Source: Methanolobus sp. (lineage in GTDB: Archaea; Halobacteriota; Methanosarcinia; Methanosarcinales; Methanosarcinaceae). Taken from it: a DNA stretch of 64,000 nt. A program made the position numbers and the translations under genes. Location of the stretch: NCBI RefSeq assembly GCF_016278365.1, contig NZ_JADQBZ010000003.1, positions 124,001 to 188,000 of the forward strand, given 5' to 3'. The notes under the pieces were generated by a model. That model made no database searches. It was not told the origin of the DNA and saw only the letters and a program-made list of their open reading frames with translations. The stretch's first letter is position 1; each line of letters begins with the position of its first letter. Below, in pieces: positions 1 through 64,000 of this stretch.

Positions 1-2
1 AA

Positions 3-830
3 TTATCGCGTTTTGCAAACCCCTTATTCAGGTTCACTAACCTGCCGGACACATGCGCTTCATCGTTTGTGGTATCCATGGGGTCCACTGTTGCAGCTAA
101 CACCATGGTGGTCAATTTCCGGGATAACGGCTGCATAAATGGCCGTGAAGCAGCCCTTTGTGCCGTGATGAACAGTACACCTGCATATATAAGGGAGATC
201 TTTACTTATCAGATACCGATAGTACTGCCTGCTCTTGGCCCGGTCGTCGGTGGCTTCTACGTGGCGGTCTTCATGCTGACAGCGATCGTGAAAGTGACAA
301 CTGTTATTGTTCTCAGTAAGCTGCTCCTGAAGAAGAATCCCTGCAAGTTTGAAGAAACGGTAACCGACAAGAAAGTAAGCCTCAAAGAGGCTGTCAAAAA
401 GTCATTGAACAAAAATAGGAAACTGTTCACAAAGATCGCAGTAATATATCTTGCAATGACAACACTGGTATTCTATCTCCGGGACAGAGGTGCATTTGAG
501 GTTTTTAGTGTCCTGCCCCTTGCAGAATTATTTGGCATCCCGCCTGAAAGCATAGTGCCTCTCACAAGCTTTGTTGCAAGCCCTATTCTTGGAATATCTT
601 TGCTGGGGCCAATGTTAAGCAACAACGGAATATCGCCCTTGCAGGCAATGATAGTACTCATGCTTGGAAGCATGTTCATGCTCCCCATATTTAGCGTGCG
701 GACCCTGCTACCCAGGTATATTTCCATATTCGGTGCACGTACAGGCATAAGTATCGTGGCCTTTTCAACCGGCATAAGCATAATTGTGCGATTTGTCATA
801 CTACTGGTTCTTTTATCAATAGCAAATTAA
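3..830 (+). CDS. Nucleoside-recognition (GATE) domain membrane protein, 5' end outside window
   Basis: The reading frame is open from the first bases of the window, so the start lies upstream and the visible part is about 275 residues. It is strongly hydrophobic, with several membrane segments (for example near the IVLPALGPVVGGFYVAVFML stretch and the last 40 residues) and a charged loop between two halves. The run SSFVVSMGSTVAANTM and the pattern NxCINGREA are typical of the nucleoside-recognition/GATE family (Pfam Gate), which includes SpmA/FeoB-like membrane segments. Family members are polytopic membrane proteins whose substrate is generally unknown. It ends 231 bases before cheY and is not part of the che operon, since an AT-rich promoter region lies between them. 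The family assignment is fairly secure; the substrate is not known. Confidence 0.7.
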   Translation, partial: LSRFANPLFRFTNLPDTCASSFVVSMGSTVAANTMVVNFRDNGCINGREAALCAVMNSTPAYIREIFTYQIPIVLPALGPVVGGFYVAVFMLTAIVKVTTVIVLSKLLLKKNPCKFEETVTDKKVSLKEAVKKSLNKNRKLFTKIAVIYLAMTTLVFYLRDRGAFEVFSVLPLAELFGIPPESIVPLTSFVASPILGISLLGPMLSNNGISPLQAMIVLMLGSMFMLPIFSVRTLLPRYISIFGARTGISIVAFSTGISIIVRFVILLVLLSIAN

Positions 831-924
831 GGTCCTGAAGAATATTAGCAAATGGTACTTGTGCCTAAAACCTACTTTTTTGAGCGAGGCACTGAACTAA
901 CCCTGAGACCAGGGGAAAAGGAAA

Positions 925-1010
925 GTGCCAAAATATAAAATTTTAATCAATAAATTAATATATTATATAATCATCTATATATTAACATGGCAATTAAAGC
1001 CATATAATAA
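925..1010 (+). promoter_or_regulatory. AT-rich promoter region of the che operon
   Basis: The spacer between the GATE gene and cheY is very AT-rich and holds several TATA-box-like runs (AAATATAAAA near 931, TATTATATAA near 961, TCTATATATTAAC near 974). Which one is used cannot be decided by eye. A ribosome binding site GGGAG lies 11 bases before the chosen cheY start. Confidence 0.5.
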
Positions 1011-1061
1011 TTATAAATGTGTAATGGTTACGCACATAATATAAAGGGAGATATAGACAAA

Positions 1062-1418
1062 ATGGCAAAAGTAATGATTGTGGACGACGCCGCATTTATG
1101 CGTATGGTCATCAAGGATATTCTAAAAAAGAATGGTCATGAGGTCGTGGCTGAATGTGTTGACGGACTTGATGCTGTCCAAAAATATCCCCAGTTCAAAC
1201 CGGACCTGGTATTTATGGACATCGTTATGCCAAATATGGAAGGGACTGATGCATTAAAGAAAATAATGCAGATGGATCCCTCTGCAAAAGTAGTCATGTG
1301 CTCATCCATTGGGCAGCAGTCAGTAGTTACTGATGCTCTCAAAAGTGGAGCCCTTGATTTCATCGTGAAGCCATTCGATGCCGCAAAGGTCCTTGAAGTT
1401 ATCGGAAAAGTAATGTAA
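1062..1418 (+). CDS. cheY: Chemotaxis response regulator CheY
   Basis: Single receiver domain of 118 residues. The acidic pocket is D9-D10, the phospho-acceptor is D53 in DLVFMD, the switch serine is S81/S82 in CSSIGQQ, and the conserved lysine is K103 in IVKPF. Phosphorylated by CheA, it would carry the signal to the output, the archaellum motor in archaea that have one. An in-frame ATG exists 45 bases upstream, but the start at MAKVMIVDD matches the family N-terminus and has GGGAG 11 bases before it. It is the first gene of the che operon and abuts cheB with no spacer (TAA then ATG). Confidence 0.95.
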   Translation: MAKVMIVDDAAFMRMVIKDILKKNGHEVVAECVDGLDAVQKYPQFKPDLVFMDIVMPNMEGTDALKKIMQMDPSAKVVMCSSIGQQSVVTDALKSGALDFIVKPFDAAKVLEVIGKVM

Positions 1419-2513
1419 ATGACAATCAATGTCCTTGTAGTCGATGACTCGGCGCTGATGCGTAAAGTTATTTCTGACATCCTCTCAGAAGATCAGGAGA
1501 TCAGAGTGATAGGAACAGCAAGGAACGGCCTCGACGCTGTGGAAAAGGTTGAGAGGCTCAAGCCAGACGTGGTCACTCTTGATGTAGAGATGCCAACACT
1601 TGACGGGCTGCATGCGCTTGGATACATAATGAGCGAATGCCCCACTCCAGTAGTAATGCTCACTGCTCTTGATCCAAAGTCCGCCGAAAGAACACTGAAT
1701 GCTTTTGAATATGGAGCTGTGGACTTTATCCAGAAACCTTCAGGCAATATCAGCCTGAACATCATGGATATAGCTGACGAGATCCGTTTGAAGGTAAAGA
1801 TTGCATCCAGGGTGGATCTCAAAAAGCTGGGTTTCATGGAAGAACATGTGAATTCCAGAGGAATACCTGCAAAAAAACAGTTGGATATACCCGCAAAGAT
1901 TCCTGAGGACCCGAAGAGAAAGCACTTTTCAAACCAGAAGATCCTTGCAATAGCTTCTTCTACAGGAGGACCGCGGGCACTTGAGCAGGTAGTTCCAAAG
2001 CTGCCAGGAGACCTAAAAGTTCCGGTTGTCATCGTACAGCACATGCCTGCCGGTTTTACAGCGTCTCTTGCACAAAGGCTGGATATGCAGTCACAACTTA
2101 CTGTATGTGAGGCTAAGGAAGGAGATGTGCTGGAACCAGGCGTTGTGTACATTGCTCCCGGAAACTACCATATGGAGATAGTACAGAAGAACATAAGCGG
2201 ACGCACATCAGAAGTTGTTTCCCTTAACCAGAATCCGCGTGAGCAGGGTGTCAGGCCATGTGCGAACATTCTTTTCAAGTCTCTGGTTCCGCTCTACGGA
2301 CAAAACATACTGGCCGTAGTGCTCACCGGAATGGGGGCAGATGGAGCGGATGGGGCCGAAGAGATAAAGAAAGCCGGCGGCAAGGTGATAACAGAGGATG
2401 AGAGATCCTGTGTTGTTTATGGTATGCCAAAAGTGGTTGTCCAGCGTGGGCTGTCGGACAGTATAGTGAGTCTTGAAAGAGTCTCAAGCGAGATAGTTCA
2501 TATGTTAAGATAA
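1419..2513 (+). CDS. cheB: Chemotaxis protein-glutamate methylesterase CheB
   Basis: 364 residues, the usual length. The N-terminal receiver domain (about 1-125) has D10 and phospho-acceptor D55 in VVTLDVEMP. The C-terminal methylesterase domain (about 172-364) carries the catalytic triad by motif: S181 in SSTGGP, H208 in QHMPAGF and D308 in TGMGADGA. CheB demethylates or deamidates receptor glutamates for adaptation and is activated by CheA. The start codon follows directly on the cheY stop, which suggests translational coupling. No receptor gene lies in the window, so the substrates are encoded elsewhere. Confidence 0.96.
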   Translation: MTINVLVVDDSALMRKVISDILSEDQEIRVIGTARNGLDAVEKVERLKPDVVTLDVEMPTLDGLHALGYIMSECPTPVVMLTALDPKSAERTLNAFEYGAVDFIQKPSGNISLNIMDIADEIRLKVKIASRVDLKKLGFMEEHVNSRGIPAKKQLDIPAKIPEDPKRKHFSNQKILAIASSTGGPRALEQVVPKLPGDLKVPVVIVQHMPAGFTASLAQRLDMQSQLTVCEAKEGDVLEPGVVYIAPGNYHMEIVQKNISGRTSEVVSLNQNPREQGVRPCANILFKSLVPLYGQNILAVVLTGMGADGADGAEEIKKAGGKVITEDERSCVVYGMPKVVVQRGLSDSIVSLERVSSEIVHMLR

Positions 2514-2574
2514 CCAGGGGATTACAATGATAAGCTACACGATTACAATGAAACTGAGAGGGGTGTGAATAGAC

Positions 2575-4608
2575 ATGGACATGTCAGAATATAAGGACAT
2601 TTTCAAGGCAGAGTCTGAAGAACACCTGCAACAGTTGAACGAGTCACTGCTCGGACTTGAACAGAATCCCCTGGAGATCGAATACATCAACACGATGTTC
2701 CGCTCTGCGCATACCCTTAAAGGAATGTCAGCAACCATGGGATTCAGCACCATCGCGGAACTTACCCATGAGATGGAAAACCTGATGGACATGGTACGCA
2801 AATGCCAGGTGACTGTCAGCAATTCCCTGATAGACATACTTTTTGAGTGTCTGGATACACTTGAAGCCCTTGTAGAGAGCGTGGACACCGGAGGAGAAGT
2901 CAACATATCCCACCTTCAGGCCACACTTGCACAAGCCATGGAAGGAACCCTCTGTGCTGTTGAAACTACAGTTGATATTACAAACGACTTCGCGGGAATT
3001 AGCCCGATATCTACTGAGGAAAACTTAAAGCCGGCTGGAGCAGAAATGCACATCCATTTCTCGGAGTCGGAAAATTCCTGCATTGAAACTGCACTTCATG
3101 ATGGAGACAGGATACTTGAGTTAAAGGTCATGCTAGACCCGTCATGTGTGCTGAGGTCAGCAAGATCCACACTTGTTCTCATAAACCTGTCAAAGATGGG
3201 AAAGATCATTAAGTGTATGCCTTCCGAAGCCGATCTTGAGGACGAGAAGTTTGACTTTGAGTTCACGGTCGTTTTAGCCACAAAAGAAGACGATGCCAGA
3301 ATTACAGAAGTGATCACAAAAATATCGGAGATAAAATCTATCGATATCTCAACTGTGTGTACCTGTGAAAGCGATGGTGAACCAGAGTCCTCGACAAAAG
3401 AAGATACAACTGAGTCACAGCAATGTAATTCAGCGGTTAAGAGATCGGAATCTGTAAAAAGCATCCAGAGTGTCAGGGTGAATATTGAGCGCCTTGACAA
3501 TCTCATGAATCTCGTGGGCGAGCTGATCATCAATAAGATAAGACTGAACCAGCTTGCTTCCGACATCAATGCTAAAACCCTTGATGAGTCTCTTGCTAAC
3601 CTGGACCGCCTGACCAACGAGATACAGACTGAGGTCATGGAAGCCAGGATGGTGCCTATCGATCAGGTATTCAGCAGGTTCCCACGGATGATAAGGGATC
3701 TTGCAAAATCCGAAGGCAAGCAAGTGGACCTTGTTATCGAAGGAAAGGATATAGAGCTTGACAGGACAGTGCTTGACGAGATAGGTGATCCGCTTGTCCA
3801 CCTTTTACGCAATGCAGTAGACCATGGCATCGAGCCCACAGAAGAACGGACCAGGCTTGGCAAGCCGATAGCGGGCTTTGTCGGTCTTTCAGCTTCCAGA
3901 CAGAGGAACAGTGTCATCATAGAAGTAGAAGATGACGGAAAAGGTATGGAACCGTCTCATCTGAGAGATGTAGCTGTTAAAAAGGGCATAATGAGTCGTG
4001 AAGAAGCGGACAAGCTATCTGACACAGACGCGCTTAACCTAATATTCGTGGCAGGCTTCAGCGGTGCCAAGACCATCACCGATGTATCCGGCAGAGGAGT
4101 CGGCATGGACGCTGTCAAGACAAAGATAGAGGCGCTCGGAGGTACCGTCAAGGTAAGTTCGGTACCTGGACAGGGAAGCTCCATCAAACTGCAACTTCCC
4201 CTGACTGTCGCCATTATCCAGTCCCTGATGGTGACCATTACAGGTGAAACCTACGCAGTACCCCTTGCAAATGTGGTGAGGGATGTGGGCATAAAAGCCA
4301 GTGACATCAAGACCATCGAAGGAAAAGAGGTCGTTCTGCTGCGAGGAGAGGTCTTGCCACTCCTGAGACTACATAATGTGCTTGACTGTCCCGGAGAAGC
4401 AGACAAGAAAGAGAACCTTATAGTTGTAGTCGTAGAGCGCATGGGCAGCAACATCGGATTTGTTGTTGATCAACTTCTAGGACAGCAGGAAGTAATCATC
4501 AAGACTCTTGATAACAAACTTTTGAAAAACACAAGAGGATTTGCAGGTGCAACCATCCTGGGAGATGGAAGCGTTGCGCTGATTCTCGATATTGCAACTT
4601 TGATATGA
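2575..4608 (+). CDS. cheA: Chemotaxis histidine kinase CheA
   Basis: 677 residues with the full CheA domain order. The HPt domain (about 1-105) has phospho-histidine H46 in FRSAHTLKGM. A P2-like CheY/CheB-docking domain spans about 165-265. The P3 dimerisation helix region (about 295-365) begins VRVNIERLDNLMNLVGE. The P4 ATPase domain has the N-box HLLRNAVDHGIE, G1 DDGKGM and G2 GRGVGMDAV. The P5 CheW-like domain forms the last 140 residues. It autophosphorylates in response to receptors and phosphorylates CheY and CheB. The start is preceded by GAGGGGTG; M3 is an alternative. No CheW gene is present nearby, so the P5 partner must be encoded elsewhere. Confidence 0.96.
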   Translation: MDMSEYKDIFKAESEEHLQQLNESLLGLEQNPLEIEYINTMFRSAHTLKGMSATMGFSTIAELTHEMENLMDMVRKCQVTVSNSLIDILFECLDTLEALVESVDTGGEVNISHLQATLAQAMEGTLCAVETTVDITNDFAGISPISTEENLKPAGAEMHIHFSESENSCIETALHDGDRILELKVMLDPSCVLRSARSTLVLINLSKMGKIIKCMPSEADLEDEKFDFEFTVVLATKEDDARITEVITKISEIKSIDISTVCTCESDGEPESSTKEDTTESQQCNSAVKRSESVKSIQSVRVNIERLDNLMNLVGELIINKIRLNQLASDINAKTLDESLANLDRLTNEIQTEVMEARMVPIDQVFSRFPRMIRDLAKSEGKQVDLVIEGKDIELDRTVLDEIGDPLVHLLRNAVDHGIEPTEERTRLGKPIAGFVGLSASRQRNSVIIEVEDDGKGMEPSHLRDVAVKKGIMSREEADKLSDTDALNLIFVAGFSGAKTITDVSGRGVGMDAVKTKIEALGGTVKVSSVPGQGSSIKLQLPLTVAIIQSLMVTITGETYAVPLANVVRDVGIKASDIKTIEGKEVVLLRGEVLPLLRLHNVLDCPGEADKKENLIVVVVERMGSNIGFVVDQLLGQQEVIIKTLDNKLLKNTRGFAGATILGDGSVALILDIATLI

Positions 4609-4625
4609 TATGATGAGGGTATAAA

Positions 4626-5240
4626 ATGACTGAAATGGACGAAATGACAAAAGGAGCATTCCAGGAAGCAGGGAATATAGGAATGGGTCATCTGGCAACT
4701 TCTCTCTCAAAAATGGTAAACAGAGAGGTAAAGATAGACATCCCTGTTGTAGAAATGCTATCACTGGATGAGATAATCTCCCGGGCTTCCAATGGAAAGC
4801 AGAAGAGTGTTGTAGGAATACATCTCAATATCTCAGGAGATGTGACCGGAGGCACTCTGATCCTTTTACCAAAATTCTCAGCACTTTCATTCTCTGACCT
4901 TCTTTTAAAGAAGTCAATAGGGACTACCACAAAGATAGAAGAGATGGAAATTCGCAAGCTTCGTGAAATGGGAGTGCGTCTCTGTAGCTCATACATGCGT
5001 GTGGTCAATGAGTTTCTCGGGATCAACCTTGCGATCGGAGATCCCCGGATGGATGTGAATATGGAAGGTGTGACTGAGTTCATCAAAAAGGAGATAGGGC
5101 AACTTGCTGACGAATTCATAGTTGTCAAAGGAGAATGCTATATACCATCCACAAACTCAAGGAATGAGTTCAACATGCTGTTCGAACCTGAAGCAAGTGA
5201 CGTTATAATGGCTGCAATCATGAAAAAGATGATGGGATGA
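4626..5240 (+). CDS. cheC: CheC-family CheY-P phosphatase, paralogue 1
   Basis: 204 residues. CheC proteins dephosphorylate CheY-P through two pseudo-symmetric E-x2-N motifs and bind CheD. Here the first motif is intact (E14 and N17 in EAGNIGMGHLATSL). In the second, the asparagine position is valine (E114-M-G-V117), so one of the two active sites appears lost. This is the first of four CheC paralogues in the operon. It lies 17 bases after cheA with a GAGGGT ribosome binding site and stops one base before the next start. Confidence 0.88.
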   Translation: MTEMDEMTKGAFQEAGNIGMGHLATSLSKMVNREVKIDIPVVEMLSLDEIISRASNGKQKSVVGIHLNISGDVTGGTLILLPKFSALSFSDLLLKKSIGTTTKIEEMEIRKLREMGVRLCSSYMRVVNEFLGINLAIGDPRMDVNMEGVTEFIKKEIGQLADEFIVVKGECYIPSTNSRNEFNMLFEPEASDVIMAAIMKKMMG

Positions 5241-5241
5241 A

Positions 5242-7359
5242 ATGAGCAACTCCCACTTTGCCCTGGATATAGGTACCAGGACTGTTGTGGGGCTCATTGT
5301 TGAAGGAGAGCCTCTGGAAGTAAAAGCCGCATGCATATGCGAACATGAAGAACGCAGTATGCATGACGGACAGATCCACGATGTGGACAAGGTTGCAGAG
5401 GTCGTAAGAAAAGTAAAAACCGAACTCGAAAAAGAGATCGGTTATAAGCTCACACGGGCCTGCGTGGCAGTTGCCGGCAGGGCCCTGAGAACATCTAAAG
5501 CAAAAGTGTCAATCGACCTGCCCTACAGGGAGATAAGTGATAATGATGTGTCCGAGATCGAGTTTGAAGCCCTGGCAAGAGCCAGCGCTGAAATCGATTC
5601 TGGCGAACGGTTTAACTGTGTAGGTTATTCAGTTATCGGGTATGAACTTGACGGACAGCGGATCTCAAATATAAAAGGACACAGTGGAAGCTCAATTTCA
5701 ATTGAGGTTCTTGCAACCTTTCTGCCTGAAGCCGTTGTTAACAGTATGTTTGCCGTGCTTGCCAGATGTGATATGGAAGTTTCAAGCATAACTCTGGAAC
5801 CCATAGCCGCACTGAGTGTTGCCATCCCTCTGGATATGCGCAAACTGAACATAGCACTTGTGGATATAGGGGCGGGCACATCAGATATCGCTGTAACCAA
5901 TGACGGAACGGTCATAGGCTATGGCATGGTTGCAGAAGCAGGTGACGAGATCACGGATTTCATTTGTGATCATTACCTTGTCGATTTTAAAAAGGGCGAG
6001 GAGATCAAGCAAAGGATTTCCGCATGTGACATAATAGAGATGCAGGATTTTTTTGGTAATGTCACCAGCATAAAGACCACAGAAATTATCTCTGTCGTAG
6101 GCAGTGAAATAGACAAACTCGCCCTGCATATAGCGGACGAGATACTCGCAATAAATGGAAAGCCTCCACGTGCAGTCGTCCTCGTCGGAGGAGGGTCACA
6201 GACAGTTATGCTCAAAGAGCGGCTTTCAGTGCACCTCGGAGTTCCGGTACAGAGAATAGGAGCACGCCTTCCTGCAATGATAGAGACATTCAGGGATAAT
6301 ACAAGCAAGGTTACAGGCGCCGATATGATAACGCCTCTTGGTATAGCCCTGACAGCTATCCGAAAGACGGGTATCGAATTTACAGACCTGACAGTCAATA
6401 ACACACCAGTCCATCTAATGGCACTGAATGGCCTCTCAGTAATGGACGCCCTTGTAGCCACACACATAAAAAGACTCTACCCGCGTCCCGGACTTGCCCT
6501 TACTCTCAAAGTGAACTCTCAGTTCATCACAATTGAAGGAGATGCCGGCAAGCATGCCACTGTCCTGCTGGATGGAAAAAAGGCCAACCTTGGGGATCCG
6601 GTCCGAAAGGGTTCCAGAATAGAGTTTGAACCACCTTCGGATGGCAGGGGTGCAAGCATAACTGTCAGAGAGCTCATATCTAAAATGGAAATGGATCTGT
6701 TTACGGATGTTACTGTCAATGATGAAGCGACAAGACAAATGATTTCTGTTCTGGTAAATGGGAAAATAGTCCCGCCTGAGGAGAACGTACCCGACAGGGC
6801 AGAAGTCATTATCGAACCCGCTACACTGGAAGAAGTGCTTCATAGAACAGGTAATGATGTCACAGATAAGATACAGGTCACTGTAAATAGAAGGCCAAAG
6901 CTTCTTGACAGGACTCAATTATTAATCCGGCTGAACGGGACTGCAGTAAAGTCTGCCGATCTTTCCAATATAATCATCAAGAGCGGGGATAAGGTACAGA
7001 TATGCAAAAATGAAGCTATCTGGACAGTTGCTGACATATTTGATATGCCCGCGAGCAGGAAAAGTACCAGCGTGATTCTTAATGGTGAAAAAGTGACATT
7101 CAACGGTCACGATAATTCTGTAATTGTTAATGGAAGGAAAGCAGAGCTTTCTGAAAGAGTGTTCGACGGCGATGATATAACAATTAAAGAAGGGCCTGAT
7201 GAAAACCCAATCCTTTCAGATCTTTTTGAGTTTATGGACATTAACAGAGAGGAGCTTGTCGGAAAGAACATCAAGCTGTTTGTGAATGGCACCCCCGCTC
7301 GCTTTACAACACCATTGAGAGAGGGAAACAAAGTTAGCATAGAATTCCAGGAGGTTTAA
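5242..7359 (+). CDS. FtsA/PilM-like actin-fold ATPase with C-terminal beta-strand repeats
   Basis: 705 residues. The N-terminal 375 show the actin/HSP70 ATPase fold: phosphate-1 loop ALDIGTRTVVGLIVE (7-21), phosphate-2 loop LVDIGAGTSDIAV (206-218) and adenosine loop VVLVGGGSQ (312-320). A segment at about 85-165 fits the FtsA/PilM SHS2-like insert. The C-terminal half is a run of five or six units of the form VxVNGxxxxL...GDxVxI (for example near 502-525, 546-588, 609-648 and 677-703), probably small beta-rich domains. It resembles the long FtsA-domain proteins of Clostridia more than cell-division FtsA. It sits between cheC and cheR with 1-base spacings, so it is co-expressed with the chemotaxis proteins. 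Its role is unknown; scaffolding of an array or pole-localised complex is a guess. Confidence 0.75.
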   Translation: MSNSHFALDIGTRTVVGLIVEGEPLEVKAACICEHEERSMHDGQIHDVDKVAEVVRKVKTELEKEIGYKLTRACVAVAGRALRTSKAKVSIDLPYREISDNDVSEIEFEALARASAEIDSGERFNCVGYSVIGYELDGQRISNIKGHSGSSISIEVLATFLPEAVVNSMFAVLARCDMEVSSITLEPIAALSVAIPLDMRKLNIALVDIGAGTSDIAVTNDGTVIGYGMVAEAGDEITDFICDHYLVDFKKGEEIKQRISACDIIEMQDFFGNVTSIKTTEIISVVGSEIDKLALHIADEILAINGKPPRAVVLVGGGSQTVMLKERLSVHLGVPVQRIGARLPAMIETFRDNTSKVTGADMITPLGIALTAIRKTGIEFTDLTVNNTPVHLMALNGLSVMDALVATHIKRLYPRPGLALTLKVNSQFITIEGDAGKHATVLLDGKKANLGDPVRKGSRIEFEPPSDGRGASITVRELISKMEMDLFTDVTVNDEATRQMISVLVNGKIVPPEENVPDRAEVIIEPATLEEVLHRTGNDVTDKIQVTVNRRPKLLDRTQLLIRLNGTAVKSADLSNIIIKSGDKVQICKNEAIWTVADIFDMPASRKSTSVILNGEKVTFNGHDNSVIVNGRKAELSERVFDGDDITIKEGPDENPILSDLFEFMDINREELVGKNIKLFVNGTPARFTTPLREGNKVSIEFQEV

Positions 7360-7360
7360 A

Positions 7361-8197
7361 ATGCTTAAGACTGCTGAGAAACATGTTACAAAAGAGGATA
7401 CCGATTTTGTAATGCTCAAGAATTTGATCAAAGACAAACTCGGATTTAATTGTGAGTACTACAAGGATTCCCATTTTAAAAGAAGAATAGACGTGAGGCT
7501 GAGAGCTTCTGGCTCGAAGAACTATGGAGATTACGTCAGGCTCCTGAAAGAGAATGCTGATGAACGTACTATCCTCATGGATACGTTAACTGTTAATGTC
7601 ACGAATTTCTTCCGTAACACGGAAGTATATGACATCGTCGAAAAAGAAGTGCTCCCTGCTGTGATCAAGTCTAAAAGTACAAGCCCTCTCAAATCCATAA
7701 AAATATGGAGTGCCGGCTGCTCTATAGGAGTGGAAGCTTATTCCATTGCAATGCTTATGGACCACATTCTGGGAAATACGATCAGACGGTACAATATATC
7801 GATAACGGGCACTGACATAGATAAGGCGAGCCTTCAGCAGGCTCAGCAGGGTGTCTACAGCGATGTTGAAATGAAAGATGTGCGTCCTGCGTTCCTTGAA
7901 AAATATTTTGTAAAGCAGGGAAACCAGTACCATATCATAGACGAACTGAAAAAGATGACACATTTCAAGCCCCATGACATGATATCAGGCCCTAAGATCA
8001 AGGGATTTGACATCATATTCTGCAGGAATGTCACTATTTATTTTGAGAAAGAACTGCAGGAAAAGCTGTACATGGACTTTTACGATGGACTGAATGAGAA
8101 CGGATTTTTTGTCATGGGAAAAACGGAGACACTCCTTGGCCCTTCCAAAGACCGGTTCAAGCCTTTCAACGCAAAGGAAAGGATATACTGTAAATAG
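7361..8197 (+). CDS. cheR: Chemotaxis protein methyltransferase CheR
   Basis: 278 residues. The N-terminal helical domain (about 15-85) contains the CheR pattern with an arginine-rich helix (HFKRRIDVRLRA) and TVNVTNFFRN. The SAM-binding domain has WSAGCSIGVEAYSIA (116-130) and the late motif FDIIFCRNVTIYF. It methylates receptor glutamates using SAM, opposing CheB. A strong GGAGGT ribosome binding site lies inside the end of the preceding ATPase gene, so the two are closely linked in translation. Confidence 0.94.
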   Translation: MLKTAEKHVTKEDTDFVMLKNLIKDKLGFNCEYYKDSHFKRRIDVRLRASGSKNYGDYVRLLKENADERTILMDTLTVNVTNFFRNTEVYDIVEKEVLPAVIKSKSTSPLKSIKIWSAGCSIGVEAYSIAMLMDHILGNTIRRYNISITGTDIDKASLQQAQQGVYSDVEMKDVRPAFLEKYFVKQGNQYHIIDELKKMTHFKPHDMISGPKIKGFDIIFCRNVTIYFEKELQEKLYMDFYDGLNENGFFVMGKTETLLGPSKDRFKPFNAKERIYCK

Positions 8198-8248
8198 CCG
8201 GGTCCGATCAGGGCCATGTAAATTAAAAACGGATACTGAGGAAAACAT

Positions 8249-8863
8249 ATGATAGGCAGGATGGATGAACTCACTGAACTGCAGGCCAGTGCATTGAAAG
8301 AAATAGTTAATATCGGCGTAGGCAATGCTGTGACTTCCCTCTCAAAAATGATAGGCAAGCAGATCAGCATAGAAGTTCCGGAACTAAAGATAGAGAAGAT
8401 AGAGAAAGTACCTGAGAAAGCAGGCGGCGCTGATACTGTGGTTTCAGGAGTAATCATGCATCTCGATGGGGACATTAACGGCTACATTATGATGCTGCTA
8501 TCCAGAGAAACTGCCGAGACAATATGCACAACCATCACCGGAGAAGAAACTCCCGATATCCTGAGTGCTATGAACCAGTCCCTGATAGAGGAAGTGGGCC
8601 ACATCCTGGCAGGCTCCTACGTGAGCTCCCTCTCCGAATTCCTTGGGCTTGATTTCAGGATCTCACCTCCAATGCAGACCTATGACATGCTCGGCGCCAT
8701 CATGGACCAGATGCTTATTGAGATGAGTAAGAACGTGGAGTATACATTTCTCTTTGATACATTCTTCACAATGGAAGGAAACAGGATGGAAGGTATCCTG
8801 CTCACATTATTCGATCCTGAATCAATGGAAAGGATACTTACACGAATCAATGATATGGTATGA
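8249..8863 (+). CDS. cheC: CheC-family CheY-P phosphatase, paralogue 2
   Basis: 204 residues. The first phosphatase motif is intact (E18 and N21 in KEIVNIGVGNAVTSL). In the second, the catalytic asparagine is replaced by histidine (E115-V-G-H118). The rest follows the CheC two-fold repeat. It may have half activity, or act mainly by binding CheY-P or CheD. A GAGGA ribosome binding site precedes the start. It lies 51 bases after cheR and 16 bases before the next cheC copy. Confidence 0.88.
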   Translation: MIGRMDELTELQASALKEIVNIGVGNAVTSLSKMIGKQISIEVPELKIEKIEKVPEKAGGADTVVSGVIMHLDGDINGYIMMLLSRETAETICTTITGEETPDILSAMNQSLIEEVGHILAGSYVSSLSEFLGLDFRISPPMQTYDMLGAIMDQMLIEMSKNVEYTFLFDTFFTMEGNRMEGILLTLFDPESMERILTRINDMV

Positions 8864-8879
8864 TTAAAGGAGGTAGAAT

Positions 8880-9491
8880 ATGAAAATAATACTTGACCAG
8901 TTTTATTATGACGCGCTTAATGAGATTGGGAACATTGGCATGGGAAACGCTACCACAGCTCTTTCTCAACTTATCGGGAAAACGATAAAGGTCAGCGCCT
9001 CTGAGCTCACATCTCTTGATCCAGACTGTATTACCGACCATGAAGAGCATAACAAGATAGGAGCCATAGTCAAGATTATAGGTGACATGAACGGTGGTTT
9101 CATACTCGTGCTGGATGAAAGGCATTCTGAAGTGCTATCAAACATGATGCTTGCGCGTACAGAATACGAGAATGACCCCTATATGAAGAATTCAGTTGTC
9201 ATTGAAGTGGCAAATATCCTGGCAGGCACCTACTGTACTGCTCTTTCAAAGTTCCTGGACCTGTCAGTAACACCTTCACTACCCGTTTTGGCAGAAGGAA
9301 GCCCTGGTGACCTGTTGAAGAAATGTGGAAAATATCTGAACGGAAAAGTAGATCACATAATTGGGCTGACCGCCCTGTTCGAGATTGAAGCTGAGGACGA
9401 GTACCATAGCCTCAGCGGTGACATGTACATGCTGCTGGATGCAGCCTCCATGAAGACTATCCTTGACAGGATCAACAAAATGCGTATCTGA
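8880..9491 (+). CDS. cheC: CheC phosphatase, paralogue 3 (both active-site motifs intact)
   Basis: 203 residues. This is the only copy of the four with both motifs complete: E15/N18 in NEIGNIGMGNATTAL and E109/N112 in IEVANILAGTY. It is therefore the best candidate for the catalytic CheY-P phosphatase. It lies 5 bases before cheD, matching the known CheC-CheD partnership in which CheD binding stimulates CheC. A strong AAAGGAGGT ribosome binding site precedes the start. Confidence 0.93.
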   Translation: MKIILDQFYYDALNEIGNIGMGNATTALSQLIGKTIKVSASELTSLDPDCITDHEEHNKIGAIVKIIGDMNGGFILVLDERHSEVLSNMMLARTEYENDPYMKNSVVIEVANILAGTYCTALSKFLDLSVTPSLPVLAEGSPGDLLKKCGKYLNGKVDHIIGLTALFEIEAEDEYHSLSGDMYMLLDAASMKTILDRINKMRI

Positions 9492-9496
9492 ACATC

Positions 9497-9970
9497 ATGA
9501 TAATCGTAGGAATGGCAGACAGCGCGGTAGCAAAAAAACCTGCTAAGATAACGACCCTCGGGCTGGGGTCGTGCGTAGGTGTTGCCATGTACGATAAAAA
9601 CAGTTGTGTCGGCGGAATGGTGCATGTAATGCTTCCAAGTATAGAAAATGCAAGAGCCAAGGATAACCTTGCAAAATTTGCTGATACAGGCATACCTTAT
9701 CTTGTAGAATGTATGGTAAAAGAAGGTGCTGCAAAGAGTACTATCAAAGCTAAGATCGCAGGAGGAGCCAGAATGTTCTCCTTCAGCTCAAATGCCCAGC
9801 TCAATATAGGAGAGAGGAATGTTACTGCAACCAAGGAGATCCTGAAAAAACTTCGAATCCCGCTGGTTGCAGAAGATACGGGCGAGAACTATGGACGTAC
9901 AATAATCCTGGATACGGATAATGGCCAGCTTATTGTTAAAAGTGCTCTAAAAGGGCAAAAAATATATTAA
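9497..9970 (+). CDS. cheD: Chemoreceptor glutamine deamidase CheD
   Basis: 157 residues. The catalytic triad of the family is visible: T20 and C26 in TTLGLGSCVGVAMYD, and H43 in GGMVHVMLP. The conserved IAGGARMF segment is also present. CheD deamidates receptor glutamines and binds CheC. The position directly after the CheC copy with two intact motifs supports a CheC/CheD complex. About 50 AT-rich bases follow before the next gene, which could hold an internal promoter. Confidence 0.95.
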   Translation: MIIVGMADSAVAKKPAKITTLGLGSCVGVAMYDKNSCVGGMVHVMLPSIENARAKDNLAKFADTGIPYLVECMVKEGAAKSTIKAKIAGGARMFSFSSNAQLNIGERNVTATKEILKKLRIPLVAEDTGENYGRTIILDTDNGQLIVKSALKGQKIY

Positions 9971-10023
9971 TTATTAGATATAAATAACATCATGATCTTA
10001 TGAGGAATTAAGGTGGCACCAAA

Positions 10024-11256
10024 ATGTTAACCCCGGATATTACATTAGTATATATTCTATTCATCTCTATCTCACTTTCAGCAGGTATAGCCGCGATATA
10101 CTTCTGGGTCAGGATATATTATGAAACAAAGAAAGGGTCCATCGCATGGCTGTTGCTTGCACTGACAGCCATATTCCTCATAACAACATCCGTATTTCCT
10201 TCTGTGGCAGTCAGTATACCAGACCCCACGGTCTCTGAGACAATTCTTATCTATCTGGGTTTCTGGAGTGCGGTATATACCAGTATATTTGCAGCTGCAG
10301 GTTTTATGATGTTCACTGCTTTCAGAACTATACCCAGAGAGAAGTTAGGGGATTTCCTTCTTGAAGGCATGGTGTTCCAGAAGAACCAGATGGTAAAATC
10401 AGCATGTTCAAAGAAATGTTCTCTTTGCGATAAATATGAAAATGAAGAATGCCCGGGATGCGTTGCTAAGAACAAGCATGCAGAAGAAAAATGCCTGATA
10501 TATGAGTGTGTTGTTGATAAGGGCATGACCTCATGCATGGACTGCGATGTAGTGGATACATGCATCAAGTATGAAAGAGAGATCGATAAATGTCCCATGA
10601 GTGACAGGGCAGGGATTTTTGCAGAATTTGAACAAACTGCCAACCTATTCAAAAGATCTACTTTGCTTGAATACGTTCCTCATATGAGATATGAGGATGC
10701 AGTTATTGAGATCTGCCTGAGGTTGTACGGAGAGACTGTGAATACGGTACTTGTATCTACCCAGCCACGGACAAACCTTTACAGGGAAAAGCTGGCCGAC
10801 CTCATGGATGTAGGTGCTATGAAGTTCATTGAGATCTCATCTACAGTAAAAACAATTTCAGAGGACAATGGAATAATTAAATTGCCAGCTACCGAGCTTG
10901 ACAAATTCTTTGACCTCACAAGCAAGTTACCCAAAGATTGCACTATCATATTTGAACCTCTTACACATCTTATTGTTAGTGAGGGGGAAACGGAGACCTA
11001 CGAGTTCGTATCCAAAATGGTAGAAAAGCTCAGTGCCAGTGAGATAACTCTTATAGGCCTTCTCAATAAACCAGCGCATGATGAAAAAATTGTTTCCAGA
11101 TTCGAAGGACTTTTCCTCAATCTTGCAGATATCACCCATTCCAGAATACGTATCGCAAAAGGCGGCAGGGAGGAGTATATTCGTTTCTATGTAGGAGAGA
11201 AGTTCTACATGGAGCAAAACGAAGGAATGGAAATGCAGGCCAGCGGACTGCAATAG
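10024..11256 (+). CDS. Membrane protein with Cys-rich region and DUF835 domain
   Basis: 410 residues. Three hydrophobic helices lie at about 6-28, 38-62 and 75-103. A cysteine-rich stretch follows at about 125-195, with many CxxC and CxxxC pairs (CSKKCSLC, CPGC, CMDC) that could bind zinc or an Fe-S cluster. The C-terminal part, about 210-400, matches DUF835, an archaeal domain related to the KaiC/RecA-like fold and common in methanogens. The family function is unknown. It lies between cheD and the fourth cheC with AAGGTGG before the start, so it may be a membrane sensor or anchor for this signalling system; that is inference. Confidence 0.7.
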   Translation: MLTPDITLVYILFISISLSAGIAAIYFWVRIYYETKKGSIAWLLLALTAIFLITTSVFPSVAVSIPDPTVSETILIYLGFWSAVYTSIFAAAGFMMFTAFRTIPREKLGDFLLEGMVFQKNQMVKSACSKKCSLCDKYENEECPGCVAKNKHAEEKCLIYECVVDKGMTSCMDCDVVDTCIKYEREIDKCPMSDRAGIFAEFEQTANLFKRSTLLEYVPHMRYEDAVIEICLRLYGETVNTVLVSTQPRTNLYREKLADLMDVGAMKFIEISSTVKTISEDNGIIKLPATELDKFFDLTSKLPKDCTIIFEPLTHLIVSEGETETYEFVSKMVEKLSASEITLIGLLNKPAHDEKIVSRFEGLFLNLADITHSRIRIAKGGREEYIRFYVGEKFYMEQNEGMEMQASGLQ

Positions 11257-11282
11257 AAGCCATAACGGAGGTAGAGAGGATC

Positions 11283-11906
11283 ATGGATATATTGAACAGT
11301 TTCGAGACTGATGCGCTCAAAGAGATCGGAAGCATAGGGATGGGGAATGCAACAACATCCCTTTCAAAACTTGTGAACCGCAACGTAAGACTTAATCTAT
11401 CTGACGTAGGAATGCTGCAGCAGGAAAAAGTCTCTATGCTGATTCCCGAATCTATCACAATGGCAGGGGTCATGTTAAGAATAGAAGGTGAACTCAGGGG
11501 CGTTGCCCTGCTCCTGTTTGAATTTAATAATGCTGTGCTTCTGAGCAGTCTTATGCTTGGAGATTCTGAACAGGTCAATGATCCTACAATGCACGAATCC
11601 GCACTTTCCGAGCTTGGAAATATCCTTGCAGGTTCCTATATAGGTGCACTTACCTCTTTCCTTGATATGGAAGTAAGCCATAGAGCCCCTGAAATTGCCA
11701 TAGGGCCAATACTGAATGTTCTCAAAAAGGCTTCTTCACTTATCGAAAACGAACCTGAAGAGTTGCTGAATATTGAAACGATGTTTATGGTCCATGATGC
11801 TGGCGATGGAAAAGGGCTCAACACTATCTACGGGGACATGTTCCTCCTGCTTGACCCGGCTTCTCTGGATAGATTAAGGGAGTCAATCGGAAAAATGCTC
11901 TCCTGA
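11283..11906 (+). CDS. cheC: CheC-family protein, paralogue 4
   Basis: 207 residues. The motif pattern is opposite to paralogues 1 and 2: the first motif has serine for asparagine (E14-I-G-S17), while the second is intact (E110/N113 in SELGNILAGSY). A single working site is therefore expected. It follows the DUF835 gene by 26 bases with GGAGGTAGAGAGG before the start, and is the last recognisable che gene of the operon. Confidence 0.88.
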   Translation: MDILNSFETDALKEIGSIGMGNATTSLSKLVNRNVRLNLSDVGMLQQEKVSMLIPESITMAGVMLRIEGELRGVALLLFEFNNAVLLSSLMLGDSEQVNDPTMHESALSELGNILAGSYIGALTSFLDMEVSHRAPEIAIGPILNVLKKASSLIENEPEELLNIETMFMVHDAGDGKGLNTIYGDMFLLLDPASLDRLRESIGKMLS

Positions 11907-11951
11907 TCAGATAACCAGTAAAAACTAAAACAATCATAAAACCGATCCTGC

Positions 11952-12503
11952 ATGAAAAACCAATGGATACAACACCTTGAAAAGGCGTTACCCGAAAAAA
12001 GGGAGCATGGGACATCTTTCGTAAAGATGTTACATGTCCTGGCCAGAGATGGCGGGAAGGGAAAAGAAAACCATTTACACAGGAAGAACAGTTCACAGCG
12101 TAGCAGGGGTAAGTTCCCGGAGAAAAAAGAACATTACACGACTGTATGTACTGAAGATCACCCGAAGAGTGTCACTGTTACAAGCACTGTCCCGGCACAT
12201 GGAAGCACTTCATCTGTTGATACGCCCCTAAGAGAAGATGATGCACAGGTGGAACTGTGCAGATGGATTGCGGAAAGCCAACTGGGTCCTGAAAATGGTA
12301 TCGCTGCTACGGGAGAGGATTTTGTCCAACTCCTGAGTTCAGTGAACGGACAGCTGTTTCTCAGTTATAATGTAACAGGAGAGGATGTATTCGAAATAGT
12401 TGTGGGCTCTGTTGAAGAAGCAGAGAAGGTTATATCTGATGATAATATGACGACTGCCATGCTCTATCCGGGGAACCCGGAATACCAGTGGTCAAAAAAA
12501 TAA
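11952..12503 (+). CDS. Uncharacterised protein at the end of the che operon
   Basis: 183 residues, not recognised. The N-terminal 100 are low complexity, rich in Lys, His, Ser and Thr, and probably disordered. The C-terminal 85, starting near DDAQVELCRWIAESQ, look like a compact alpha/beta domain with the segments FVQLLSSVNGQLFLSYN and VFEIVVGSVEEAEKVI. No membrane segment or signal peptide is seen. The start is uncertain because no clear ribosome binding site precedes it. It lies 45 bases after the fourth cheC and is probably co-transcribed. Confidence 0.5.
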   Translation: MKNQWIQHLEKALPEKREHGTSFVKMLHVLARDGGKGKENHLHRKNSSQRSRGKFPEKKEHYTTVCTEDHPKSVTVTSTVPAHGSTSSVDTPLREDDAQVELCRWIAESQLGPENGIAATGEDFVQLLSSVNGQLFLSYNVTGEDVFEIVVGSVEEAEKVISDDNMTTAMLYPGNPEYQWSKK

Positions 12504-12555
12504 TACTATTTTAATATAATCCACATAATTCAATGGTAAAGAATAAAAGCAATCA

Positions 12556-12585
12556 GTGCAATTAATATATAAATATAGTATATTT
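12556..12585 (+). promoter_or_regulatory. TATA-type promoter before the tandem CP-motif genes
   Basis: An AT-only run with overlapping TATA boxes (AATATATAAATATAG) lies about 50 bases before the start of the next gene. An AAGGAG ribosome binding site follows near 12610. Confidence 0.5.
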
Positions 12586-12624
12586 AGATAGAATGGTGCG
12601 AGACTAATAAGGAGAACCATAGCC

Positions 12625-13251
12625 ATGATGGACATTGCAATATATTCACTTGTTGATGATATGGTCAGCAAAGCAGGAACGGAAGGTGTTGTAGAATACT
12701 GGCTCCGTGTAGGTGAAAGTTATGCCGAAAGGATGGGCAAAGAAGCTTATGTAGGCTGGCCTGCCTTTAACGTGGCAATGAAAGAGGGAAGGACATCCCT
12801 TACCGTAGAAGGAGAAGTTAACGTACTTACCGATCTTGCCATTATTGACAAGGACGGGGATGTTATAGGATATGTTTATGCACTGAAGACCTGCCCTATG
12901 GCACCTACAATGAGAAGATACATCTCCAGGATAGGGCCAATTCCCGATTCAGACACCGACGTTGCCGATAGTTACAATAACCGCATAAGGGATTCAGCGG
13001 TTTCCAATTACTGTATCACTCACCAGAGATTCAGGGAGATAGCGGCCAATAATGTCACAGTCGCTAAACAGGCCCTTGAATGCCTGCAGCTTGCAAACAA
13101 AGGCATGACAGGAGATGTAAAAATGGTACCTGAGAATCTTGCGAGGATAAATGTGGACGAGCGTCACATCAAAAGTATCCTCCGCAGTGCATCCTGCGTG
13201 TTCGCTATCATAGTAAAGGGAAAGAGCGCAGGTGAGGAAGTAGTCGATTAA
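12625..13251 (+). CDS. Uncharacterised CP-motif protein, tandem copy 1
   Basis: 208 residues, soluble, family not recognised. It is a clear paralogue of the next gene. Both share a cysteine-proline motif followed by a helix (here KTCPMAPTMRRYISRIG; next KAIREYIKRIG), a conserved DxYNxxI segment, a CxxHQxxR/YRE motif (NYCITHQRFRE) and a TGDV/I segment near the C-terminus. A further gene at 35.9-36.4 kb appears to be a distant relative. The pattern of CP, His and a late GD segment slightly recalls V4R or ATC-hydrolase-like folds, but I cannot support that. A start two codons in, at the second ATG, is equally possible. Confidence 0.6.
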   Translation: MMDIAIYSLVDDMVSKAGTEGVVEYWLRVGESYAERMGKEAYVGWPAFNVAMKEGRTSLTVEGEVNVLTDLAIIDKDGDVIGYVYALKTCPMAPTMRRYISRIGPIPDSDTDVADSYNNRIRDSAVSNYCITHQRFREIAANNVTVAKQALECLQLANKGMTGDVKMVPENLARINVDERHIKSILRSASCVFAIIVKGKSAGEEVVD

Positions 13252-13261
13252 GGGTGATAAT

Positions 13262-13879
13262 ATGGCAGAGAACATTGAATCCAATCCGTTTGTTGATGTT
13301 TCCGTCTTCCTGTTCTTTGAGGATATCTCAGATAAACAGGGAGTGGAAGGTTTTACCAATTATATGGTCGGCCAGGCTGAATCACTCGCCAAGTCCGTAC
13401 CTGAGGAAGAATACGAGACATGGGACGATTTTGCAAAAGCTGTTGCCAGTGGGGAATCTGTATTCTCATCCTTTGAGAGTATAGAGCAGATAAGCAAATA
13501 CGGGTTCGTCACCAACATATGCCCGTTCTCCAAGGCGATAAGGGAGTATATCAAACGCATAGGTAACTTCAATCCTGTGCATGTTGAGGCCACAGACCAC
13601 TACAATCACACGATACAGCCATCAGCAGCCCACAGTGCATGCATGATGCATCAGACCTACAGGAAAGAAGTGGCAAAAAGAATCAAGATAGATGGCAAAC
13701 CCCTGCAATATGCCCAGATAGGCGCCAAAGCGTATACAGGTGATATTGCACTTCCTCCTGAATCCTGGAAGAAGGTCTTACTTGAAAAGGCAGGCATCTC
13801 CGAGACCCAGGGGTTCATGGAGATGAGAGAAAACAGTTGCCTTTACCTCTTGTACGTGGAAGAGCGAAGTTCCCGTTAA
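13262..13879 (+). CDS. Uncharacterised CP-motif protein, tandem copy 2
   Basis: 205 residues, paralogous to the preceding gene and 10 bases after it with a GGGTGAT ribosome binding site. Conserved points are NICPFSKAIREYIKRIG, DHYNHTIQPSAAHSACMMHQTYRKE and IGAKAYTGDIALPPE, followed by a short strand LYLLYV. No membrane segment is seen. The retained Cys and His residues hint at a metal, haem or cofactor site, but this is inference. A weak hairpin and T-runs follow the stop. Confidence 0.6.
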   Translation: MAENIESNPFVDVSVFLFFEDISDKQGVEGFTNYMVGQAESLAKSVPEEEYETWDDFAKAVASGESVFSSFESIEQISKYGFVTNICPFSKAIREYIKRIGNFNPVHVEATDHYNHTIQPSAAHSACMMHQTYRKEVAKRIKIDGKPLQYAQIGAKAYTGDIALPPESWKKVLLEKAGISETQGFMEMRENSCLYLLYVEERSSR

Positions 13880-13893
13880 CTTTTTTAAGGGCT

Positions 13894-13922
13894 GGCTTTA
13901 AGTAAAAAAAATACTTAAGGCT
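13894..13922 (+). terminator. Possible hairpin after the CP-motif gene pair
   Basis: GGCTTTAAGTA and TACTTAAGGCT can pair over 11 positions (two of them G-U) around a loop of seven A residues. A run of T lies just before it, and another about 25 bases after it. Termination in archaea depends mainly on T-runs, so the hairpin may be incidental. Confidence 0.35.
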
Positions 13923-13947
13923 ATTCCAAACAACAAATCCGCTTCTA

Positions 13948-14112
13948 ATTTTTTTTATTGCACTGGTATTCATCCTTATACTTACTGCACGATTAAGGAT
14001 ATCTCCGTTCCTTATCCTGATTGCCGGCTCGCTGCTGGAAATCTGCTTACAGGCGAGGCTAAAGGGACAATGGATGCTATTTCCACAGGCATGGCAGGGT
14101 CTTTGGCCAGAC
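13948..14112 (+). pseudogene. Frameshifted, truncated fragment of a GntP-family permease
   Basis: The stretch aligns with the first 60 codons of the intact permease gene that starts at 14244. In one frame it reads FIALVFILILTARLR, then PFL.LIAGSLL. After a single-base deletion near 14036 the match continues in another frame with LLTGEAKGTMDAISTGM. No start codon precedes it, and the similarity ends near 14112. It is best explained as the remnant of a second, tandem permease gene. Confidence 0.8.
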
Positions 14113-14243
14113 AGCCATGATATACTTCCTGCTCTACTGATGCTATACCAGGGGAAGGTTTGCGTTAGTGCAAAAATAGCAACTTTTTTGGATAGCCATC
14201 TGCTTTAAATAATATAGCGTAAGTTAGAATAGATGGGGTATCA

Positions 14244-15545
14244 ATGGGGCCAATAACCATTTTCATAGTAGCTTTGATTTTTATTTTAATCCTAACCGCA
14301 CGTTTGAGGGTGCACCCTTTCCTTAGCCTGATTGCCGGTTCTATGCTGGTGGGTCTGCTTGCAGGCGAGGCTGAAGGAACAATGGATGCAATCACGGCAG
14401 GCATGAGCAGTATCTTTGCAGAATTTGCAATCGTCGTTACTGCCGGAAGCATAATCGGAGTGATACTGCAGAGAAGCGGTGCAACCTCGATAATAGCAGA
14501 TGACATCATCAAAATATTCAAAAAACCAATACTGGCGCTCTTCCTGCTGGGATTCATGTTTGCAGTTCCCATGATGTGCCTTATACTGGCTTTTATCATT
14601 TTCCTCCCTGTTGCCAAAGACCTGAACGAGAAGCTCAACCTGAAAAAAGGTGTGACAGAAGGTGCTTTGGCACTGGGGACCATGGTCTCCTTCGGCCTGG
14701 TATATCCTTCACCCGGCATTTACGCTTTTGTAAGAGATGTAGGTCCCACAACTGAAATAAGTGCACTAAGGGTACTGATCGCCGGGGCCCTGATTGCTGT
14801 GCTTGTGTCACTGGTAGGGTATCTTTATATCATGAAAGTATTCAAAATGAACATAAAGGAAGATTATTTCCGATACAAAACTCCTGCAAAGGATCCTGCT
14901 GTGGTGAGTCTTCTTCCCACCAGGGTAGCATGCTATGCACCTATCATCATTCCGGTTGTACTTATCCTTATGCGCATCACCACACATGCAGATGTGTTCT
15001 ATTTTATAGGGAACCCAGGCATGGCACTGATGTCCGGGGCTGTGGTTGCAATGGTATTACCAACCAGGAAGTTCGCTGCCGCTGATGTGCGGGCATGGGT
15101 CGAAAAAGGTATTCGCAGGAGTGGGCTGGTAATGCTGGATATATGCGGGGGCGGAGCTCTCGGAGCAACTCTCGTACTGGCAGGTGTTGGCGAAGCACTT
15201 GGCAATATGTTGATTACTTCAAGCGTACCTGCCCTGTTCATACCATTTCTTATTGGAGCAGCCATCCAGACAGTTCAGGGTTCAAGAATGGTAACATTGT
15301 TCGTTGCTTCAGCATTAGTGATACCTATTATGCCACAACTTGGATTGCCTGCCGAGATAGTGCTTTTCTCCATGGCTTCCGGAACATTCCTTATCTCTCA
15401 CTTTAATGACCCCTTCTTCTGGATATTGGGGGACCTTGCTGATATGGAAACACCTGAAATATTGAAGACGTATACTATGGGAGGAATAGTTATGGGAATC
15501 GCCAGCATGGCAATAACCAGTATAATCTACTTCTTATTTTATTGA
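14244..15545 (+). CDS. GntP/gluconate-family permease
   Basis: 433 residues, mostly hydrophobic, with about 11-12 predicted membrane segments. The N-terminus (GPITIFIVALIFILILTARLR, then HPFLSLIAGSMLVGLLAG) and the central ITAGMSSIFAEFAIVVTAGSI region follow the GntP (gluconate:H+ symporter) family. Late motifs such as SHFNDPFFW are characteristic. The substrate in a methanogen is unknown; a small hydroxy or keto acid is plausible. The start has GATGGGG 6-10 bases upstream. A frameshifted partial copy lies immediately upstream. Convergent with the PRC-hemerythrin gene. Confidence 0.85.
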   Translation: MGPITIFIVALIFILILTARLRVHPFLSLIAGSMLVGLLAGEAEGTMDAITAGMSSIFAEFAIVVTAGSIIGVILQRSGATSIIADDIIKIFKKPILALFLLGFMFAVPMMCLILAFIIFLPVAKDLNEKLNLKKGVTEGALALGTMVSFGLVYPSPGIYAFVRDVGPTTEISALRVLIAGALIAVLVSLVGYLYIMKVFKMNIKEDYFRYKTPAKDPAVVSLLPTRVACYAPIIIPVVLILMRITTHADVFYFIGNPGMALMSGAVVAMVLPTRKFAAADVRAWVEKGIRRSGLVMLDICGGGALGATLVLAGVGEALGNMLITSSVPALFIPFLIGAAIQTVQGSRMVTLFVASALVIPIMPQLGLPAEIVLFSMASGTFLISHFNDPFFWILGDLADMETPEILKTYTMGGIVMGIASMAITSIIYFLFY

Positions 15546-15575
15546 GTATGAAGCTTTTTTAAAGAAAAGAGGTTT

Positions 15576-15600
15576 GGGGATTATTATCCCCTTATTTTCT
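15576..15600. terminator. Bidirectional terminator between convergent genes
   Basis: GGGGAT and ATCCCC form a perfect 6-bp stem around TATT, with T-rich sequence on the plus-strand side and A-rich sequence before it. It sits midway between the two convergent stop codons. Confidence 0.6.
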
Positions 15601-15616
15601 GGTCAGATAAAACCGA

Positions 15617-16669
15617 TCATCTTCTGCCGTGAGCAGCTCTATACTTGTCCTTGAAGGCGAGATACTGTTCTGCAAGCTCTTCTGCCTTCTGCTCGCTAAG
15701 GACATTCCTGGAAGCCGGGAACATATCTTTTTCTTCTTCCTCTACGTGGTGCTTCACATTCTCCTTAAGGACCTTGAGCTTGGAAATCCACATCTCATCT
15801 TTCTCACTCATTGAATCCAGTTCTGATAACAGGACTTTCGCAACATGGTGTTCCTGATAGCCTTCCATGGTGATATCATGTGTCCTGTTCTCACCCTTAA
15901 GCACCGGATACAGAAGTTCTTCCTCTCCGTTCAGATGTGTGTCAAGCTCATCCTTTATCTGCATGAAGGTATCTCTTGAGCCATTCCTGATAGCCTCATC
16001 AAACATGCTCAACACTTTGTCATGTTCATCCTTGAGAATCTGGTATATCTCCCGGTGTGTGTTCGGGTAACTTTCACGGGTGATGCTGCCTTCCTTCACT
16101 TCAGTGGTCCTTTCAGAAGCCATGCCGGCAGTAGTACCGGCACCTATGATCTCTCCCTGGCGTGATGCAGCCATTGTTTCTTCTGCGCCCATAGTTGCTG
16201 GTTCATCCTTATCACTTCTGCTTCTGGCCCCTGCTTCATATTCATTACCAGACATGACCACAGGTTCCTCAAGAGAACGGGTCCTCGTCTCCTCCATACT
16301 TCCTCTTCTCAGGGAGGGCTGTTCATAGCCGTAGTAGTCATAAATGGTTGTCACATATTCACGGTGGGATTCATCTGTTGTCCCTGGCCAGTTATCCTTG
16401 TCAAAACCGGGAGCGTTCTCAAGCTTTTCTTTGTCAACATTCAAGATGAAATTGTGAGCGCCCGGATCCTTGTGAATTGCCTTCCATGGCACTCCGAATA
16501 ACTTGTCCCCGAGTCCCAGGAAGCCACCAAACGATAACACAACATAAGATACAGATCCATCCTTCAGATCGATCATTATATCTTTTATGTTTCCAAGATC
16601 CTCACCTTTTTCATTTACAATCTTATCCCCTTCAATAGTAGTAGCAGATATTACTTCTGGCACAGCCAC
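15617..16669 (-). CDS. PRC-barrel / hemerythrin (HHE) fusion protein, copy 1
   Basis: About 350 residues. The N-terminal 85 form a PRC-barrel (DLGNIKDIMIDLKDGSVSYV, then GGFLGLGDKLFGVPW). A charged low-complexity linker follows. The last 145 residues are a hemerythrin HHE domain with ligand-type positions in DEHDKVLSMFDEA, HLNGEEELLYPV, EGYQEHHVAKVLL and VKHHVEEEEKDMFP. HHE proteins bind a di-iron centre and sense or handle oxygen or NO; PRC barrels mediate protein contacts. An ATG lies 15 bases upstream, but both paralogues share GGAGTG before a GTG codon reading MAVPE, which I take as the start. Cytosolic; probably a stress protein. Confidence 0.85.
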   Translation of the reverse strand: MAVPEVISATTIEGDKIVNEKGEDLGNIKDIMIDLKDGSVSYVVLSFGGFLGLGDKLFGVPWKAIHKDPGAHNFILNVDKEKLENAPGFDKDNWPGTTDESHREYVTTIYDYYGYEQPSLRRGSMEETRTRSLEEPVVMSGNEYEAGARSRSDKDEPATMGAEETMAASRQGEIIGAGTTAGMASERTTEVKEGSITRESYPNTHREIYQILKDEHDKVLSMFDEAIRNGSRDTFMQIKDELDTHLNGEEELLYPVLKGENRTHDITMEGYQEHHVAKVLLSELDSMSEKDEMWISKLKVLKENVKHHVEEEEKDMFPASRNVLSEQKAEELAEQYLAFKDKYRAAHGRR

Positions 16670-16697
16670 ATATAACACTCCCATTTAAATTCGGTAT

Positions 16698-16750
16698 GAG
16701 GCAGTTCATTTTACCTCACCTAGTTAATATGGGACCCGAGTTTATTTAAG
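16698..16750 (-). promoter_or_regulatory. Promoter of PRC-hemerythrin copy 1
   Basis: On the minus strand the box CTTAAATAA (16742-16750) lies 73 bases before the GTG start. The same box lies at 72 bases in the second copy, and the flanking AATATGGGAC and ATTGCGAA are also shared. An imperfect inverted repeat GAGG...CCTC (16698-16717) sits at the expected transcription start. Confidence 0.6.
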
Positions 16751-17004
16751 AATTGCGAAGCACAAGGCAGGTAAATTGTTTTCACCTACATCTAAGTAAG
16801 CACATAGATTATACAATGGATATAATTATTCTACATGTTATGTTTAATAACTGAAAAGCCGTTTGTAGTATACATAAGAAACAGAATTTCAATATGCCTC
16901 TAACTATTTTTGTGCCAATTTATTATTTAAGTACTTATTTATATTAGTGGTTACCCAAAGGAATATGGAGGTAAATACTTCCAATAAACAGGGGGGTGAG
17001 ATAT
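16751..17004 (+). promoter_or_regulatory. Intergenic spacer with promoter of the DUF2795 gene
   Basis: About 250 AT-rich bases between divergent genes. A TATA-like box CTTATTTATATTA lies at 16934-16946. A GGGGGGTGAG ribosome binding site at 16991-17000 ends four bases before the TTG chosen as the DUF2795 start. No ORF with coding character is seen in the rest. Confidence 0.5.
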
Positions 17005-17193
17005 TTGAAAAGTAACGTTGCTGCTGTGCAGGAAGCATTGAAAGGCATAGACTATCCTAAAGAAAAGGATGAAGTCATAGACTACGCCAAAGACCACAAA
17101 GCTTCCAAAGATGTTATGGCCGATCTGGAACAGATTTCAGATAGGAAATATAATACTGCAGCGGAACTCAGCAAAGAGTTCTCAGGAAAGTAA
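17005..17193 (+). CDS. DUF2795 small protein
   Basis: 62 residues from a TTG start; a GTG 9 bases upstream is possible, but it overlaps the ribosome binding site. The sequence has the DUF2795 pattern: a short helix, then GIDYPKEKDEVIDYAKDHKAS, then a second helix pair ending in ELSKEFSGK. The family is small, soluble and of unknown function, often seen in stress-related clusters of bacteria and methanogens. It lies between the two PRC-hemerythrin genes, which supports a shared stress role. Two hairpins follow the stop. Confidence 0.75.
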   Translation: MKSNVAAVQEALKGIDYPKEKDEVIDYAKDHKASKDVMADLEQISDRKYNTAAELSKEFSGK

Positions 17194-17195
17194 AA

Positions 17196-17280
17196 CCTTC
17201 AGCTGTCTTATGTACAGCTAAAGGTTGTGAATGAGAAATAAAGCATATGTGGCCGACCGGCCAATGCCGGTCGGCTTTTA
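17196..17280. terminator. Double hairpin terminator region
   Basis: The first hairpin pairs ACCTTCAGCTGT with ACAGCTAAAGGT (11 of 12). The second (17252-17275) pairs GCCGACCGGC with GCCGGTCGGC perfectly around CAAT and is followed by TTTTA. They lie between the DUF2795 gene and the convergent second PRC-hemerythrin gene. Confidence 0.75.
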
Positions 17281-17322
17281 AAATATATTGTTTTTGAATT
17301 AAGGGATGTAGAAAACCCAATA

Positions 17323-18387
17323 TCAAGTCCGGTGGTGACTCTTGAAATCAAGATATTTTTGTGCAACTTCCCGGGATTCACTTTCACTCATCTCGTCCTG
17401 TGCACCAGGGAACATCTGCTTCTCTTCCTCTTTCACATGATGCCTGACAGTCTCTTTCAGCACCTTCATCTTAGGTACCCACATGTCACTTTTCTCATCC
17501 ATGACTTCAAGTTCCGAGAGCAGCAGCTTTGCTACATGATGTTCCTGATAGCCTTCCATAGCAACATCATGAGTCCTGTCCCTGTCTCTTAATACAGGAT
17601 AAAGAACTTCTTCCTCCCCACTCATGTGAGAGTTAAGTTCGTCCCTTATTTGCATAAAAGTGTCCTTTGAGCGGTTATTAATGGCCTCATCGAACAGGTT
17701 CAGTACTCTGTCATGCTCATTTGTCAATATACTATATATATCGGTCTGCACTTCACCAGCCTTTACTTCACGGGTCCTCACACGGGAAGTCTCTACCCCG
17801 GCTGCTGTAGCACATGCTGCTTGATCGCGGGCCAGAACTTCTTCTTCCGTGGTCTTTCTGCGCGGTGCCTTCAGTGTCCTGCCACCGGATTCCTCAAGGT
17901 CCTTGTTCCCATATTCCGTGAGGGTCCTCCCTTTTTCAGTAATGCCTCCCATGCCCTCAATGGTCCTGCCACTGGCTTCCTCACTCCGGTCCCTGGATCC
18001 CAAGGCTTCTCCGTATATACGCTCCCTGTAAGGACATTCATATCCGTAGTGATCATAGACACTTATGACATAATCCTGATAAGACTCACCCGATGCTGTC
18101 CCAGGCCAATGGTCTTTATCAAATCCCGGAGCATTCTCAAGCCTTTCTTTATCGACATTAAGAATGAAAGCATGCTCATCAGGTTTTTTCTTCATAGCCT
18201 CAAGAGGGACACCAAATAACTTATTTCCGAGGCCTAAAAAACCACCAAAAGACAGCACAACATAAGCAACAGACCCTGTTTGCATATCGATCATTATGTC
18301 TTTTATATCTCCAAGCTTCTCGCCTTTCTCATTTACTACTTTATCTCCTTCCATTGAATTAATTGACAACATCTCTGGCACAGCCAC
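17323..18387 (-). CDS. PRC-barrel / hemerythrin (HHE) fusion protein, copy 2
   Basis: About 354 residues, with the same architecture as the copy at 15.6-16.7 kb. The PRC barrel (LGDIKDIMIDMQTGSVAYV, then GGFLGLGNKLFGVP) is followed by a diverged, repeat-rich linker of about 100 residues and an HHE domain with DEHDRVLNLFDEA, HMSGEEEVLYPVL, EGYQEHHVAKLLL and VRHHVKEEEKQMFP. The ends are highly similar, whereas the linker is not, as expected for a duplication with a relaxed linker. An ATG 36 bases upstream is open, but the shared GGGGAGTGAT followed by GTG (MAVPE) marks the likely start. Confidence 0.85.
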   Translation of the reverse strand: MAVPEMLSINSMEGDKVVNEKGEKLGDIKDIMIDMQTGSVAYVVLSFGGFLGLGNKLFGVPLEAMKKKPDEHAFILNVDKERLENAPGFDKDHWPGTASGESYQDYVISVYDHYGYECPYRERIYGEALGSRDRSEEASGRTIEGMGGITEKGRTLTEYGNKDLEESGGRTLKAPRRKTTEEEVLARDQAACATAAGVETSRVRTREVKAGEVQTDIYSILTNEHDRVLNLFDEAINNRSKDTFMQIRDELNSHMSGEEEVLYPVLRDRDRTHDVAMEGYQEHHVAKLLLSELEVMDEKSDMWVPKMKVLKETVRHHVKEEEKQMFPGAQDEMSESESREVAQKYLDFKSHHRT

Positions 18388-18417
18388 AGTTATCACTCCC
18401 CTTTGATTTTCAATATG

Positions 18418-18467
18418 AGGCAATATATTGCCTACCCCAAGTAATATGGGACTGGAGCTTATTTAAG
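18418..18467 (-). promoter_or_regulatory. Promoter and palindromic site of PRC-hemerythrin copy 2
   Basis: The TATA-like box CTTAAATAA (18459-18467, minus strand) is 72 bases before the start. Just downstream, at the expected transcription start, lies the perfect 16-bp palindrome AGGCAATATATTGCCT (18418-18433), which could be a repressor site or an RNA hairpin. Confidence 0.6.
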
Positions 18468-18556
18468 TATTGCGAAATATGAGAACTAAAGAACGAAAGC
18501 ATCTACCTCTAAAAAGTCCTCCTTCCATACATAATTCTGACAACGGGTTTGGTCGG

Positions 18557-18570
18557 AATATATATTTAAA
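18557..18570 (+). promoter_or_regulatory. TATA box of a small membrane protein gene
   Basis: AATATATATTTAAA is a strong archaeal TATA box. Transcription would begin about 25 bases on, near 18590, so the ATG at 18571 would be outside the transcript and the one at 18595 would be nearly leaderless. Confidence 0.5.
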
Positions 18571-18594
18571 ATGGCGATAGCATTAAAGAAAGGT

Positions 18595-18771
18595 ATGATT
18601 ACGAAATGCAACCGGACAGTTATCGCCATTGCCGTGATATGGGCAGCGGTCATTTTTGCTTCTGCATTCACGCTGAGAGAGACGGAATATTTCCTCCAGC
18701 TAATGCCTATATACGGAGCCGGAGCAATAATGTGCATAATACTTTCAGGAAGTCTTTGTAAGAGGAAGTAG
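18595..18771 (+). CDS. Small two-helix membrane protein
   Basis: 58 residues from the second ATG; the first, 24 bases upstream, lies too close to the TATA box. Two hydrophobic segments (TVIAIAVIWAAVIFASAF and LMPIYGAGAIMCIILSG) are joined by the charged LRETEYFLQ, and the C-terminus is basic (CKRKK-like). The first helix ending in LRETEYF followed by a glycine-rich second helix resembles small unannotated membrane proteins of Methanosarcina, but I cannot name a family. It is divergent from the second PRC-hemerythrin gene. Confidence 0.55.
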   Translation: MITKCNRTVIAIAVIWAAVIFASAFTLRETEYFLQLMPIYGAGAIMCIILSGSLCKRK

Positions 18772-19087
18772 TAAAAGAACCAAGAAAGTATGGATAACTA
18801 CCTCATAATATGTGCAATATAGGTCCCATGAAATCTAATTAAAGAAAGGGATAAGCATAGCCTCCCAAATTCAGATGAAGATTCATAATAAATATAGACT
18901 TACTGCTCGTAGCTGTACTTACCAGGCAGTATTAACAGAAATAAGCCCTAGCATTGGATCAAATGATATAGCTCCTAAACATATTGTCGTAAATGCTTTA
19001 AAGCAATAATGATATAGACAGTCATAACGCCGTTAACGCGGCTATGTTCACCGGTTTCTAAACAATAATACGTAACTTGTCAGAACC
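18772..19087. other. Intergenic spacer with palindromes
   Basis: No ORF with coding character is seen. It holds the perfect 12-bp palindrome TGCTTTAAAGCA (18994-19005) and, about 30 bases on, the GC-rich element GCCGTTAACGCGGC with a CGTTAACG core. Both lie within 90 bases of the GNAT gene start and could be regulatory. Confidence 0.3.
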
Positions 19088-19720
19088 ATGATATCAATTG
19101 TGAAAGGATTTCTCTGGAAACTTCATGTTGGCAAAAGACAGTCTGTAACAGCAACAAAGCTGGTATTGGGCAGCCTTGCCACTCAACATTGGTTAAGGAT
19201 ATCAGACAAATATGTCACCAATGTAAGCGATGAAATGCTTAAGAATGTCCTGAGACTTTATAATGAAAATTTTACAGAGATAAACGAAAAAAGGTTCACA
19301 AAGTATGCACGGTTTTTCAAGAGAACTACTTACGTATATACAGAAAAAAACGAAGTCAAAGGATACTGCCTGTATTACATAGTCCCATCATTATCGTTTG
19401 CCAGACTGAGAAAAACAGCCACCCTGTATTCATTCACAGTTGATGACAGGTGCAGAAGACAGGGTATCGGTGTCAAGCTATTGCAAAAGAGCATACTTGA
19501 GATGCGATTGAATTCAATTGATCGCATTGTATTGTATGTTGCAGCAGACAATCAACCTGCTATCAGCCTGTATGAAAAAGTGGGATTTAAGATAACAGGA
19601 AAAGTAATGGATGTTTGTGGCCCTGGAAAAGAGTGTTATAGAATGGAAATAAAGCTCGATAACAATCCAAAACCTCATAATGAATTACATAATAGTCTTT
19701 TTCCGGCTCCTTATATGTAA
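19088..19720 (+). CDS. GNAT-family N-acetyltransferase
   Basis: 210 residues. The acetyl-CoA binding motif A is clear in the segment VDDRCRRQGIGVKLLQKSI, followed by the motif B region NQPAISLYEKVGFKITGK. The first 50 residues are basic and not part of the core fold. The family transfers acetyl groups from acetyl-CoA to amines (protein N-termini, antibiotics, polyamines and others); the acceptor here cannot be told. It stands alone, with 290-310-base spacers on both sides. The start codon has no obvious ribosome binding site, so a leaderless or downstream start is possible. Confidence 0.75.
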   Translation: MISIVKGFLWKLHVGKRQSVTATKLVLGSLATQHWLRISDKYVTNVSDEMLKNVLRLYNENFTEINEKRFTKYARFFKRTTYVYTEKNEVKGYCLYYIVPSLSFARLRKTATLYSFTVDDRCRRQGIGVKLLQKSILEMRLNSIDRIVLYVAADNQPAISLYEKVGFKITGKVMDVCGPGKECYRMEIKLDNNPKPHNELHNSLFPAPYM

Positions 19721-20013
19721 GCCGCTTTTGTTGGTTTTGTGAGAAAACTTAGTAACAGGTTAAGAAAAGTTACCGCAGGCTTTTAGACACTGCGAAATTC
19801 AATTATATGTAAAGATGGCATCAACACCATCCTTATGACTATAATAGACTTCCTTTTTGATCAATCAATTGTATAAAGCGCGTCAAACCCCTCTATGTAC
19901 GTATTATCAGAATCGAACATTCCATTACTCCTGGAGTTATCCTTTTAATTGAGTTCATCTATGTACACACAATGCTACTTGAGGTACGGTCAGGAGTAAA
20001 ATGAGGAAAGGAT

Positions 20014-20601
20014 ATGGGAAAAGTACAAGGCACTGATATTTCCGCACTTGTTGAGGAAATGACCAATGCAGGTTTTGGACATCTGGAAGAGTCAATCCTG
20101 CAATGCTCGGATTGCGCCCTTCGTGAAGGAGCCACTAATCCCGTGATAATGAAAGGCTCCCGTACTCCCCGGGTGCTTTTCATAGGTGAGGCTCCGGGCA
20201 AGACCGAGGATATGACCGGCATCCCCTTCACCGGAAGGGCCGGGAAGAAACTTGATGAGATGATAGAATACATGAGCCTGGCAGATGATGATTATGCGGT
20301 CATCAATGCTGTGAAGTGCCGTCCTCCGAACAACCGCAAGCCCCTGAAAGGTGAGATTGAGATGTGCCGCCCATTCCTGATGGCTCAGATAAAAATGCTG
20401 GACCCGCAGGTCATCATCCTGCTTGGTAATACTGCAGAGGAAGCCTTCTGCCGGAGCAAGAAACTTGAGTGGGGCATCCCGAAGGTATCCGACGGTATCA
20501 GCATAGTAAAGATCTATCACCCGGCAGCCATGATATACCAGCGTTCAAGGATAGAAGAGCAAAAAGCACTCATAGATAAGAACAGGCAGCTATGGGAATA
20601 A
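20014..20601 (+). CDS. Family 4 uracil-DNA glycosylase (Fe-S type)
   Basis: 195 residues, the usual family length. The four Fe-S cysteines are visible: C31-x2-C34, and C102-x15-C118. The active-site motifs are GEAPGKTEDMTGIPFTGRAG (58-77) and HPAA (169-172). The enzyme removes uracil from DNA after cytosine deamination, the first step of base excision repair. AGGAAAGG precedes the start. It is convergent with pcc1. The 290-base spacer upstream shows no other gene. Confidence 0.92.
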   Translation: MGKVQGTDISALVEEMTNAGFGHLEESILQCSDCALREGATNPVIMKGSRTPRVLFIGEAPGKTEDMTGIPFTGRAGKKLDEMIEYMSLADDDYAVINAVKCRPPNNRKPLKGEIEMCRPFLMAQIKMLDPQVIILLGNTAEEAFCRSKKLEWGIPKVSDGISIVKIYHPAAMIYQRSRIEEQKALIDKNRQLWE

Positions 20602-20633
20602 TTACTTCCCGTTTCCCTTTTCTCATTCCCACA

Positions 20634-20879
20634 TTACTTTGCTTTGTATTTCTCCGCTTCATTCAGCACTTCTTCCGCAATCTTTGCGTTCATGAGCAAG
20701 TCGTCAAGAGTTGCTATAAGCGAACTGATCTTTTCCATTGAGATACAGATCCTTGCACTCCCCCTGCATACTTCAGTATGCATGCTGGCGAGATTGTCCG
20801 GTGCTAGTGACTTTATAACCTTCTCAGTTGTCCGGGATGCATCTTCATCAATGAATTCGATGGTGGTCTGGATTTTCAT
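20634..20879 (-). CDS. pcc1: KEOPS complex subunit Pcc1
   Basis: 81 residues. Pcc1 is the dimerising subunit of KEOPS, which makes the t6A37 modification of ANN-decoding tRNAs. The sequence fits the small Pcc1 fold: strand KIQTTIEFIDED, helix TTEKVIKSLAPDN, strands ARICISMEK, then a long C-terminal helix starting IATLDDLLMNAKIAEEV. An ATG 18 bases upstream overlaps the stop of the recJ-like gene, but GGGGAG 9 bases before the second ATG favours the later start. Linkage to a RecJ-like gene is common in archaea. Confidence 0.85.
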   Translation of the reverse strand: MKIQTTIEFIDEDASRTTEKVIKSLAPDNLASMHTEVCRGSARICISMEKISSLIATLDDLLMNAKIAEEVLNEAEKYKAK

Positions 20880-20896
20880 GTGCACTATGCTCCCCA

Positions 20897-22231
20897 TTAT
20901 TTCCCGAGCTGCTGTCCCACTATCTCATCAATCTTGCTGATGAACTGCTCTTCCGTACCAGGGGGTATTGAAGCCCCGGATGCTATATTATGGCCCCCTC
21001 CTTCTCCACCTACTGCCTTTGAAGCTTCCCTCAGGGCGAAAGCAAGGTCAAGACCTTTTGTGACCAGCGCCCTTGTACCCCTTGCAGAGACTTTGACAAT
21101 CTCTTCAACCTGATTCACAGCCACAAAAGGCATGTCAGGATTGATGTACCTGACCATGGTGCTTGCAACCATTCCTGTGGACTCCATGTCCTTTGTGATC
21201 AGATAGCCTATGTTCTGTCCGGTACGGAGCATATCACTGGCGACCTTGATGTTGCCGACTATGGAGCGCTGGTATCCTATTGCCATTTTCCTAGCTTCTT
21301 CAAGATGTGTCTTATCCCGCATACCAATAGAGAGAGCCATGCCGGCTTTTTCCATTCTGCCGCAAGTGTTGAGAATAGCCACCATGTCATAGACATTCTT
21401 AACAATTTCTTTGTTCAGATAGTACACATCCCCTATGGAGGCGTCTACAGCCTCGGAAGTTGATTTTTTTGCCAGCTTGAGGGCAACGGCTGATGCCAGT
21501 TTCCTCATATGCTCGTCCGAAAGTTCGCTAATGTTCCCCTGCAGTCCGAGGATGCCCAGAAAATCATCTATTTTCTGCCTGTCACCGGTTATATCGAGAT
21601 ATGGCTCGGGAGTGTATTCAAGAACGTCCGCTATATTTCCATCCCCAATCCTCAACCCTTTCCTGACCGACACTACACCCACATCCGTTGCTTCCTTGAG
21701 GATGGTGCCGTTCACGGTGTCCATTAACTGTTTGTCTCCTACAGCGCCTGCTATAGCCAGACCTGCGAGGTCCACATTAGCCGGATCGAGTGCTTTTGCC
21801 ACCAGATAGGTGGTTCCAGAGGCAGAGATATGCATTGCTCCATCTATTCCTGCAAGATGAGGATTTACAACTACCTTGGCTGGCGAGTCACCAACCGGCA
21901 CATGATGGTCAAGGATAACAATACTGTTCTTTAATCCTGAAAGTATATCGGACTGCCCGCTTCCCATATCACAAAAAACTACCAGATCTTTTTCACCGGC
22001 ACTTGCATTCACTGTATCCACCACGGAACTGTCCAGCCTCGGGACAATAGTGGTATGGAAGCGGATACCCTTTCTAAGAAGAGCCTGGCAGATGATAGCT
22101 GCAGAGGTGAGCCCATCGGCATCATTATGGGATATGACCCGTACATATTCATGGTCCTCTATTACATCAGCTGCCTGCCTGGCCATGTCATTCAGTTTTT
22201 GGGTCTCGACGTTAAAGTTCAATGGTATCAC
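20897..22231 (-). CDS. RecJ-like DHH-family exonuclease
   Basis: 444 residues. The DHH domain motifs are visible: ISHNDADGLTSAA (metal binding), VVFCDMGSG, VILDHHVPVGD and the GAVGD motif. The DHHA1 substrate-binding domain near the C-terminus has GGEGGGHNIASGA. Archaeal RecJ-like proteins (GAN and relatives) are single-strand DNA or RNA exonucleases that associate with the replicative helicase. It sits in the gene order seen in many archaea near rps15 and pcc1, although here a sugar-nucleotide cluster lies between. Its stop overlaps the first possible pcc1 start by one base. Confidence 0.88.
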   Translation of the reverse strand: MIPLNFNVETQKLNDMARQAADVIEDHEYVRVISHNDADGLTSAAIICQALLRKGIRFHTTIVPRLDSSVVDTVNASAGEKDLVVFCDMGSGQSDILSGLKNSIVILDHHVPVGDSPAKVVVNPHLAGIDGAMHISASGTTYLVAKALDPANVDLAGLAIAGAVGDKQLMDTVNGTILKEATDVGVVSVRKGLRIGDGNIADVLEYTPEPYLDITGDRQKIDDFLGILGLQGNISELSDEHMRKLASAVALKLAKKSTSEAVDASIGDVYYLNKEIVKNVYDMVAILNTCGRMEKAGMALSIGMRDKTHLEEARKMAIGYQRSIVGNIKVASDMLRTGQNIGYLITKDMESTGMVASTMVRYINPDMPFVAVNQVEEIVKVSARGTRALVTKGLDLAFALREASKAVGGEGGGHNIASGASIPPGTEEQFISKIDEIVGQQLGK

Positions 22232-22266
22232 TCAGTAGATCAATAGATAAATAAATATTAAAGAGT

Positions 22267-23475
22267 TTAATTAGTTTTCCTGCCCGGCGTCATAATTTCT
22301 CCGGGACGGCTGTAACTGCCAGCTTCCATCATCATGCCTACATTGATGCTGGTATTGATACCTGTGTGCACATCATCACCCATGATGACCCCGAGCTTTC
22401 TCCTGCCGGTATCCACTACCGTGCCTTTAACAGAGCATTTGATGCTCTTTCCGTCGTGCCTCAGGTTCGCTATCTTTGTACCGGCGCCGAAATTACATTT
22501 GAACCCGATGACGCTGTCTCCAAGATAAGTCAAATGTCCTATTTTGGTGTCGTCCATGATGATGCTGTTCTTGACTTCCACTGCATTGCCTATATGGACA
22601 TTATTACCAATCGAAGTGGATGGCCTGATAAAGCAATTAGGTCCGATATCGCAATCATCACCAATCACAACCGGACCAATAATATAGGATCCATTGCGGA
22701 TCAATGTGCCCTTGCCGATAACGACCTCTCCGTGCAGGGTAGCGTAGGGTTCTACAGTGCCTTCACACAGGCCTGTTATGTTCCCGAGCAGCACCTTGTT
22801 GGCATCAAGCAGGTCCCAGGGCCTGCCGATATCTATCCAGTCCGTGTAAAGTATCTCATAACCGACATTGCAGCCGCTATCTATCATCATTTGCATTGAG
22901 TCAGTTATCTCAAGCTCTTTTCTTGAGGATAGCTGCGTCCTTGCTATAAACTCGAAAATAGCGTCTGTAAAAAGATATATGCCGGCATTGGCCAGGTTGC
23001 TTGGCGGGTGCTGGGGCTTCTCGATTATCCTTACAACCCTGTCACCTTCTGTTTCTATAACTCCAAAGTGGGATGGGTCATCGACTTCTTTCACGGTGAT
23101 GACTGCATCCTTATCTATGGATATCAGGTGTCTGATATGTTCGGAACTTATCAGCATATCCCCGTTGAGAACCAAGAATTTTCCATTAACATGACCTTTA
23201 GCATATCCGATGGCATTGGCAGTACCAAGTTGAGCATCCTGATGCACATATTCTATTCGTATCCCTTTTCTGCTGCCATCACCAAAGTAATCCTTTATCG
23301 AATCCTCGCAATAACCTGAGATGATAACAAATTCCATTATTCCGGCTTTGACAGCTGCATCTATGGTGTGCTCCATCATTGGCTTGTTAGCTATCGGAAG
23401 CATCACCTTCGGCCTGGATGCCGTGAGAGGTCGCATTCTTGTACCTTCGCCAGCAGCAAGAATCACTGCTTTCAT
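22267..23475 (-). CDS. GlmU-like sugar-1-phosphate nucleotidyltransferase/acetyltransferase, second copy
   Basis: 402 residues. The N-terminal nucleotidyltransferase domain (about 1-230) has the signature [18 protein letters not shown] and the metal motif LNGDMLI. The C-terminal left-handed beta-helix (about 245-400) is built of hexapeptide repeats ([20 protein letters not shown]). This is the archaeal bifunctional type that can acetylate GlcN-1-P and form UDP-GlcNAc. It overlaps glmM by four bases (ATGA), so the pair is coupled. A paralogue lies at 26.6-27.9 kb; which of the two makes UDP-GlcNAc cannot be told from sequence alone. Confidence 0.85.
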
Positions 23476-24773
23476 TTAAGGCTCTCCTTTACTATATCCT
23501 CTGCCATTGCATACAGTTTTTCCACATTCTCCCTTGCCTGGGCAGTGATACGTATCTTAGGCTCGGTTCCCGAAGGCCGGACAAGTACCCAGCCGTTATC
23601 CATCTCAACCCGGATTCCGTCAATATCAGAAACCTCTCCCATGGGTTGAAGTTTTGACTTGATCGCTTCCATAACTCCTTCTTTTGCACAGTCTGTACAG
23701 GGGATAGTGCCCCTGAGAGTCGGGTACTGAGGAAGTGCTTCCCTGAGCTGTGAGAGCTTCGTTTCCCGGACTATCTCAACAAGTCTGGCAGCAGCATATA
23801 TTCCGTCGGGGCAATAGGACATTCTTGGGAATATCCAGCTTCCTGAAGGCTCTCCCCCGAATTCGGTGATGTGTTTCTTCATCTCTTCAGCTACATACAC
23901 ATCACCGACCCTTGTCCTTATTATCTCCGAGCCTTCAAGGGCGTCATCGACCACAAGAGAAGTATCTACTGGTACACACACCTTGGTTCCACCTTTGCAC
24001 TCGCAGTGCCCGAAGATGGCAAGCATCTCGTCGCCTGATACAAAATTCCCTTTCTCGTCAACAGCCATCATCCGATCAGCATCGCCATCATGGGCGATTC
24101 CCAGACGGGCATCAAACTCAACTACTGCTTTCCTAAGTAATCCAAGATTCTTTTCATTGGGTTCCGGGTTGCGTGCGGGGAAATGTCCGTCGAGCTGGCT
24201 ATTAAGTGTGATGACCTCGCATCCCATCTCCCTGAGAAGGAAGGGAGTGATGGTGCCTCCTGCCCCGCAGCCGCAATCGAGGATAACTCTCATAGATGCT
24301 CTTCCGACATTCTTCAGGATCATGTCCATGTGTTCCCTGACGGCACTATCGTGTGATGTTATATTGCCCGTCTTATCCCACCTCACACGCACGAAGTCTT
24401 CATTCTCTATAATTGATTCTATTTCTTCCTGCTGTTTTGAATCAAAAGCCATGCCATCAGGATTCCATAGCTTGATCCCTACATATTCTGCCGGGTTGTG
24501 AGATGCCGTTATCATAACCCCACAGTCATAATCCCGTGCAGCATATGCAAGTGTGGGAGTTGACACGATACCCACACGGACAACTCTGCATCCGGAACTG
24601 GAAAGCCCGCTGATCAATGCATGCTCTATCATCTCGCCTGCAACCCGCGGGTCTCTCCCAATGACTGCATTCTTTTTTGACTTTCCAAGTGCCATGCCAA
24701 CTTTAAGGGCGAGGTCAATTGTAATTTCTTTATTTGTAACTCCCCTTATACCTGAAGAACCGAACAGTTTCAT
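23472..24773 (-). CDS. glmM: Phosphoglucosamine mutase GlmM
   Basis: 433 residues. It converts glucosamine-6-phosphate to glucosamine-1-phosphate. Motifs of the alpha-D-phosphohexomutase family are present: the phosphoserine loop TASHNP (S91), the metal loop DGDADRM near residue 228 and the phosphate-binding loop [11 protein letters not shown] near 404. The position between glmS and a glmU-like gene supports the GlmM role over phosphomannomutase. It overlaps the next gene by four bases. Confidence 0.92.
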
Positions 24774-24793
24774 TAAATGCCTCCGTAATTACA

Positions 24794-26626
24794 TCATTCA
24801 ACAGTGACGCTCTTTGCAAGATTCCTTGGCTTATCGATGGAGCAGTCCTTTGCAAGTGCGGTATAATATGCCAGCAGCTGGAGTACAACGGAAGAGAGCA
24901 CAGGTGATGTCATTTCATGTGAGGCAGGGATCCTTAGCACTACATCAGCATACTTTTCTATTTCCTTATCGTCTTCATTAGCAACAGCTATCACAACAGC
25001 GCTGCGGGCTTTTACTTCCTTGATATTGCTGAGTATCTTGTCATAAGTATGCCCTTTGGTGGCAATGGCAACTACGGGCGTTTCTTCTGTAATGAGTGCA
25101 AGAGGGCCGTGCTTCAGTTCTCCCGCAGCGTATCCTTCAGCATGGATATAGGAGATCTCCTTGAGTTTCAAGGCTCCTTCCAGGGCCACAGGGTAGTTGA
25201 GATAGCGTCCGATAAAGAAATAATCCCTCTTGTCAGCAAACTGCTCGGCACATTCCCTTATCTTCTCTTTTTTGCTGAGTATTTTCTGTATCTGACCGGG
25301 AAGACGCTTGAGGTTCACGATTAGGTTCTTTGCTTCATCAGCTGTGATAACTCCCCTTATTCTCCCCATATGGATGGCAAGCATGTAGAGCGTAATCAGT
25401 TGTGCAGTGAAGGTCTTTGTGGCTGCAACACCTATCTCGGGCCCGGCACGTGTATAAACCACGCTATCTGACTCTCTTGTTATAGTGCTTCCTACAACAT
25501 TGGTGATGGCTACTGTCCTGCATCCGTAGGATTTAGAGCTTCTTACGGCCGCAAGTGTATCTGCGGTCTCTCCAGACTGTGTGATGGCAATGGTAAGTTC
25601 CTCTCCGCAAAGCACGGGGTTCCCATACCTGAACTCTGAGGCTGTTTCGATATCTGTGTGAATGCCTGCAAGTTTTTCAAAAAGGTATTTTCCGAGTATG
25701 CCGGCATTCCATGATGTCCCGCAAGCAATTATCGTAGCCCTGCGCAAGTGTTTGATCTGCTCGGGACTAAGATACAGTTCATCCATTTTGACAGTGCCTT
25801 CAAGCTCCATCAGTTTTCCTGCAAAGGTGTTCTGGATAGATGTGGGTTGTTCATGTATCTCTTTAAGCATGAAATGCTCATAGCCCGACTTTTCGGCAGC
25901 CTCAAGGTCCCACTCAATTACCTCTGTCGGCTTCTCCAGCAGATTACCATCATGATCGTATATTCTGATAGCATCAGGGTGTATGCAGCCTACCTCATGG
26001 TCGCTGACAAAAATGACATTTTTTGTATGTTTCAGGAATGCAGTTACATCTGAAGCTGCATAATTCCCGGTTTCACCAATCCCTATCACAAGCGGGCTGT
26101 CCTTGCGGGCAAAAACCACACTGTCAGGCTCGTTGCAGCACAGGGCCGCTATGGCATAGGAACCTTCTAGCTCCCCTATAGTTTTGCGCATCGATGCAAG
26201 CAGATCAATGCTATCGCTGCCATTGTTCATATTGTGATGGAGCAGATGGACGATAACCTCAGTGTCCGTATCCGATTCGAACACATATCCTAGTCCCATG
26301 AGCCTTTCTTTTAGCTCCAGATAATTCTCGATAATCCCGTTATGTACTACCGAAACACCGGAGGAGATATGCGGATGTGCGTTTCTTGTTTCTGGTTTCC
26401 CATGGGTGGCCCACCTTGTATGGCCTATTCCCACGTTGGCTATTATCTCAGCAGGCAGGATTAATTCCAGGTCTGCTATTCTCCCTACTGCCTTGTATGT
26501 CTCGATCGTGCTGTTGAGGACTGTGATCCCTGCAGAATCATATCCTCTGTATTCGAGCCTCTTCAGCGACTCCAGTAAGAGCGGTGCGGCTAATTCTTTG
26601 CCAACATACCCTATTATACCACACAT
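24794..26626 (-). CDS. glmS: Glutamine--fructose-6-phosphate aminotransferase GlmS
   Basis: 610 residues, the usual length. The start is set at MCGIIGYVG because the catalytic nucleophile must be Cys2; an open frame of 26 more codons upstream is rejected. GGAATGGGG precedes this ATG. The class II glutaminase domain covers about 1-215 and has the typical HTRWATHGKP and NAHPH. Two SIS domains follow, with CGTSWNAG and ITQSGETADT in the first. It makes glucosamine-6-phosphate, the first step to UDP-GlcNAc. No glmS ribozyme is expected in archaea and none was seen. Confidence 0.95.
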   Translation of the reverse strand: MCGIIGYVGKELAAPLLLESLKRLEYRGYDSAGITVLNSTIETYKAVGRIADLELILPAEIIANVGIGHTRWATHGKPETRNAHPHISSGVSVVHNGIIENYLELKERLMGLGYVFESDTDTEVIVHLLHHNMNNGSDSIDLLASMRKTIGELEGSYAIAALCCNEPDSVVFARKDSPLVIGIGETGNYAASDVTAFLKHTKNVIFVSDHEVGCIHPDAIRIYDHDGNLLEKPTEVIEWDLEAAEKSGYEHFMLKEIHEQPTSIQNTFAGKLMELEGTVKMDELYLSPEQIKHLRRATIIACGTSWNAGILGKYLFEKLAGIHTDIETASEFRYGNPVLCGEELTIAITQSGETADTLAAVRSSKSYGCRTVAITNVVGSTITRESDSVVYTRAGPEIGVAATKTFTAQLITLYMLAIHMGRIRGVITADEAKNLIVNLKRLPGQIQKILSKKEKIRECAEQFADKRDYFFIGRYLNYPVALEGALKLKEISYIHAEGYAAGELKHGPLALITEETPVVAIATKGHTYDKILSNIKEVKARSAVVIAVANEDDKEIEKYADVVLRIPASHEMTSPVLSSVVLQLLAYYTALAKDCSIDKPRNLAKSVTVE

Positions 26627-26640
26627 TTTACCCCATTCCT

Positions 26641-27858
26641 TTATATGACAAGTGAGTTTTGAGCCAGTGCTTCTGTTAGTAACTTGCCCGAGTTTATCCG
26701 GCAATTCGGATATATCATAATCCCTGCTCTTACAAGTACATTACTGCCTATTTCAGTGTCATCGCCTATGATCGTCCCAAGTTTGTCCGCCGAGTGCAGG
26801 CTGCCTTCTATCTCTATCATGAGCTTTTCTTTTTCCTCAGTGACGAAATGCGAACCTATCGTGATGTTACTTCCAATCACGGAGTTAGAAATAGATGAAT
26901 GTGTTCCTATACGGACATCGCTCATTATTATGCTGTTCTGAATCTGTGTGAATGAGGCAATCGAAACATTGTTCCCTATACTAGTTGAAGGTAATATGAC
27001 CGTGTTCGGGCCGATATCACAGTTATCCCCAATCACCACGGGGCCTACAATGTAGCACCCTGAACGAATAGTTGTATTGCTGCCTATGGAAACGCTCCCT
27101 TTGACCATAGCACCTTCTTCAACTGTACCATTTTCCAGGTTCTGCTGGAACTCCCCAAGGACTATCGGGTTCGCCTTCAAAAGATCCCATGAGTAAGGAG
27201 CGTCAAGCCAGTCGGAGAATGTGTTAGCCATGATAACCTTCATGCCTTCGTCTATCATTATCTGGATAGTGTCCGTGATAGCATACTCTCCTGTGGGCGT
27301 AAGGGGGGTTCTTTCTATTATCTCAAATATCTGCGGCCTGAAGAGATAAATGCCTGTATTGATAAGATGGCTGACCACATGCTGAGGTTTCTCAACTATT
27401 TTTTTGACACGTTGCCCGTCAACGACAATGACTCCGTATCCGGTGGCGTTCTCTTTCTTGCACGCCAGGACTGTTGCGTCTCCACCAGCGCTTTTCAAAA
27501 GGTCATGGATAGTATCAGGTTCAATGATATTGTCTCCGTTGACAACCAGAAAGACCTCGTCTTCAGGGTCTATAATATCCCGGGCCTTCAGTATGGCATG
27601 TGCTGTCCCGATCTGTGCCTTCTGTTCGATATAGCGGATTTTGACTCCGAACTCGCCCCCATCGCCGAAATAGTCCATTACGCGTTCTTTTTCATATCCT
27701 ACTATGAGGATGACGTCCTGAACATCGTTTTTAGCTAGTGCGTTTATTACATGTTCCAGAATTGGCTTATTTGCTACCGGCAACATGACCTTTGATCTTG
27801 TGAGTGTAAGCGGACGACATCTTCTACCTTCCCCGGCCGCGAGAACAACAGCTTTCAT
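26641..27858 (-). CDS. GlmU-like sugar-1-phosphate nucleotidyltransferase/acetyltransferase, first copy
   Basis: 405 residues, with the same two-domain plan as the copy at 22.3 kb. The nucleotidyltransferase signature is MKAVVLAAGEGRRCRPLT, with the metal motif VVNGDNII. Hexapeptide repeats follow from about residue 245 (VSIGSNTTIRSGCYIVGPVV). It is the promoter-proximal gene of the glm cluster and ends 14 bases before the glmS start. It may be the bifunctional GlcN-1-P acetyltransferase/uridylyltransferase, or a glucose-1-phosphate thymidylyl- or uridylyltransferase relative. Confidence 0.85.
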   Translation of the reverse strand: MKAVVLAAGEGRRCRPLTLTRSKVMLPVANKPILEHVINALAKNDVQDVILIVGYEKERVMDYFGDGGEFGVKIRYIEQKAQIGTAHAILKARDIIDPEDEVFLVVNGDNIIEPDTIHDLLKSAGGDATVLACKKENATGYGVIVVDGQRVKKIVEKPQHVVSHLINTGIYLFRPQIFEIIERTPLTPTGEYAITDTIQIMIDEGMKVIMANTFSDWLDAPYSWDLLKANPIVLGEFQQNLENGTVEEGAMVKGSVSIGSNTTIRSGCYIVGPVVIGDNCDIGPNTVILPSTSIGNNVSIASFTQIQNSIIMSDVRIGTHSSISNSVIGSNITIGSHFVTEEKEKLMIEIEGSLHSADKLGTIIGDDTEIGSNVLVRAGIMIYPNCRINSGKLLTEALAQNSLVI

Positions 27859-28047
27859 GGAATACTATTGCTCTTTAAAACAATTTATAACTTGCCTTGA
27901 ACAGCAGGTCATTGAATAAGGGCCATTGTCTTTTGGAAAAGAGAATCATCTCCAGATCAGAGCAACTTAAAATGAATAAAGGACCGTAAAAATAAGAATT
28001 GAGTCCGGCCTGCTGGCCAGACTTCGATACAAATTTATATGTACTGT

Positions 28048-28506
28048 TTATCTTGTGATCAGCATCTCTGCGGTTTCTGGTTTGTATTTCCAGTCTGCAG
28101 AGAGAACTTTTGTGGACTGGTAGTACTTGACCAGCCTTCTGATCTTTGCTTCTGTATTATGAAGGGAGCGTTTATTGTGGACATCCTTGTGGTTACCTAC
28201 AATGTGCTTCCTGATACCTATTGCCTTTACTATAAGATTGTACAGGTCTTCAGGAACAGCGGAATGCTCTCCCTTCTCTTTTATGATCTGACCAAGTTTC
28301 TTCTTGGTGACTAACTTGACATCCGGGACTCCATATTTATCCCTGAGTGTCATTCCAATCACACTTGTGCTAACTCCCTGTTTCCACATGTCCATTATGA
28401 CCTTTGTGATCTCTTCCTCACTCATAGTGGACCATACTGGCGGCTCAGTACGAAGCGGCCTTGTGGATCCCGATTGTCCCTTCTTCCGGGTGTGCATCTT
28501 TGCCAT
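28048..28506 (-). CDS. rps15: 30S ribosomal protein S15 (uS15)
   Basis: 152 residues, the archaeal/eukaryotic length (bacterial S15 is about 89). The N-terminal archaeal extension ([19 protein letters not shown]) is followed by a helical segment with [15 protein letters not shown], and the conserved C-terminal S15 core has the segment [20 protein letters not shown]. It binds the central domain of 16S rRNA. A strong AGGAGG ribosome binding site lies 8-9 bases before the start. In many archaea this gene heads an operon with recJ-like and pcc1; here the glm cluster lies between. Confidence 0.96.
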
Positions 28507-28746
28507 GCAAATTCCTCCTGATAACTATAATTCTGATTGAATCCTTATTAAGATATGATTTGTTCTTGTGGTTACCGCAGTTCTCAGGCATGTTGAACGA
28601 ACAGGAGAACCTGATTGTGCGGATGTCAGATGTAATGGGCGAAGTGCTCATAAAAAAGCATTATCAAATATATATGTTGTGATTGGCTCCTAATGACACT
28701 CCTGCTTTCATCCCTTCTTTCATCTCTTATATTTCAGGTATCTGAT

Positions 28747-29943
28747 CTACTGCCACAGGTACAATATCATGTCTGTGCCTCCATTATTCACCCTGCTGAA
28801 AATGGATTGCATCTGACTCTCATGCAGTTCAAGCCTGGCATGCGGGTCTGTGGAGTTCAATATTTCTGATATCGTTCTCTCTATCTCCGGCTGCATCTCC
28901 TCTTTAAGGCATGTCGAGATCATAGCACTGTTAGACTGTATCAGGCTGTTCTCGATATCATCCACTACATTCACCCCAATCATCTGGTTCGCCTCGGGAA
29001 GGGTAACGTTCAGGCCAAATACTCCATTAACTGTATGGTTGATACTGTGAATGGCCACCAGATATTCAGGGTTTGGCGTATTTCCATTCGCCGGACTTGA
29101 TATGAGCGCCAGTTGCTCGCTTTTGAAACTGCTCTGCATTGAACTTAGAGAGAGCAGGTAATCCGCAGGAAAGATTACCGAAGTGATAGTCTCTGCCGCG
29201 GACATCGATGCGGTTTCAATGCTCTTGTTATATCCTTCATGCAAATGTGCTGAAGGATCAGATGAATTAACTGCATCCATAAAAGTAGTGATATTCATGG
29301 AATCAAATATCTCACTATATGAAGGTGAGGAAGCCAGCGGTAGTGATACCCTGCTCCCCTGCCTGAAGGCATCTATGGGTACAGGCTCTCCAATCTCGAT
29401 ATCACTGCCTGTAGTGTAACCGCTCACAGGATACCAGTGAGCTTCAAACCTGTAATGATAGCGCCCGCCGATGCGTGAATCAAGGTAATTCCTTATGGCC
29501 TCTTCCGTCATAGGGCGGTGCATCTTTGCCATGGGATTGAGAAACACCTTGCTACTATTTTCACTTATAGCCAATCCAAGGATAAGGTCCTCGGCAACAA
29601 GGTCTGCAAATGTGCGATGTCTCTGCTGCCTCCCATACAAAGTCTCTTCGGCGTCCCTTAACATGGATCCGGGAGGAAGGGAAATGTTGAGGCCGGCAAG
29701 TTCTCCGGGTTTGTAAATATACTCCACTTCCCCGCTCCTGCTGTTAAGCATAGAGCTTAGAAGCAGTGTGTCAGTGTCCTGCTGGGACACATAGCCTGCA
29801 GACAGGTACTGATATTCGGCCATGATAGCTGGCATGAGTATTATCGCAGACATGGATACAAGTGTAAGGAACAAAAGTGAGTCCAGGTTTGAAGAGAATG
29901 CATTTTCATTATCAGCGAGCGCTTTTTTTGTTACTTTTACCAT
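28747..29943 (-). CDS. N-terminally anchored pilin-like protein, large (gene 4 of cluster)
   Basis: 398 residues, family not recognised. A cytoplasmic basic N-terminus with ADNENAFSSNLDSLL is followed by one hydrophobic helix (LFLTLVSMSAIILMPAIMA) and a long extracytoplasmic part rich in Ser, Asn and Thr with several N-x-S/T sites. This is the plan of archaeal type IV pilin-like or secretion-associated proteins. The start is set at an ATG with GGGAG 10 bases before it; a GTG 24 bases upstream is also open. It is the last gene of a four-gene run that begins inside hisS. Confidence 0.6.
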   Translation of the reverse strand: MVKVTKKALADNENAFSSNLDSLLFLTLVSMSAIILMPAIMAEYQYLSAGYVSQQDTDTLLLSSMLNSRSGEVEYIYKPGELAGLNISLPPGSMLRDAEETLYGRQQRHRTFADLVAEDLILGLAISENSSKVFLNPMAKMHRPMTEEAIRNYLDSRIGGRYHYRFEAHWYPVSGYTTGSDIEIGEPVPIDAFRQGSRVSLPLASSPSYSEIFDSMNITTFMDAVNSSDPSAHLHEGYNKSIETASMSAAETITSVIFPADYLLSLSSMQSSFKSEQLALISSPANGNTPNPEYLVAIHSINHTVNGVFGLNVTLPEANQMIGVNVVDDIENSLIQSNSAMISTCLKEEMQPEIERTISEILNSTDPHARLELHESQMQSIFSRVNNGGTDMILYLWQ

Positions 29944-29968
29944 CTGTTCTGCTCTCCCTTGATTCACT

Positions 29969-30475
29969 CTATATCCATTTGTTCTTTCTCAACCTGACAG
30001 TCACCGTTCCGGGAACGCAACGGGCATTGTTACCGAGCTCGATCACAACAGGTACGGAGGCGGCAATGATATCTCCGTCATGGGAGGACGCTTCATACCT
30101 GTCTATTATCCAGGCATGGCTTCCGTCATCTGTGCGTACATCTACAAAGAAGTCGGCATTTGATGAGAACCTCTGAAAGAAGTCACTATGCATTTCCCTG
30201 TCTGCAGCAGGCATGGTAATGGAATCCAAGGCATAGGCTGATATCAGATCCTGACGGCTTCCCTGAATGGCAGGATAACCGACAACATCATTTGCTATCA
30301 GGGCCGCTTGACGATAGTTTTCCAAGGATAGGGAATTATCATCATATGTAAGGTATGTTTTTGATAGTATTGCGGCGAAGATGACAAAACCTATCACGAT
30401 CATAGCAGTTGATATAATGTCGTTGTGCGGTTCCATGAATGCTTTTTCATCACTGATGAACAAGGATGTACTCAA
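29969..30475 (-). CDS. N-terminally anchored pilin-like protein (gene 3 of cluster)
   Basis: 168 residues from a TTG start with GAGGTT about 9 bases before it. The short N-terminus carries SDEKAFMEPHND directly before a hydrophobic helix (IISTAMIVIGFVIFAAIL); the rest is extracytoplasmic. The D-acidic-basic-A motif before the helix is shared with the neighbouring genes. The start overlaps the preceding gene by 26 bases, and the stop lies close to the next start, which points to translational coupling. Function unknown; a minor pilin or pseudopilin role is inferred from architecture. Confidence 0.6.
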   Translation of the reverse strand: MSTSLFISDEKAFMEPHNDIISTAMIVIGFVIFAAILSKTYLTYDDNSLSLENYRQAALIANDVVGYPAIQGSRQDLISAYALDSITMPAADREMHSDFFQRFSSNADFFVDVRTDDGSHAWIIDRYEASSHDGDIIAASVPVVIELGNNARCVPGTVTVRLRKNKWI

Positions 30476-31103
30476 GTTCTTTAACCTCAGTTCCGTTTAA
30501 ATTATGAATGTATATCAAGGTCTTTTCAATGTGAACTTCCATACTTGTATTTAAATTTTCTTCTTTTGTTCCGAGAGCTGCAAGAAACTCGGTGACGGCT
30601 GTGTATCCATAGAATGCCGGTATTGGCTGGCTGATATTGCCGTTTGCTGAAAAAGCACCCATAAGCTCCCCGCGGACCTCATCTTCCGAAAGTGGCAGGG
30701 TTTTGTACATTAGAGGCTTTACTGAACCGTATCTTCTTCCGTTCTCCTCAAAGGACACGCTCACGTACTCTCCCGATACCGAAGCGTTGATCCCTGAACC
30801 GAAATTGCCATATTTATTGTATGCATCAAAAAAGTAGATATTTCCACCAGCAGTCTCATAGCTGCTTTTCCCTGCACTGTTAATAGCAGAGCAGAAATCC
30901 TGTGCAATTAAATCAAGCTGACGATCATGATTCATGCGCCCGGCATCTGCAGCCAGATGATAGAGAGCTGCCAGTATAATGATGCTCACAAAAATAAGGG
31001 CGACCTTTGAAAGGAGCAGATCTATCCAGGCCCTGTCGTCTGCAATAAAGTGAAAAAGATATTTACGAGGAGTACTTTTTTGCAGACATAGCTTAATTTT
31101 CAT
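30450..31103 (-). CDS. N-terminally anchored pilin-like protein (gene 2 of cluster)
   Basis: 217 residues. The basic N-terminus ends in ADDRAWIDLLLSK, followed by a single hydrophobic helix (VALIFVSIIILAALYHLA) and an extracytoplasmic domain rich in Tyr, Asn and Gly (YFFDAYNKYGNFGSGINAS). It overlaps the gene before it by 11 bases and the gene after it by 26. The family is not recognised; the plan matches its three neighbours. Confidence 0.6.
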   Translation of the reverse strand: MKIKLCLQKSTPRKYLFHFIADDRAWIDLLLSKVALIFVSIIILAALYHLAADAGRMNHDRQLDLIAQDFCSAINSAGKSSYETAGGNIYFFDAYNKYGNFGSGINASVSGEYVSVSFEENGRRYGSVKPLMYKTLPLSEDEVRGELMGAFSANGNISQPIPAFYGYTAVTEFLAALGTKEENLNTSMEVHIEKTLIYIHNLNGTEVKELEYILVHQ

Positions 31104-31578
31104 ATACTTTCACGAAAATTCTATTGTAAGAAGTCCTTTTAACACTTTCCAGTGTTATCCTGTGCTGCCCGGGACCAAGTACCATTGTTCCGTTAAGACC
31201 TCCGTTTGAATAAGAGGCAGTGGATTCTCCTGTTATCTGCCTGCTGCCTGCCCTGATGTAATGGTTACGTGCATCCTCAGGCCATTTATTTTCATGACCT
31301 GGTAAGCCTCCCAGGACAAGTGTGACCTTCGCAGGAATATTGATATCAATTGTGACTCTGCTCCCCTCTCCCTGAGCCGACATCATTTTTGCATTCGAGT
31401 CTATCCGGGAAAGAACTGCTCCTGCCTCCCGGATACGTTCATTCTCCAGCATAGCGGATATGGCTGAAGCGCAGAGCAATACCACTATCATGAGTACAAT
31501 TGATGCGACTGTGAACCTCATGGGCAGGGCATCTGCAGCCCTTTCATCACTTAATATGTTCTTGTGCCGCAGAGTCAT
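31093..31578 (-). CDS. N-terminally anchored pilin-like protein (gene 1 of cluster)
   Basis: 161 residues. The motif [12 protein letters not shown] precedes a hydrophobic helix ([20 protein letters not shown]). The remainder is a predicted beta-rich extracytoplasmic domain ([20 protein letters not shown]). It resembles small archaeal proteins that accompany type IV pilus-like clusters, but I cannot name a family. The start lies inside the end of hisS (32-base overlap), so the cluster appears to be read from the hisS transcript. Confidence 0.6.
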
Positions 31579-32821
31579 TTTTAGAACCCTGGTTACCGAG
31601 CCTGAGGATGACTTCCTCGATCGTGAGAAGTTCCTGTTCTCCGCTGTGCATGTCCTTTAGCATAACCTTGCCTGCGCTGACCTCCTTTTCACCTATGATT
31701 ATGGCGTGTCCTGCCTCGAGGTAGTTGGCATAGGATAGCTGGGATTTGAAGTTACGCTTCATCAGATCTACATGGACCGGCATGTAAGGGCGAAGTTGCA
31801 CGGCAATCTTTACAGCATCAAGTCTTGTGGCTTCCATCGCGATGATGACTACTGGCTTTGCTTCCTCCGGCTCGATTGTGCACACTTCCATTATCCTGTC
31901 AAAGCCCAGTCCAAAGCCCGTGGAGGGAACGTCTCCGCCCCCGAAGAGCTTGATGAGCTGGTAGGACCCGCCTCCGCATACCTGCTTCTGGGCGCCTAGC
32001 CCCTCTGCGTATATCTCAAAAACAGTGCCTGTGTAGTAGTCCAACCCTCTGGCAATCCCAAAGTCTATTGTGTACTCAACCCCATAGGTATCCAATAATG
32101 TGAGAAGTTCCTGGTAAGCCGCGAGTTCCGGTATGTCGCCAACAAGCATCCGCGCCCTTTGGATGGCATCGCTGCCTGTAAGAGTGATAAGTTCGACCAG
32201 CTTCATGTGCAGGTCTGCAGGTGCACTGATCTCCGCAAGGTAGTCTTCAAGTCCCTGTTGCTCTTTTTTATCCACAAGCCTCATTATCCTGCTTTGCTGC
32301 TCTGTCTCAAGGACGCTGAGCAGATGTCTGATAACTCCCAGATGGTTTACATGCAGGTCTCCCCGGATGCCCACTGACTTAAGCATCTCACTGGCCAGAG
32401 CAATGACCTCCGCATCGGCGTCTGCCTTGTCACTTCCAATAAGCTCTACCCCGAACTGCCAGAATTCCCTGAAGCGTCCCTTCTGCGGACGCTCGTACCT
32501 GAAGCAATTCTCAAAATAGAACAACTTGAGGGGCCTTTGGCGGGCCTGCATCTCGTTAACGTACATCCTCATCACAGGTGCCGTGAGTTCCGGACGCAGG
32601 GTCATCTCTCTCTCCCCCTTGTCGGTAAAATTGTACAGTTCTCCGACTATGCCTTCTCCCGATTTCAATGTGAACAGCTCAAGTGACTCGAATGTGGGGG
32701 TGATTACTTCCTGGAATCCCCAGTTTCCGACCACCTTACGTAAGATGTTCTCTACGTTCCTTCTGCACCTGGTGTCCTCCGGGAGGAAGTCCCTGGTCCC
32801 TCGTGGTCTGCTAATTGTCAT
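31547..32821 (-). CDS. hisS: Histidyl-tRNA synthetase
   Basis: 424 residues, the usual class II HisRS length. Motif 1 region is [15 protein letters not shown], motif 2 is [18 protein letters not shown], and the histidine-specific motif [15 protein letters not shown] is clear. Motif 3 lies near GLGFDRIME, and the C-terminal anticodon-binding domain begins near [10 protein letters not shown]. It charges tRNA-His. Its last codons overlap the first gene of the pilin-like cluster. The intergenic region upstream is shared with the divergent trpB2. Confidence 0.96.
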
Positions 32822-33259
32822 TTTTGATCAACCTGATAAAACTGAATGTGGCTACAATACTTTTCATGTTTTGTTCGGATACTATAAGGGTAGCCTATTT
32901 TAGATTTTCGATTATAACTTCTAAATATCCCTTAAAGATATCAAATTGGCTCATTAAATCCCGACTCTAACTTAATGTCATCCCATATCTTTCAAAATCC
33001 GTTTTCATCTGTGTGAATCCGTGTCTTGAGCAGACTATTATCCGATACATGGATTTATATGCGCTTCCAGTGCCAGTAGTATTCAGAGATACTGTCATTA
33101 ATAAAGAACGAAGATTTGCAGACCTAGATTTCGATTTGTTAGATTTATCCTTTAATGGTTTGTATTAATCTCTATCGTTCCAAATCACAAACATTAAATA
33201 CTTCACCAATGTACTAAAATATACATTAATGGATTTATTCCTGCTAACAAGGTGTCATC
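32822..33259. promoter_or_regulatory. Divergent spacer between hisS and trpB2
   Basis: 438 bases, AT-rich, no coding ORF seen. A TATA-like run AAAATATACATT lies about 40 bases before trpB2, within the inverted repeat AATGTA...TACATT (33208-33227). This could serve as an operator, though TATA boxes are often near-symmetric by chance. AAGGTG precedes the trpB2 start. Confidence 0.4.
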
Positions 33260-34558
33260 ATGGATCACACAAAAATACTACTTGACGAAAACGATATGCC
33301 CAAGCAATGGTATAACATCCTTGCCGATCTGCCTGTAGAACCGCCTCTGAATCCTGCAACCAAGGAGCCAATGAACCCGAAGGACCTTGAACCCATATTT
33401 GCAAAAGAGCTCATCAAACAGGAAATGAGCTCCGAGAGATATATCACTATCCCGGAAGAGATTCGCGAGATATACAAATTGTGGAGGCCTTCACCACTAT
33501 ACAGGGCACACAGGCTTGAGAAAATACTTGGAACTCCTGCAAAGATATACTACAAGAACGAAGGCGTAAGCCCCGCAGGAAGCCACAAGCCAAATACTGC
33601 TATAGCGCAGGCATATTACAATATGAAAGAGGGTACCGAAAGGATCAGTACTGAGACCGGTGCCGGACAGTGGGGCAGCGCCCTGTCGCTCTCATGCAAC
33701 TATTTCGACATCGAATGTAAGGTTTACATGGTGCGCTCCAGTTTCTACCAGAAACCATACAGAAAATCCCTCATCAATCTATGGGGAGCAACAGTCGTAC
33801 CATCACCCAGCCCGGACACACAATTTGGAAGGAAGGTGCTGGAGATGTATCCGGACACAACCGGCAGTCTGGGCATAGCCATCAGTGAGGCTATCGAGGA
33901 CGCAGCTCTCAATGACAATACTAAATATGCGCTTGGAAGCGTCCTGAACCATACATGTCTCCACCAGACAGTAGTGGGCCTGGAGACCCAGAAGCAGTTC
34001 GAACTGACCGAAGACTATCCGGACATCGTCATCGGGTGCTGTGGAGGAGGAAGCAACCTGGCTGGTGTGAGTCTGCCCTACATCAGGGACAACATCGAAG
34101 GCAAGGCCGACACAAGGATCATAGCCGTCGAGCCATCAGCATGCCCAACTCTCACGGAAGGCAAATTTGAGTACGACTTCGGTGATATGGCACAGATGAC
34201 ACCACTGCTCAAGATGTTCACACTGGGATCCGGTTTCATACCACCTGCCATCCACGCAGGCGGCCTGAGATACCACGGCGCTTCCCCTATAGTCAGCAAA
34301 CTTGTGGCTGATAAATACATGGAAGCCAGATCCTATCATCAGATAGAGGTATTCGACGCAGCTGTGACATTTGCACGCAGCGAGGGAATTGCCCCCGCTC
34401 CCGAGTCTTCACATGCCATCAAAGCAGCTGTGGATGAAGCTATCAAATGCAAGCAGACCGGCGAGGAGAAGACCATCCTCTTCAATCTCAGCGGCCATGG
34501 TCACTTTGACATGGGCTCGTACGATAAGTATTTCTCAGGCGAGCTTACCAACGAGTAA
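33260..34558 (+). CDS. trpB2: Tryptophan synthase beta chain, TrpB2 type
   Basis: 432 residues, longer than TrpB1 and typical of TrpB2. The PLP-lysine is K110 in AGSHKPN. Other motifs are ETGAGQWG and the phosphate loop [11 protein letters not shown]. The long N-terminus with [13 protein letters not shown] is characteristic of this subfamily. TrpB2 makes tryptophan from indole and serine and usually works without TrpA, often as an indole salvage enzyme. No other trp genes are adjacent, which fits that role. A T-rich hairpin terminator follows. Confidence 0.93.
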
Positions 34559-34587
34559 GATCAGAATACAAAAAAAGCATAAGGGAT

Positions 34588-34626
34588 GCATGGCTTTAAG
34601 TTTGCCATGTTTCCTTCCTTTTTTCT
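34588..34626 (+). terminator. Terminator after trpB2
   Basis: CATGGC and GCCATG form a 6-bp stem around TTTAAGTTT and are followed by a long T-rich run. It separates trpB2 from the convergent GH15 gene. Confidence 0.6.
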
Positions 34627-34643
34627 TATTGGCGCAATTTCCT

Positions 34644-35873
34644 TCAGGCCGGGTGGAACTTATCCCTGTATTTTTTATAGGATATAATGAATTCCGCATG
34701 CGGCCAGATGAGCGGGATGGTGACATACGCGAGCCCGTCCTCCCATTTAGGATGCGCCCTTATGTCTTCTATCAGCTTCACTTTACTATCCCTAAGGATC
34801 TTGCCGTTAGTGTAATCCTCAAGCCAGAGCTCAAACCTCTCTATCGTGGAGATATGTTCCGGAAGTGTGTATTCATGCGCCATGTCAACCACCCAGTCCA
34901 GGTAAAGTTCCGCCATGTCCTGGTTGTTTGTTTCTGTATGATGGTTGGCAAGCTGGCATGTGAAATGACACCAAGGTCCGTAGCCACCGTTGTTGCGTCC
35001 CCAGTACTCAGGATACCTGTTGAGGCCGCCAATCTCCTTATCCCACAGTTCCTGGTGTATCCTTCTGGATGTAGACATTACCTTGATGTCATAATCGCTT
35101 ATTAATTCAAAATAGGCGGGAGCATACTCCACAGCATCGATGTCGTGGACGAGAGAGGCAAATGGATCATATCCAATGGGCTTGCTGTTCTTGTCCTTCA
35201 CACGGATGCATTTGACAAAGGATCTTCTTCTGGGACTATAAAGTCTTGTGAGGATTGCTTTTTTGATTATGTCAGCCTGCTCCTCCCAACCGGACACATC
35301 TTTACCGAGTGCTTTTCCCATGTCTACAGCAGCATATATGCCAGCGCAGCAGGCGCAATTAGCGTATATCTCAAAGCCGTGCTCATAAGCAGGATACTCA
35401 TGGATGCTATTGATAGTGTGGATCAGATTTACTTCTTCGTTTTTGTTCATCAGTATGAACTGGACTGCCTTTTCAATGATTTCCCAATATTTGGATATGA
35501 ATAGCTTGTCAGCCATCTCCTCATAAAAAGAGCCGCCAGTAGCCTTGAAATACTTTCCAAGCACAAAGAGTACAAGTCCGTTGCCATCTATTTGCAACTC
35601 CTTATAACTAGCGTCATTGCCATCGACATCGTATCTCTGCGAGAATTCACCCATCGGTTTTTGTGAGTTGAGCATGAACTCCAGACCTTTGCGGGCTTCA
35701 TTCATCAGTCCCGCTTCCACAGCACCATAAATACATATGGAGTGATCCCTGGGATAGATGAAAGGGTAGCGTGTGCCGGGAGGGCTGGCATAGAAGCCTC
35801 CGTTCTCATGCTGATTCATTTTGAGTATTCTGACGCTGTTCTCGTACAGTCTTTCTGCTTCTATCAGGTTCAA
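34644..35873 (-). CDS. Glycoside hydrolase family 15-like protein
   Basis: About 410 residues with an (alpha/alpha)6-type pattern. YPFIYPRDHSICIYGAVEAG resembles the substrate-site PRD motif of GH15 glucoamylase/glucodextranase proteins. The E-rich segments GEFSQRYDVDG and the late GLNRYPEYWG are other conserved-looking blocks. It lacks a signal peptide, so it should act in the cytosol. The start is TTG with GGAG 8 bases before it; a GTG 9 bases upstream overlaps the preceding stop and is the alternative. Neighbours on the same strand include gpgP, so glucosylglycerate or a related glucoside is a possible substrate (inference). Confidence 0.65.
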   Translation of the reverse strand: MNLIEAERLYENSVRILKMNQHENGGFYASPPGTRYPFIYPRDHSICIYGAVEAGLMNEARKGLEFMLNSQKPMGEFSQRYDVDGNDASYKELQIDGNGLVLFVLGKYFKATGGSFYEEMADKLFISKYWEIIEKAVQFILMNKNEEVNLIHTINSIHEYPAYEHGFEIYANCACCAGIYAAVDMGKALGKDVSGWEEQADIIKKAILTRLYSPRRRSFVKCIRVKDKNSKPIGYDPFASLVHDIDAVEYAPAYFELISDYDIKVMSTSRRIHQELWDKEIGGLNRYPEYWGRNNGGYGPWCHFTCQLANHHTETNNQDMAELYLDWVVDMAHEYTLPEHISTIERFELWLEDYTNGKILRDSKVKLIEDIRAHPKWEDGLAYVTIPLIWPHAEFIISYKKYRDKFHPA

Positions 35874-35878
35874 ATGAT

Positions 35879-36412
35879 TCACTCCTTTTCGGGATGCTCG
35901 ATCACATAGACAAAGAACGCTTTGTCAAGTATCTCTGTTACATCTTTCTTTGTTAACCCGGACCTTTCAATGGCTTCCTCATTATAATGTCTTATATCAC
36001 CAAGCGGCGATTTAGAACCGAGATTATGATACCTGGTGCCTGCAAGTTCAGCCCTTTTCTGGTTATAGCTGTGTTGCAGGACATCCAGAACATGTGACAT
36101 AGCAGGATATTCCCAGGGAGTATCAGATTCTCTCTTGAGCTTTGACATGGTGTTAATGATCGCCTCGAACTGTGGAGGACTTTCATCATACATCTCTGAG
36201 AACTCGACGATCTCGTTGCCAAAAGGGCATATAGGCAAATAAACAATATCACTGTCCATCCGCGCACCCTCAAATCCCGGACCCTCTATTTGCGCAAGTT
36301 CCTCACCTATGGATCGCATCCAGGATATTGTTTCCAACGGTCCTGCCATGTCCACCATTTTTGTTATCCCTACCAGAAATGCTCTGGGAAGCATATTTTC
36401 AAGCCTTATCAT
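35879..36412 (-). CDS. Uncharacterised CP-motif protein, third member
   Basis: 177 residues, not recognised, no membrane segment. It shows LPICPFGNEIVEF, a helical middle part with HSYNQKRAEL, and YHNLGSKSPLGDI followed by EAIERSGLTKKDVTEIL and a final strand FFVYVI. This order of CP motif, His-containing helix, G-x-K-x3-GDI and terminal strand also fits the tandem genes at 12.6-13.9 kb, so I infer distant homology. It sits between gpgP and the GH15 gene and overlaps the open frame of the latter, suggesting co-transcription. Confidence 0.5.
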   Translation of the reverse strand: MIRLENMLPRAFLVGITKMVDMAGPLETISWMRSIGEELAQIEGPGFEGARMDSDIVYLPICPFGNEIVEFSEMYDESPPQFEAIINTMSKLKRESDTPWEYPAMSHVLDVLQHSYNQKRAELAGTRYHNLGSKSPLGDIRHYNEEAIERSGLTKKDVTEILDKAFFVYVIEHPEKE

Positions 36413-36579
36413 CTCATCTACCCCTTCCTTCCCAATGTAACCCGGAATTTTGCAGTTGCTTCATGCCGGATACATAACCAGTTATTAGAGATTATATCCT
36501 TATCATTAATACAATATTCGTATTTAGTGAATGACTCCTTAGAATCTACTCTGATGAATGCGTTTCCGCTCTGTCCTGA

Positions 36580-37404
36580 TCAACGATCAGATTCCCGGAT
36601 ATCTTCCAGAATATCCATTATCGCTTTATTCCATCCCACTGGCCCGATTCCTTCAACCCTGTTAATTCCTGGATCGTCTATCTTTGGGTCATGTTTACCA
36701 CCGTGCTTCTGTACCAGGACAGGCATGTCAACCGCGTGCAGCATGGGGAGGTCATTCAGGCTATCTCCCAGTCCTACAGTCTGAATCTCTCCGTAATCTT
36801 TCCTGTAAAGGCGGGTGAGGATATTCACAGCCTTTCCTTTGTCATTGTCTCCCAGGATATGCCAGTACCTGCCTCCCCTTGTGTAGTTGAGGCCACGTGC
36901 CGCTATAAGTTCTGCCAGCTTTACGGCTTCTTTCTCATCTCCTTCCAGTTTGAAAGCCTCATCATATTCACGCATCTTTGCAAGGGTTGCTGACTCAATA
37001 TCAAGCCCTGTATCCTCGCTTACTTCTCTTGCATCCATGTCCCCGAATCCTGTCACATGTATTCCATCATGACTTCTGATGCCTGTAAGAACATTCCTGA
37101 GTGTGTCGTAGGCTGTCCCAAGCTCTATAACATCATAAGATCCCTCTGTCCTTGAAACCGGATGATCTGCCTCGAAATATCCCATGGGAATAAATATGCC
37201 TCCACCATTCTCGGAGATGAATGGATGGGAAGACTCCAGTTCCCTTACATACACCTCTATTTCGGCACGGGTCTTGCTGGTGCAGAATATGAGCGGTATG
37301 TTCCTCTGTTTTAGCTCGTCGATAGCAGGTTTTGCGGCTTCATAAGAGTATGTGTCATGGTCTATCAAAGTCCCGTCAAGATCAGTGAAAACTATGTATT
37401 TCAT
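36580..37404 (-). CDS. gpgP: HAD phosphatase, probable glucosyl-3-phosphoglycerate phosphatase
   Basis: 274 residues of the HAD superfamily, Cof/MPGP type. The nucleophile motif is FTDLDGTLID near the N-terminus, with ENGGGIFIP, a cap domain, and the metal motif GLGDSLNDLPML. It belongs to the mannosyl-3-phosphoglycerate phosphatase-like family. Because a GpgS-type synthase lies 4 kb away and the homologous enzyme of Methanococcoides burtonii acts on glucosyl-3-phosphoglycerate, GpgP is the likelier role. The product glucosylglycerate is a compatible solute. Confidence 0.8.
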   Translation of the reverse strand: MKYIVFTDLDGTLIDHDTYSYEAAKPAIDELKQRNIPLIFCTSKTRAEIEVYVRELESSHPFISENGGGIFIPMGYFEADHPVSRTEGSYDVIELGTAYDTLRNVLTGIRSHDGIHVTGFGDMDAREVSEDTGLDIESATLAKMREYDEAFKLEGDEKEAVKLAELIAARGLNYTRGGRYWHILGDNDKGKAVNILTRLYRKDYGEIQTVGLGDSLNDLPMLHAVDMPVLVQKHGGKHDPKIDDPGINRVEGIGPVGWNKAIMDILEDIRESDR

Positions 37405-37599
37405 TCATTCCTCTCCAAATCCCTTACATAACCTTATTTTATTTATCTCATATAATCATATTCAACAAAAGCATGCTGCAAAAGAATAATCTACTCCTTC
37501 AATCCAGTATTCTTATGACTCTGTATTGCTTTTATCTGCATGGACGAGCAGTTTCCCGAGGGTAATTTTATTAGATATCATCTCTTTTTACATGATAAT

Positions 37600-39828
37600 A
37601 TGGAAATAAAATCCCTTGAACTTCCGGCAGAGGTACAGAAGTTCTATCTCGATTCGGGAATAGAAAAGTTATATCCTCCTCAGGCAGAAGCTATTAAAAA
37701 GGGGCTGCTCTCCGGGAAGAATGTTCTTGCAGCGATTCCTACTGCATCGGGAAAGACGCTGCTGGCCGAGCTTGCCATGCTCACATCCATAAGCAGAGGA
37801 GGCAAGGCTCTGTACATAGTTCCCCTGAGAGCCCTGGCAAGTGAGAAGTTCGATCGCTTCAGGGAATTCTCCTCGATTACCCTGAAGGAAGGGGGCATAA
37901 AGGTAGGCATCTCCACAGGGGATTTTGAATCAAGGGATGAGTGGCTGGGCTCCAATGACATCATTGTAGCAACTTCTGAGAAGACCGACTCCCTGCTGCG
38001 CAATGGAACCTCATGGATGGAGGATATTACCACAATAGTAGTGGATGAGGTGCACCTGCTTGATTCTGCCAACCGCGGCCCCACGCTGGAAGTTACCCTG
38101 ACCAAGCTTATGAAACTCAACCCGGGCTGCCAGATAATTGCACTATCTGCAACCGTGGGCAATGCATACGAAGTCGCTAACTGGCTCAAGGCTGAACTTG
38201 TGCTCAGTGAGTGGAGGCCGACAGACCTGATGGAGGGTGTTTTCTATGGTGGCAACATCAATTTCAGGGGCTCGCAAAAACTGGTGCCTGATGCTTCAGG
38301 GGACGATGCCATCAACCTGGTCATCGACACTCTTGAGAGTGGGGGGCAATGCCTGGTTTTTGAGAGCAGTCGTAAGAACAGTGTAGGTTTTGCACGCAGG
38401 GCGGGTGCGAAAGTATCAGGACTGCTTGACAGGAAGACTCGGGCTGCACTTGACGGGATTGTCGAGCAGGTTATCGAGACAGGGGAATCGGAAGCTTCAA
38501 AGGTGCTGGCCCAGTGCATAAGGAGTGGCACGGCTTTTCACCATGCCGGCCTCAATTCCGCGCACCGCAAGCTTGTGGAAGATGGTTTTCGTGCGAACCT
38601 GATCAAAATGGTTGCCAGCACTCCCACACTTGCCGCAGGGCTGAATCTTCCCGCAAGACGGGTGATAGTCAGGAGCTACAAGCGCTACGACCCGAATTTT
38701 GGCATGCAGCCCATTCCGGTCCTTGAATACAAGCAGATGGCAGGCCGCGCAGGCAGGCCGCAGCTTGATCCTTATGGTGAGGCTGTGCTTATTGCCAAAT
38801 CCTATAATGAGATGGAACTGCTTTTTGAGAACTATATTGAAGCAAGTGCAGAAGACATATGGTCCAAGCTCGGTACAGAGAATGCGCTGAGGACACATAT
38901 CTTGTCCACTATCGTCAACGGCTTTGCAGGTACCCGTGATGGTTTGATGGAGTTCATTGAAGCTACGTTCTTTGCTCACCAGAACGACACCTGGGGTATA
39001 GTTTCAGTGGTGGATGAGTGCCTGGATTTCCTTAAGCATCATAAGATGCTGGAGGGTGAAACTCATCTGGCAGCGACGCCTCTGGGAAAACTTGTCTCTA
39101 TGCTCTATATCGATCCTCTCTCGGCGGCTGTCATCATTGAAGGGCTGCGTAAAGCCACAAATGTGACCGAACTGACACTGGTGCATCTCATATGCAAGGC
39201 CCCTGATATGCGCCAGCTCTACTTGAGGGCAGGTGATTATGAGTTGATTAACGACTTTGTGCTTTCCCATATAGAGGAATTCAGTGAGGTACCACACCCT
39301 TCCAAGGCCACTGATTATGAATGGTTCCTCGGGGAAGTGAAAACTGCACTTCTGATACTGGACTGGATCAATGAGCGGTCCATGGATGACATAAGCAAGG
39401 TATTTAATGTAGGTGATGGTGACATCCATTCATTTGCAGACCTTGCCGAGTGGCTCATGCACTCTGCGTCAAGACTGGCAAGGGTGACAGGTCACAGTAG
39501 CGCAGATATGGCGATTACCATCGAAAAGAGGATACACTACGGTGCGCGCCAGGAGCTTATGGAACTTGTGGGAATACGTGGCATAGGGCGTGTGCGTGCG
39601 CGCAAGCTATATGACAGTGGTCTTAGAAATATTGAAGATCTAAGGAACGCCGATCCGGTTGTTCTTGGAGGCCTGTTGGGTCCAAAGACCACAGAGAAGC
39701 TGCTTCAGGAGATTGGCTCCAGGCCGGGTATCCGCCCCGGGAGCGGTACTACGGGAAATCCGAACTCGCGGACAATGGATTCGATGCTCGGGAATGAGCA
39801 GAGTACATTCAGTGATTTTGATAAATAG
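37600..39828 (+). CDS. hel308: ATP-dependent DNA helicase Hel308
   Basis: 742 residues, superfamily 2 helicase. Walker A is IPTASGKT (46-53), the DExH box is DEVH (149-152), motif III is SATVGN, and motif VI is [15 protein letters not shown] and [14 protein letters not shown] are typical of the Ski2/Hel308 group. A winged helix, ratchet domain and C-terminal HhH ([15 protein letters not shown]) follow. It acts at stalled replication forks. An in-frame ATG 60 bases upstream exists, but MEIKSLELP matches the family N-terminus. No strong ribosome binding site is seen. Confidence 0.95.
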
Positions 39829-39922
39829 TGTCTTTTGAAGAATCCATATATTATGACAATGTATATATTATGACAATCTATTCCTTTCAAAAATGCAAAT
39901 GCCGATCTAACAGGAAATCATC

Positions 39923-41203
39923 ATGCTTTATAAAAAATTATCTGAAGTGAACAGTGAGGAAATGGACAGACTCATAAACCGCGGAGGCGAGCTTGCAGAT
40001 GTGAGGGAAACTGTCGCATCAATACTGGAGGATGTGAAACACAAGGGTGATGAAGCCCTTCGCATGTACACCCGGAAGTTTGACGGTGCTGATGTGGATA
40101 TTCTTGAAGTGTCCGCCGAAGAGATTGATGAGGCCATGAGAAATGTCGATCCGTCCTTGCTCAGGCACCTTGAGTTTGCCGCCGGCAATATCAGGAAGTT
40201 CCACGAGGCCCAGATGCCGGAAAGAATATGGTTCATGGAACTATCTCCCGGTATAGAACTCGGCCAGAAGTTCACTCCACTGGAAAGCGTGGGTGCATAC
40301 GTGCCAGGCGGGCGGGCTTCCTATCCCTCCACGGCCCTTATGACCATCATCCCTGCCAAGGTCGCAGGCGTGAAGAGTGTGGTGATGTGCACACCCCCGG
40401 GAGCTGATGGCAGGATCAATCCCCTGACCCTTGCGGCAGCCAGGATTGCAGGTGCTGATCATGTGTACAAGGTGGGTGGCGTGCAGGCCATAGGAGCTAT
40501 GGCATATGGGACCGAAACGGTTTGCAGTGTAAGCAAGATAGTCGGCCCAGGCAATGTTTATGTGACTGCTGCGAAGATGCAGGTAAGAGATAAGGCTGAG
40601 ATCGATTTCCCCGCAGGACCAAGTGAGGTCCTTATTATAGCTGACGACTCGGCGGACGCGCGCATGGCCGCTTCGGATATCATCGCCCAGGCTGAGCATG
40701 ACCCAAATGCAGTTTCCGTTCTGGTGACAACTTCGGCGCAACTTGCTCAATATGTATATAAAGAAGTACTGGAACAAGCCGCAAGGACCACGAGGTCGGA
40801 AATAGTGGAAAATTCCCTGGAAAATGCTGCAATTCTCCTGGCTGAGTCTCTTGATGAATGCATCCGTTTTTCGAACGATTTTGCGCCTGAACACCTGGAG
40901 ATAATGGTTTATGAGCCGGATTCTGTACTTGAGACGATAGAGAACGCAGGTTCCATATTCGTGGGCAATTATGCTCCGGTACCTGTGGGCGACTACGCAT
41001 CGGGCACCAATCACGTATTGCCGACAGCAGGTTATGCGAAAATATACTCCGGGCTCAACATCACTCATTTCATGAAATGTGCAAGCATACAGAAAATCAG
41101 TAAGCAAGGACTTGAAACTCTCAAGGATGCAGTAATCTCGATAGCTGAAAAAGAAGGTCTTACTGGTCATGCAGATTCTATAAGAACTCGGTTCAGTAAC
41201 TAA
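39923..41203 (+). CDS. hisD: Histidinol dehydrogenase
   Basis: 426 residues, the usual length. It oxidises histidinol to histidine with two NAD+ in the last two steps of histidine biosynthesis. Family motifs include [43 protein letters not shown] and the zinc-site region [18 protein letters not shown] ribosome binding site AGGAAA precedes the start. No other his genes are adjacent, as is common in methanogens. A T-run follows the stop. Confidence 0.96.
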
Positions 41204-41306
41204 CAATCTTTTTTTTTTACGTCATAAATCGATAATTATTTAATAGGTGAGCACATACGTTAATTTAGCAAGTCTATTAATTTAAGGCTTAATGTGAGGG
41301 AGTTCC

Positions 41307-41705
41307 ATGAAGATCAGAGTTGTAAGTTCGCGAGAGGAGATACCAGAACTGAATACAAATGAAAAGGTAATCCATCTAGCTTTCAGACCATCTAACAAAG
41401 ACATATTTTCCCTGGTGCAGACCTGCCCGAAAGTAGAAGTGATACAGATACCGAGCTCATACAGGCGCACGGTTTCCAAATCAATTGAGATGTTTCTGGA
41501 AATGCAGAATATCAAACTCATTGAAGGGGACGTATGGGGTCACCGGAAGGATATCAATGAATACTACAGCGTCTCTCCGGCGCTGCTTGACAAGGTGAAG
41601 GATCTCAAATCCGAAGGTATGTCCGATGAAGAGATTGTGAACAAGCTTGAACGCGAGGGTAAACTGAATCGCGACATGCTATTCTATATCCTGAGCAAAA
41701 AGTAA
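41307..41705 (+). CDS. DUF1699 family protein
   Basis: 132 residues. It matches the pattern of DUF1699, a small family restricted to methanogens: an alpha/beta N-terminal part with EKVIHLAFRPSNKDIF and VEVIQIPSSYRRTVSKS, and a basic C-terminal helical part (VNKLEREGKLNRDMLFYIL) that resembles a DNA-binding or winged-helix segment. The function is unknown. It stands alone between hisD and the convergent gpgS, preceded by an AT-rich spacer and GAGGG. Confidence 0.75.
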   Translation: MKIRVVSSREEIPELNTNEKVIHLAFRPSNKDIFSLVQTCPKVEVIQIPSSYRRTVSKSIEMFLEMQNIKLIEGDVWGHRKDINEYYSVSPALLDKVKDLKSEGMSDEEIVNKLEREGKLNRDMLFYILSKK

Positions 41706-41789
41706 CCCCTGTATTGCAATGGGTGGGATATCAACGGATATTGCACACATATTATTTTCTACTTTTTTTGTATAGGTTTCAGCTTCTTT

Positions 41790-43001
41790 TTACCTGAGAT
41801 CACTGAGGTCTGCCTGTGCTGCCTCCATTAACTGTTCCCTGAGATCCGGTATTGCAGACAGGGCGCGTGCCCAGTCGGGAAGGAGAACACTTGAAGGATT
41901 TTTCAGGTATTGTATGCCGGCATTCATCAGCACTTCAGCAAAAGTTTCTACGTGCCGCTCTTCCAGATGCCTGCTGTATTCAAGCCCGTTACAGACCGCA
42001 TCCGCATGATACTGCCTTATCAGGTCCTGTGCCGAACGCCTGTACTTTACCTGTATACCTCTGAGGAAAGAAGTGGACACCTGAGTGCTTGTGGTCTCAT
42101 TCACCACACGCAGGAATGTGGCCATAATATCGTTCACCATTTTTGATAGTCCCTCGCTGGCATCAGTGCCCAGTTCCTTATGCTTGTGATCATAAAAACC
42201 AAGGTCGGTCTGGCATACTCTTTTCAGTGATGTGTTCCTGTATATTTCAGCCAGCAGGCCAACTTCCAGTCCCCAGTCAGAAGGCACCCTGATATTAAGA
42301 GCAAGATCCCTTGTAAACGCAAATTCGCCGGAGAGCGTATATCTGAAAGCCTGCATGTATTCCAGGATATCGGACTCATACTGCACGTCCCTCATAAGGG
42401 TATCTAACAGAGGGCGTACGAAAAGCCTGTACACACGCCCATGCATGGTCCTTTTTTCAAGATTGATCCTGGCATAATAACCCTTATTGAAATAGAAGTT
42501 TAACTGGGGGTGAACTATTGGATAGAGAAGTTTTGCGACAAATTCCCTGTTGTAGTTAATAATGTCCGCGTCATGAAGTACTATTGCATACGAATGAAGG
42601 CTTGCTATACCTAATGCTATCCATGCATCCTTTCCTTTTCCTGAGAACTCACTAATGTCAAGTTCATTCTCTTTCATCTTCTCAACTACAGATGTTATGC
42701 GGTCACCATTGCACCAGACTACAATATGGTCCAATTCAAGACGCTCGAAGAAATTGACAACAGCGGTATATTTTTCCCTATCTTCTGCTGCAAGCGCAAT
42801 AACAACATTGTGTATGAACGTGCATTTGTTCATTTCATCAATGATGCGAGTCAGTGGCGGGTTCTCTATTTCACTGTACAGCATCGGTAATACCACAACA
42901 GCAGGCCGGATGAAGGAGAGTTCATGAAGGTGCTGCAACATTCTGTCGGTATCGCTGTAGAAATTGTGTATGGTTGTTATCTTCTCCTGAAAAAAGTCCA
43001 T
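41790..43001 (-). CDS. gpgS: Glucosyl-3-phosphoglycerate synthase
   Basis: 403 residues, GT81 family. The enzyme transfers glucose from an NDP-glucose to 3-phosphoglycerate. The GT-A metal motif is in LHDADIINYN; upstream GKGKDAWIALG and downstream GYYARINLEKRTMHGRVYR are characteristic. The product is dephosphorylated by GpgP (36.6-37.4 kb) to glucosylglycerate, an osmolyte known from Methanococcoides burtonii. Here the two genes are not adjacent and lie about 4.4 kb apart on the same strand. It is divergent from cobA. Confidence 0.88.
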   Translation of the reverse strand: MDFFQEKITTIHNFYSDTDRMLQHLHELSFIRPAVVVLPMLYSEIENPPLTRIIDEMNKCTFIHNVVIALAAEDREKYTAVVNFFERLELDHIVVWCNGDRITSVVEKMKENELDISEFSGKGKDAWIALGIASLHSYAIVLHDADIINYNREFVAKLLYPIVHPQLNFYFNKGYYARINLEKRTMHGRVYRLFVRPLLDTLMRDVQYESDILEYMQAFRYTLSGEFAFTRDLALNIRVPSDWGLEVGLLAEIYRNTSLKRVCQTDLGFYDHKHKELGTDASEGLSKMVNDIMATFLRVVNETTSTQVSTSFLRGIQVKYRRSAQDLIRQYHADAVCNGLEYSRHLEERHVETFAEVLMNAGIQYLKNPSSVLLPDWARALSAIPDLREQLMEAAQADLSDLR

Positions 43002-43159
43002 CTTTGCCCACTTCCTCTTAAGATGCTAATAAATTGTAAATAATAATTACACTTTAAAGAAGATAAAATGTGCCTTTTTATCATGCATTTGACGGGAAAA
43101 TGAATATATACTTAACAGATTCATTAGAATCAAAGTAAGACAGACAGGATTTCGCTAAC

Positions 43160-43921
43160 ATGACCAAAAATGGAAAAGTGTATCTGGTGGGCTCAGGGCC
43201 CGGTGACCCGGAGCTTTTGACACTAAAAGCCCGAAGGCTTATAGATTCTGCCGATGTCGTAGTCTATGATCAGCTTCCTGGAAAGATGATCCTTGATTCC
43301 ATCCCTGCAGGCACGGAAAAGATAGATGCAGGAAAGCATGCAGGAGATCATACTCTCAGGCAGGATGAAATCAATGAAGTAATCATTGGAAAGGCCAGGG
43401 AAGGCAAAAATGTCGTCCGCCTTAAAGGTGGAGACCCTTACATGTTCGGGCGCGGTGGCGAAGAGGCCCAGGAACTCATCGAAGCGGGAATAGAGTTTGA
43501 GATCGTCCCGGGAATAACTTCCGCAATAGCCGTGCCTGCATACGCCGGCATACCCGTGACCCACAGAGACCACGCTTCTATGGTTACATTCATCACTGGT
43601 CACGAGGACCCCACAAAGGACGAGAGCGCTCTGGACTGGGAGACCCTTGCGAAATTCGATGGCACCATAGTTGTATTCATGGGGGTTAAGATGCTTGAGA
43701 ACAATGTCAGCGAACTCATAAAGAATGGTAAGGACCCACAAACCCCGGTTGCACTTATTGAGCGAGGTACCCGCCCTGACCAGCGTGTGACCATTGGTGT
43801 TCTTGAGAACATCGCATCCATAGCAAAGGAAAAGAATGTAAAGGCACCTGCTATAACTGTCATCGGTACTGTGGTGAAGCTTCATGATGAACTCGGCGAA
43901 CAAATTCTTTCGGACTGGTAA
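43160..43921 (+). CDS. cobA: Uroporphyrinogen-III C-methyltransferase
   Basis: 253 residues, SAM-dependent. The motifs are VGSGPGDPELLTLKA, RLKGGDPYMFGRGGEE and EIVPGITSAIAVPAYAGIP, typical of CobA/SUMT. It methylates uroporphyrinogen III at C2 and C7 to give precorrin-2, the branch point to sirohaem, cobamide, F430 and (in this group) haem. A TATA-like run lies about 45 bases upstream. It is followed 14 bases on by hemD. Confidence 0.95.
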   Translation: MTKNGKVYLVGSGPGDPELLTLKARRLIDSADVVVYDQLPGKMILDSIPAGTEKIDAGKHAGDHTLRQDEINEVIIGKAREGKNVVRLKGGDPYMFGRGGEEAQELIEAGIEFEIVPGITSAIAVPAYAGIPVTHRDHASMVTFITGHEDPTKDESALDWETLAKFDGTIVVFMGVKMLENNVSELIKNGKDPQTPVALIERGTRPDQRVTIGVLENIASIAKEKNVKAPAITVIGTVVKLHDELGEQILSDW

Positions 43922-43935
43922 CTGGAGGGTTTTCA

Positions 43936-44733
43936 ATGGCTGAGAACACTAAAAAGCCGGTAATTGCTATCATGCGGCCTGAAAGATACATTAAGGAATC
44001 TGTAGAACTGGCCAGATCTATGGATTTTGACACGTTCACAGTGCCCATGGTAGAGATAACCGATATGAAAGACGAGTTCTTTGATGGTTTTGTGGAAAGA
44101 GTTCTCGACGGCAGGGCTGATTATGTGATTTTCACAAGTGCTAACGGGATAGATTTCACTATGAGCAAGATATCGGCGGAGTCCAGGGAAAATTTCATAG
44201 ATGCACTCAACAGGACAAAGGTCATTGCCATCGGCCCTACGACCAGCAAGGCACTTGAGAAAGCAGGTGTTAAGGTTATGGGAATGCCTGGAGTTTACAG
44301 TTCCGAAGGTATTGTGGATTATCTCCGTGACTATGTGGCGGGTCGAGTAGTTGATACTGCCAGGAGCTTCTACGGCTCGGAGCATCTTGTTGAAGGCCTG
44401 CGTAGCTGCGGAGCCGTTGTAAACCAAACACAGGTATATACTTTGGAAAAGCCGGCGGGGAACGAGCAGGATAAGCTTATTGATGCGACCATCAACGGTG
44501 AGATCGCAGCTTTTGCATTCACAAGTTCTATGATGGTACATAATTTCTTTGAACATGCACGTTCAAGAGTTTCAGAGGAACAGGTGGTCAGCGCATTGAA
44601 CAATGTCATTGTTGCAGCAATAGGTGGTCCCACGGCACAAACTCTTGAAGGATATGGTGTAAAAGTGTCTGTCATCCCCGATAAATTCATTTTCGAGGAA
44701 GTACTTAAGTCGATAAAGGAACGCCTTTCGTAA
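43936..44733 (+). CDS. hemD: Uroporphyrinogen-III synthase
   Basis: 265 residues. HemD sequences are poorly conserved; the two-domain fold is recognisable by VIFTSANGIDF, VIAIGPTTSKALEKAG, AFAFTSSMMVHNF and VAAIGGPTAQTLEGYGV. It cyclises hydroxymethylbilane to uroporphyrinogen III, the substrate of the CobA encoded just upstream. GGAGGG precedes the start. The next gene, ahbC, uses a product of the same pathway. Confidence 0.92.
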   Translation: MAENTKKPVIAIMRPERYIKESVELARSMDFDTFTVPMVEITDMKDEFFDGFVERVLDGRADYVIFTSANGIDFTMSKISAESRENFIDALNRTKVIAIGPTTSKALEKAGVKVMGMPGVYSSEGIVDYLRDYVAGRVVDTARSFYGSEHLVEGLRSCGAVVNQTQVYTLEKPAGNEQDKLIDATINGEIAAFAFTSSMMVHNFFEHARSRVSEEQVVSALNNVIVAAIGGPTAQTLEGYGVKVSVIPDKFIFEEVLKSIKERLS

Positions 44734-44864
44734 AGAAGGACCTTTTTCCCCCTTTTAACTTCCTTTGTACATATACGAACCACAGATGTAATATAGTATT
44801 GTCATATAGTCTGGTCAATCACGGACACAGGTCAATTTTTGTCCTTTATTCAGGAGCATTCATA

Positions 44865-46067
44865 ATGATAGGCATTTCAAAATTGTATTGCAGGACCGTA
44901 GAGCCATCTGACGCGTTGCGTTACGGACGCGACTCGAAGAGACTTCCCTCCCATCTGCTCCAGTTTTCAAAGGACAAGAAACCGGTAGTCGTCTGGAATG
45001 TCACCCAGCGTTGTAACCTTCGTTGTGTTCACTGCTATGCTCATTCGAAGGATATTGATTATGATAATGAGCTCACCACTCAACAGGGAAAGGAACTCAT
45101 AGACGATCTCGCAGAATTCGGTACTCCTGTCATACTGTTCTCCGGAGGAGAACCCCTGATGAGAAAGGACCTGCCTGAACTGGCAGCATATGCAACCTCC
45201 AGGGGCATCCGCGCTGTTATATCCACCAACGGCACCCTTATTACAGAGAAGATGGCAAAGACACTTAAAGATATAGGCCTCTCCTATGTCGGAATTTCTC
45301 TTGATGGCATGAAAGAGACTAATGATCGTTTCAGAGGTATGAATGGGGCTTTTGACAAAGCTTTGCAGGCCGTGCGCAATTGCCAGAAAGAAGATATAAA
45401 GGTGGGTTTGCGTTTTACCATCAACAAGCATAATGTACAGGATATCCCTGCCATCCTCGATCTGCTGGAAGAAGAGAACATTCCTCGCATCTGCTTCTAT
45501 CATCTTGTTTACTCCGGACGTGGTTCCGGGATGAGGGATGAGGATCTCTCACTGGAAGAGACTCGGCAGACAGTGGACCTGCTGATGGACAGGACAAAGG
45601 AGCTCCATGACAAAGGCAAAATGGTGGAAGTGCTCACGGTTGACAACCACTGCGACGGTCCATACATCTATCTGCGCCTACTGAAAGAAGATCCGCAGCG
45701 TGCTGCAGAGGTACTGGAACTCCTGCAGATGAACCGGGGTAACTCCACAGGTATAGGTTTTGGATGCGTTTCATGGGACGGTTCTGTTCACCCTGACCAG
45801 TTCTGGAGGCATTACAGTTTTGGTAATGTAAAGGAGCGCAGGTTCAGTGAGATATGGAAAGATACATCTGATACCCTTATGGCAGGTCTGAAGGACCGTA
45901 AATCTCTGATAAAAGCGAATGCTGACAGATGTGCTAAATGCAAGTGGTTCGATGTGTGTAATGGAAATTTCCGTGTGCGTGCAGAAGCAGTGTTCAATAA
46001 TGTATGGGCCGACGACCCGGCATGTTACCTGACGAAAGAGGAAATAGAATACAGTAACGACGTATGA
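44865..46067 (+). CDS. ahbC: Radical SAM 12,18-didecarboxysirohaem deacetylase AhbC
   Basis: 400 residues. The radical SAM cysteines are C50-x3-C54-x2-C57 in TQRCNLRCVHCYAH. The C-terminal SPASM-like region has further cysteines (CAKCKWFDVCNGN and CVSWDGSVHPDQFW). AhbC removes acetate side chains from didecarboxysirohaem in the sirohaem-dependent haem pathway. An open frame of 22 codons upstream is rejected because CAGGAG lies 9 bases before MIGISKLYCR. NirJ-like proteins are alternatives, but cobA-hemD linkage in a methanogen favours AhbC. Confidence 0.87.
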   Translation: MIGISKLYCRTVEPSDALRYGRDSKRLPSHLLQFSKDKKPVVVWNVTQRCNLRCVHCYAHSKDIDYDNELTTQQGKELIDDLAEFGTPVILFSGGEPLMRKDLPELAAYATSRGIRAVISTNGTLITEKMAKTLKDIGLSYVGISLDGMKETNDRFRGMNGAFDKALQAVRNCQKEDIKVGLRFTINKHNVQDIPAILDLLEEENIPRICFYHLVYSGRGSGMRDEDLSLEETRQTVDLLMDRTKELHDKGKMVEVLTVDNHCDGPYIYLRLLKEDPQRAAEVLELLQMNRGNSTGIGFGCVSWDGSVHPDQFWRHYSFGNVKERRFSEIWKDTSDTLMAGLKDRKSLIKANADRCAKCKWFDVCNGNFRVRAEAVFNNVWADDPACYLTKEEIEYSNDV

Positions 46068-46103
46068 TATTTTTGCATCCTGTTTCCGATAGTGGTTACT
46101 GTG

Positions 46104-46199
46104 TTACATATGAGGCGCCATGTAACTTATGTAGACGTAAGCCAGCAGGGCTGCTGTCATAGTAAGTAAAGTCAGTTTTATTATAAGGGCCATAAGCAT
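46104..46199 (-). CDS. Candidate 31-residue membrane peptide
   Basis: A 31-codon frame (MLMALIIKLTLLTMTAALLA, then YVYISYMAPHM) encodes little more than one hydrophobic helix. It has its own signals: AGGAAGG seven to eight bases before the ATG and a TATA-like CTTTTATATA (46266-46275, minus strand) about 70 bases upstream. It lies downstream of the superoxide reductase gene on the same strand, after a hairpin terminator. No homology can be claimed; chance is possible for so short a frame. Confidence 0.4.
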   Translation of the reverse strand: MLMALIIKLTLLTMTAALLAYVYISYMAPHM

Positions 46200-46277
46200 T
46201 ATTATCGCCTTCCTGTTTTTTAGATTGATCGATAGTCACAATCTAGTGAGAACTATTCCTGCCCATATATAAAAGAG

Positions 46278-46299
46278 ATGTGGCGAGATACTGCCACAT
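46278..46299 (-). terminator. Terminator after the superoxide reductase gene
   Basis: ATGTGGC and GCCACAT form a perfect 7-bp stem around an 8-base loop, followed on the minus strand by CTCTTTTATAT. It begins 17 bases after the stop codon. Confidence 0.65.
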
Positions 46300-46315
46300 T
46301 ACGAGGCGCCTATGT

Positions 46316-46666
46316 TCAGACTTCGATGCAGTTCTGCCATACCCCGTGTATGTTGCAGTATTCCAGTGCACAGAAAGATTTGAAGTTATCAATGTCCTTT
46401 ACATGAAATGTGGCTACCGGCTCTGTATGCACGGGTTCAAAACTCATGCGTCCAAAATTGATAGTGCGGCCTTCTTTTGTGATACCATATAATTCCACCC
46501 ACTCGATGTGGTGTTCTACGGTGTTGGGATGAGGGACCTCTTTTCCAACAGTAACTCTTACAAAATCGTTCTTGTCTTTCCCATGCCCTCTGATAATATC
46601 GATTTCAGGCACATGCTTTTCCTTACCTTCTGCCTCTCTTCCCTTAAGTATGTCTCCAAAATTCAT
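46316..46666 (-). CDS. Superoxide reductase (neelaredoxin/desulfoferrodoxin type II)
   Basis: 116 residues, the one-iron class without the N-terminal rubredoxin-like domain. The mononuclear iron ligands fit the family: H18 near KEKHVP with a glutamate before it, H46 in VPHPN, H52 or H53 in VEHHIEW, and C104/H107 in CNIHG. It reduces superoxide to peroxide without making oxygen, which suits an anaerobe. Together with the peroxiredoxin and hemerythrin genes it indicates a substantial oxygen defence. It is convergent with ahbC across a 250-base spacer. Confidence 0.92.
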   Translation of the reverse strand: MNFGDILKGREAEGKEKHVPEIDIIRGHGKDKNDFVRVTVGKEVPHPNTVEHHIEWVELYGITKEGRTINFGRMSFEPVHTEPVATFHVKDIDNFKSFCALEYCNIHGVWQNCIEV

Positions 46667-46732
46667 TTTTTAACCTCTTTTTATTTATCTAATATTATTC
46701 ATGATATTGCAGGATGTTCATTCTTCTTCTTT

Positions 46733-46945
46733 TTATTCTGTAGATTTACTAAAGCCTCTTGCTCCAGAGTTTCTGTCTGTCATGAACAGGCCATTACTTG
46801 GAATTATTACATCTTCCTTATAAGTAGTGTGTAATTCATTTGACAGTATATCTGGCACATGATATTGACTTAAGTGTGAAAATAGCTGCTCCCTTATATG
46901 CACCTGCCAGCCAGGTTCGATAAAATCGTAGTCCTGAGCGCCCAT
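46733..46945 (-). CDS. Small uncharacterised protein, possibly PRC/DUF2171-like
   Basis: A 70-codon frame in the 530-base gap between the superoxide reductase gene and valS. It begins MGAQDYDFIEPGWQVHIREQ and contains YKEDVIIPSNGL, which faintly recalls small PRC-barrel-like stress proteins (glycine-tryptophan start, then a KDxYIP strand). No good ribosome binding site is seen. It may be a real but diverged gene, or chance; the rest of the gap is AT-rich promoter sequence. Confidence 0.3.
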   Translation of the reverse strand: MGAQDYDFIEPGWQVHIREQLFSHLSQYHVPDILSNELHTTYKEDVIIPSNGLFMTDRNSGARGFSKSTE

Positions 46946-47128
46946 AAATTAGATGGGGCATATTCGTATAAACTATTTTCGGTAAGTTATTTTTAATGCA
47001 TATTCTTATTGACTGCAAATGTTGTGTACAGATTAGAACTGTTCCAGCCATCTTCAACCGGGCAGTTATACCACATAATGTTCATTTTACATTACCATCA
47101 CTTACGATAAAAGGGCGCATGCAACCAG

Positions 47129-47143
47129 ATATATTTAAATAAT
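47129..47143 (+). promoter_or_regulatory. TATA box of valS
   Basis: ATATATTTAAATAAT lies about 65 bases before the valS start, giving an expected leader of about 35 bases. Confidence 0.5.
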
Positions 47144-47199
47144 CTTAGACCACTGTAAGATAAAAAATACAATAACTATATAATATTTATCGGAGAGTT

Positions 47200-49794
47200 A
47201 TGATGACGGTCCCAAAAGAATACATCCCGCACGAAGTTGAACCAAAGTGGAAAGCAATGTGGGATATGTCCATGTACCATTTCGACTGGAACGACAGTAC
47301 AAGACCACAATATATTATCGATACTCCTCCCCCTTATCCCACCGGTAATTTTCACATAGGCAACTCCCTCAACTGGTGCTATATCGACTTTGTCGCACGC
47401 TACAAGAGAATGTGCGGTTACAATGTCATGTTCCCTCAGGGATGGGACTGTCATGGACTGCCCACGGAAGTAAAAGTGGAAGAGATTCACGGTATCACAA
47501 AGAATGAAGTGCCCAGGGAGCAATTCAGGCAGATGTGCCGCGATCTTACCCTTGGGAACATCGAGAAGATGCGAGCCACCCTGATGAACCTGGGCTTCTC
47601 TGTGGACTGGAGCAATGAGTTCGTGACAATGGAGCCTGCATACTATTCCAAGACCCAGCGCTCCTTCAGGAAGATGTATGACATGAAACGTGTCTACCAG
47701 TCAGAGCACCCTGTGAACTGGTGCCCCCGATGTGAGACCGCTATTGCCTTCGCTGAAGTGGAATATGATGCAAGGGACACAAAACTCAATTTCCTTAATT
47801 TCGACAAGCTCAAGATAGCAACAACAAGGCCCGAGCTGCTTGCAGCATGTGTGGCTGTTGCTATCAATCCTGATGATGAGCGCTACAACGCCAATGTCGG
47901 TTCAAATGTAAAAGTCCCTCTGTTCGGCCATGAGGTTCCTGTGATCAGTGATTCTCAGGTGGACCCCTCCTTTGGTACTGGTGTTGTCATGATATGCACG
48001 TTCGGTGACAAGCAGGACGTACGCTGGTGGGTGGAGCATCAGCTTCCGTTGCGCAAGGCGATTGATAAGAATGGCCGTATGACTGCTATCGCAGACAAGT
48101 ATGAAGGACTGAGTATCCCTGAGTGCAAAGCTGCCATTATCGAGGACCTGAGAGCACAGGGTCACCTGTACGAACAGAAGACACTCGACCAAAACGTAGG
48201 CATGTGCTGGCGTTGTAATACTCCGATCGAGATTCTCTCTGAAAGGCAGTGGTTCGTAAAAATAGATACTGATGCAGTGGCAAAGGCAGCGGATGAGATT
48301 GACTGGCTTCCCGAGTACATGAAGGTCAGGCTTGACAACTGGATAAATACCATGGAATGGGACTGGTGTATCTCACGCCAGAGGCTGTTCGCAACTCCTA
48401 TACCTGTCTGGTACTGTAAGGAGTGCGGTGAGGTCATGGTTGCAAAGGAGGACTGGATGCCCATAGATCCCACCAGGCAGCAGCCTCCTGAAGCTTGCAG
48501 TTGCGGTTGCACAGAATTCGAGCCTGAGGAGGATGTACTGGACACCTGGATGGATTCATCCATTACAGCGCTTCATGTTTCCGGCTGGCTCTCCGGGCAC
48601 GACCTGAAACTTCCGGCACAGCTGCGGCCGCAGGGTCATGATATCATCCGTACATGGGCTTTCTATACAATACTGAGGTCCATGGCACTCACCGGGAAGA
48701 GGCCATGGGATTCCATACTCATCAATGGCATGGTGCTGGGTGAGGATGGACACAAGATGAGTAAATCCCTGGGCAATGTTATCTCACCTGAGGAAGTTAT
48801 CAAAGATTACAGTGCAGACTCGTTCAGGCAATGGGCGGCTGTGGGTGGTTCCCCTGGTTCGGATGTTATGTTCCGATGGAAGGATGTCGTAGCAGCTTCC
48901 AGGTTCTTTACCAAAGTATGGAGCATCTACAGGTTCTCTATGTCCCACCTTGAGGATTACGAATACGCTGAAATGGATATTTCCGAACTTGAAGTTATAG
49001 ACAGATGGCTTTTGAGCCACCTTAACCGGCTTATCCTATCCGTGACACAGAGCATGGATACATATCAATTCGATGAAGCTTTCAAGGCGATACGCGGCTT
49101 CTCATGGGATATACTTGCTGACAACTATCTTGAACTCATCAAGTCCCGTCTTTACGGAGACGATGGTATCGGGAAGCAAGCTGCAAAGTATACCCTGTTT
49201 GTCACGGTGGACACACTGACAAGGCTGCTCGCACCTTTTGCTCCTTTCTTCGCGGAAGAGATGTTCTCAAATATTGGCAAGGGGAGCATACATGTCCAGT
49301 CATGGCCACAGGCAAGAGAAGACCTTATAGATGCCGATGTCGAGAAATCCGGTGAGTTCATCAAGGATGTTGCAAGTGCTGTCAGGCGATACAAGTCTGA
49401 AAAAGGGATGGCATTGAACGCCCGTCTGGAAAAGATCGAGCTATATGGCGTGGATATAGATATCACCGATCTTATAGGTGTGACAAATTCCCCTGTAGAG
49501 ATTATCGCCGGCAAGCCGGACTTTGAGCATGTGCCTGTGAATATTAAGCCCAACATGGGAAAAATAGGCCCGGTATTCAGAGGAAAGGCAAAGGCGATTA
49601 TTGATGCCCTGCTTGAAGAGAACCCTAAAAAAGTTGCGGACGATATTTCAAAGGGCAAGATATCTGTATCTATCAACGGAGAGGTCATAGAACTTGAACC
49701 GGATTTCGTTGAGATCGAAAAGGAAGTTGTTTCAGCAGGCAGGTCGGTGGATGTTCTCGATGTCAGCGGAATGCCCGTTGTTATCGTGAGGTAA
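47200..49794 (+). CDS. valS: Valyl-tRNA synthetase
   Basis: 864 residues, class Ia. The HIGH motif is in [14 protein letters not shown] and the KMSKS motif is [27 protein letters not shown] and the segment after KMSKS ([20 protein letters not shown]) identify ValS rather than IleS or LeuS. The CP1 editing domain lies between about 190 and 340. Zinc-type cysteine pairs are present (CPRC, CWRC, CKEC and CSCGC). It charges tRNA-Val and edits Thr. The frame begins with two ATG codons; GGAG is better spaced from the second, so the start may be three bases later. Confidence 0.95.
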
Positions 49795-49896
49795 CATATG
49801 TATGGAGGGATATGGATGCGTTTCTCCACGCAATCTTTAAAAGTCCCCCATGCATAATCAAAATTGGACATGCTTGTCTGTGTTATGGGTGATCAG

Positions 49897-50379
49897 TTGA
49901 AAGTCAGATCCAGGATACAAATAAGGAAATCGGATAAGATCAAATTGCTGAAGGAACTAAAAGATTCTTTCGGCGATGTGGTCGACAGTTTCTCTGAAAA
50001 GAAGTTTGAAACAGCCACTGCTGATGACTTGCCTATTGTGATAATCGAAGGCAAATTGCTCCTGTTCAAGATAGGTGATATTTACTTCCCGACCGTAAGG
50101 GGAGTACTTGAGCTTGGCCTGATGAAGAACGTAGTCAAGGTAGATGCCGGAGCTATCCGCTTCGTTGTCAACGGAGCTGATGTGATGTGCCCGGGGATAG
50201 TTTCCGCAGACCCCGATATCCGGGCTGGTGACCCTGTGATCATTGTGGAGGAAACACACAAAAAGCCACTTGCCATAGGCATTGCCATAATTTCCGGTGC
50301 TGAAATGAAGGCAAGTTCAGGCAAGGCGATAAAATCTGTCCATTATGTGGGCGACAAGCTCTGGAATCTTGACATCTGA
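49897..50379 (+). CDS. PUA-domain RNA-binding protein
   Basis: 160 residues from a TTG start chosen because GGTGATC, a near-perfect match to the 16S rRNA tail, lies directly upstream. In-frame ATG codons 12 and 27 bases earlier are alternatives. The C-terminal 80 residues are a PUA domain (FPTVRGVLELGLMKNVVKVD, then DVMCPGIVSADPDIRAGD). The N-terminal half is the pre-PUA domain of the archaeal MCT-1-like family, which is linked to ribosomes or translation initiation. It stands alone after valS. Confidence 0.82.
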   Translation: MKVRSRIQIRKSDKIKLLKELKDSFGDVVDSFSEKKFETATADDLPIVIIEGKLLLFKIGDIYFPTVRGVLELGLMKNVVKVDAGAIRFVVNGADVMCPGIVSADPDIRAGDPVIIVEETHKKPLAIGIAIISGAEMKASSGKAIKSVHYVGDKLWNLDI

Positions 50380-50564
50380 AAGAAATGGTTAATATATCAT
50401 GAACTGATGTATAAATGTAAGTATAATTATCGGATAAACCGGAAGTGTCATGTAAGTGCGGAACCAACCTGCTGCTTTGAACTGAACATAATTCCGGTAA
50501 CAATTTAAGTAGTATCGATATTATTAATATAGCAGCAATGTTATTGAATACATGAGGGCACATT

Positions 50565-50945
50565 ATGGCAAAGATCATGAACAAGTTGTTTGGTGGCACT
50601 AGCAAAACCACAACAGTTGAGGATGAATATACGGAACTTGACCTTACAAAGTACGAAGAAGTGCTGGACGAGGAACCTGCAGAGACATACGTAAGGGTAG
50701 CTGAACTGACCAACCTTAACGAGTTGACTGCCCTGAAAAAGGAGATATATAGTGGCAATATCGTGATGATAGATATCTCTAACATAAAAGCTGATAAACT
50801 CATGCTTGACCGTGCATTAAAGGATCTCAAGGATGTTGTCATCGACGTTCACGGCGATATCGCAGGAATAAAGGATGACCAGGTGCTTGTGACACCTACC
50901 GGCATCAAGATCGACAGATCGAAGATCCTTGGTGGAAGGTATTGA
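50565..50945 (+). CDS. sepF: Cell division protein SepF
   Basis: 126 residues. The N-terminal MAKIMNKLFGG is an amphipathic membrane-targeting helix, followed by an acidic linker and the SepF domain (TYVRVAELTNLNELTALKKE, then GNIVMIDISNIK). Archaeal SepF anchors FtsZ to the membrane and serves the role that FtsA has in many bacteria. This matters for the FtsA-like ATPase at 5.2-7.4 kb, which is therefore unlikely to be the main FtsZ anchor. It overlaps the next gene by four bases. Confidence 0.92.
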   Translation: MAKIMNKLFGGTSKTTTVEDEYTELDLTKYEEVLDEEPAETYVRVAELTNLNELTALKKEIYSGNIVMIDISNIKADKLMLDRALKDLKDVVIDVHGDIAGIKDDQVLVTPTGIKIDRSKILGGRY

Positions 50946-51580
50946 GTGAAGAGGCCCCCTGCCATCATTTTGTGACCAGGACCTCCTGTCCTCTGTGTCA
51001 TGAGGATCTTATCATCAACTGGCAGGGTGATGATATTCCTTATTTTGGGGAGGTCATGCATATTACTTCCCGGTGCGAATGCGGCTTTAGGTTTGCCGAT
51101 ACGCTTATCCTTGCACAGGGTGCACCAATGCGATATGAACTGGAACTGGAAAATCAGGAAGACCTGAACAGCAGGGTCGTACGTTCCACCTCCGGAACTA
51201 TCCGCATACCTGAACTTGGTATTGATGTGGAACCCGGCTCGATCTCCGAATCTTATGTAACTAACGTGGAAGGTGTCCTTGACAGAATACTGGACGTTGT
51301 CATGACTGCAACGAAGTGGCATATCGAGGACCCCGAGAAATATTCCCTGGGGCTTGATATCCAGCAGGCTTTAAGGGATGCGATAGATGGACAAAAGAAA
51401 CTCACACTTATCATAGAGGACCCTATGGGAAACAGCGCCATCATATCTGAAAGGGCAAAGTCAAGGCAGCTAACCCCTGGAGAGGTAGAACACCTTAAAA
51501 CGGGAATGATAGTGTTTGATACTTCTACATCAGAGATAGAGATCGATGCATGCGACCAGAATCATACGATTACTGATTAA
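50942..51580 (+). CDS. ZPR1-type zinc finger protein
   Basis: 212 residues from a TTG start that overlaps the sepF stop. One zinc finger is visible, CPLC...CECG (residues about 16-47), followed by the ZPR1 beta domain (GAPMRYELELENQEDLNSRV, then VRSTSGTIRIPELGIDVEPG) and a helical hairpin (GVLDRILDVVM). Eukaryotic ZPR1 has two such modules and binds eEF1A; archaeal proteins have one. The role in archaea is unclear. Confidence 0.85.
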   Translation: MSEEAPCHHFVTRTSCPLCHEDLIINWQGDDIPYFGEVMHITSRCECGFRFADTLILAQGAPMRYELELENQEDLNSRVVRSTSGTIRIPELGIDVEPGSISESYVTNVEGVLDRILDVVMTATKWHIEDPEKYSLGLDIQQALRDAIDGQKKLTLIIEDPMGNSAIISERAKSRQLTPGEVEHLKTGMIVFDTSTSEIEIDACDQNHTITD

Positions 51581-51743
51581 TGCCTACATCCTATCTTTTT
51601 TCAGCCACTTCCACTTTCCTTTTGAAATCTCAATTTGTCTCTTTCGACCTTCCCTGGAATTATCCTGCATCTTCCGAAACCTTATATATATTGTAGTCTG
51701 ATAATAACAATCACATATTTAAAACACTGTGAGGGAATGCATC

Positions 51744-52499
51744 TTGCCAGAGGAATGCTGTCATAATGTTACCATGCCACTTATAGGAGATGATGCGCCG
51801 TCCTTTACGGCCAGGACAACCTTGGGTGTTGTGAATTTCCCGGATGATTACAGGGGGAAATGGGTTGTGTTCTTCAGTCACCCCGGTGATTTCACTCCGG
51901 TCTGTACCACAGAGTTCATGCGTTTTGCCTTCATGCAGCAGGAGTTCAGGAAACTTAACACTGAACTGCTTGGCCTTTCTATTGACAGTAACAGTTCCCA
52001 TATAGCGTGGCTTGAGGCCATCAGGGACAAGATAGAGTATAAAGGCATGAAGGATGTTGATATCATGTTCCCGGTCATCGAAGACCTCAGCATGGAGATT
52101 GCACGCAGGTACGGCATGATACATCCCAACGCACGTTACTCCCCGGAAGAGATCCTTGAGAGGTTCGAGCGCTCAGGCGGAAAATTCAGCCTGCAGGAAT
52201 TCAGCACAGAGACGGTGCGCGCGACCTTTATAATCGACCCTCAGGCAAAGATACGCGCGATGTTACTCTATCCCTTCTCCACCGGCAGGAATATGGATGA
52301 AATCAAAAGACTGATTCTTGCTCTTCAGAAATCGGATAGCGAGCAGGTGTATACACCGGAGGGCTGGCATCCTGGTGACGATGTGATAGTCCCGAATCCC
52401 ACTACCTGGACTGATGCAAAGGATCGGGAAACTGATGAGGACAGTGGTCTGAAGTGCAGCGGATGGTTCCTCTGCATGAGAAAGGACCGCAGAAGATAG
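51744..52499 (+). CDS. Peroxiredoxin (Prx6/AhpC-TSA type)
   Basis: About 251 residues. The peroxidatic cysteine is C54 in PGDFTPVCTTEF, and two C-terminal cysteines (C238 and C244 in KCSGWFLCM) match the archaeal long peroxiredoxins in which they take part in recycling. The C-terminal extension (YTPEGWHPGDDVIVP) is also typical. It reduces peroxides. A TATA box near 51683 precedes it. The start is TTG behind GAGGG; a GTG 15 bases earlier or an ATG 30 bases later are alternatives. Confidence 0.92.
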   Translation: MPEECCHNVTMPLIGDDAPSFTARTTLGVVNFPDDYRGKWVVFFSHPGDFTPVCTTEFMRFAFMQQEFRKLNTELLGLSIDSNSSHIAWLEAIRDKIEYKGMKDVDIMFPVIEDLSMEIARRYGMIHPNARYSPEEILERFERSGGKFSLQEFSTETVRATFIIDPQAKIRAMLLYPFSTGRNMDEIKRLILALQKSDSEQVYTPEGWHPGDDVIVPNPTTWTDAKDRETDEDSGLKCSGWFLCMRKDRRR

Positions 52500-52692
52500 C
52501 TTTTTTTCAGCAGCGCATATGTTCTTATCTTAATTTTAATCAGAGATTTCATCTTACTGATGATTTCGGGCGTACTCCGGCAGCGACTCCACAGACTACT
52601 TGCAGCGGGTCTCAAAGGAAATGCCTATAAGCAATGTACTTATTTAATTATCCAAAATCAAGCGGAAATGAAAGTAGAAATAAGGTGACCAT

Positions 52693-54126
52693 ATGGCAGA
52701 ACAAGAGAAAGAGGCTGCACTTCCTCAAAAAGAGAGTTTTAGTGAATGGTATAACGACCTCCTCCAGAAAGGGGAGATCATGGATGTACGTTACCCGGTT
52801 AAAGGGCTTTACGTGTGGTATCCTTTTGGTTTCAACATTCGGAGAAATGTTTACGGCATTATTCGCGAGCTTCTTGATAAAGATCATCAGGAAACGCTTT
52901 TTCCTCTGCTGATACCAGAGAACGAGTTCATGAAAGAGGCTGAGCATATCAAGGGGTTCGAAGATGAGGTTTACTGGGTCACTCATGGAGGCACAACCCC
53001 CCTGGATGTGAAACTCGCACTTCGTCCAACGAGTGAGACGGCTATCTATCCAATGTACAAGATGTGGATTCGCTCCCATGCTGACCTGCCCCTCAAGCTC
53101 TACCAGATAGTAAACACTTTCAGGTATGAAACCAAGCATACACGTCCGCTGATAAGGTTGCGTGAGATTACATCATTCAAGGAAGCACACACAGTACATG
53201 CCACGTGGGATGATGCTGCAGCCCAGGTCGATGAAGCTATCCGCATCTACACTGAATTCTATCGCAGGCTTGCTATTCCCGTACTGCCTTCCAAACGGCC
53301 TGACTGGGATAAGTTTCCGGGGGCTGACTATACCATAGCTACAGATGCGCTCATGCCCGACGGCAAGACTCTTCAGGTTGGTACAGCGCATCATCTTGGA
53401 GCTAACTTTGCAAAGACCTTCGATATCACCTATGAAGATGTGAATGGCGAGCAGGTCTATGCCCATCAGACCTGCTATGGGATCTCCGAGCGTTCTATAG
53501 CTGCGCTGATATCCATCCATGGGGACAATAAGGGACTTGTTATTCCTCCAGAGGTCGCTCCGGTACAGGTTGCCATCATCCCAATTATCTTTAAGGAGTC
53601 GTCCGATGTCCTCCGGGCATGCGAGACAGTCAGGGACAATCTTGAAAAGGTAGGCATAAGGGTGAAAATGGATGCAAGCGAGAACCGTCCGGGTGCCAAG
53701 TACTACAAATGGGAAATGAAAGGAGTCCCTGTAAGGATCGAACTTGGTCCAAGGGATCTCAAGAACAACTCCGCCATGCTTGTGCGCCGTGACACCGGCG
53801 AAAAACAGCAGGTTCCTCTTGATAACATTGAAAATGGAGTCCTTTCAGTGTTCAGTGCGATCCAGACCGATCTGTACGAGAAGGCAAAGAAGGAACTGGA
53901 AGAGCGCATATTTGATTGCCAGACTCCTGCAGAAGTGAAGGAGAATATCACAAAGGGTATTGCAAAAGTATTCTGGTGTGGCAAGAAAGAGTGCGGCCTG
54001 CGGCTTGAAGATGAGATTGGTGCGGGTATCCTGGGCATTCCTACGGGACAGGCTGCGTGCGAGGGTAAATGCATCACCTGCGATGCTGATGCAGACACGC
54101 AGGTGTATGTGGCAAGAACATACTGA
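52693..54126 (+). CDS. proS: Prolyl-tRNA synthetase, archaeal/eukaryotic type
   Basis: 477 residues, class II, the short archaeal form without the bacterial editing insert. Motif 2 is in [22 protein letters not shown] without the last residues, and the class II core continues with [10 protein letters not shown] and motif 3 near [16 protein letters not shown]. The C-terminal zinc-binding domain is marked by [13 protein letters not shown] and [11 protein letters not shown]. It charges tRNA-Pro. AAGGTGA precedes the start. Confidence 0.95.
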
Positions 54127-54186
54127 GATTCAAGAAAATCTGGGAAAATATGATATATACCCTATAAAATACGTTAGGTGATAATT

Positions 54187-55263
54187 ATGGATGCTCTATC
54201 GCCCGAGAATGTCAGATTGCCCGAAAGGCCGCTGTTTGTCTGTGTGCTGGGAAACACCGAGACCGCCTACATTGAAGGACTTTCAGCTGCGGGAAAAACT
54301 GCAAGGCTGACTGATTATACCCCTGCAGGAGATGCAGAGGTCCTGCACAAGGGTACGATCATCGACATACCGATACTGCCGATGACGCCTCCTTATGACA
54401 CTCCGACTCCTGCCCTCATAACCAGAGCAGCTCTGACTCTGACAGGTGTGCCTTTAATGATCGTGAACGCCGGTCTGAAGGTATTTCCTGCAAAAGAAGT
54501 TCCGCTCGTTGACCTGGGGGGGATGCCGGGCTCTGATATAAGGGGTCCTGTGGCAGTACAGAATATCGAGGAGGTTTTCAGGAACGCATTCAAACTGGGG
54601 CAGCAACTTGCTCTAAATCATGATCTTGTGGTGATAGGGGAGAGCATTCCTGGCGGTACGACAACTGCAAACGCCGTGCTGCAGTCCCTCGGGTATGATG
54701 GGGATGTGAGCAGCAGTTCCAGCTCCAATCCTCTTACTCTTAAAAGAGAAGTTGTTGCAGCCGCGCTGGCATCATCGGGAATCACATCAGGCTCCCTGCG
54801 GGATGAGCCTCTCAGGGCTGTCAGTTGCGTGGGCGATCCCATGATGGTCGCAGTGGCAGGTATTACTGCAGGTCTTGGAAGCACTTCTGTAATACTTGCG
54901 GGTGGCACCCAGATGGAATCCATCTATGCAGTGATAAAGCACCTTGGATATCCGATGGCAAGTATCAAAATAGTTACGACCAGTTATGTTGTCAGCGATG
55001 ATACTGCCAATTTCAGGGAAATTGCAGGCCAACTGGATGCCAGGTTCTATGGTGTGGATCCAGAATTTGGTAAGTCTGTTTCCCAAGGTCTCCGCCAGTA
55101 TGAGCTTGGTTTTGTGAAGGAGGGCGTAGGTGCAGGCGGAGCCATGTATCTTGCATTGATGTATGGCCATTCCAAAGAAAAGATCCGCTCGGAGATAGAG
55201 AATCTATGTGCAGACCTGTGCAGGCTTGGAGACCTTGACAGAATCAAATGTCAGGAGATGTGA
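54187..55263 (+). CDS. CobT-family nicotinate-nucleotide-dimethylbenzimidazole phosphoribosyltransferase-like protein
   Basis: 358 residues. It belongs to the archaeal CobT-like family (TIGR00303/UPF0284): GNTETAYIEGLSAAGKTA, PAKEVPLVDLGGMPGSDIRG, GESIPGGTTTANAVL and AVAGITAGLGSTSVILAGGT. It is thought to activate the lower ligand base during cobamide assembly. Methylotrophic methanogenesis depends heavily on cobamides. The start is the ATG behind a perfect GGTGAT; a GTG nine bases earlier is part of that site. Confidence 0.85.
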   Translation: MDALSPENVRLPERPLFVCVLGNTETAYIEGLSAAGKTARLTDYTPAGDAEVLHKGTIIDIPILPMTPPYDTPTPALITRAALTLTGVPLMIVNAGLKVFPAKEVPLVDLGGMPGSDIRGPVAVQNIEEVFRNAFKLGQQLALNHDLVVIGESIPGGTTTANAVLQSLGYDGDVSSSSSSNPLTLKREVVAAALASSGITSGSLRDEPLRAVSCVGDPMMVAVAGITAGLGSTSVILAGGTQMESIYAVIKHLGYPMASIKIVTTSYVVSDDTANFREIAGQLDARFYGVDPEFGKSVSQGLRQYELGFVKEGVGAGGAMYLALMYGHSKEKIRSEIENLCADLCRLGDLDRIKCQEM

Positions 55264-55338
55264 TTTTTTACTTGTTCCTTAATCGTACCGCTAAATATAT
55301 CATAGATAAGATTTATTCAGGGGTACGAGTCAGTTTAT

Positions 55339-55532
55339 GGGGCTGTGGCCTAGCCCGGCATGGCGATGGGCTCCAGCGGATAAATGATGAACAACGGGTC
55401 TACTGAGGCTTAACCCGACGGGGTTGGCCGGTGAGGAACCGTTGGAGCACTGATGTTGCTCATACCTTAATGCTGTGTAATGCAGCAGTTCGGAGAGACC
55501 CGTCGATCGTGAGTTCAAATCTCACCAGCCCC
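55339..55532 (+). tRNA. tRNA-Trp (CCA) with a 121-base intron
   Basis: The acceptor GGGGCTG pairs fully with CAGCCCC. The D arm is GCCTAGCCCGGCATGGC-like, the anticodon stem ATGGG pairs with CCCGT (one G-U), the anticodon CCA lies at 55373-55375, and the T arm is GTGAG TTCAAAT CTCAC. The CCA tail is not encoded. The intron (55377-55497) sits after position 37, the canonical archaeal place, and its ends can form the bulge-helix-bulge with CTCC/GGAG for the splicing endonuclease. Confidence 0.95.
55384..55453 (+). ncRNA. C/D box guide RNA in the tRNA-Trp intron
   Basis: Box C ATGATGA (55384-55390), D' CTGA (55403-55406), C' TGAGGA (55432-55437) and D CTGA (55450-55453), with 12 bases between each C-type and D-type box, as is standard in archaea. 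The guide before D' pairs over 8 bp with positions 36-43, so the fifth base faces C39. The guide before D pairs over 10 bp across the 5' splice site, with its fifth base facing C34. This matches the known 2'-O-methylation of 34 and 39 directed by the Haloferax tRNA-Trp intron. Confidence 0.9.
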
Positions 55533-55760
55533 ATTTCTCATTTATAGTTTCATTTTTTCTATTTCTTGGTGTGTCTTACTTATTCATGTGCCTAAAATTA
55601 TATATGCAGAGAGTAATATTGTATATTCGGGATTATAGCAATCTTTTCGCATAATGTGAACTAAAATGATGTGATACCACCATATTTATATTGACATGCA
55701 TATATTAAACAGGGATGTGCAATAATAATCAGTGTACAGTAAAAATGGAGCATAAGGTGC

Positions 55761-56525
55761 ATGCAGAATAGGGACAAAGTACTCATAGTTGATGATGAGC
55801 AGGCAATTGTTGAATTGATGGGGCTTTATCTGAGGTCGGAGTATGATGTGATTAACGCATACAATGGACATGAGGCCCTTGAGCGAATCAAGATCGATAA
55901 ACCCGACATAGTCCTTTTGGATGTAATGATGCCTGACATGAATGGGTATGAAGTCTGCAGACGTCTGAAGACCTCGGTGGAGACTCAGTTCCTTCCGGTC
56001 ATAATGGTCACTGCCCTGTCGGGTAAGGATGACAGGATAAAAGGCATTGAAGTGGGTGCTGACGAATTTCTGGGCAAGCCAGTGAACCGGATGGAACTGG
56101 TCACTCGCGTCAGATCCCTGCTGCGCATCAAGCACCTGCAGGACAAGATCCTTGCTGAGAGAAATGATGCGATGAACTATCTCGATGCAGCAGGTTTTAT
56201 TGTAGTTGTTATAGATGCGGAGCTCAGAGTCAATCTCATTAACAGAAAAGGCAATGAGACATTGGGATATGAGGAGTTTGAGCTGATAGGGCAGGATTTT
56301 GTGAAAGCCATTGTTCGCAACGATATGATTGCTGATGTCAGGGCCTCTTTAGAGGCTGCTATGACCGGGACATCGGAACTGCCGGATTATTGGGAGATCC
56401 CGATAGTGCGTAAGGATGGCAGGCACATCACCGTGCGCTGGTATGATACTGTTCTTAATGGCAATGACGGTGAGATCACAGGCCTGATCTGTTCTGGAGA
56501 AGATCTTAGTATATTTGATGAATAA
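55761..56525 (+). CDS. Response regulator with receiver and PAS domains
   Basis: 254 residues. The receiver domain (about 1-125) has D11-D12, the phospho-acceptor in IVLLDVMMPD and the lysine in FLGKPVN. A short coiled helix leads to a PAS domain (about 140-250; NYLDAAGFIVVVIDAELRVN, then ETLGYEEFELIGQDF). No kinase or DNA-binding output is present, so it is a stand-alone signalling module. The partner kinase is not in the neighbourhood. Many methanogen signalling proteins have this build. Confidence 0.88.
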   Translation: MQNRDKVLIVDDEQAIVELMGLYLRSEYDVINAYNGHEALERIKIDKPDIVLLDVMMPDMNGYEVCRRLKTSVETQFLPVIMVTALSGKDDRIKGIEVGADEFLGKPVNRMELVTRVRSLLRIKHLQDKILAERNDAMNYLDAAGFIVVVIDAELRVNLINRKGNETLGYEEFELIGQDFVKAIVRNDMIADVRASLEAAMTGTSELPDYWEIPIVRKDGRHITVRWYDTVLNGNDGEITGLICSGEDLSIFDE

Positions 56526-56652
56526 CATTTAAAGGAATACGTCATTTATTAAAAATACGGAATGCCCTATTATCTTTTTTCCCTTTCAGCTCTTATATTT
56601 TTCTTATTCTCTTCTTTCATGAAGCGTTCCCGCTTATTTTCCAGGAAGAAAG

Positions 56653-56753
56653 TTTATATCCCATCAAGTGGGTACTAGTCCTGTTTCATTGTCGGGATGT
56701 GTCCCGTGGGAATGTGGCTTTTGAAGCTGAACCGTGAAACAAATAAATGAAAC
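56653..56753 (+). promoter_or_regulatory. Promoter and structured leader of the L15e operon
   Basis: A TATA box TTTATATC lies at about 56653. The expected transcript starts near 56680 and can fold with an outer 8-bp stem, GTTTCATT (56683-56690) with AATGAAAC (56746-56753), ending directly before the AAGGTGA ribosome binding site. Inside are a perfect CGGGA-TGTG-TCCCG hairpin (56693-56706) and a small GCTT/AAGC hairpin. Confidence 0.5.
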
Positions 56754-56766
56754 AAGGTGAATATAT

Positions 56767-57357
56767 TTGTCCAAATCATTTTACAGCTATATAAGAGATG
56801 CATGGAAGGACCCTGACACCACTTACGTCAGTGGGCTCAGATGGGAAAGGCTCCAGGAATGGAGGAAAGAGGGCTCTGTCACAAAGGTGAGACGCCCCAC
56901 CCGTATCGACCGTGCACGCGCCCTTGGTTACAAGGCGAAGCAGGGCATAGTAGTTGCCCGTGTACAGGTTCGCAGGGGAAGCCTCAGGAGATCCAGGTAT
57001 GTGCGCGGAAGACGTACCCATAACATGGGTAAGAACAAGATCACTGCCGGAAAGAGCATCCAGAGGATTGCTGAAGAGCGCGCAGGCAGGAAGTTCCCGA
57101 ACATGGAAGTACTGAACTCCTACTGGGTAGGCGAAGATGGTAAGCTCAAGTGGTACGAAGTCATTCTGGTAGACCCAAATCACCCGGTTATCAAGAGTGA
57201 CAGCAACCTTAACTGGATATGCAACAACACCCACAAGGGACGTGCCCCGCGCGGCAAGACCAGTGCAGGCCGCAAGGGCCGAGGCATGATGACCCGTGGC
57301 AATGGTACCGAGAAGACCAGGCCAAGTATAAGGTCACACCAGAACAGGGGCAAGTGA
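56767..57357 (+). CDS. rpl15e: 50S ribosomal protein L15e
   Basis: 196 residues, basic, from a TTG start behind AAGGTGA. The sequence [18 protein letters not shown] is the family N-terminus, and [19 protein letters not shown]-like and [12 protein letters not shown] segments follow. L15e is absent from bacteria. It is the first gene of a long archaeal operon for RNA processing and protein turnover and overlaps the next gene by four bases (GTGA). Confidence 0.96.
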
Positions 57358-57806
57358 TCCATTATATTGACTTGCGTGCGATAGCGCATTCCACTGAAGA
57401 TCCTGCCAGGGTCCGCAAGGCCCTGGATTTATTTTTACTGCATTCTTCTGAAGGGGAAGACCACAATACCGATGATATTGTGGAAGTAATTGATGCTGAA
57501 GGCCACTATGGTAATAGCATGAAAATCTTCAGTGCGCATATCCCGCGCAAACAGGACCTGAAAGCGTTGGCCGTTTTTATCAGGCAGCACATGTCTCCTG
57601 ATGATGTCACATTACTGAAGAGCGAGATGCCGGATCGCCTGGATGATAATCAGGTATTCCATCTCAGGCTTGACAAACAGGCAGCTTTTGAGGGAGAAGT
57701 AAAACTGACATCTTCATCGGATGCTATAACTGTCAGGGTCAAAATAGAGACTTACCCGAAGAACCGGCAGAAAGCCGGCATGGTCGTGGAGGAGTTGTTT
57801 GGCTGA
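57354..57806 (+). CDS. Archaeal RNA-binding protein of the exosome-operon family (COG1325)
   Basis: 150 residues from a GTG that overlaps the L15e stop; the open frame upstream is a shadow of the L15e gene. The sequence [20 protein letters not shown] starts a ferredoxin-like domain, with [13 protein letters not shown] and [16 protein letters not shown] as later conserved blocks. COG1325 proteins are predicted RNA-binding proteins found in this operon in many archaea and are thought to act with the exosome or RNase P. Confidence 0.82.
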
Positions 57807-58536
57807 TCCTGGATATTATGACCTGAATGTCCGTTGCACTCAGGAAAGTGGCAATACAATTGGAGAGATCATTGCAGTAGCCAGGCGATTAGGATATAGT
57901 GGCATAGCCATTACAAACCCCGATAATACAAAACAGATAGTCCCATCTGCAAGCTTTGACGGATTTGAGATTATCAGCGGGGTTGAGATAAGGACTGACA
58001 ACGCTTCAAAGCTGCATGGTATAGTCAATAAGTACCGGGACAGGGTCGATATCGTAGTGGTATCGGGAGGCAGTGAGAGCATTAACAGGGCTGCTGTGGA
58101 AAATCCCGGAGTGGACCTGCTGGTAAATTTCAATATTGCACAGGAAAACGGTTTCAACCAGGTGCTTGCAAAGGCAGCCAGCGAGAACCGCGTAGCTATT
58201 TCCTTTGACCTTGGCGACCTCATTCACCTGAGGGGAGGCAGCAGGGTTCAGGCATTGACCAACTGCAGGAAGAATCTGCAGCTTGTAAGGAAATATGATG
58301 TTCCTTTCCATTTATCAAGCAATGCACGATCATGGTTCGATCTGCGCGCTCCCCGGGAAATAGCTTCACTTGCCGCATTATTTGGAATGTCTGCGGAAGA
58401 GGCAGTGGCCGGACTCACAACAATCCCACATTCTATTGTCATAAGGAATCGTCCTCCTGTGGGATATATAAACGAGGGTGTACAATTGGTTTATAAGGAT
58501 GCAGATGCCGGAAGCATGAATGAGGAGGACTGTTGA
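57799..58536 (+). CDS. rnp3: Ribonuclease P protein component 3 (p30)
   Basis: 245 residues from a TTG start overlapping the preceding gene by eight bases, with GGAGG before it. The TIM-barrel-like Rpp30 fold is marked by YYDLNVRC, GYSGIAITNP, IISGVEIRT, VDLLVNFN and the late PFHLSSNARSWFDLRAPREI. It is a subunit of archaeal RNase P, which matures tRNA 5' ends, and pairs with Pop5, encoded next. Confidence 0.92.
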   Translation: MADPGYYDLNVRCTQESGNTIGEIIAVARRLGYSGIAITNPDNTKQIVPSASFDGFEIISGVEIRTDNASKLHGIVNKYRDRVDIVVVSGGSESINRAAVENPGVDLLVNFNIAQENGFNQVLAKAASENRVAISFDLGDLIHLRGGSRVQALTNCRKNLQLVRKYDVPFHLSSNARSWFDLRAPREIASLAALFGMSAEEAVAGLTTIPHSIVIRNRPPVGYINEGVQLVYKDADAGSMNEEDC

Positions 58537-58910
58537 TGAAACTGCTACCCCCAACACTGCGTGCAAGGACTCGCTACCTGGCCATAGAGGTAATTTCACA
58601 GGATCCTGTAAGAAGGGAAGATGTGATCAGAGAACTGTTCTCATCTGCAGGCTCGCTTCTGGGTGACGTCGGTTCCAGTGAGTGTGCCCTCAGGCTGCTT
58701 GCATATGAAGACTCAAAAGGAGTGGTTCGCTGTTCTCATGACCGGACAGGAAATGTACGTGCTGTACTTGCATCCATTACTGAAGTGAAAGGCACAAAAG
58801 TCATCATCCATGTTCTCGGAGTATCGGGAACTGTTATGGGGGCAACAAAAAAGTATTTAGCGGGTGTGGATGTATTTAACCCGAAGGAACAGTCACATAT
58901 AAATGAGTAG
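58536..58910 (+). CDS. rnp2: Ribonuclease P protein component 2 (Pop5)
   Basis: 124 residues. MKLLPPTLRARTRYLAIEV is the family N-terminus, and the ferredoxin-like fold continues with ECALRLLAYEDSKGVVRCSH and VKGTKVIIHVLGVSGT. It forms a heterotetramer with p30 that activates the RNase P RNA. The ATG overlaps the rnp3 stop by one base, with GAGGAG upstream. Confidence 0.93.
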   Translation: MKLLPPTLRARTRYLAIEVISQDPVRREDVIRELFSSAGSLLGDVGSSECALRLLAYEDSKGVVRCSHDRTGNVRAVLASITEVKGTKVIIHVLGVSGTVMGATKKYLAGVDVFNPKEQSHINE

Positions 58911-58980
58911 AATACATATTTCAAGTAGAAACTAGAAGTTACTGATACTATTTTATGTTAACAGAGGAGATGAGATTAAT

Positions 58981-59781
58981 ATGCAAATGACACCACAGAT
59001 GGGTTACGACCGTGCCATTACTGTTTTTAGTCCGGATGGGCGCCTTTTCCAGGTAGAGTATGCCAGAGAGGCTGTTAAGAGAGGTACGACTGCAGCCGGT
59101 GTAAAAGCAAACGACGGGGTAGTGTTGCTTGTTGACAAAAGGATCACAAGCAGGCTTATAGAGGCAGAATCAATTGAGAAGATATTCCAGATTGATAATC
59201 ATATTGGTGCTGCTACATCAGGCCTGGTTGCAGATGCCCGTGCACTGGTGGACAGGGCAAGGGTCGAGTCCCAGATAAACCGTGTATCCTACGATGAACC
59301 AATAGGCGTGGAAGTACTCTCTAAGAAGATATGTGACCACAAGCAGTCTTATACCCAATATGGCGGTGTACGCCCTTACGGTACAGCGCTCCTTATTGCA
59401 GGTGTCGACGATTCCAGGCCCCGCCTGTTTGAAACAGACCCGAGTGGAGCTTTGCTTGAGTATAAAGCAACCGCCATAGGTGCTGGTCGAAATACCTTCA
59501 TGGAGATCTTTGAAGCGGACTACAGAGACGACATGGATATGGATGCAGCTGTTATGCTTGGAATGAAGGCACTTTACAAGTCCACTGAAGGGAAAGTAGA
59601 TGCTGCAACGCTTGAAGTCGGCCTTGTCACACTCAAGGACAGGCAGTTCCGGAAGCTTTCCGAGGAAGAGGTTGGAACATACGTACAGAGAATCCGTGAT
59701 GAACTGAAGGACGACTCCAAGGATGATTCCAAGGAAGAAAGCGAGAAGACCGGAGACCAGGGAGAAGGGTCAACCGAGTGA
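58981..59781 (+). CDS. psmA: Proteasome alpha subunit
   Basis: 266 residues. The alpha-type N-terminus [20 protein letters not shown] gates the chamber. The body has [20 protein letters not shown] and the alpha-subunit [14 protein letters not shown]. The last 25 residues are an acidic tail ([18 protein letters not shown]) longer than in most homologues. It forms the outer heptamer rings of the 20S proteasome with PsmB, which is encoded elsewhere. GAGGAG precedes the start. Confidence 0.95.
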
Positions 59782-59818
59782 TCTGACAAATTCTAAAAAG
59801 TGACCGGAGTGAACTAAT

Positions 59819-60511
59819 ATGGTATCTCTTGATGAATCTGTAATAGCAAGGCTCAAGAAAGGCAAGCACCAGTTCGAGGTGTTTGTAGATCCTGACACAG
59901 CATTTGCATTTAAAAGGGGCGAAAAGATCAATATGGAAGATATAGTCGCTGTTGAATCTGTTTTCTCTGATGCTAATCAAGGGGACCATATATCCGAATC
60001 CGATCTTGAGAGTGCTTTTGGCACTACAGATGTAATGGAAGTAGCCAAGCATATAATCCTGCATGGCGAACTTCAGCTTACCAAGGAACAGAGAAAGCAC
60101 ATACTTGAAGAGAAGACCAGGCAGATCATCACTATCATTGCGCAGAATGCAATTAATCCCCAGACGATGACACCTCATCCCCCCAACAGGATAGAGAGGG
60201 CTATGGAAGAAGCAAAGGTCCATATCGATCTTTACAAGAGCGTTGAGGAACAGGTCAACATTGTGATGAAAGCGATTCGTCCGATAATACCCATACGGTT
60301 CGAAGAGATTAATATTGCAGTGAAGGTCCCCGGAGAATACGCTGCAAAATCCTATGGGGAAATATCCAAATTTGGGATTCTTGTGAAGAATGAATGGCAG
60401 GGTGATGGCTCCTGGGTTGCTGTCATAAGGATGCCGGCAGGGATGCAGAATGATTTCTACGGACTGGTAAACCACCTGACAAAAGGGGACGCCGAAACAA
60501 AAATTGTATGA
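59819..60511 (+). CDS. sdo1: Ribosome maturation protein SBDS/Sdo1
   Basis: 230 residues with three domains: the SBDS N-terminal domain with the segment [20 protein letters not shown], a helical middle domain ([20 protein letters not shown]) and a ferredoxin-like C-terminal domain. In eukaryotes SBDS helps release eIF6 from the large subunit; archaeal homologues are thought to do the same. It lies 37 bases after psmA and 9 bases before rrp4. Confidence 0.94.
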
Positions 60512-60520
60512 GGATATATA

Positions 60521-61312
60521 ATGGAACGTGAAATTGTAATACCTGGCCAGCTTTTGTCAGAGAATAAGGCTGATGCAGGGTCCGGCACTTATGTACGGGA
60601 TGAGAAGGTATATTCTCTTCTTTATGGTGTAAAAAATGCCAAAAACAGGATATCCGTGATTCCTTTTTCCGGGAAGTACATACCTGCAGCTAAAGATTTT
60701 GTCATTGGCACTGTAATTGATGTAACACCTTCGAACTGGATATTCAACATAGGTTCGCCGTATGATGGCCTGTTGCATGCTTCGGAATACCCCCGACGTG
60801 TGGACTCTTCCCAGATGGCTGCGATAATGGATGTCGGCGATTCCGCATTGTTGCGTATACAGGACGTGAGTCCTGCCATGAAAGTAGAATTATCAATGCG
60901 GGAGAGAGGATTGCGTCCACTCAAAGTGGGGCGTCTGATCGATGTTGTCCCTGTAAAGGTCCCGAGGGTAATAGGGCATGGGGGATCGATGGTTTCCATG
61001 CTTAAGAAGGAAACTAATTGTGAGATCTTCGTAGGCCAGAACGGAAGGGTATGGATCAACGGAAAGGACAGGGATATGGACCTTCTCGGTGATGCAATCC
61101 GACTGATCATGCAACAGTCTCACATGAGCGGACTGACCGACAGGATATACCAATTCCTGAAGAATGAAAAAGAAAATGAAAATGGCATAGTTTCTGCAGA
61201 TAACGACACTGTCGCGGCGGATTCTTCGGATGAGGCGAAAGAGGATCCAAGCGAGATCTCCGAGGATACCTACAGGAAAGTAGATGCGCTTCTTGAAGAA
61301 ACGGATGAATGA
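60521..61312 (+). CDS. rrp4: Exosome complex RNA-binding protein Rrp4
   Basis: 263 residues. Order: N-terminal domain (VIPGQLLSENKADAGSGTYV), S1 domain (about 65-140; VIDVTPSNWIFNIGSPYDG), and KH domain (IGHGGSMVSMLKKETNCEIF). Rrp4 forms the cap of the archaeal exosome and feeds RNA to the Rrp41-Rrp42 ring. The last 50 residues are an acidic, probably disordered tail. Encoded directly upstream of rrp41. Confidence 0.95.
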   Translation: MEREIVIPGQLLSENKADAGSGTYVRDEKVYSLLYGVKNAKNRISVIPFSGKYIPAAKDFVIGTVIDVTPSNWIFNIGSPYDGLLHASEYPRRVDSSQMAAIMDVGDSALLRIQDVSPAMKVELSMRERGLRPLKVGRLIDVVPVKVPRVIGHGGSMVSMLKKETNCEIFVGQNGRVWINGKDRDMDLLGDAIRLIMQQSHMSGLTDRIYQFLKNEKENENGIVSADNDTVAADSSDEAKEDPSEISEDTYRKVDALLEETDE

Positions 61313-61370
61313 TCCGGGCAGTCTTCTGTAAAATGTGACCGGCCTATAGCGTGAATATTGGAGAATTAGT

Positions 61371-62411
61371 ATGAGTGATAAACCTGAAAAGTTCATTGAT
61401 GAGAATGGTTTACGCCTCGATGGCAGGCAGATCAATGAGATAAGGCAAATGAAAATCAAGATCGGCGTGATCTCGAGAGCTGATGGCTCCTGTTATCTTG
61501 AATGGGGCAATAATAAAATCCTGGTGGCAGTTTATGGCCCACGGGAACTTCATCCCAGGAGGCTTCAAAAAGCTGACTCCGCCCTTATCAGATATAGGTA
61601 TAATATGGCAGCTTTCTCGGTTGAGGACCGTATACGTCCGGGTCCCAACAGAAGGAGCATCGAAATTTCAAAGGTGAGCCGCGAGGCTTTCGAGCCCGTA
61701 GTAATGACACATTTATATCCTGGTGCGGTAATTGATGTTTTTGCAGAGGTGCTTCAGGCAGATGCGGGCACGAGGACTGCTGCTATTAATGCTGCCTCCA
61801 TAGCTCTTGCTGATGCAGGCATTCCCATGAAAAGTCTTGTTTCCTCATGTGCTGTCGGTAAAGTAGACGGCCAGCTGGTACTTGACCTGAACAAGGCAGA
61901 AGACAATTACGGAGATGCAGACCTTCCTGTAGCAATGACACAGGACGGTGAGATAACCCTGCTACAGATGGACGGGAACCTGACACAGGAAGAATTCAAA
62001 AAAGCCCTGGAGATGTGCAAGGAAGGCTGCAGGCAGATAATGGAGATACAGAAGGAAGCTCTCAGGAGTAAGTTTGCAGATGACCAGCTGGCAATCGAGG
62101 TCCCTGACGAGATGGTAGAATCCATCGATATAGCGGTCACTCTTGAAGATGTGGTCGAGGAAGAGAGGGAAACCGAAGTAGAAGCTGAGGCCTCCGCAGA
62201 GGAAATCACTAAAAGCGATGCAGAAGCAGGTTCAGAGGATGCAGAAATAGAAGACGCAGAGGATGAGTACTCTGTAGAAGACCTGGAAGAAGCAGACGCT
62301 GATGAGGAGATTCTGGAAGTGGAGGAAGAGCCTGTTGACCTCATAGATGAGGAAGCGGGAAATGAAGATGAAAAAGTAGCCACCGAAGGAAGTGAGACTC
62401 GTGAGCAATGA
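61371..62411 (+). CDS. rrp41: Exosome complex exonuclease Rrp41 with long acidic tail
   Basis: 346 residues. The first 245 are a standard RNase PH-type catalytic subunit (LRLDGRQINEIRQMKIKIGV, RSIEISKVSREAFEPV, and the acidic catalytic region NKAEDNYGDADLPVAM). It degrades or tails RNA at the 3' end. The remaining 100 residues are almost entirely Glu, Asp, Ala and Ser, an extension not found in typical homologues of about 240-250 residues. The end overlaps the start of rrp42. Confidence 0.94.
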   Translation: MSDKPEKFIDENGLRLDGRQINEIRQMKIKIGVISRADGSCYLEWGNNKILVAVYGPRELHPRRLQKADSALIRYRYNMAAFSVEDRIRPGPNRRSIEISKVSREAFEPVVMTHLYPGAVIDVFAEVLQADAGTRTAAINAASIALADAGIPMKSLVSSCAVGKVDGQLVLDLNKAEDNYGDADLPVAMTQDGEITLLQMDGNLTQEEFKKALEMCKEGCRQIMEIQKEALRSKFADDQLAIEVPDEMVESIDIAVTLEDVVEEERETEVEAEASAEEITKSDAEAGSEDAEIEDAEDEYSVEDLEEADADEEILEVEEEPVDLIDEEAGNEDEKVATEGSETREQ

Positions 62412-63183
62412 AGTAATGTCTGTGTTGAAAAAGGACTATATCTACAACCTGATGCTTAAGGGAAAGCGCGTCGATGGCCGTGCATTCGATCAGGTTAGGG
62501 ATATCACACTGGAGACAAGAGTTATAGATAAGGCGGAAGGCTCTGCCTGGGTGAAGTACGGTGAAACCGAGGTTCTTGTTGGTGTAAAAGTACAGGCTGG
62601 CGCGCCATACCCTGACTCTGCCGGAGAGGGAGTTATTATAACCAGTCTGGAGCTGAATCCGCTTGCTTCTCCTGAATTTGAGGCAGGTCCTCCAAAAGAG
62701 GGCGCCATTGAGATGGCTCGTGTGACAGACAGAGGTATTCGGGAATCAGGCGCAATTGATTTAAGTAAGTTATGTATTACGAAGGGAGAAGAGGTATGGA
62801 TTATCTTTATTGATATTCATGTTCTCAATGATGCTGGCAATATCCAGGACGCTTCATCTATCGGTGCAATTGCGGCTCTCATGACTACGACGATCCCTGC
62901 TGAGCGTAATGGGAAAGGAGAAGACATGGCGATGCCTATGAGGGATACACCCCTGGCAATCACAGTGGTGAACATAGGTGGCTCCCTGATGGTTGATCCC
63001 GGACGGGATGAGGAAACTGTCTGTGACACAAAGATCACTATCGTCTCAAACCAGGATGGTTCAATATCCGGAATGCAAAAAAGCGGTGATGGTGCGTTAA
63101 CAGAGGAACAGGCACTCAAGGCTGTCGAAATGGCATGTGAAAAGGCAGCCGAGTTGCGAAAAGTTCATCTGTCAAATATCTAA
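62401..63183 (+). CDS. rrp42: Exosome complex component Rrp42
   Basis: 260 residues, the non-catalytic RNase PH-like ring subunit. KDYIYNLMLKGKRVDGRAFD opens the domain; VKVQAGAPYPDSAGEGVI and RVTDRGIRESGAIDLSKLCI are family blocks. It builds the hexameric ring with Rrp41. The chosen GTG has AGGA 10 bases before it; a GTG nine bases earlier is open too. Overlaps rrp41 by 11 bases. Confidence 0.94.
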   Translation: MSNEVMSVLKKDYIYNLMLKGKRVDGRAFDQVRDITLETRVIDKAEGSAWVKYGETEVLVGVKVQAGAPYPDSAGEGVIITSLELNPLASPEFEAGPPKEGAIEMARVTDRGIRESGAIDLSKLCITKGEEVWIIFIDIHVLNDAGNIQDASSIGAIAALMTTTIPAERNGKGEDMAMPMRDTPLAITVVNIGGSLMVDPGRDEETVCDTKITIVSNQDGSISGMQKSGDGALTEEQALKAVEMACEKAAELRKVHLSNI

Positions 63184-63231
63184 TATTCACACTTCAACTG
63201 AATTCATATTTAACTCAAGGAGATTAGACTC

Positions 63232-63519
63232 ATGGCAAAAAAATATACCAAGAAAGGGAGAGTGACCAGATCCGCAGGCAGGTTTGGTGTACGATACGGT
63301 AGGAAAGATCGTAAACTGGTTGCAGACATTGAAGAAAAGATGCGTATGCCTCATGTATGTGCGAAGTGTGCACGTCCGACTGTAAGCAGGGTTGGCACAG
63401 GCATATGGAAATGCGCGAAATGTGACTATACATTTGCCGGTGGTACCTATATCCCACAGACCAGTGTTGGTAAAACAGTTTCACGCCTTGTCAGGAAAGC
63501 CACTGAACAGTTAGCTTAA
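63232..63519 (+). CDS. rpl37ae: 50S ribosomal protein L37Ae (eL43)
   Basis: 95 residues, basic. [20 protein letters not shown] is the family N-terminus. The zinc finger is CAKCARP...WKCAKCDY. The protein binds 23S rRNA and is absent from bacteria. A strong AAGGAG precedes the start. It lies between rrp42 and rpoP, the usual archaeal order. Confidence 0.96.
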
Positions 63520-63526
63520 GGTTAAC

Positions 63527-63664
63527 ATGGATTACAAATGCACGCGCTGCAAACGAAATGTTGAGATCGACTACGAGTACACAGGCATCCGCTGTCCATA
63601 CTGCGGGCACAGGATACTTGTAAAAGAGCGACCGACAACTATCAAGCGCATCAAAGCAGAGTAG
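63527..63664 (+). CDS. rpoP: DNA-directed RNA polymerase subunit P (Rpo12)
   Basis: 45 residues, a full-length gene for this very small subunit. The zinc ribbon is formed by CTRC near the N-terminus and CPYCGHR in the middle, and the basic C-terminus reads [13 protein letters not shown]. It is the archaeal counterpart of eukaryotic Rpb12 and helps assemble the Rpo3-Rpo10-Rpo11 platform. It starts seven bases after the L37Ae stop. Confidence 0.93.
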
Positions 63665-63670
63665 AAGTAG

Positions 63671-64000
63671 ATGTTAATCACTTCTTCTCGCAAACCTTCC
63701 GCCAGTACGCGTACTTTATGTAAGCTTCTGGCGTCTTTTTTTGGCAGCGATTATTTTAACCGTGGCAAGATGAGCATGAGTGAGGTCCTTGACAATTCTC
63801 ATGGCTCTCCGCTTCTCATAATAGGAGAGTATCATGGGAATCCTGGCAATGTGAGCATATATGATCCGGAAGGATTTTGTGCACTTTCAGCCCACATAAC
63901 TCTCATACCATCTTCCAGCCCATATACCCGCTCTCGTGATTCAATACCTGTTGTAGTCGGAGAAGGTAGCCTTGCATCAGCTTTATCGGGCATGTTGCTG
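63671..64000 (+). CDS. Brix-domain ribosome biogenesis protein, 3' end outside window
   Basis: 110 codons are visible and the frame is still open at the window end. The start LITSSRKPSASTRTLCKLLA, followed by FNRGKMSMSEVL, matches the archaeal single Brix-domain proteins (Imp4/Brix family), which are expected to bind rRNA during ribosome assembly. This gene follows rpoP in many archaeal genomes. It begins six bases after the rpoP stop. Confidence 0.8.
   Translation, partial: MLITSSRKPSASTRTLCKLLASFFGSDYFNRGKMSMSEVLDNSHGSPLLIIGEYHGNPGNVSIYDPEGFCALSAHITLIPSSSPYTRSRDSIPVVVGEGSLASALSGMLL

Follow-up and report, generated by a model that had tools for sequence, protein, structure and literature searches.

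An FtsA/PilM-like ATPase with a predicted chain of beta-grasp domains encoded in the chemotaxis operon of Methanolobus

The che operon of Methanolobus contains, between cheC1 and cheR, a gene for an FtsA/PilM-like ATPase with a C-terminal beta-grasp chain. In the window, by which we mean the whole stretch of 64,000 nucleotides that was analysed, the gene lies at 5242..7359 on the + strand and is intact, with an ATG start and 705 codons. A bacterial origin is supported by the single clade that the archaeal copies form beside bacterial relatives and by the absence of the gene from almost all other members of the order. As best explanation we tentatively propose an ATP-switched scaffold for Che proteins that was co-opted into chemotaxis, a reading to which we give a little less than an even chance.

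The ATPase gene and its operon

The operon order is cheY-cheB-cheA-cheC1-[ATPase gene]-cheR-cheC2-cheC3-cheD-(410-aa protein)-cheC4, with all genes on the + strand. It begins with cheY (1017..1418, PF00072), cheB (1419..2513, assigned from sequence and with conserved order) and cheA (2575..4608), whose product has Hpt, P2, H-kinase_dim, HATPase_c and CheW domains. cheC1 (4626..5240, PF04509), which sister genera possess too, is coupled with the ATPase gene, a single nt lying between the cheC1 stop codon and the ATG that follows, and cheR (7361..8197; PF01739, E 6e-53) begins 1 nt past the ATPase stop codon. Both 1-nt spacings claimed in the first-pass annotation are thus confirmed, as is its placement of the gene in a che operon, since cheC1 and cheR flank it at 24/24 Methanolobus loci. 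Further downstream are cheC2 (8249..8863, PF04509), cheC3 (8880..9491, PF04509), cheD (9497..9970, PF03975), a gene for a 410-aa protein of unknown function (10024..11256) and cheC4 (11283..11906, PF04509). The 410-aa protein has apparent N-terminal membrane segments and is a conserved member of the operon in Methanolobus and in the genera g23 and g123; with sequence profiles it matches no family over its cut-off. Four CheC paralogues are encoded in this one operon (4626-5240, 8249-8863, 8880-9491 and 11283-11906), and judged by eye their losses at the two ExxN active-site motifs seem complementary, with, for example, the second site reading EMGV in cheC1 and the first EIGS in cheC4. A sepF gene claimed for the window was not recovered by a crude motif scan of it.

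The ATPase gene is under purifying selection. Its dN/dS is 0.12-0.16 as a whole and 0.08-0.11 for the ATPase domain, compared with 0.06-0.09 for cheA and ~0.02 for cheC1.

ATPase domain and C-terminal chain

Residues 1-376 (5242..6369) are assigned to an FtsA-fold ATPase domain by structural matches of an AlphaFold2 model. The full-length model has a mean pLDDT of 79.6 and a pTM of 0.56, with poor confidence around aa 211-233, and matches FtsA (7q6i) with Z 31.6 over aa 2-375, PilM (2ych) with Z 27.0 and EutJ (3h1q) with Z 22.6. Sequence profiles agree with this assignment. Over the first 370 residues the NCBIfam models ftsA and pilM match with E 7e-28 (97.8 bits, under the equivalog cut-off of 175.85) and E 4e-14, respectively; Pfam PilM_2 scores 30.2 bits, over its gathering score of 27; FtsA from the PDB is found through the family profile with E 1.7e-24; and EutJ matches with E 2e-15. 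The three nucleotide-binding loops of actin/FtsA type described in the first-pass annotation are all present and near-invariant in an alignment of 17 archaeal and bacterial homologues. They comprise the phosphate-1 loop LDIGTRTVV (aa 8-16, 5263..5289), with D and GTR of its core DIGTR (aa 9-13) invariant, the phosphate-2 loop VDIGAGTSDI (aa 207-216, 5860..5889; core DIGAGTSD, aa 208-215), with D-x-GAGTSDI invariant, and the adenosine loop LVGGGS (aa 314-319, 6181..6198; core GGGS, aa 316-319), with VGGG invariant. The motif LEPIAA (aa 185-190, 5794..5811), in which T-L-E-P is invariant in archaeal and bacterial copies, presumably resembles the catalytic-Glu motif of MreB and EutJ.

The C-terminal 329 residues hold five repeats. 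When the five units were compared pairwise as profiles, 10/10 pairs reached 95-98% probability, while those control pairs that gave any score stayed at or below 67% and aligned just 6-25 columns, the best two being overlapping control windows. The tandem repeats noted in the first reading of the sequence are therefore real, although its generic description as beta-strand repeats gives way to the predicted structure, in which they are beta-grasp (ubiquitin-like) domains of the ThiS/SAMP/TGS/MoaD kind. Pfam ThiS matches three stretches over its cut-off (E 9e-11). Modelled alone, the C-terminal part has a pLDDT of 82.4 and a pTM of 0.51, and its residues 4-91 match SAMP1, 42-152 ubiquitin-like proteins, 113-218 ThiS and 231-329 proteins of MoaD type. 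Most of the beta-grasp Z values are modest (6-10); the same fold recurs along the chain, and the Pfam ThiS match is independent of the model.

Domain 1 (aa 377-467, 6370..6642) is predicted from a match to SAMP1 (4hro; Z 8.4, 63 residues, 1.9 Å), domain 2 (~aa 418-528, 6493..6825) from ubiquitin-like matches over ~60 residues at ~2 Å and domain 3 (~aa 489-595, 6706..7026) from ThiS (1zud; Z 9.9, 65/65 residues, 2.5 Å). Domain 4 (~aa 543-649, 6868..7188) has no structural match of its own in the comparison of the C-terminal model and is placed by the repeat pattern, the secondary structure and the U3-U4 profile comparison (97.9%). Domain 5 (~aa 607-705, 7060..7356) is supported by the MoaD-type matches and by Pfam ThiS at aa 657-700, and holds the best-conserved C-terminal segment, PILSDLFEFMDI...GN.V.IEF. 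Each match takes up only ~60-65 residues, yet the matched stretches of the chain overlap, which suggests that the domains are interleaved, the first hairpin of each being inserted in the preceding domain; domain 1, for instance, appears to be split by the hairpin belonging to domain 2. The resulting order would be hairpin 1, helix 1, [hairpin 2, strands 1], helix 2, [hairpin 3, strands 2], continuing in this pattern up to helix 5, strands 5, which gives five complete domains. Our choice of interleaved over circularly permuted domains is based on the model and on this counting of complete domains. The fold is common to ThiS, SAMP and MoaD, from which the archaeal protein differs by its five, apparently interleaved, copies. 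It ends in VSIEFQEV, without Gly-Gly, and is therefore not expected to act as a sulfur carrier or conjugatable modifier.

Distribution and origin

Of the 27 Methanolobus genomes, 24 carry an intact copy of the gene, among them the named isolates M. vulcani, M. profundi and M. halotolerans, so contamination or misassembly can be rejected. One further genus in the order carries it (g123, genome G439) in the same cheC1-cheR slot and with 52% identity. Across the archaeal loci only a few nt separate the gene from cheC1, with short gaps or an overlap towards cheR. Broad archaeal inheritance is rejected within the phylum as sampled, since 2 of the 27 genera in the order have the gene, and in a sample of 295 genomes from 107 genera of the phylum it was found in no genus but Methanolobus. 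In genera g23, g5 and g6 the operon is the same but the slot is empty, only ~40-110 bp lying between cheC1 and cheR. Thus the ATPase is not a core chemotaxis component that occurs wherever the operon does: it is absent from the operons of these three genera and from that of the Methanolobus genome G020.

Three Methanolobus genomes deviate. G020 has kept the che operon and is missing the ATPase gene. In G017 a 216-aa open frame between cheC1 and cheR (L100, G017:C155, 6768-7415) represents an in-frame internal deletion that joins aa 1-103 to 596-705; residues 104-595, and with them most of the ATP site, are gone. As G017 is a metagenome-assembled genome, this deletion may be an assembly error. 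G012 has neither the ATPase gene nor a detectable cheA and is the sole Methanolobus genome without the latter. In a tree of six operon-region proteins G017 and G020 nest within Methanolobus, which indicates secondary losses, and retention of the operon after the gene was lost or gutted marks the ATPase as accessory. A rule linking the ATPase to cheC3 was rejected: neither gene is intact in G017 and G020, where cheC3 went undetected, but G439 has the ATPase gene and likewise no detected cheC3.

The archaeal ATPase belongs to a family of long FtsA/PilM-like proteins that 79 of 103 Thermotogota genomes encode and that also occurs in Bacillota, with tblastn finding relatives in Anoxybacillus, Acetoanaerobium and gut contigs. 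These proteins, for example WP_066327715.1 from Anoxybacillus amylolyticus (annotated PilM), have the same length and domain order as the archaeal protein and ~30-37% full-length identity to it; to the family member L039 the archaeal copies are 36-39% identical over all columns. Archaeal and bacterial copies share a signature past the phosphate-1 loop, EHxxRxMxDGQIHD, in which E-H, R, M, G and H-D are invariant in the alignment of 17 rows. What emerges is a widespread bacterial family, apparently undescribed so far, with a predicted interleaved beta-grasp chain.

Unlike the archaeal gene, none of the bacterial ones examined has the tested che genes in its vicinity, and their function is undescribed as far as we found. 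Relatives of che-operon genes occurred near 0/37 bacterial loci, 30 of which have only ~1.5 kb of flanking sequence. At the larger loci the neighbors are housekeeping genes that differ per lineage: mutS2/acpS in a Thermotogaceae MAG, aroA-ccpA and ytxJ in Anoxybacillus, and polA-coaE with a yycJ-like gene in a gut contig. The first-pass annotation had tied the protein functionally to chemotaxis, a link that would weaken if homologues occurred mostly outside che operons. The Methanolobus copies, all 24 inside the operon, speak for the link and the bacterial ones weaken it, as do the two Methanolobus genomes that keep the operon with the gene lost or gutted.

In a tree the archaeal copies form a single clade (100/100 support) with G439 basal, and a single ancient acquisition from bacteria accounts for this most simply. 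The tree singles out no nearest bacterial group among the Thermotogota and Bacillota sampled. The suggestion of transfer made in the first-pass annotation is accordingly supported. It named Clostridia as the commonest holders; the relatives sampled here are mainly Thermotogota, the best-sampled group, with a few Bacillota. In the operon tree, which carries long-branch warnings, g23 and g6 fall between G439 and Methanolobus, so that one gain followed by losses and transfer between archaea are both possible. Viral spread was rejected: two scans of viral contigs gave no relative, and the matches in 'phage' records are unverified faecal contigs, at least one of them with the bacterial housekeeping genes polA and coaE.

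Possible functions

Fixed position, coupling and selection together point to a role connected with chemotaxis. Most simply, an ancestor of Methanolobus and g123 acquired the bacterial gene once and took it into a che operon that was already there, with cheC1 and cheR as neighbors a few nt away. In the scaffold reading that we favor, the ATPase head would shift state or oligomerize with ATP while Che proteins bind to the beta-grasp arm, the leading candidate being CheC1, whose gene is coupled to that of the ATPase; such docking could organize or anchor the array or tune adaptation. The parallel absence of cheA and the ATPase gene in G012 supports the scaffold. Swimming is plausible for the source organism given the 10 archaellin-family matches in its genome. 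The literature searched, which mostly excluded subscription journals, contained no description of the gene.

A more specific and unlikely version has the FtsA-type ATPase, with its rigid interleaved ubiquitin-like arm, polymerize or oligomerize with ATP and thereby bring about the placement or assembly of the chemosensory array in these archaea. Array positioning would be no oddity and is plausible by analogy, as MinD-type ATPases position motility and chemotaxis machinery in haloarchaea and ParC/ParP act in Vibrio (PMC11588486, PMC6509185, PMC5706961); in those systems an ATPase or a scaffold determines where chemosensory arrays or motility machinery are located. If array placement were true, the protein would be the actin-type equivalent of MinD- and ParC-based positioning. 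To our knowledge the proteins of those systems are unrelated to the ATPase described here and none is an actin-fold ATPase. Should the functional link hold at all, an actin-superfamily ATPase would have been recruited into chemotaxis, and a gene of bacterial cytoskeletal type would have become part of an archaeal signalling operon, with naturally occurring presence, absence and deletion variants to compare.

The main rival to the scaffold is that the protein has kept a bacterial housekeeping role of unknown nature, in envelope, cell shape or stress, and merely uses the che promoter. The wide occurrence of bacterial relatives beside unrelated housekeeping genes and the loss from G020 with che retained fit this account, which we nevertheless find doubtful, as position and coupling are unchanged in Methanolobus and a second genus and the gene is missing together with cheA in G012. 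Archaea, as far as we know, also lack the bacterial envelope targets. The archaellum is a motor related to type IV pili, and PilM binds PilN; the ATPase could by comparison bind a motor component and link chemotaxis signalling to the archaellum. PilM is the second-best fold family and Pfam PilM_2 matches over its cut-off, archaellins are present, and the genome itself has no CheF over the Pfam cut-off. Yet g5 and g6 have archaellins and the operon with neither the ATPase gene nor a detected CheF, so the ATPase is no needed CheF substitute, and the archaeal protein, with its additional C-terminal chain, has no pilMNOP context: pilN/O-type neighbors are absent, the neighbors being che genes, and the operon contains no gene for a PilN-type partner. 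A PilM-like link is hence quite improbable.

The EutJ matches in sequence and structure and the conserved LEPIAA motif would fit an ATPase of chaperone or reactivase type, like EutJ, diol-dehydratase reactivase or Hsp70, with a Che enzyme as its client, an idea we hold very improbable given the clearly stronger FtsA matches over nearly the full 376 residues. Least credible of all is a cell-division FtsA that anchors FtsZ. The protein shares the fold with bacterial FtsA over aa 1-376, but it stays below the equivalog cut-off of NCBIfam ftsA, with 97.8 bits against 175.9, is linked to che genes and lacks a division context, and close relatives that divide are without the gene. Moreover, bacterial FtsA ends in a C-terminal amphipathic helix, whereas here the final beta-strand of a beta-grasp domain (697-702) ends the protein and the sequence has no terminal helix.

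Replacement of CheF by the ATPase, considered because no CheF of the genome passed the Pfam cut-off, was weakened by the sister genera that lack the ATPase gene and have no detected CheF and by the existence of a divergent CheF-like protein. This 195-aa protein, encoded near archaellin genes (L142:4391-4978, G000:C7), is perhaps a divergent CheF, with a weak match to CheF-arch (E 0.002) and one to GRAM.

A second actin-superfamily protein of 364 aa (MreB_Mbl, E 2e-17) is encoded elsewhere in the genome (L085, G000:C6:120000-139500, 7914-15074), followed by a gene for a 607-aa coiled-coil-like protein. The pair lies directly downstream of genes for a poly-HAMP MCP, CheW and a short CheR-like protein. 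In seven other regions checked the actin-like gene adjoins the coiled-coil gene and pyrF, and the MCP-cheW-cheR part adjoins it only in some regions. The 364-aa protein is present in 26 of the 27 Methanolobus genomes, including G012, which is without cheA.
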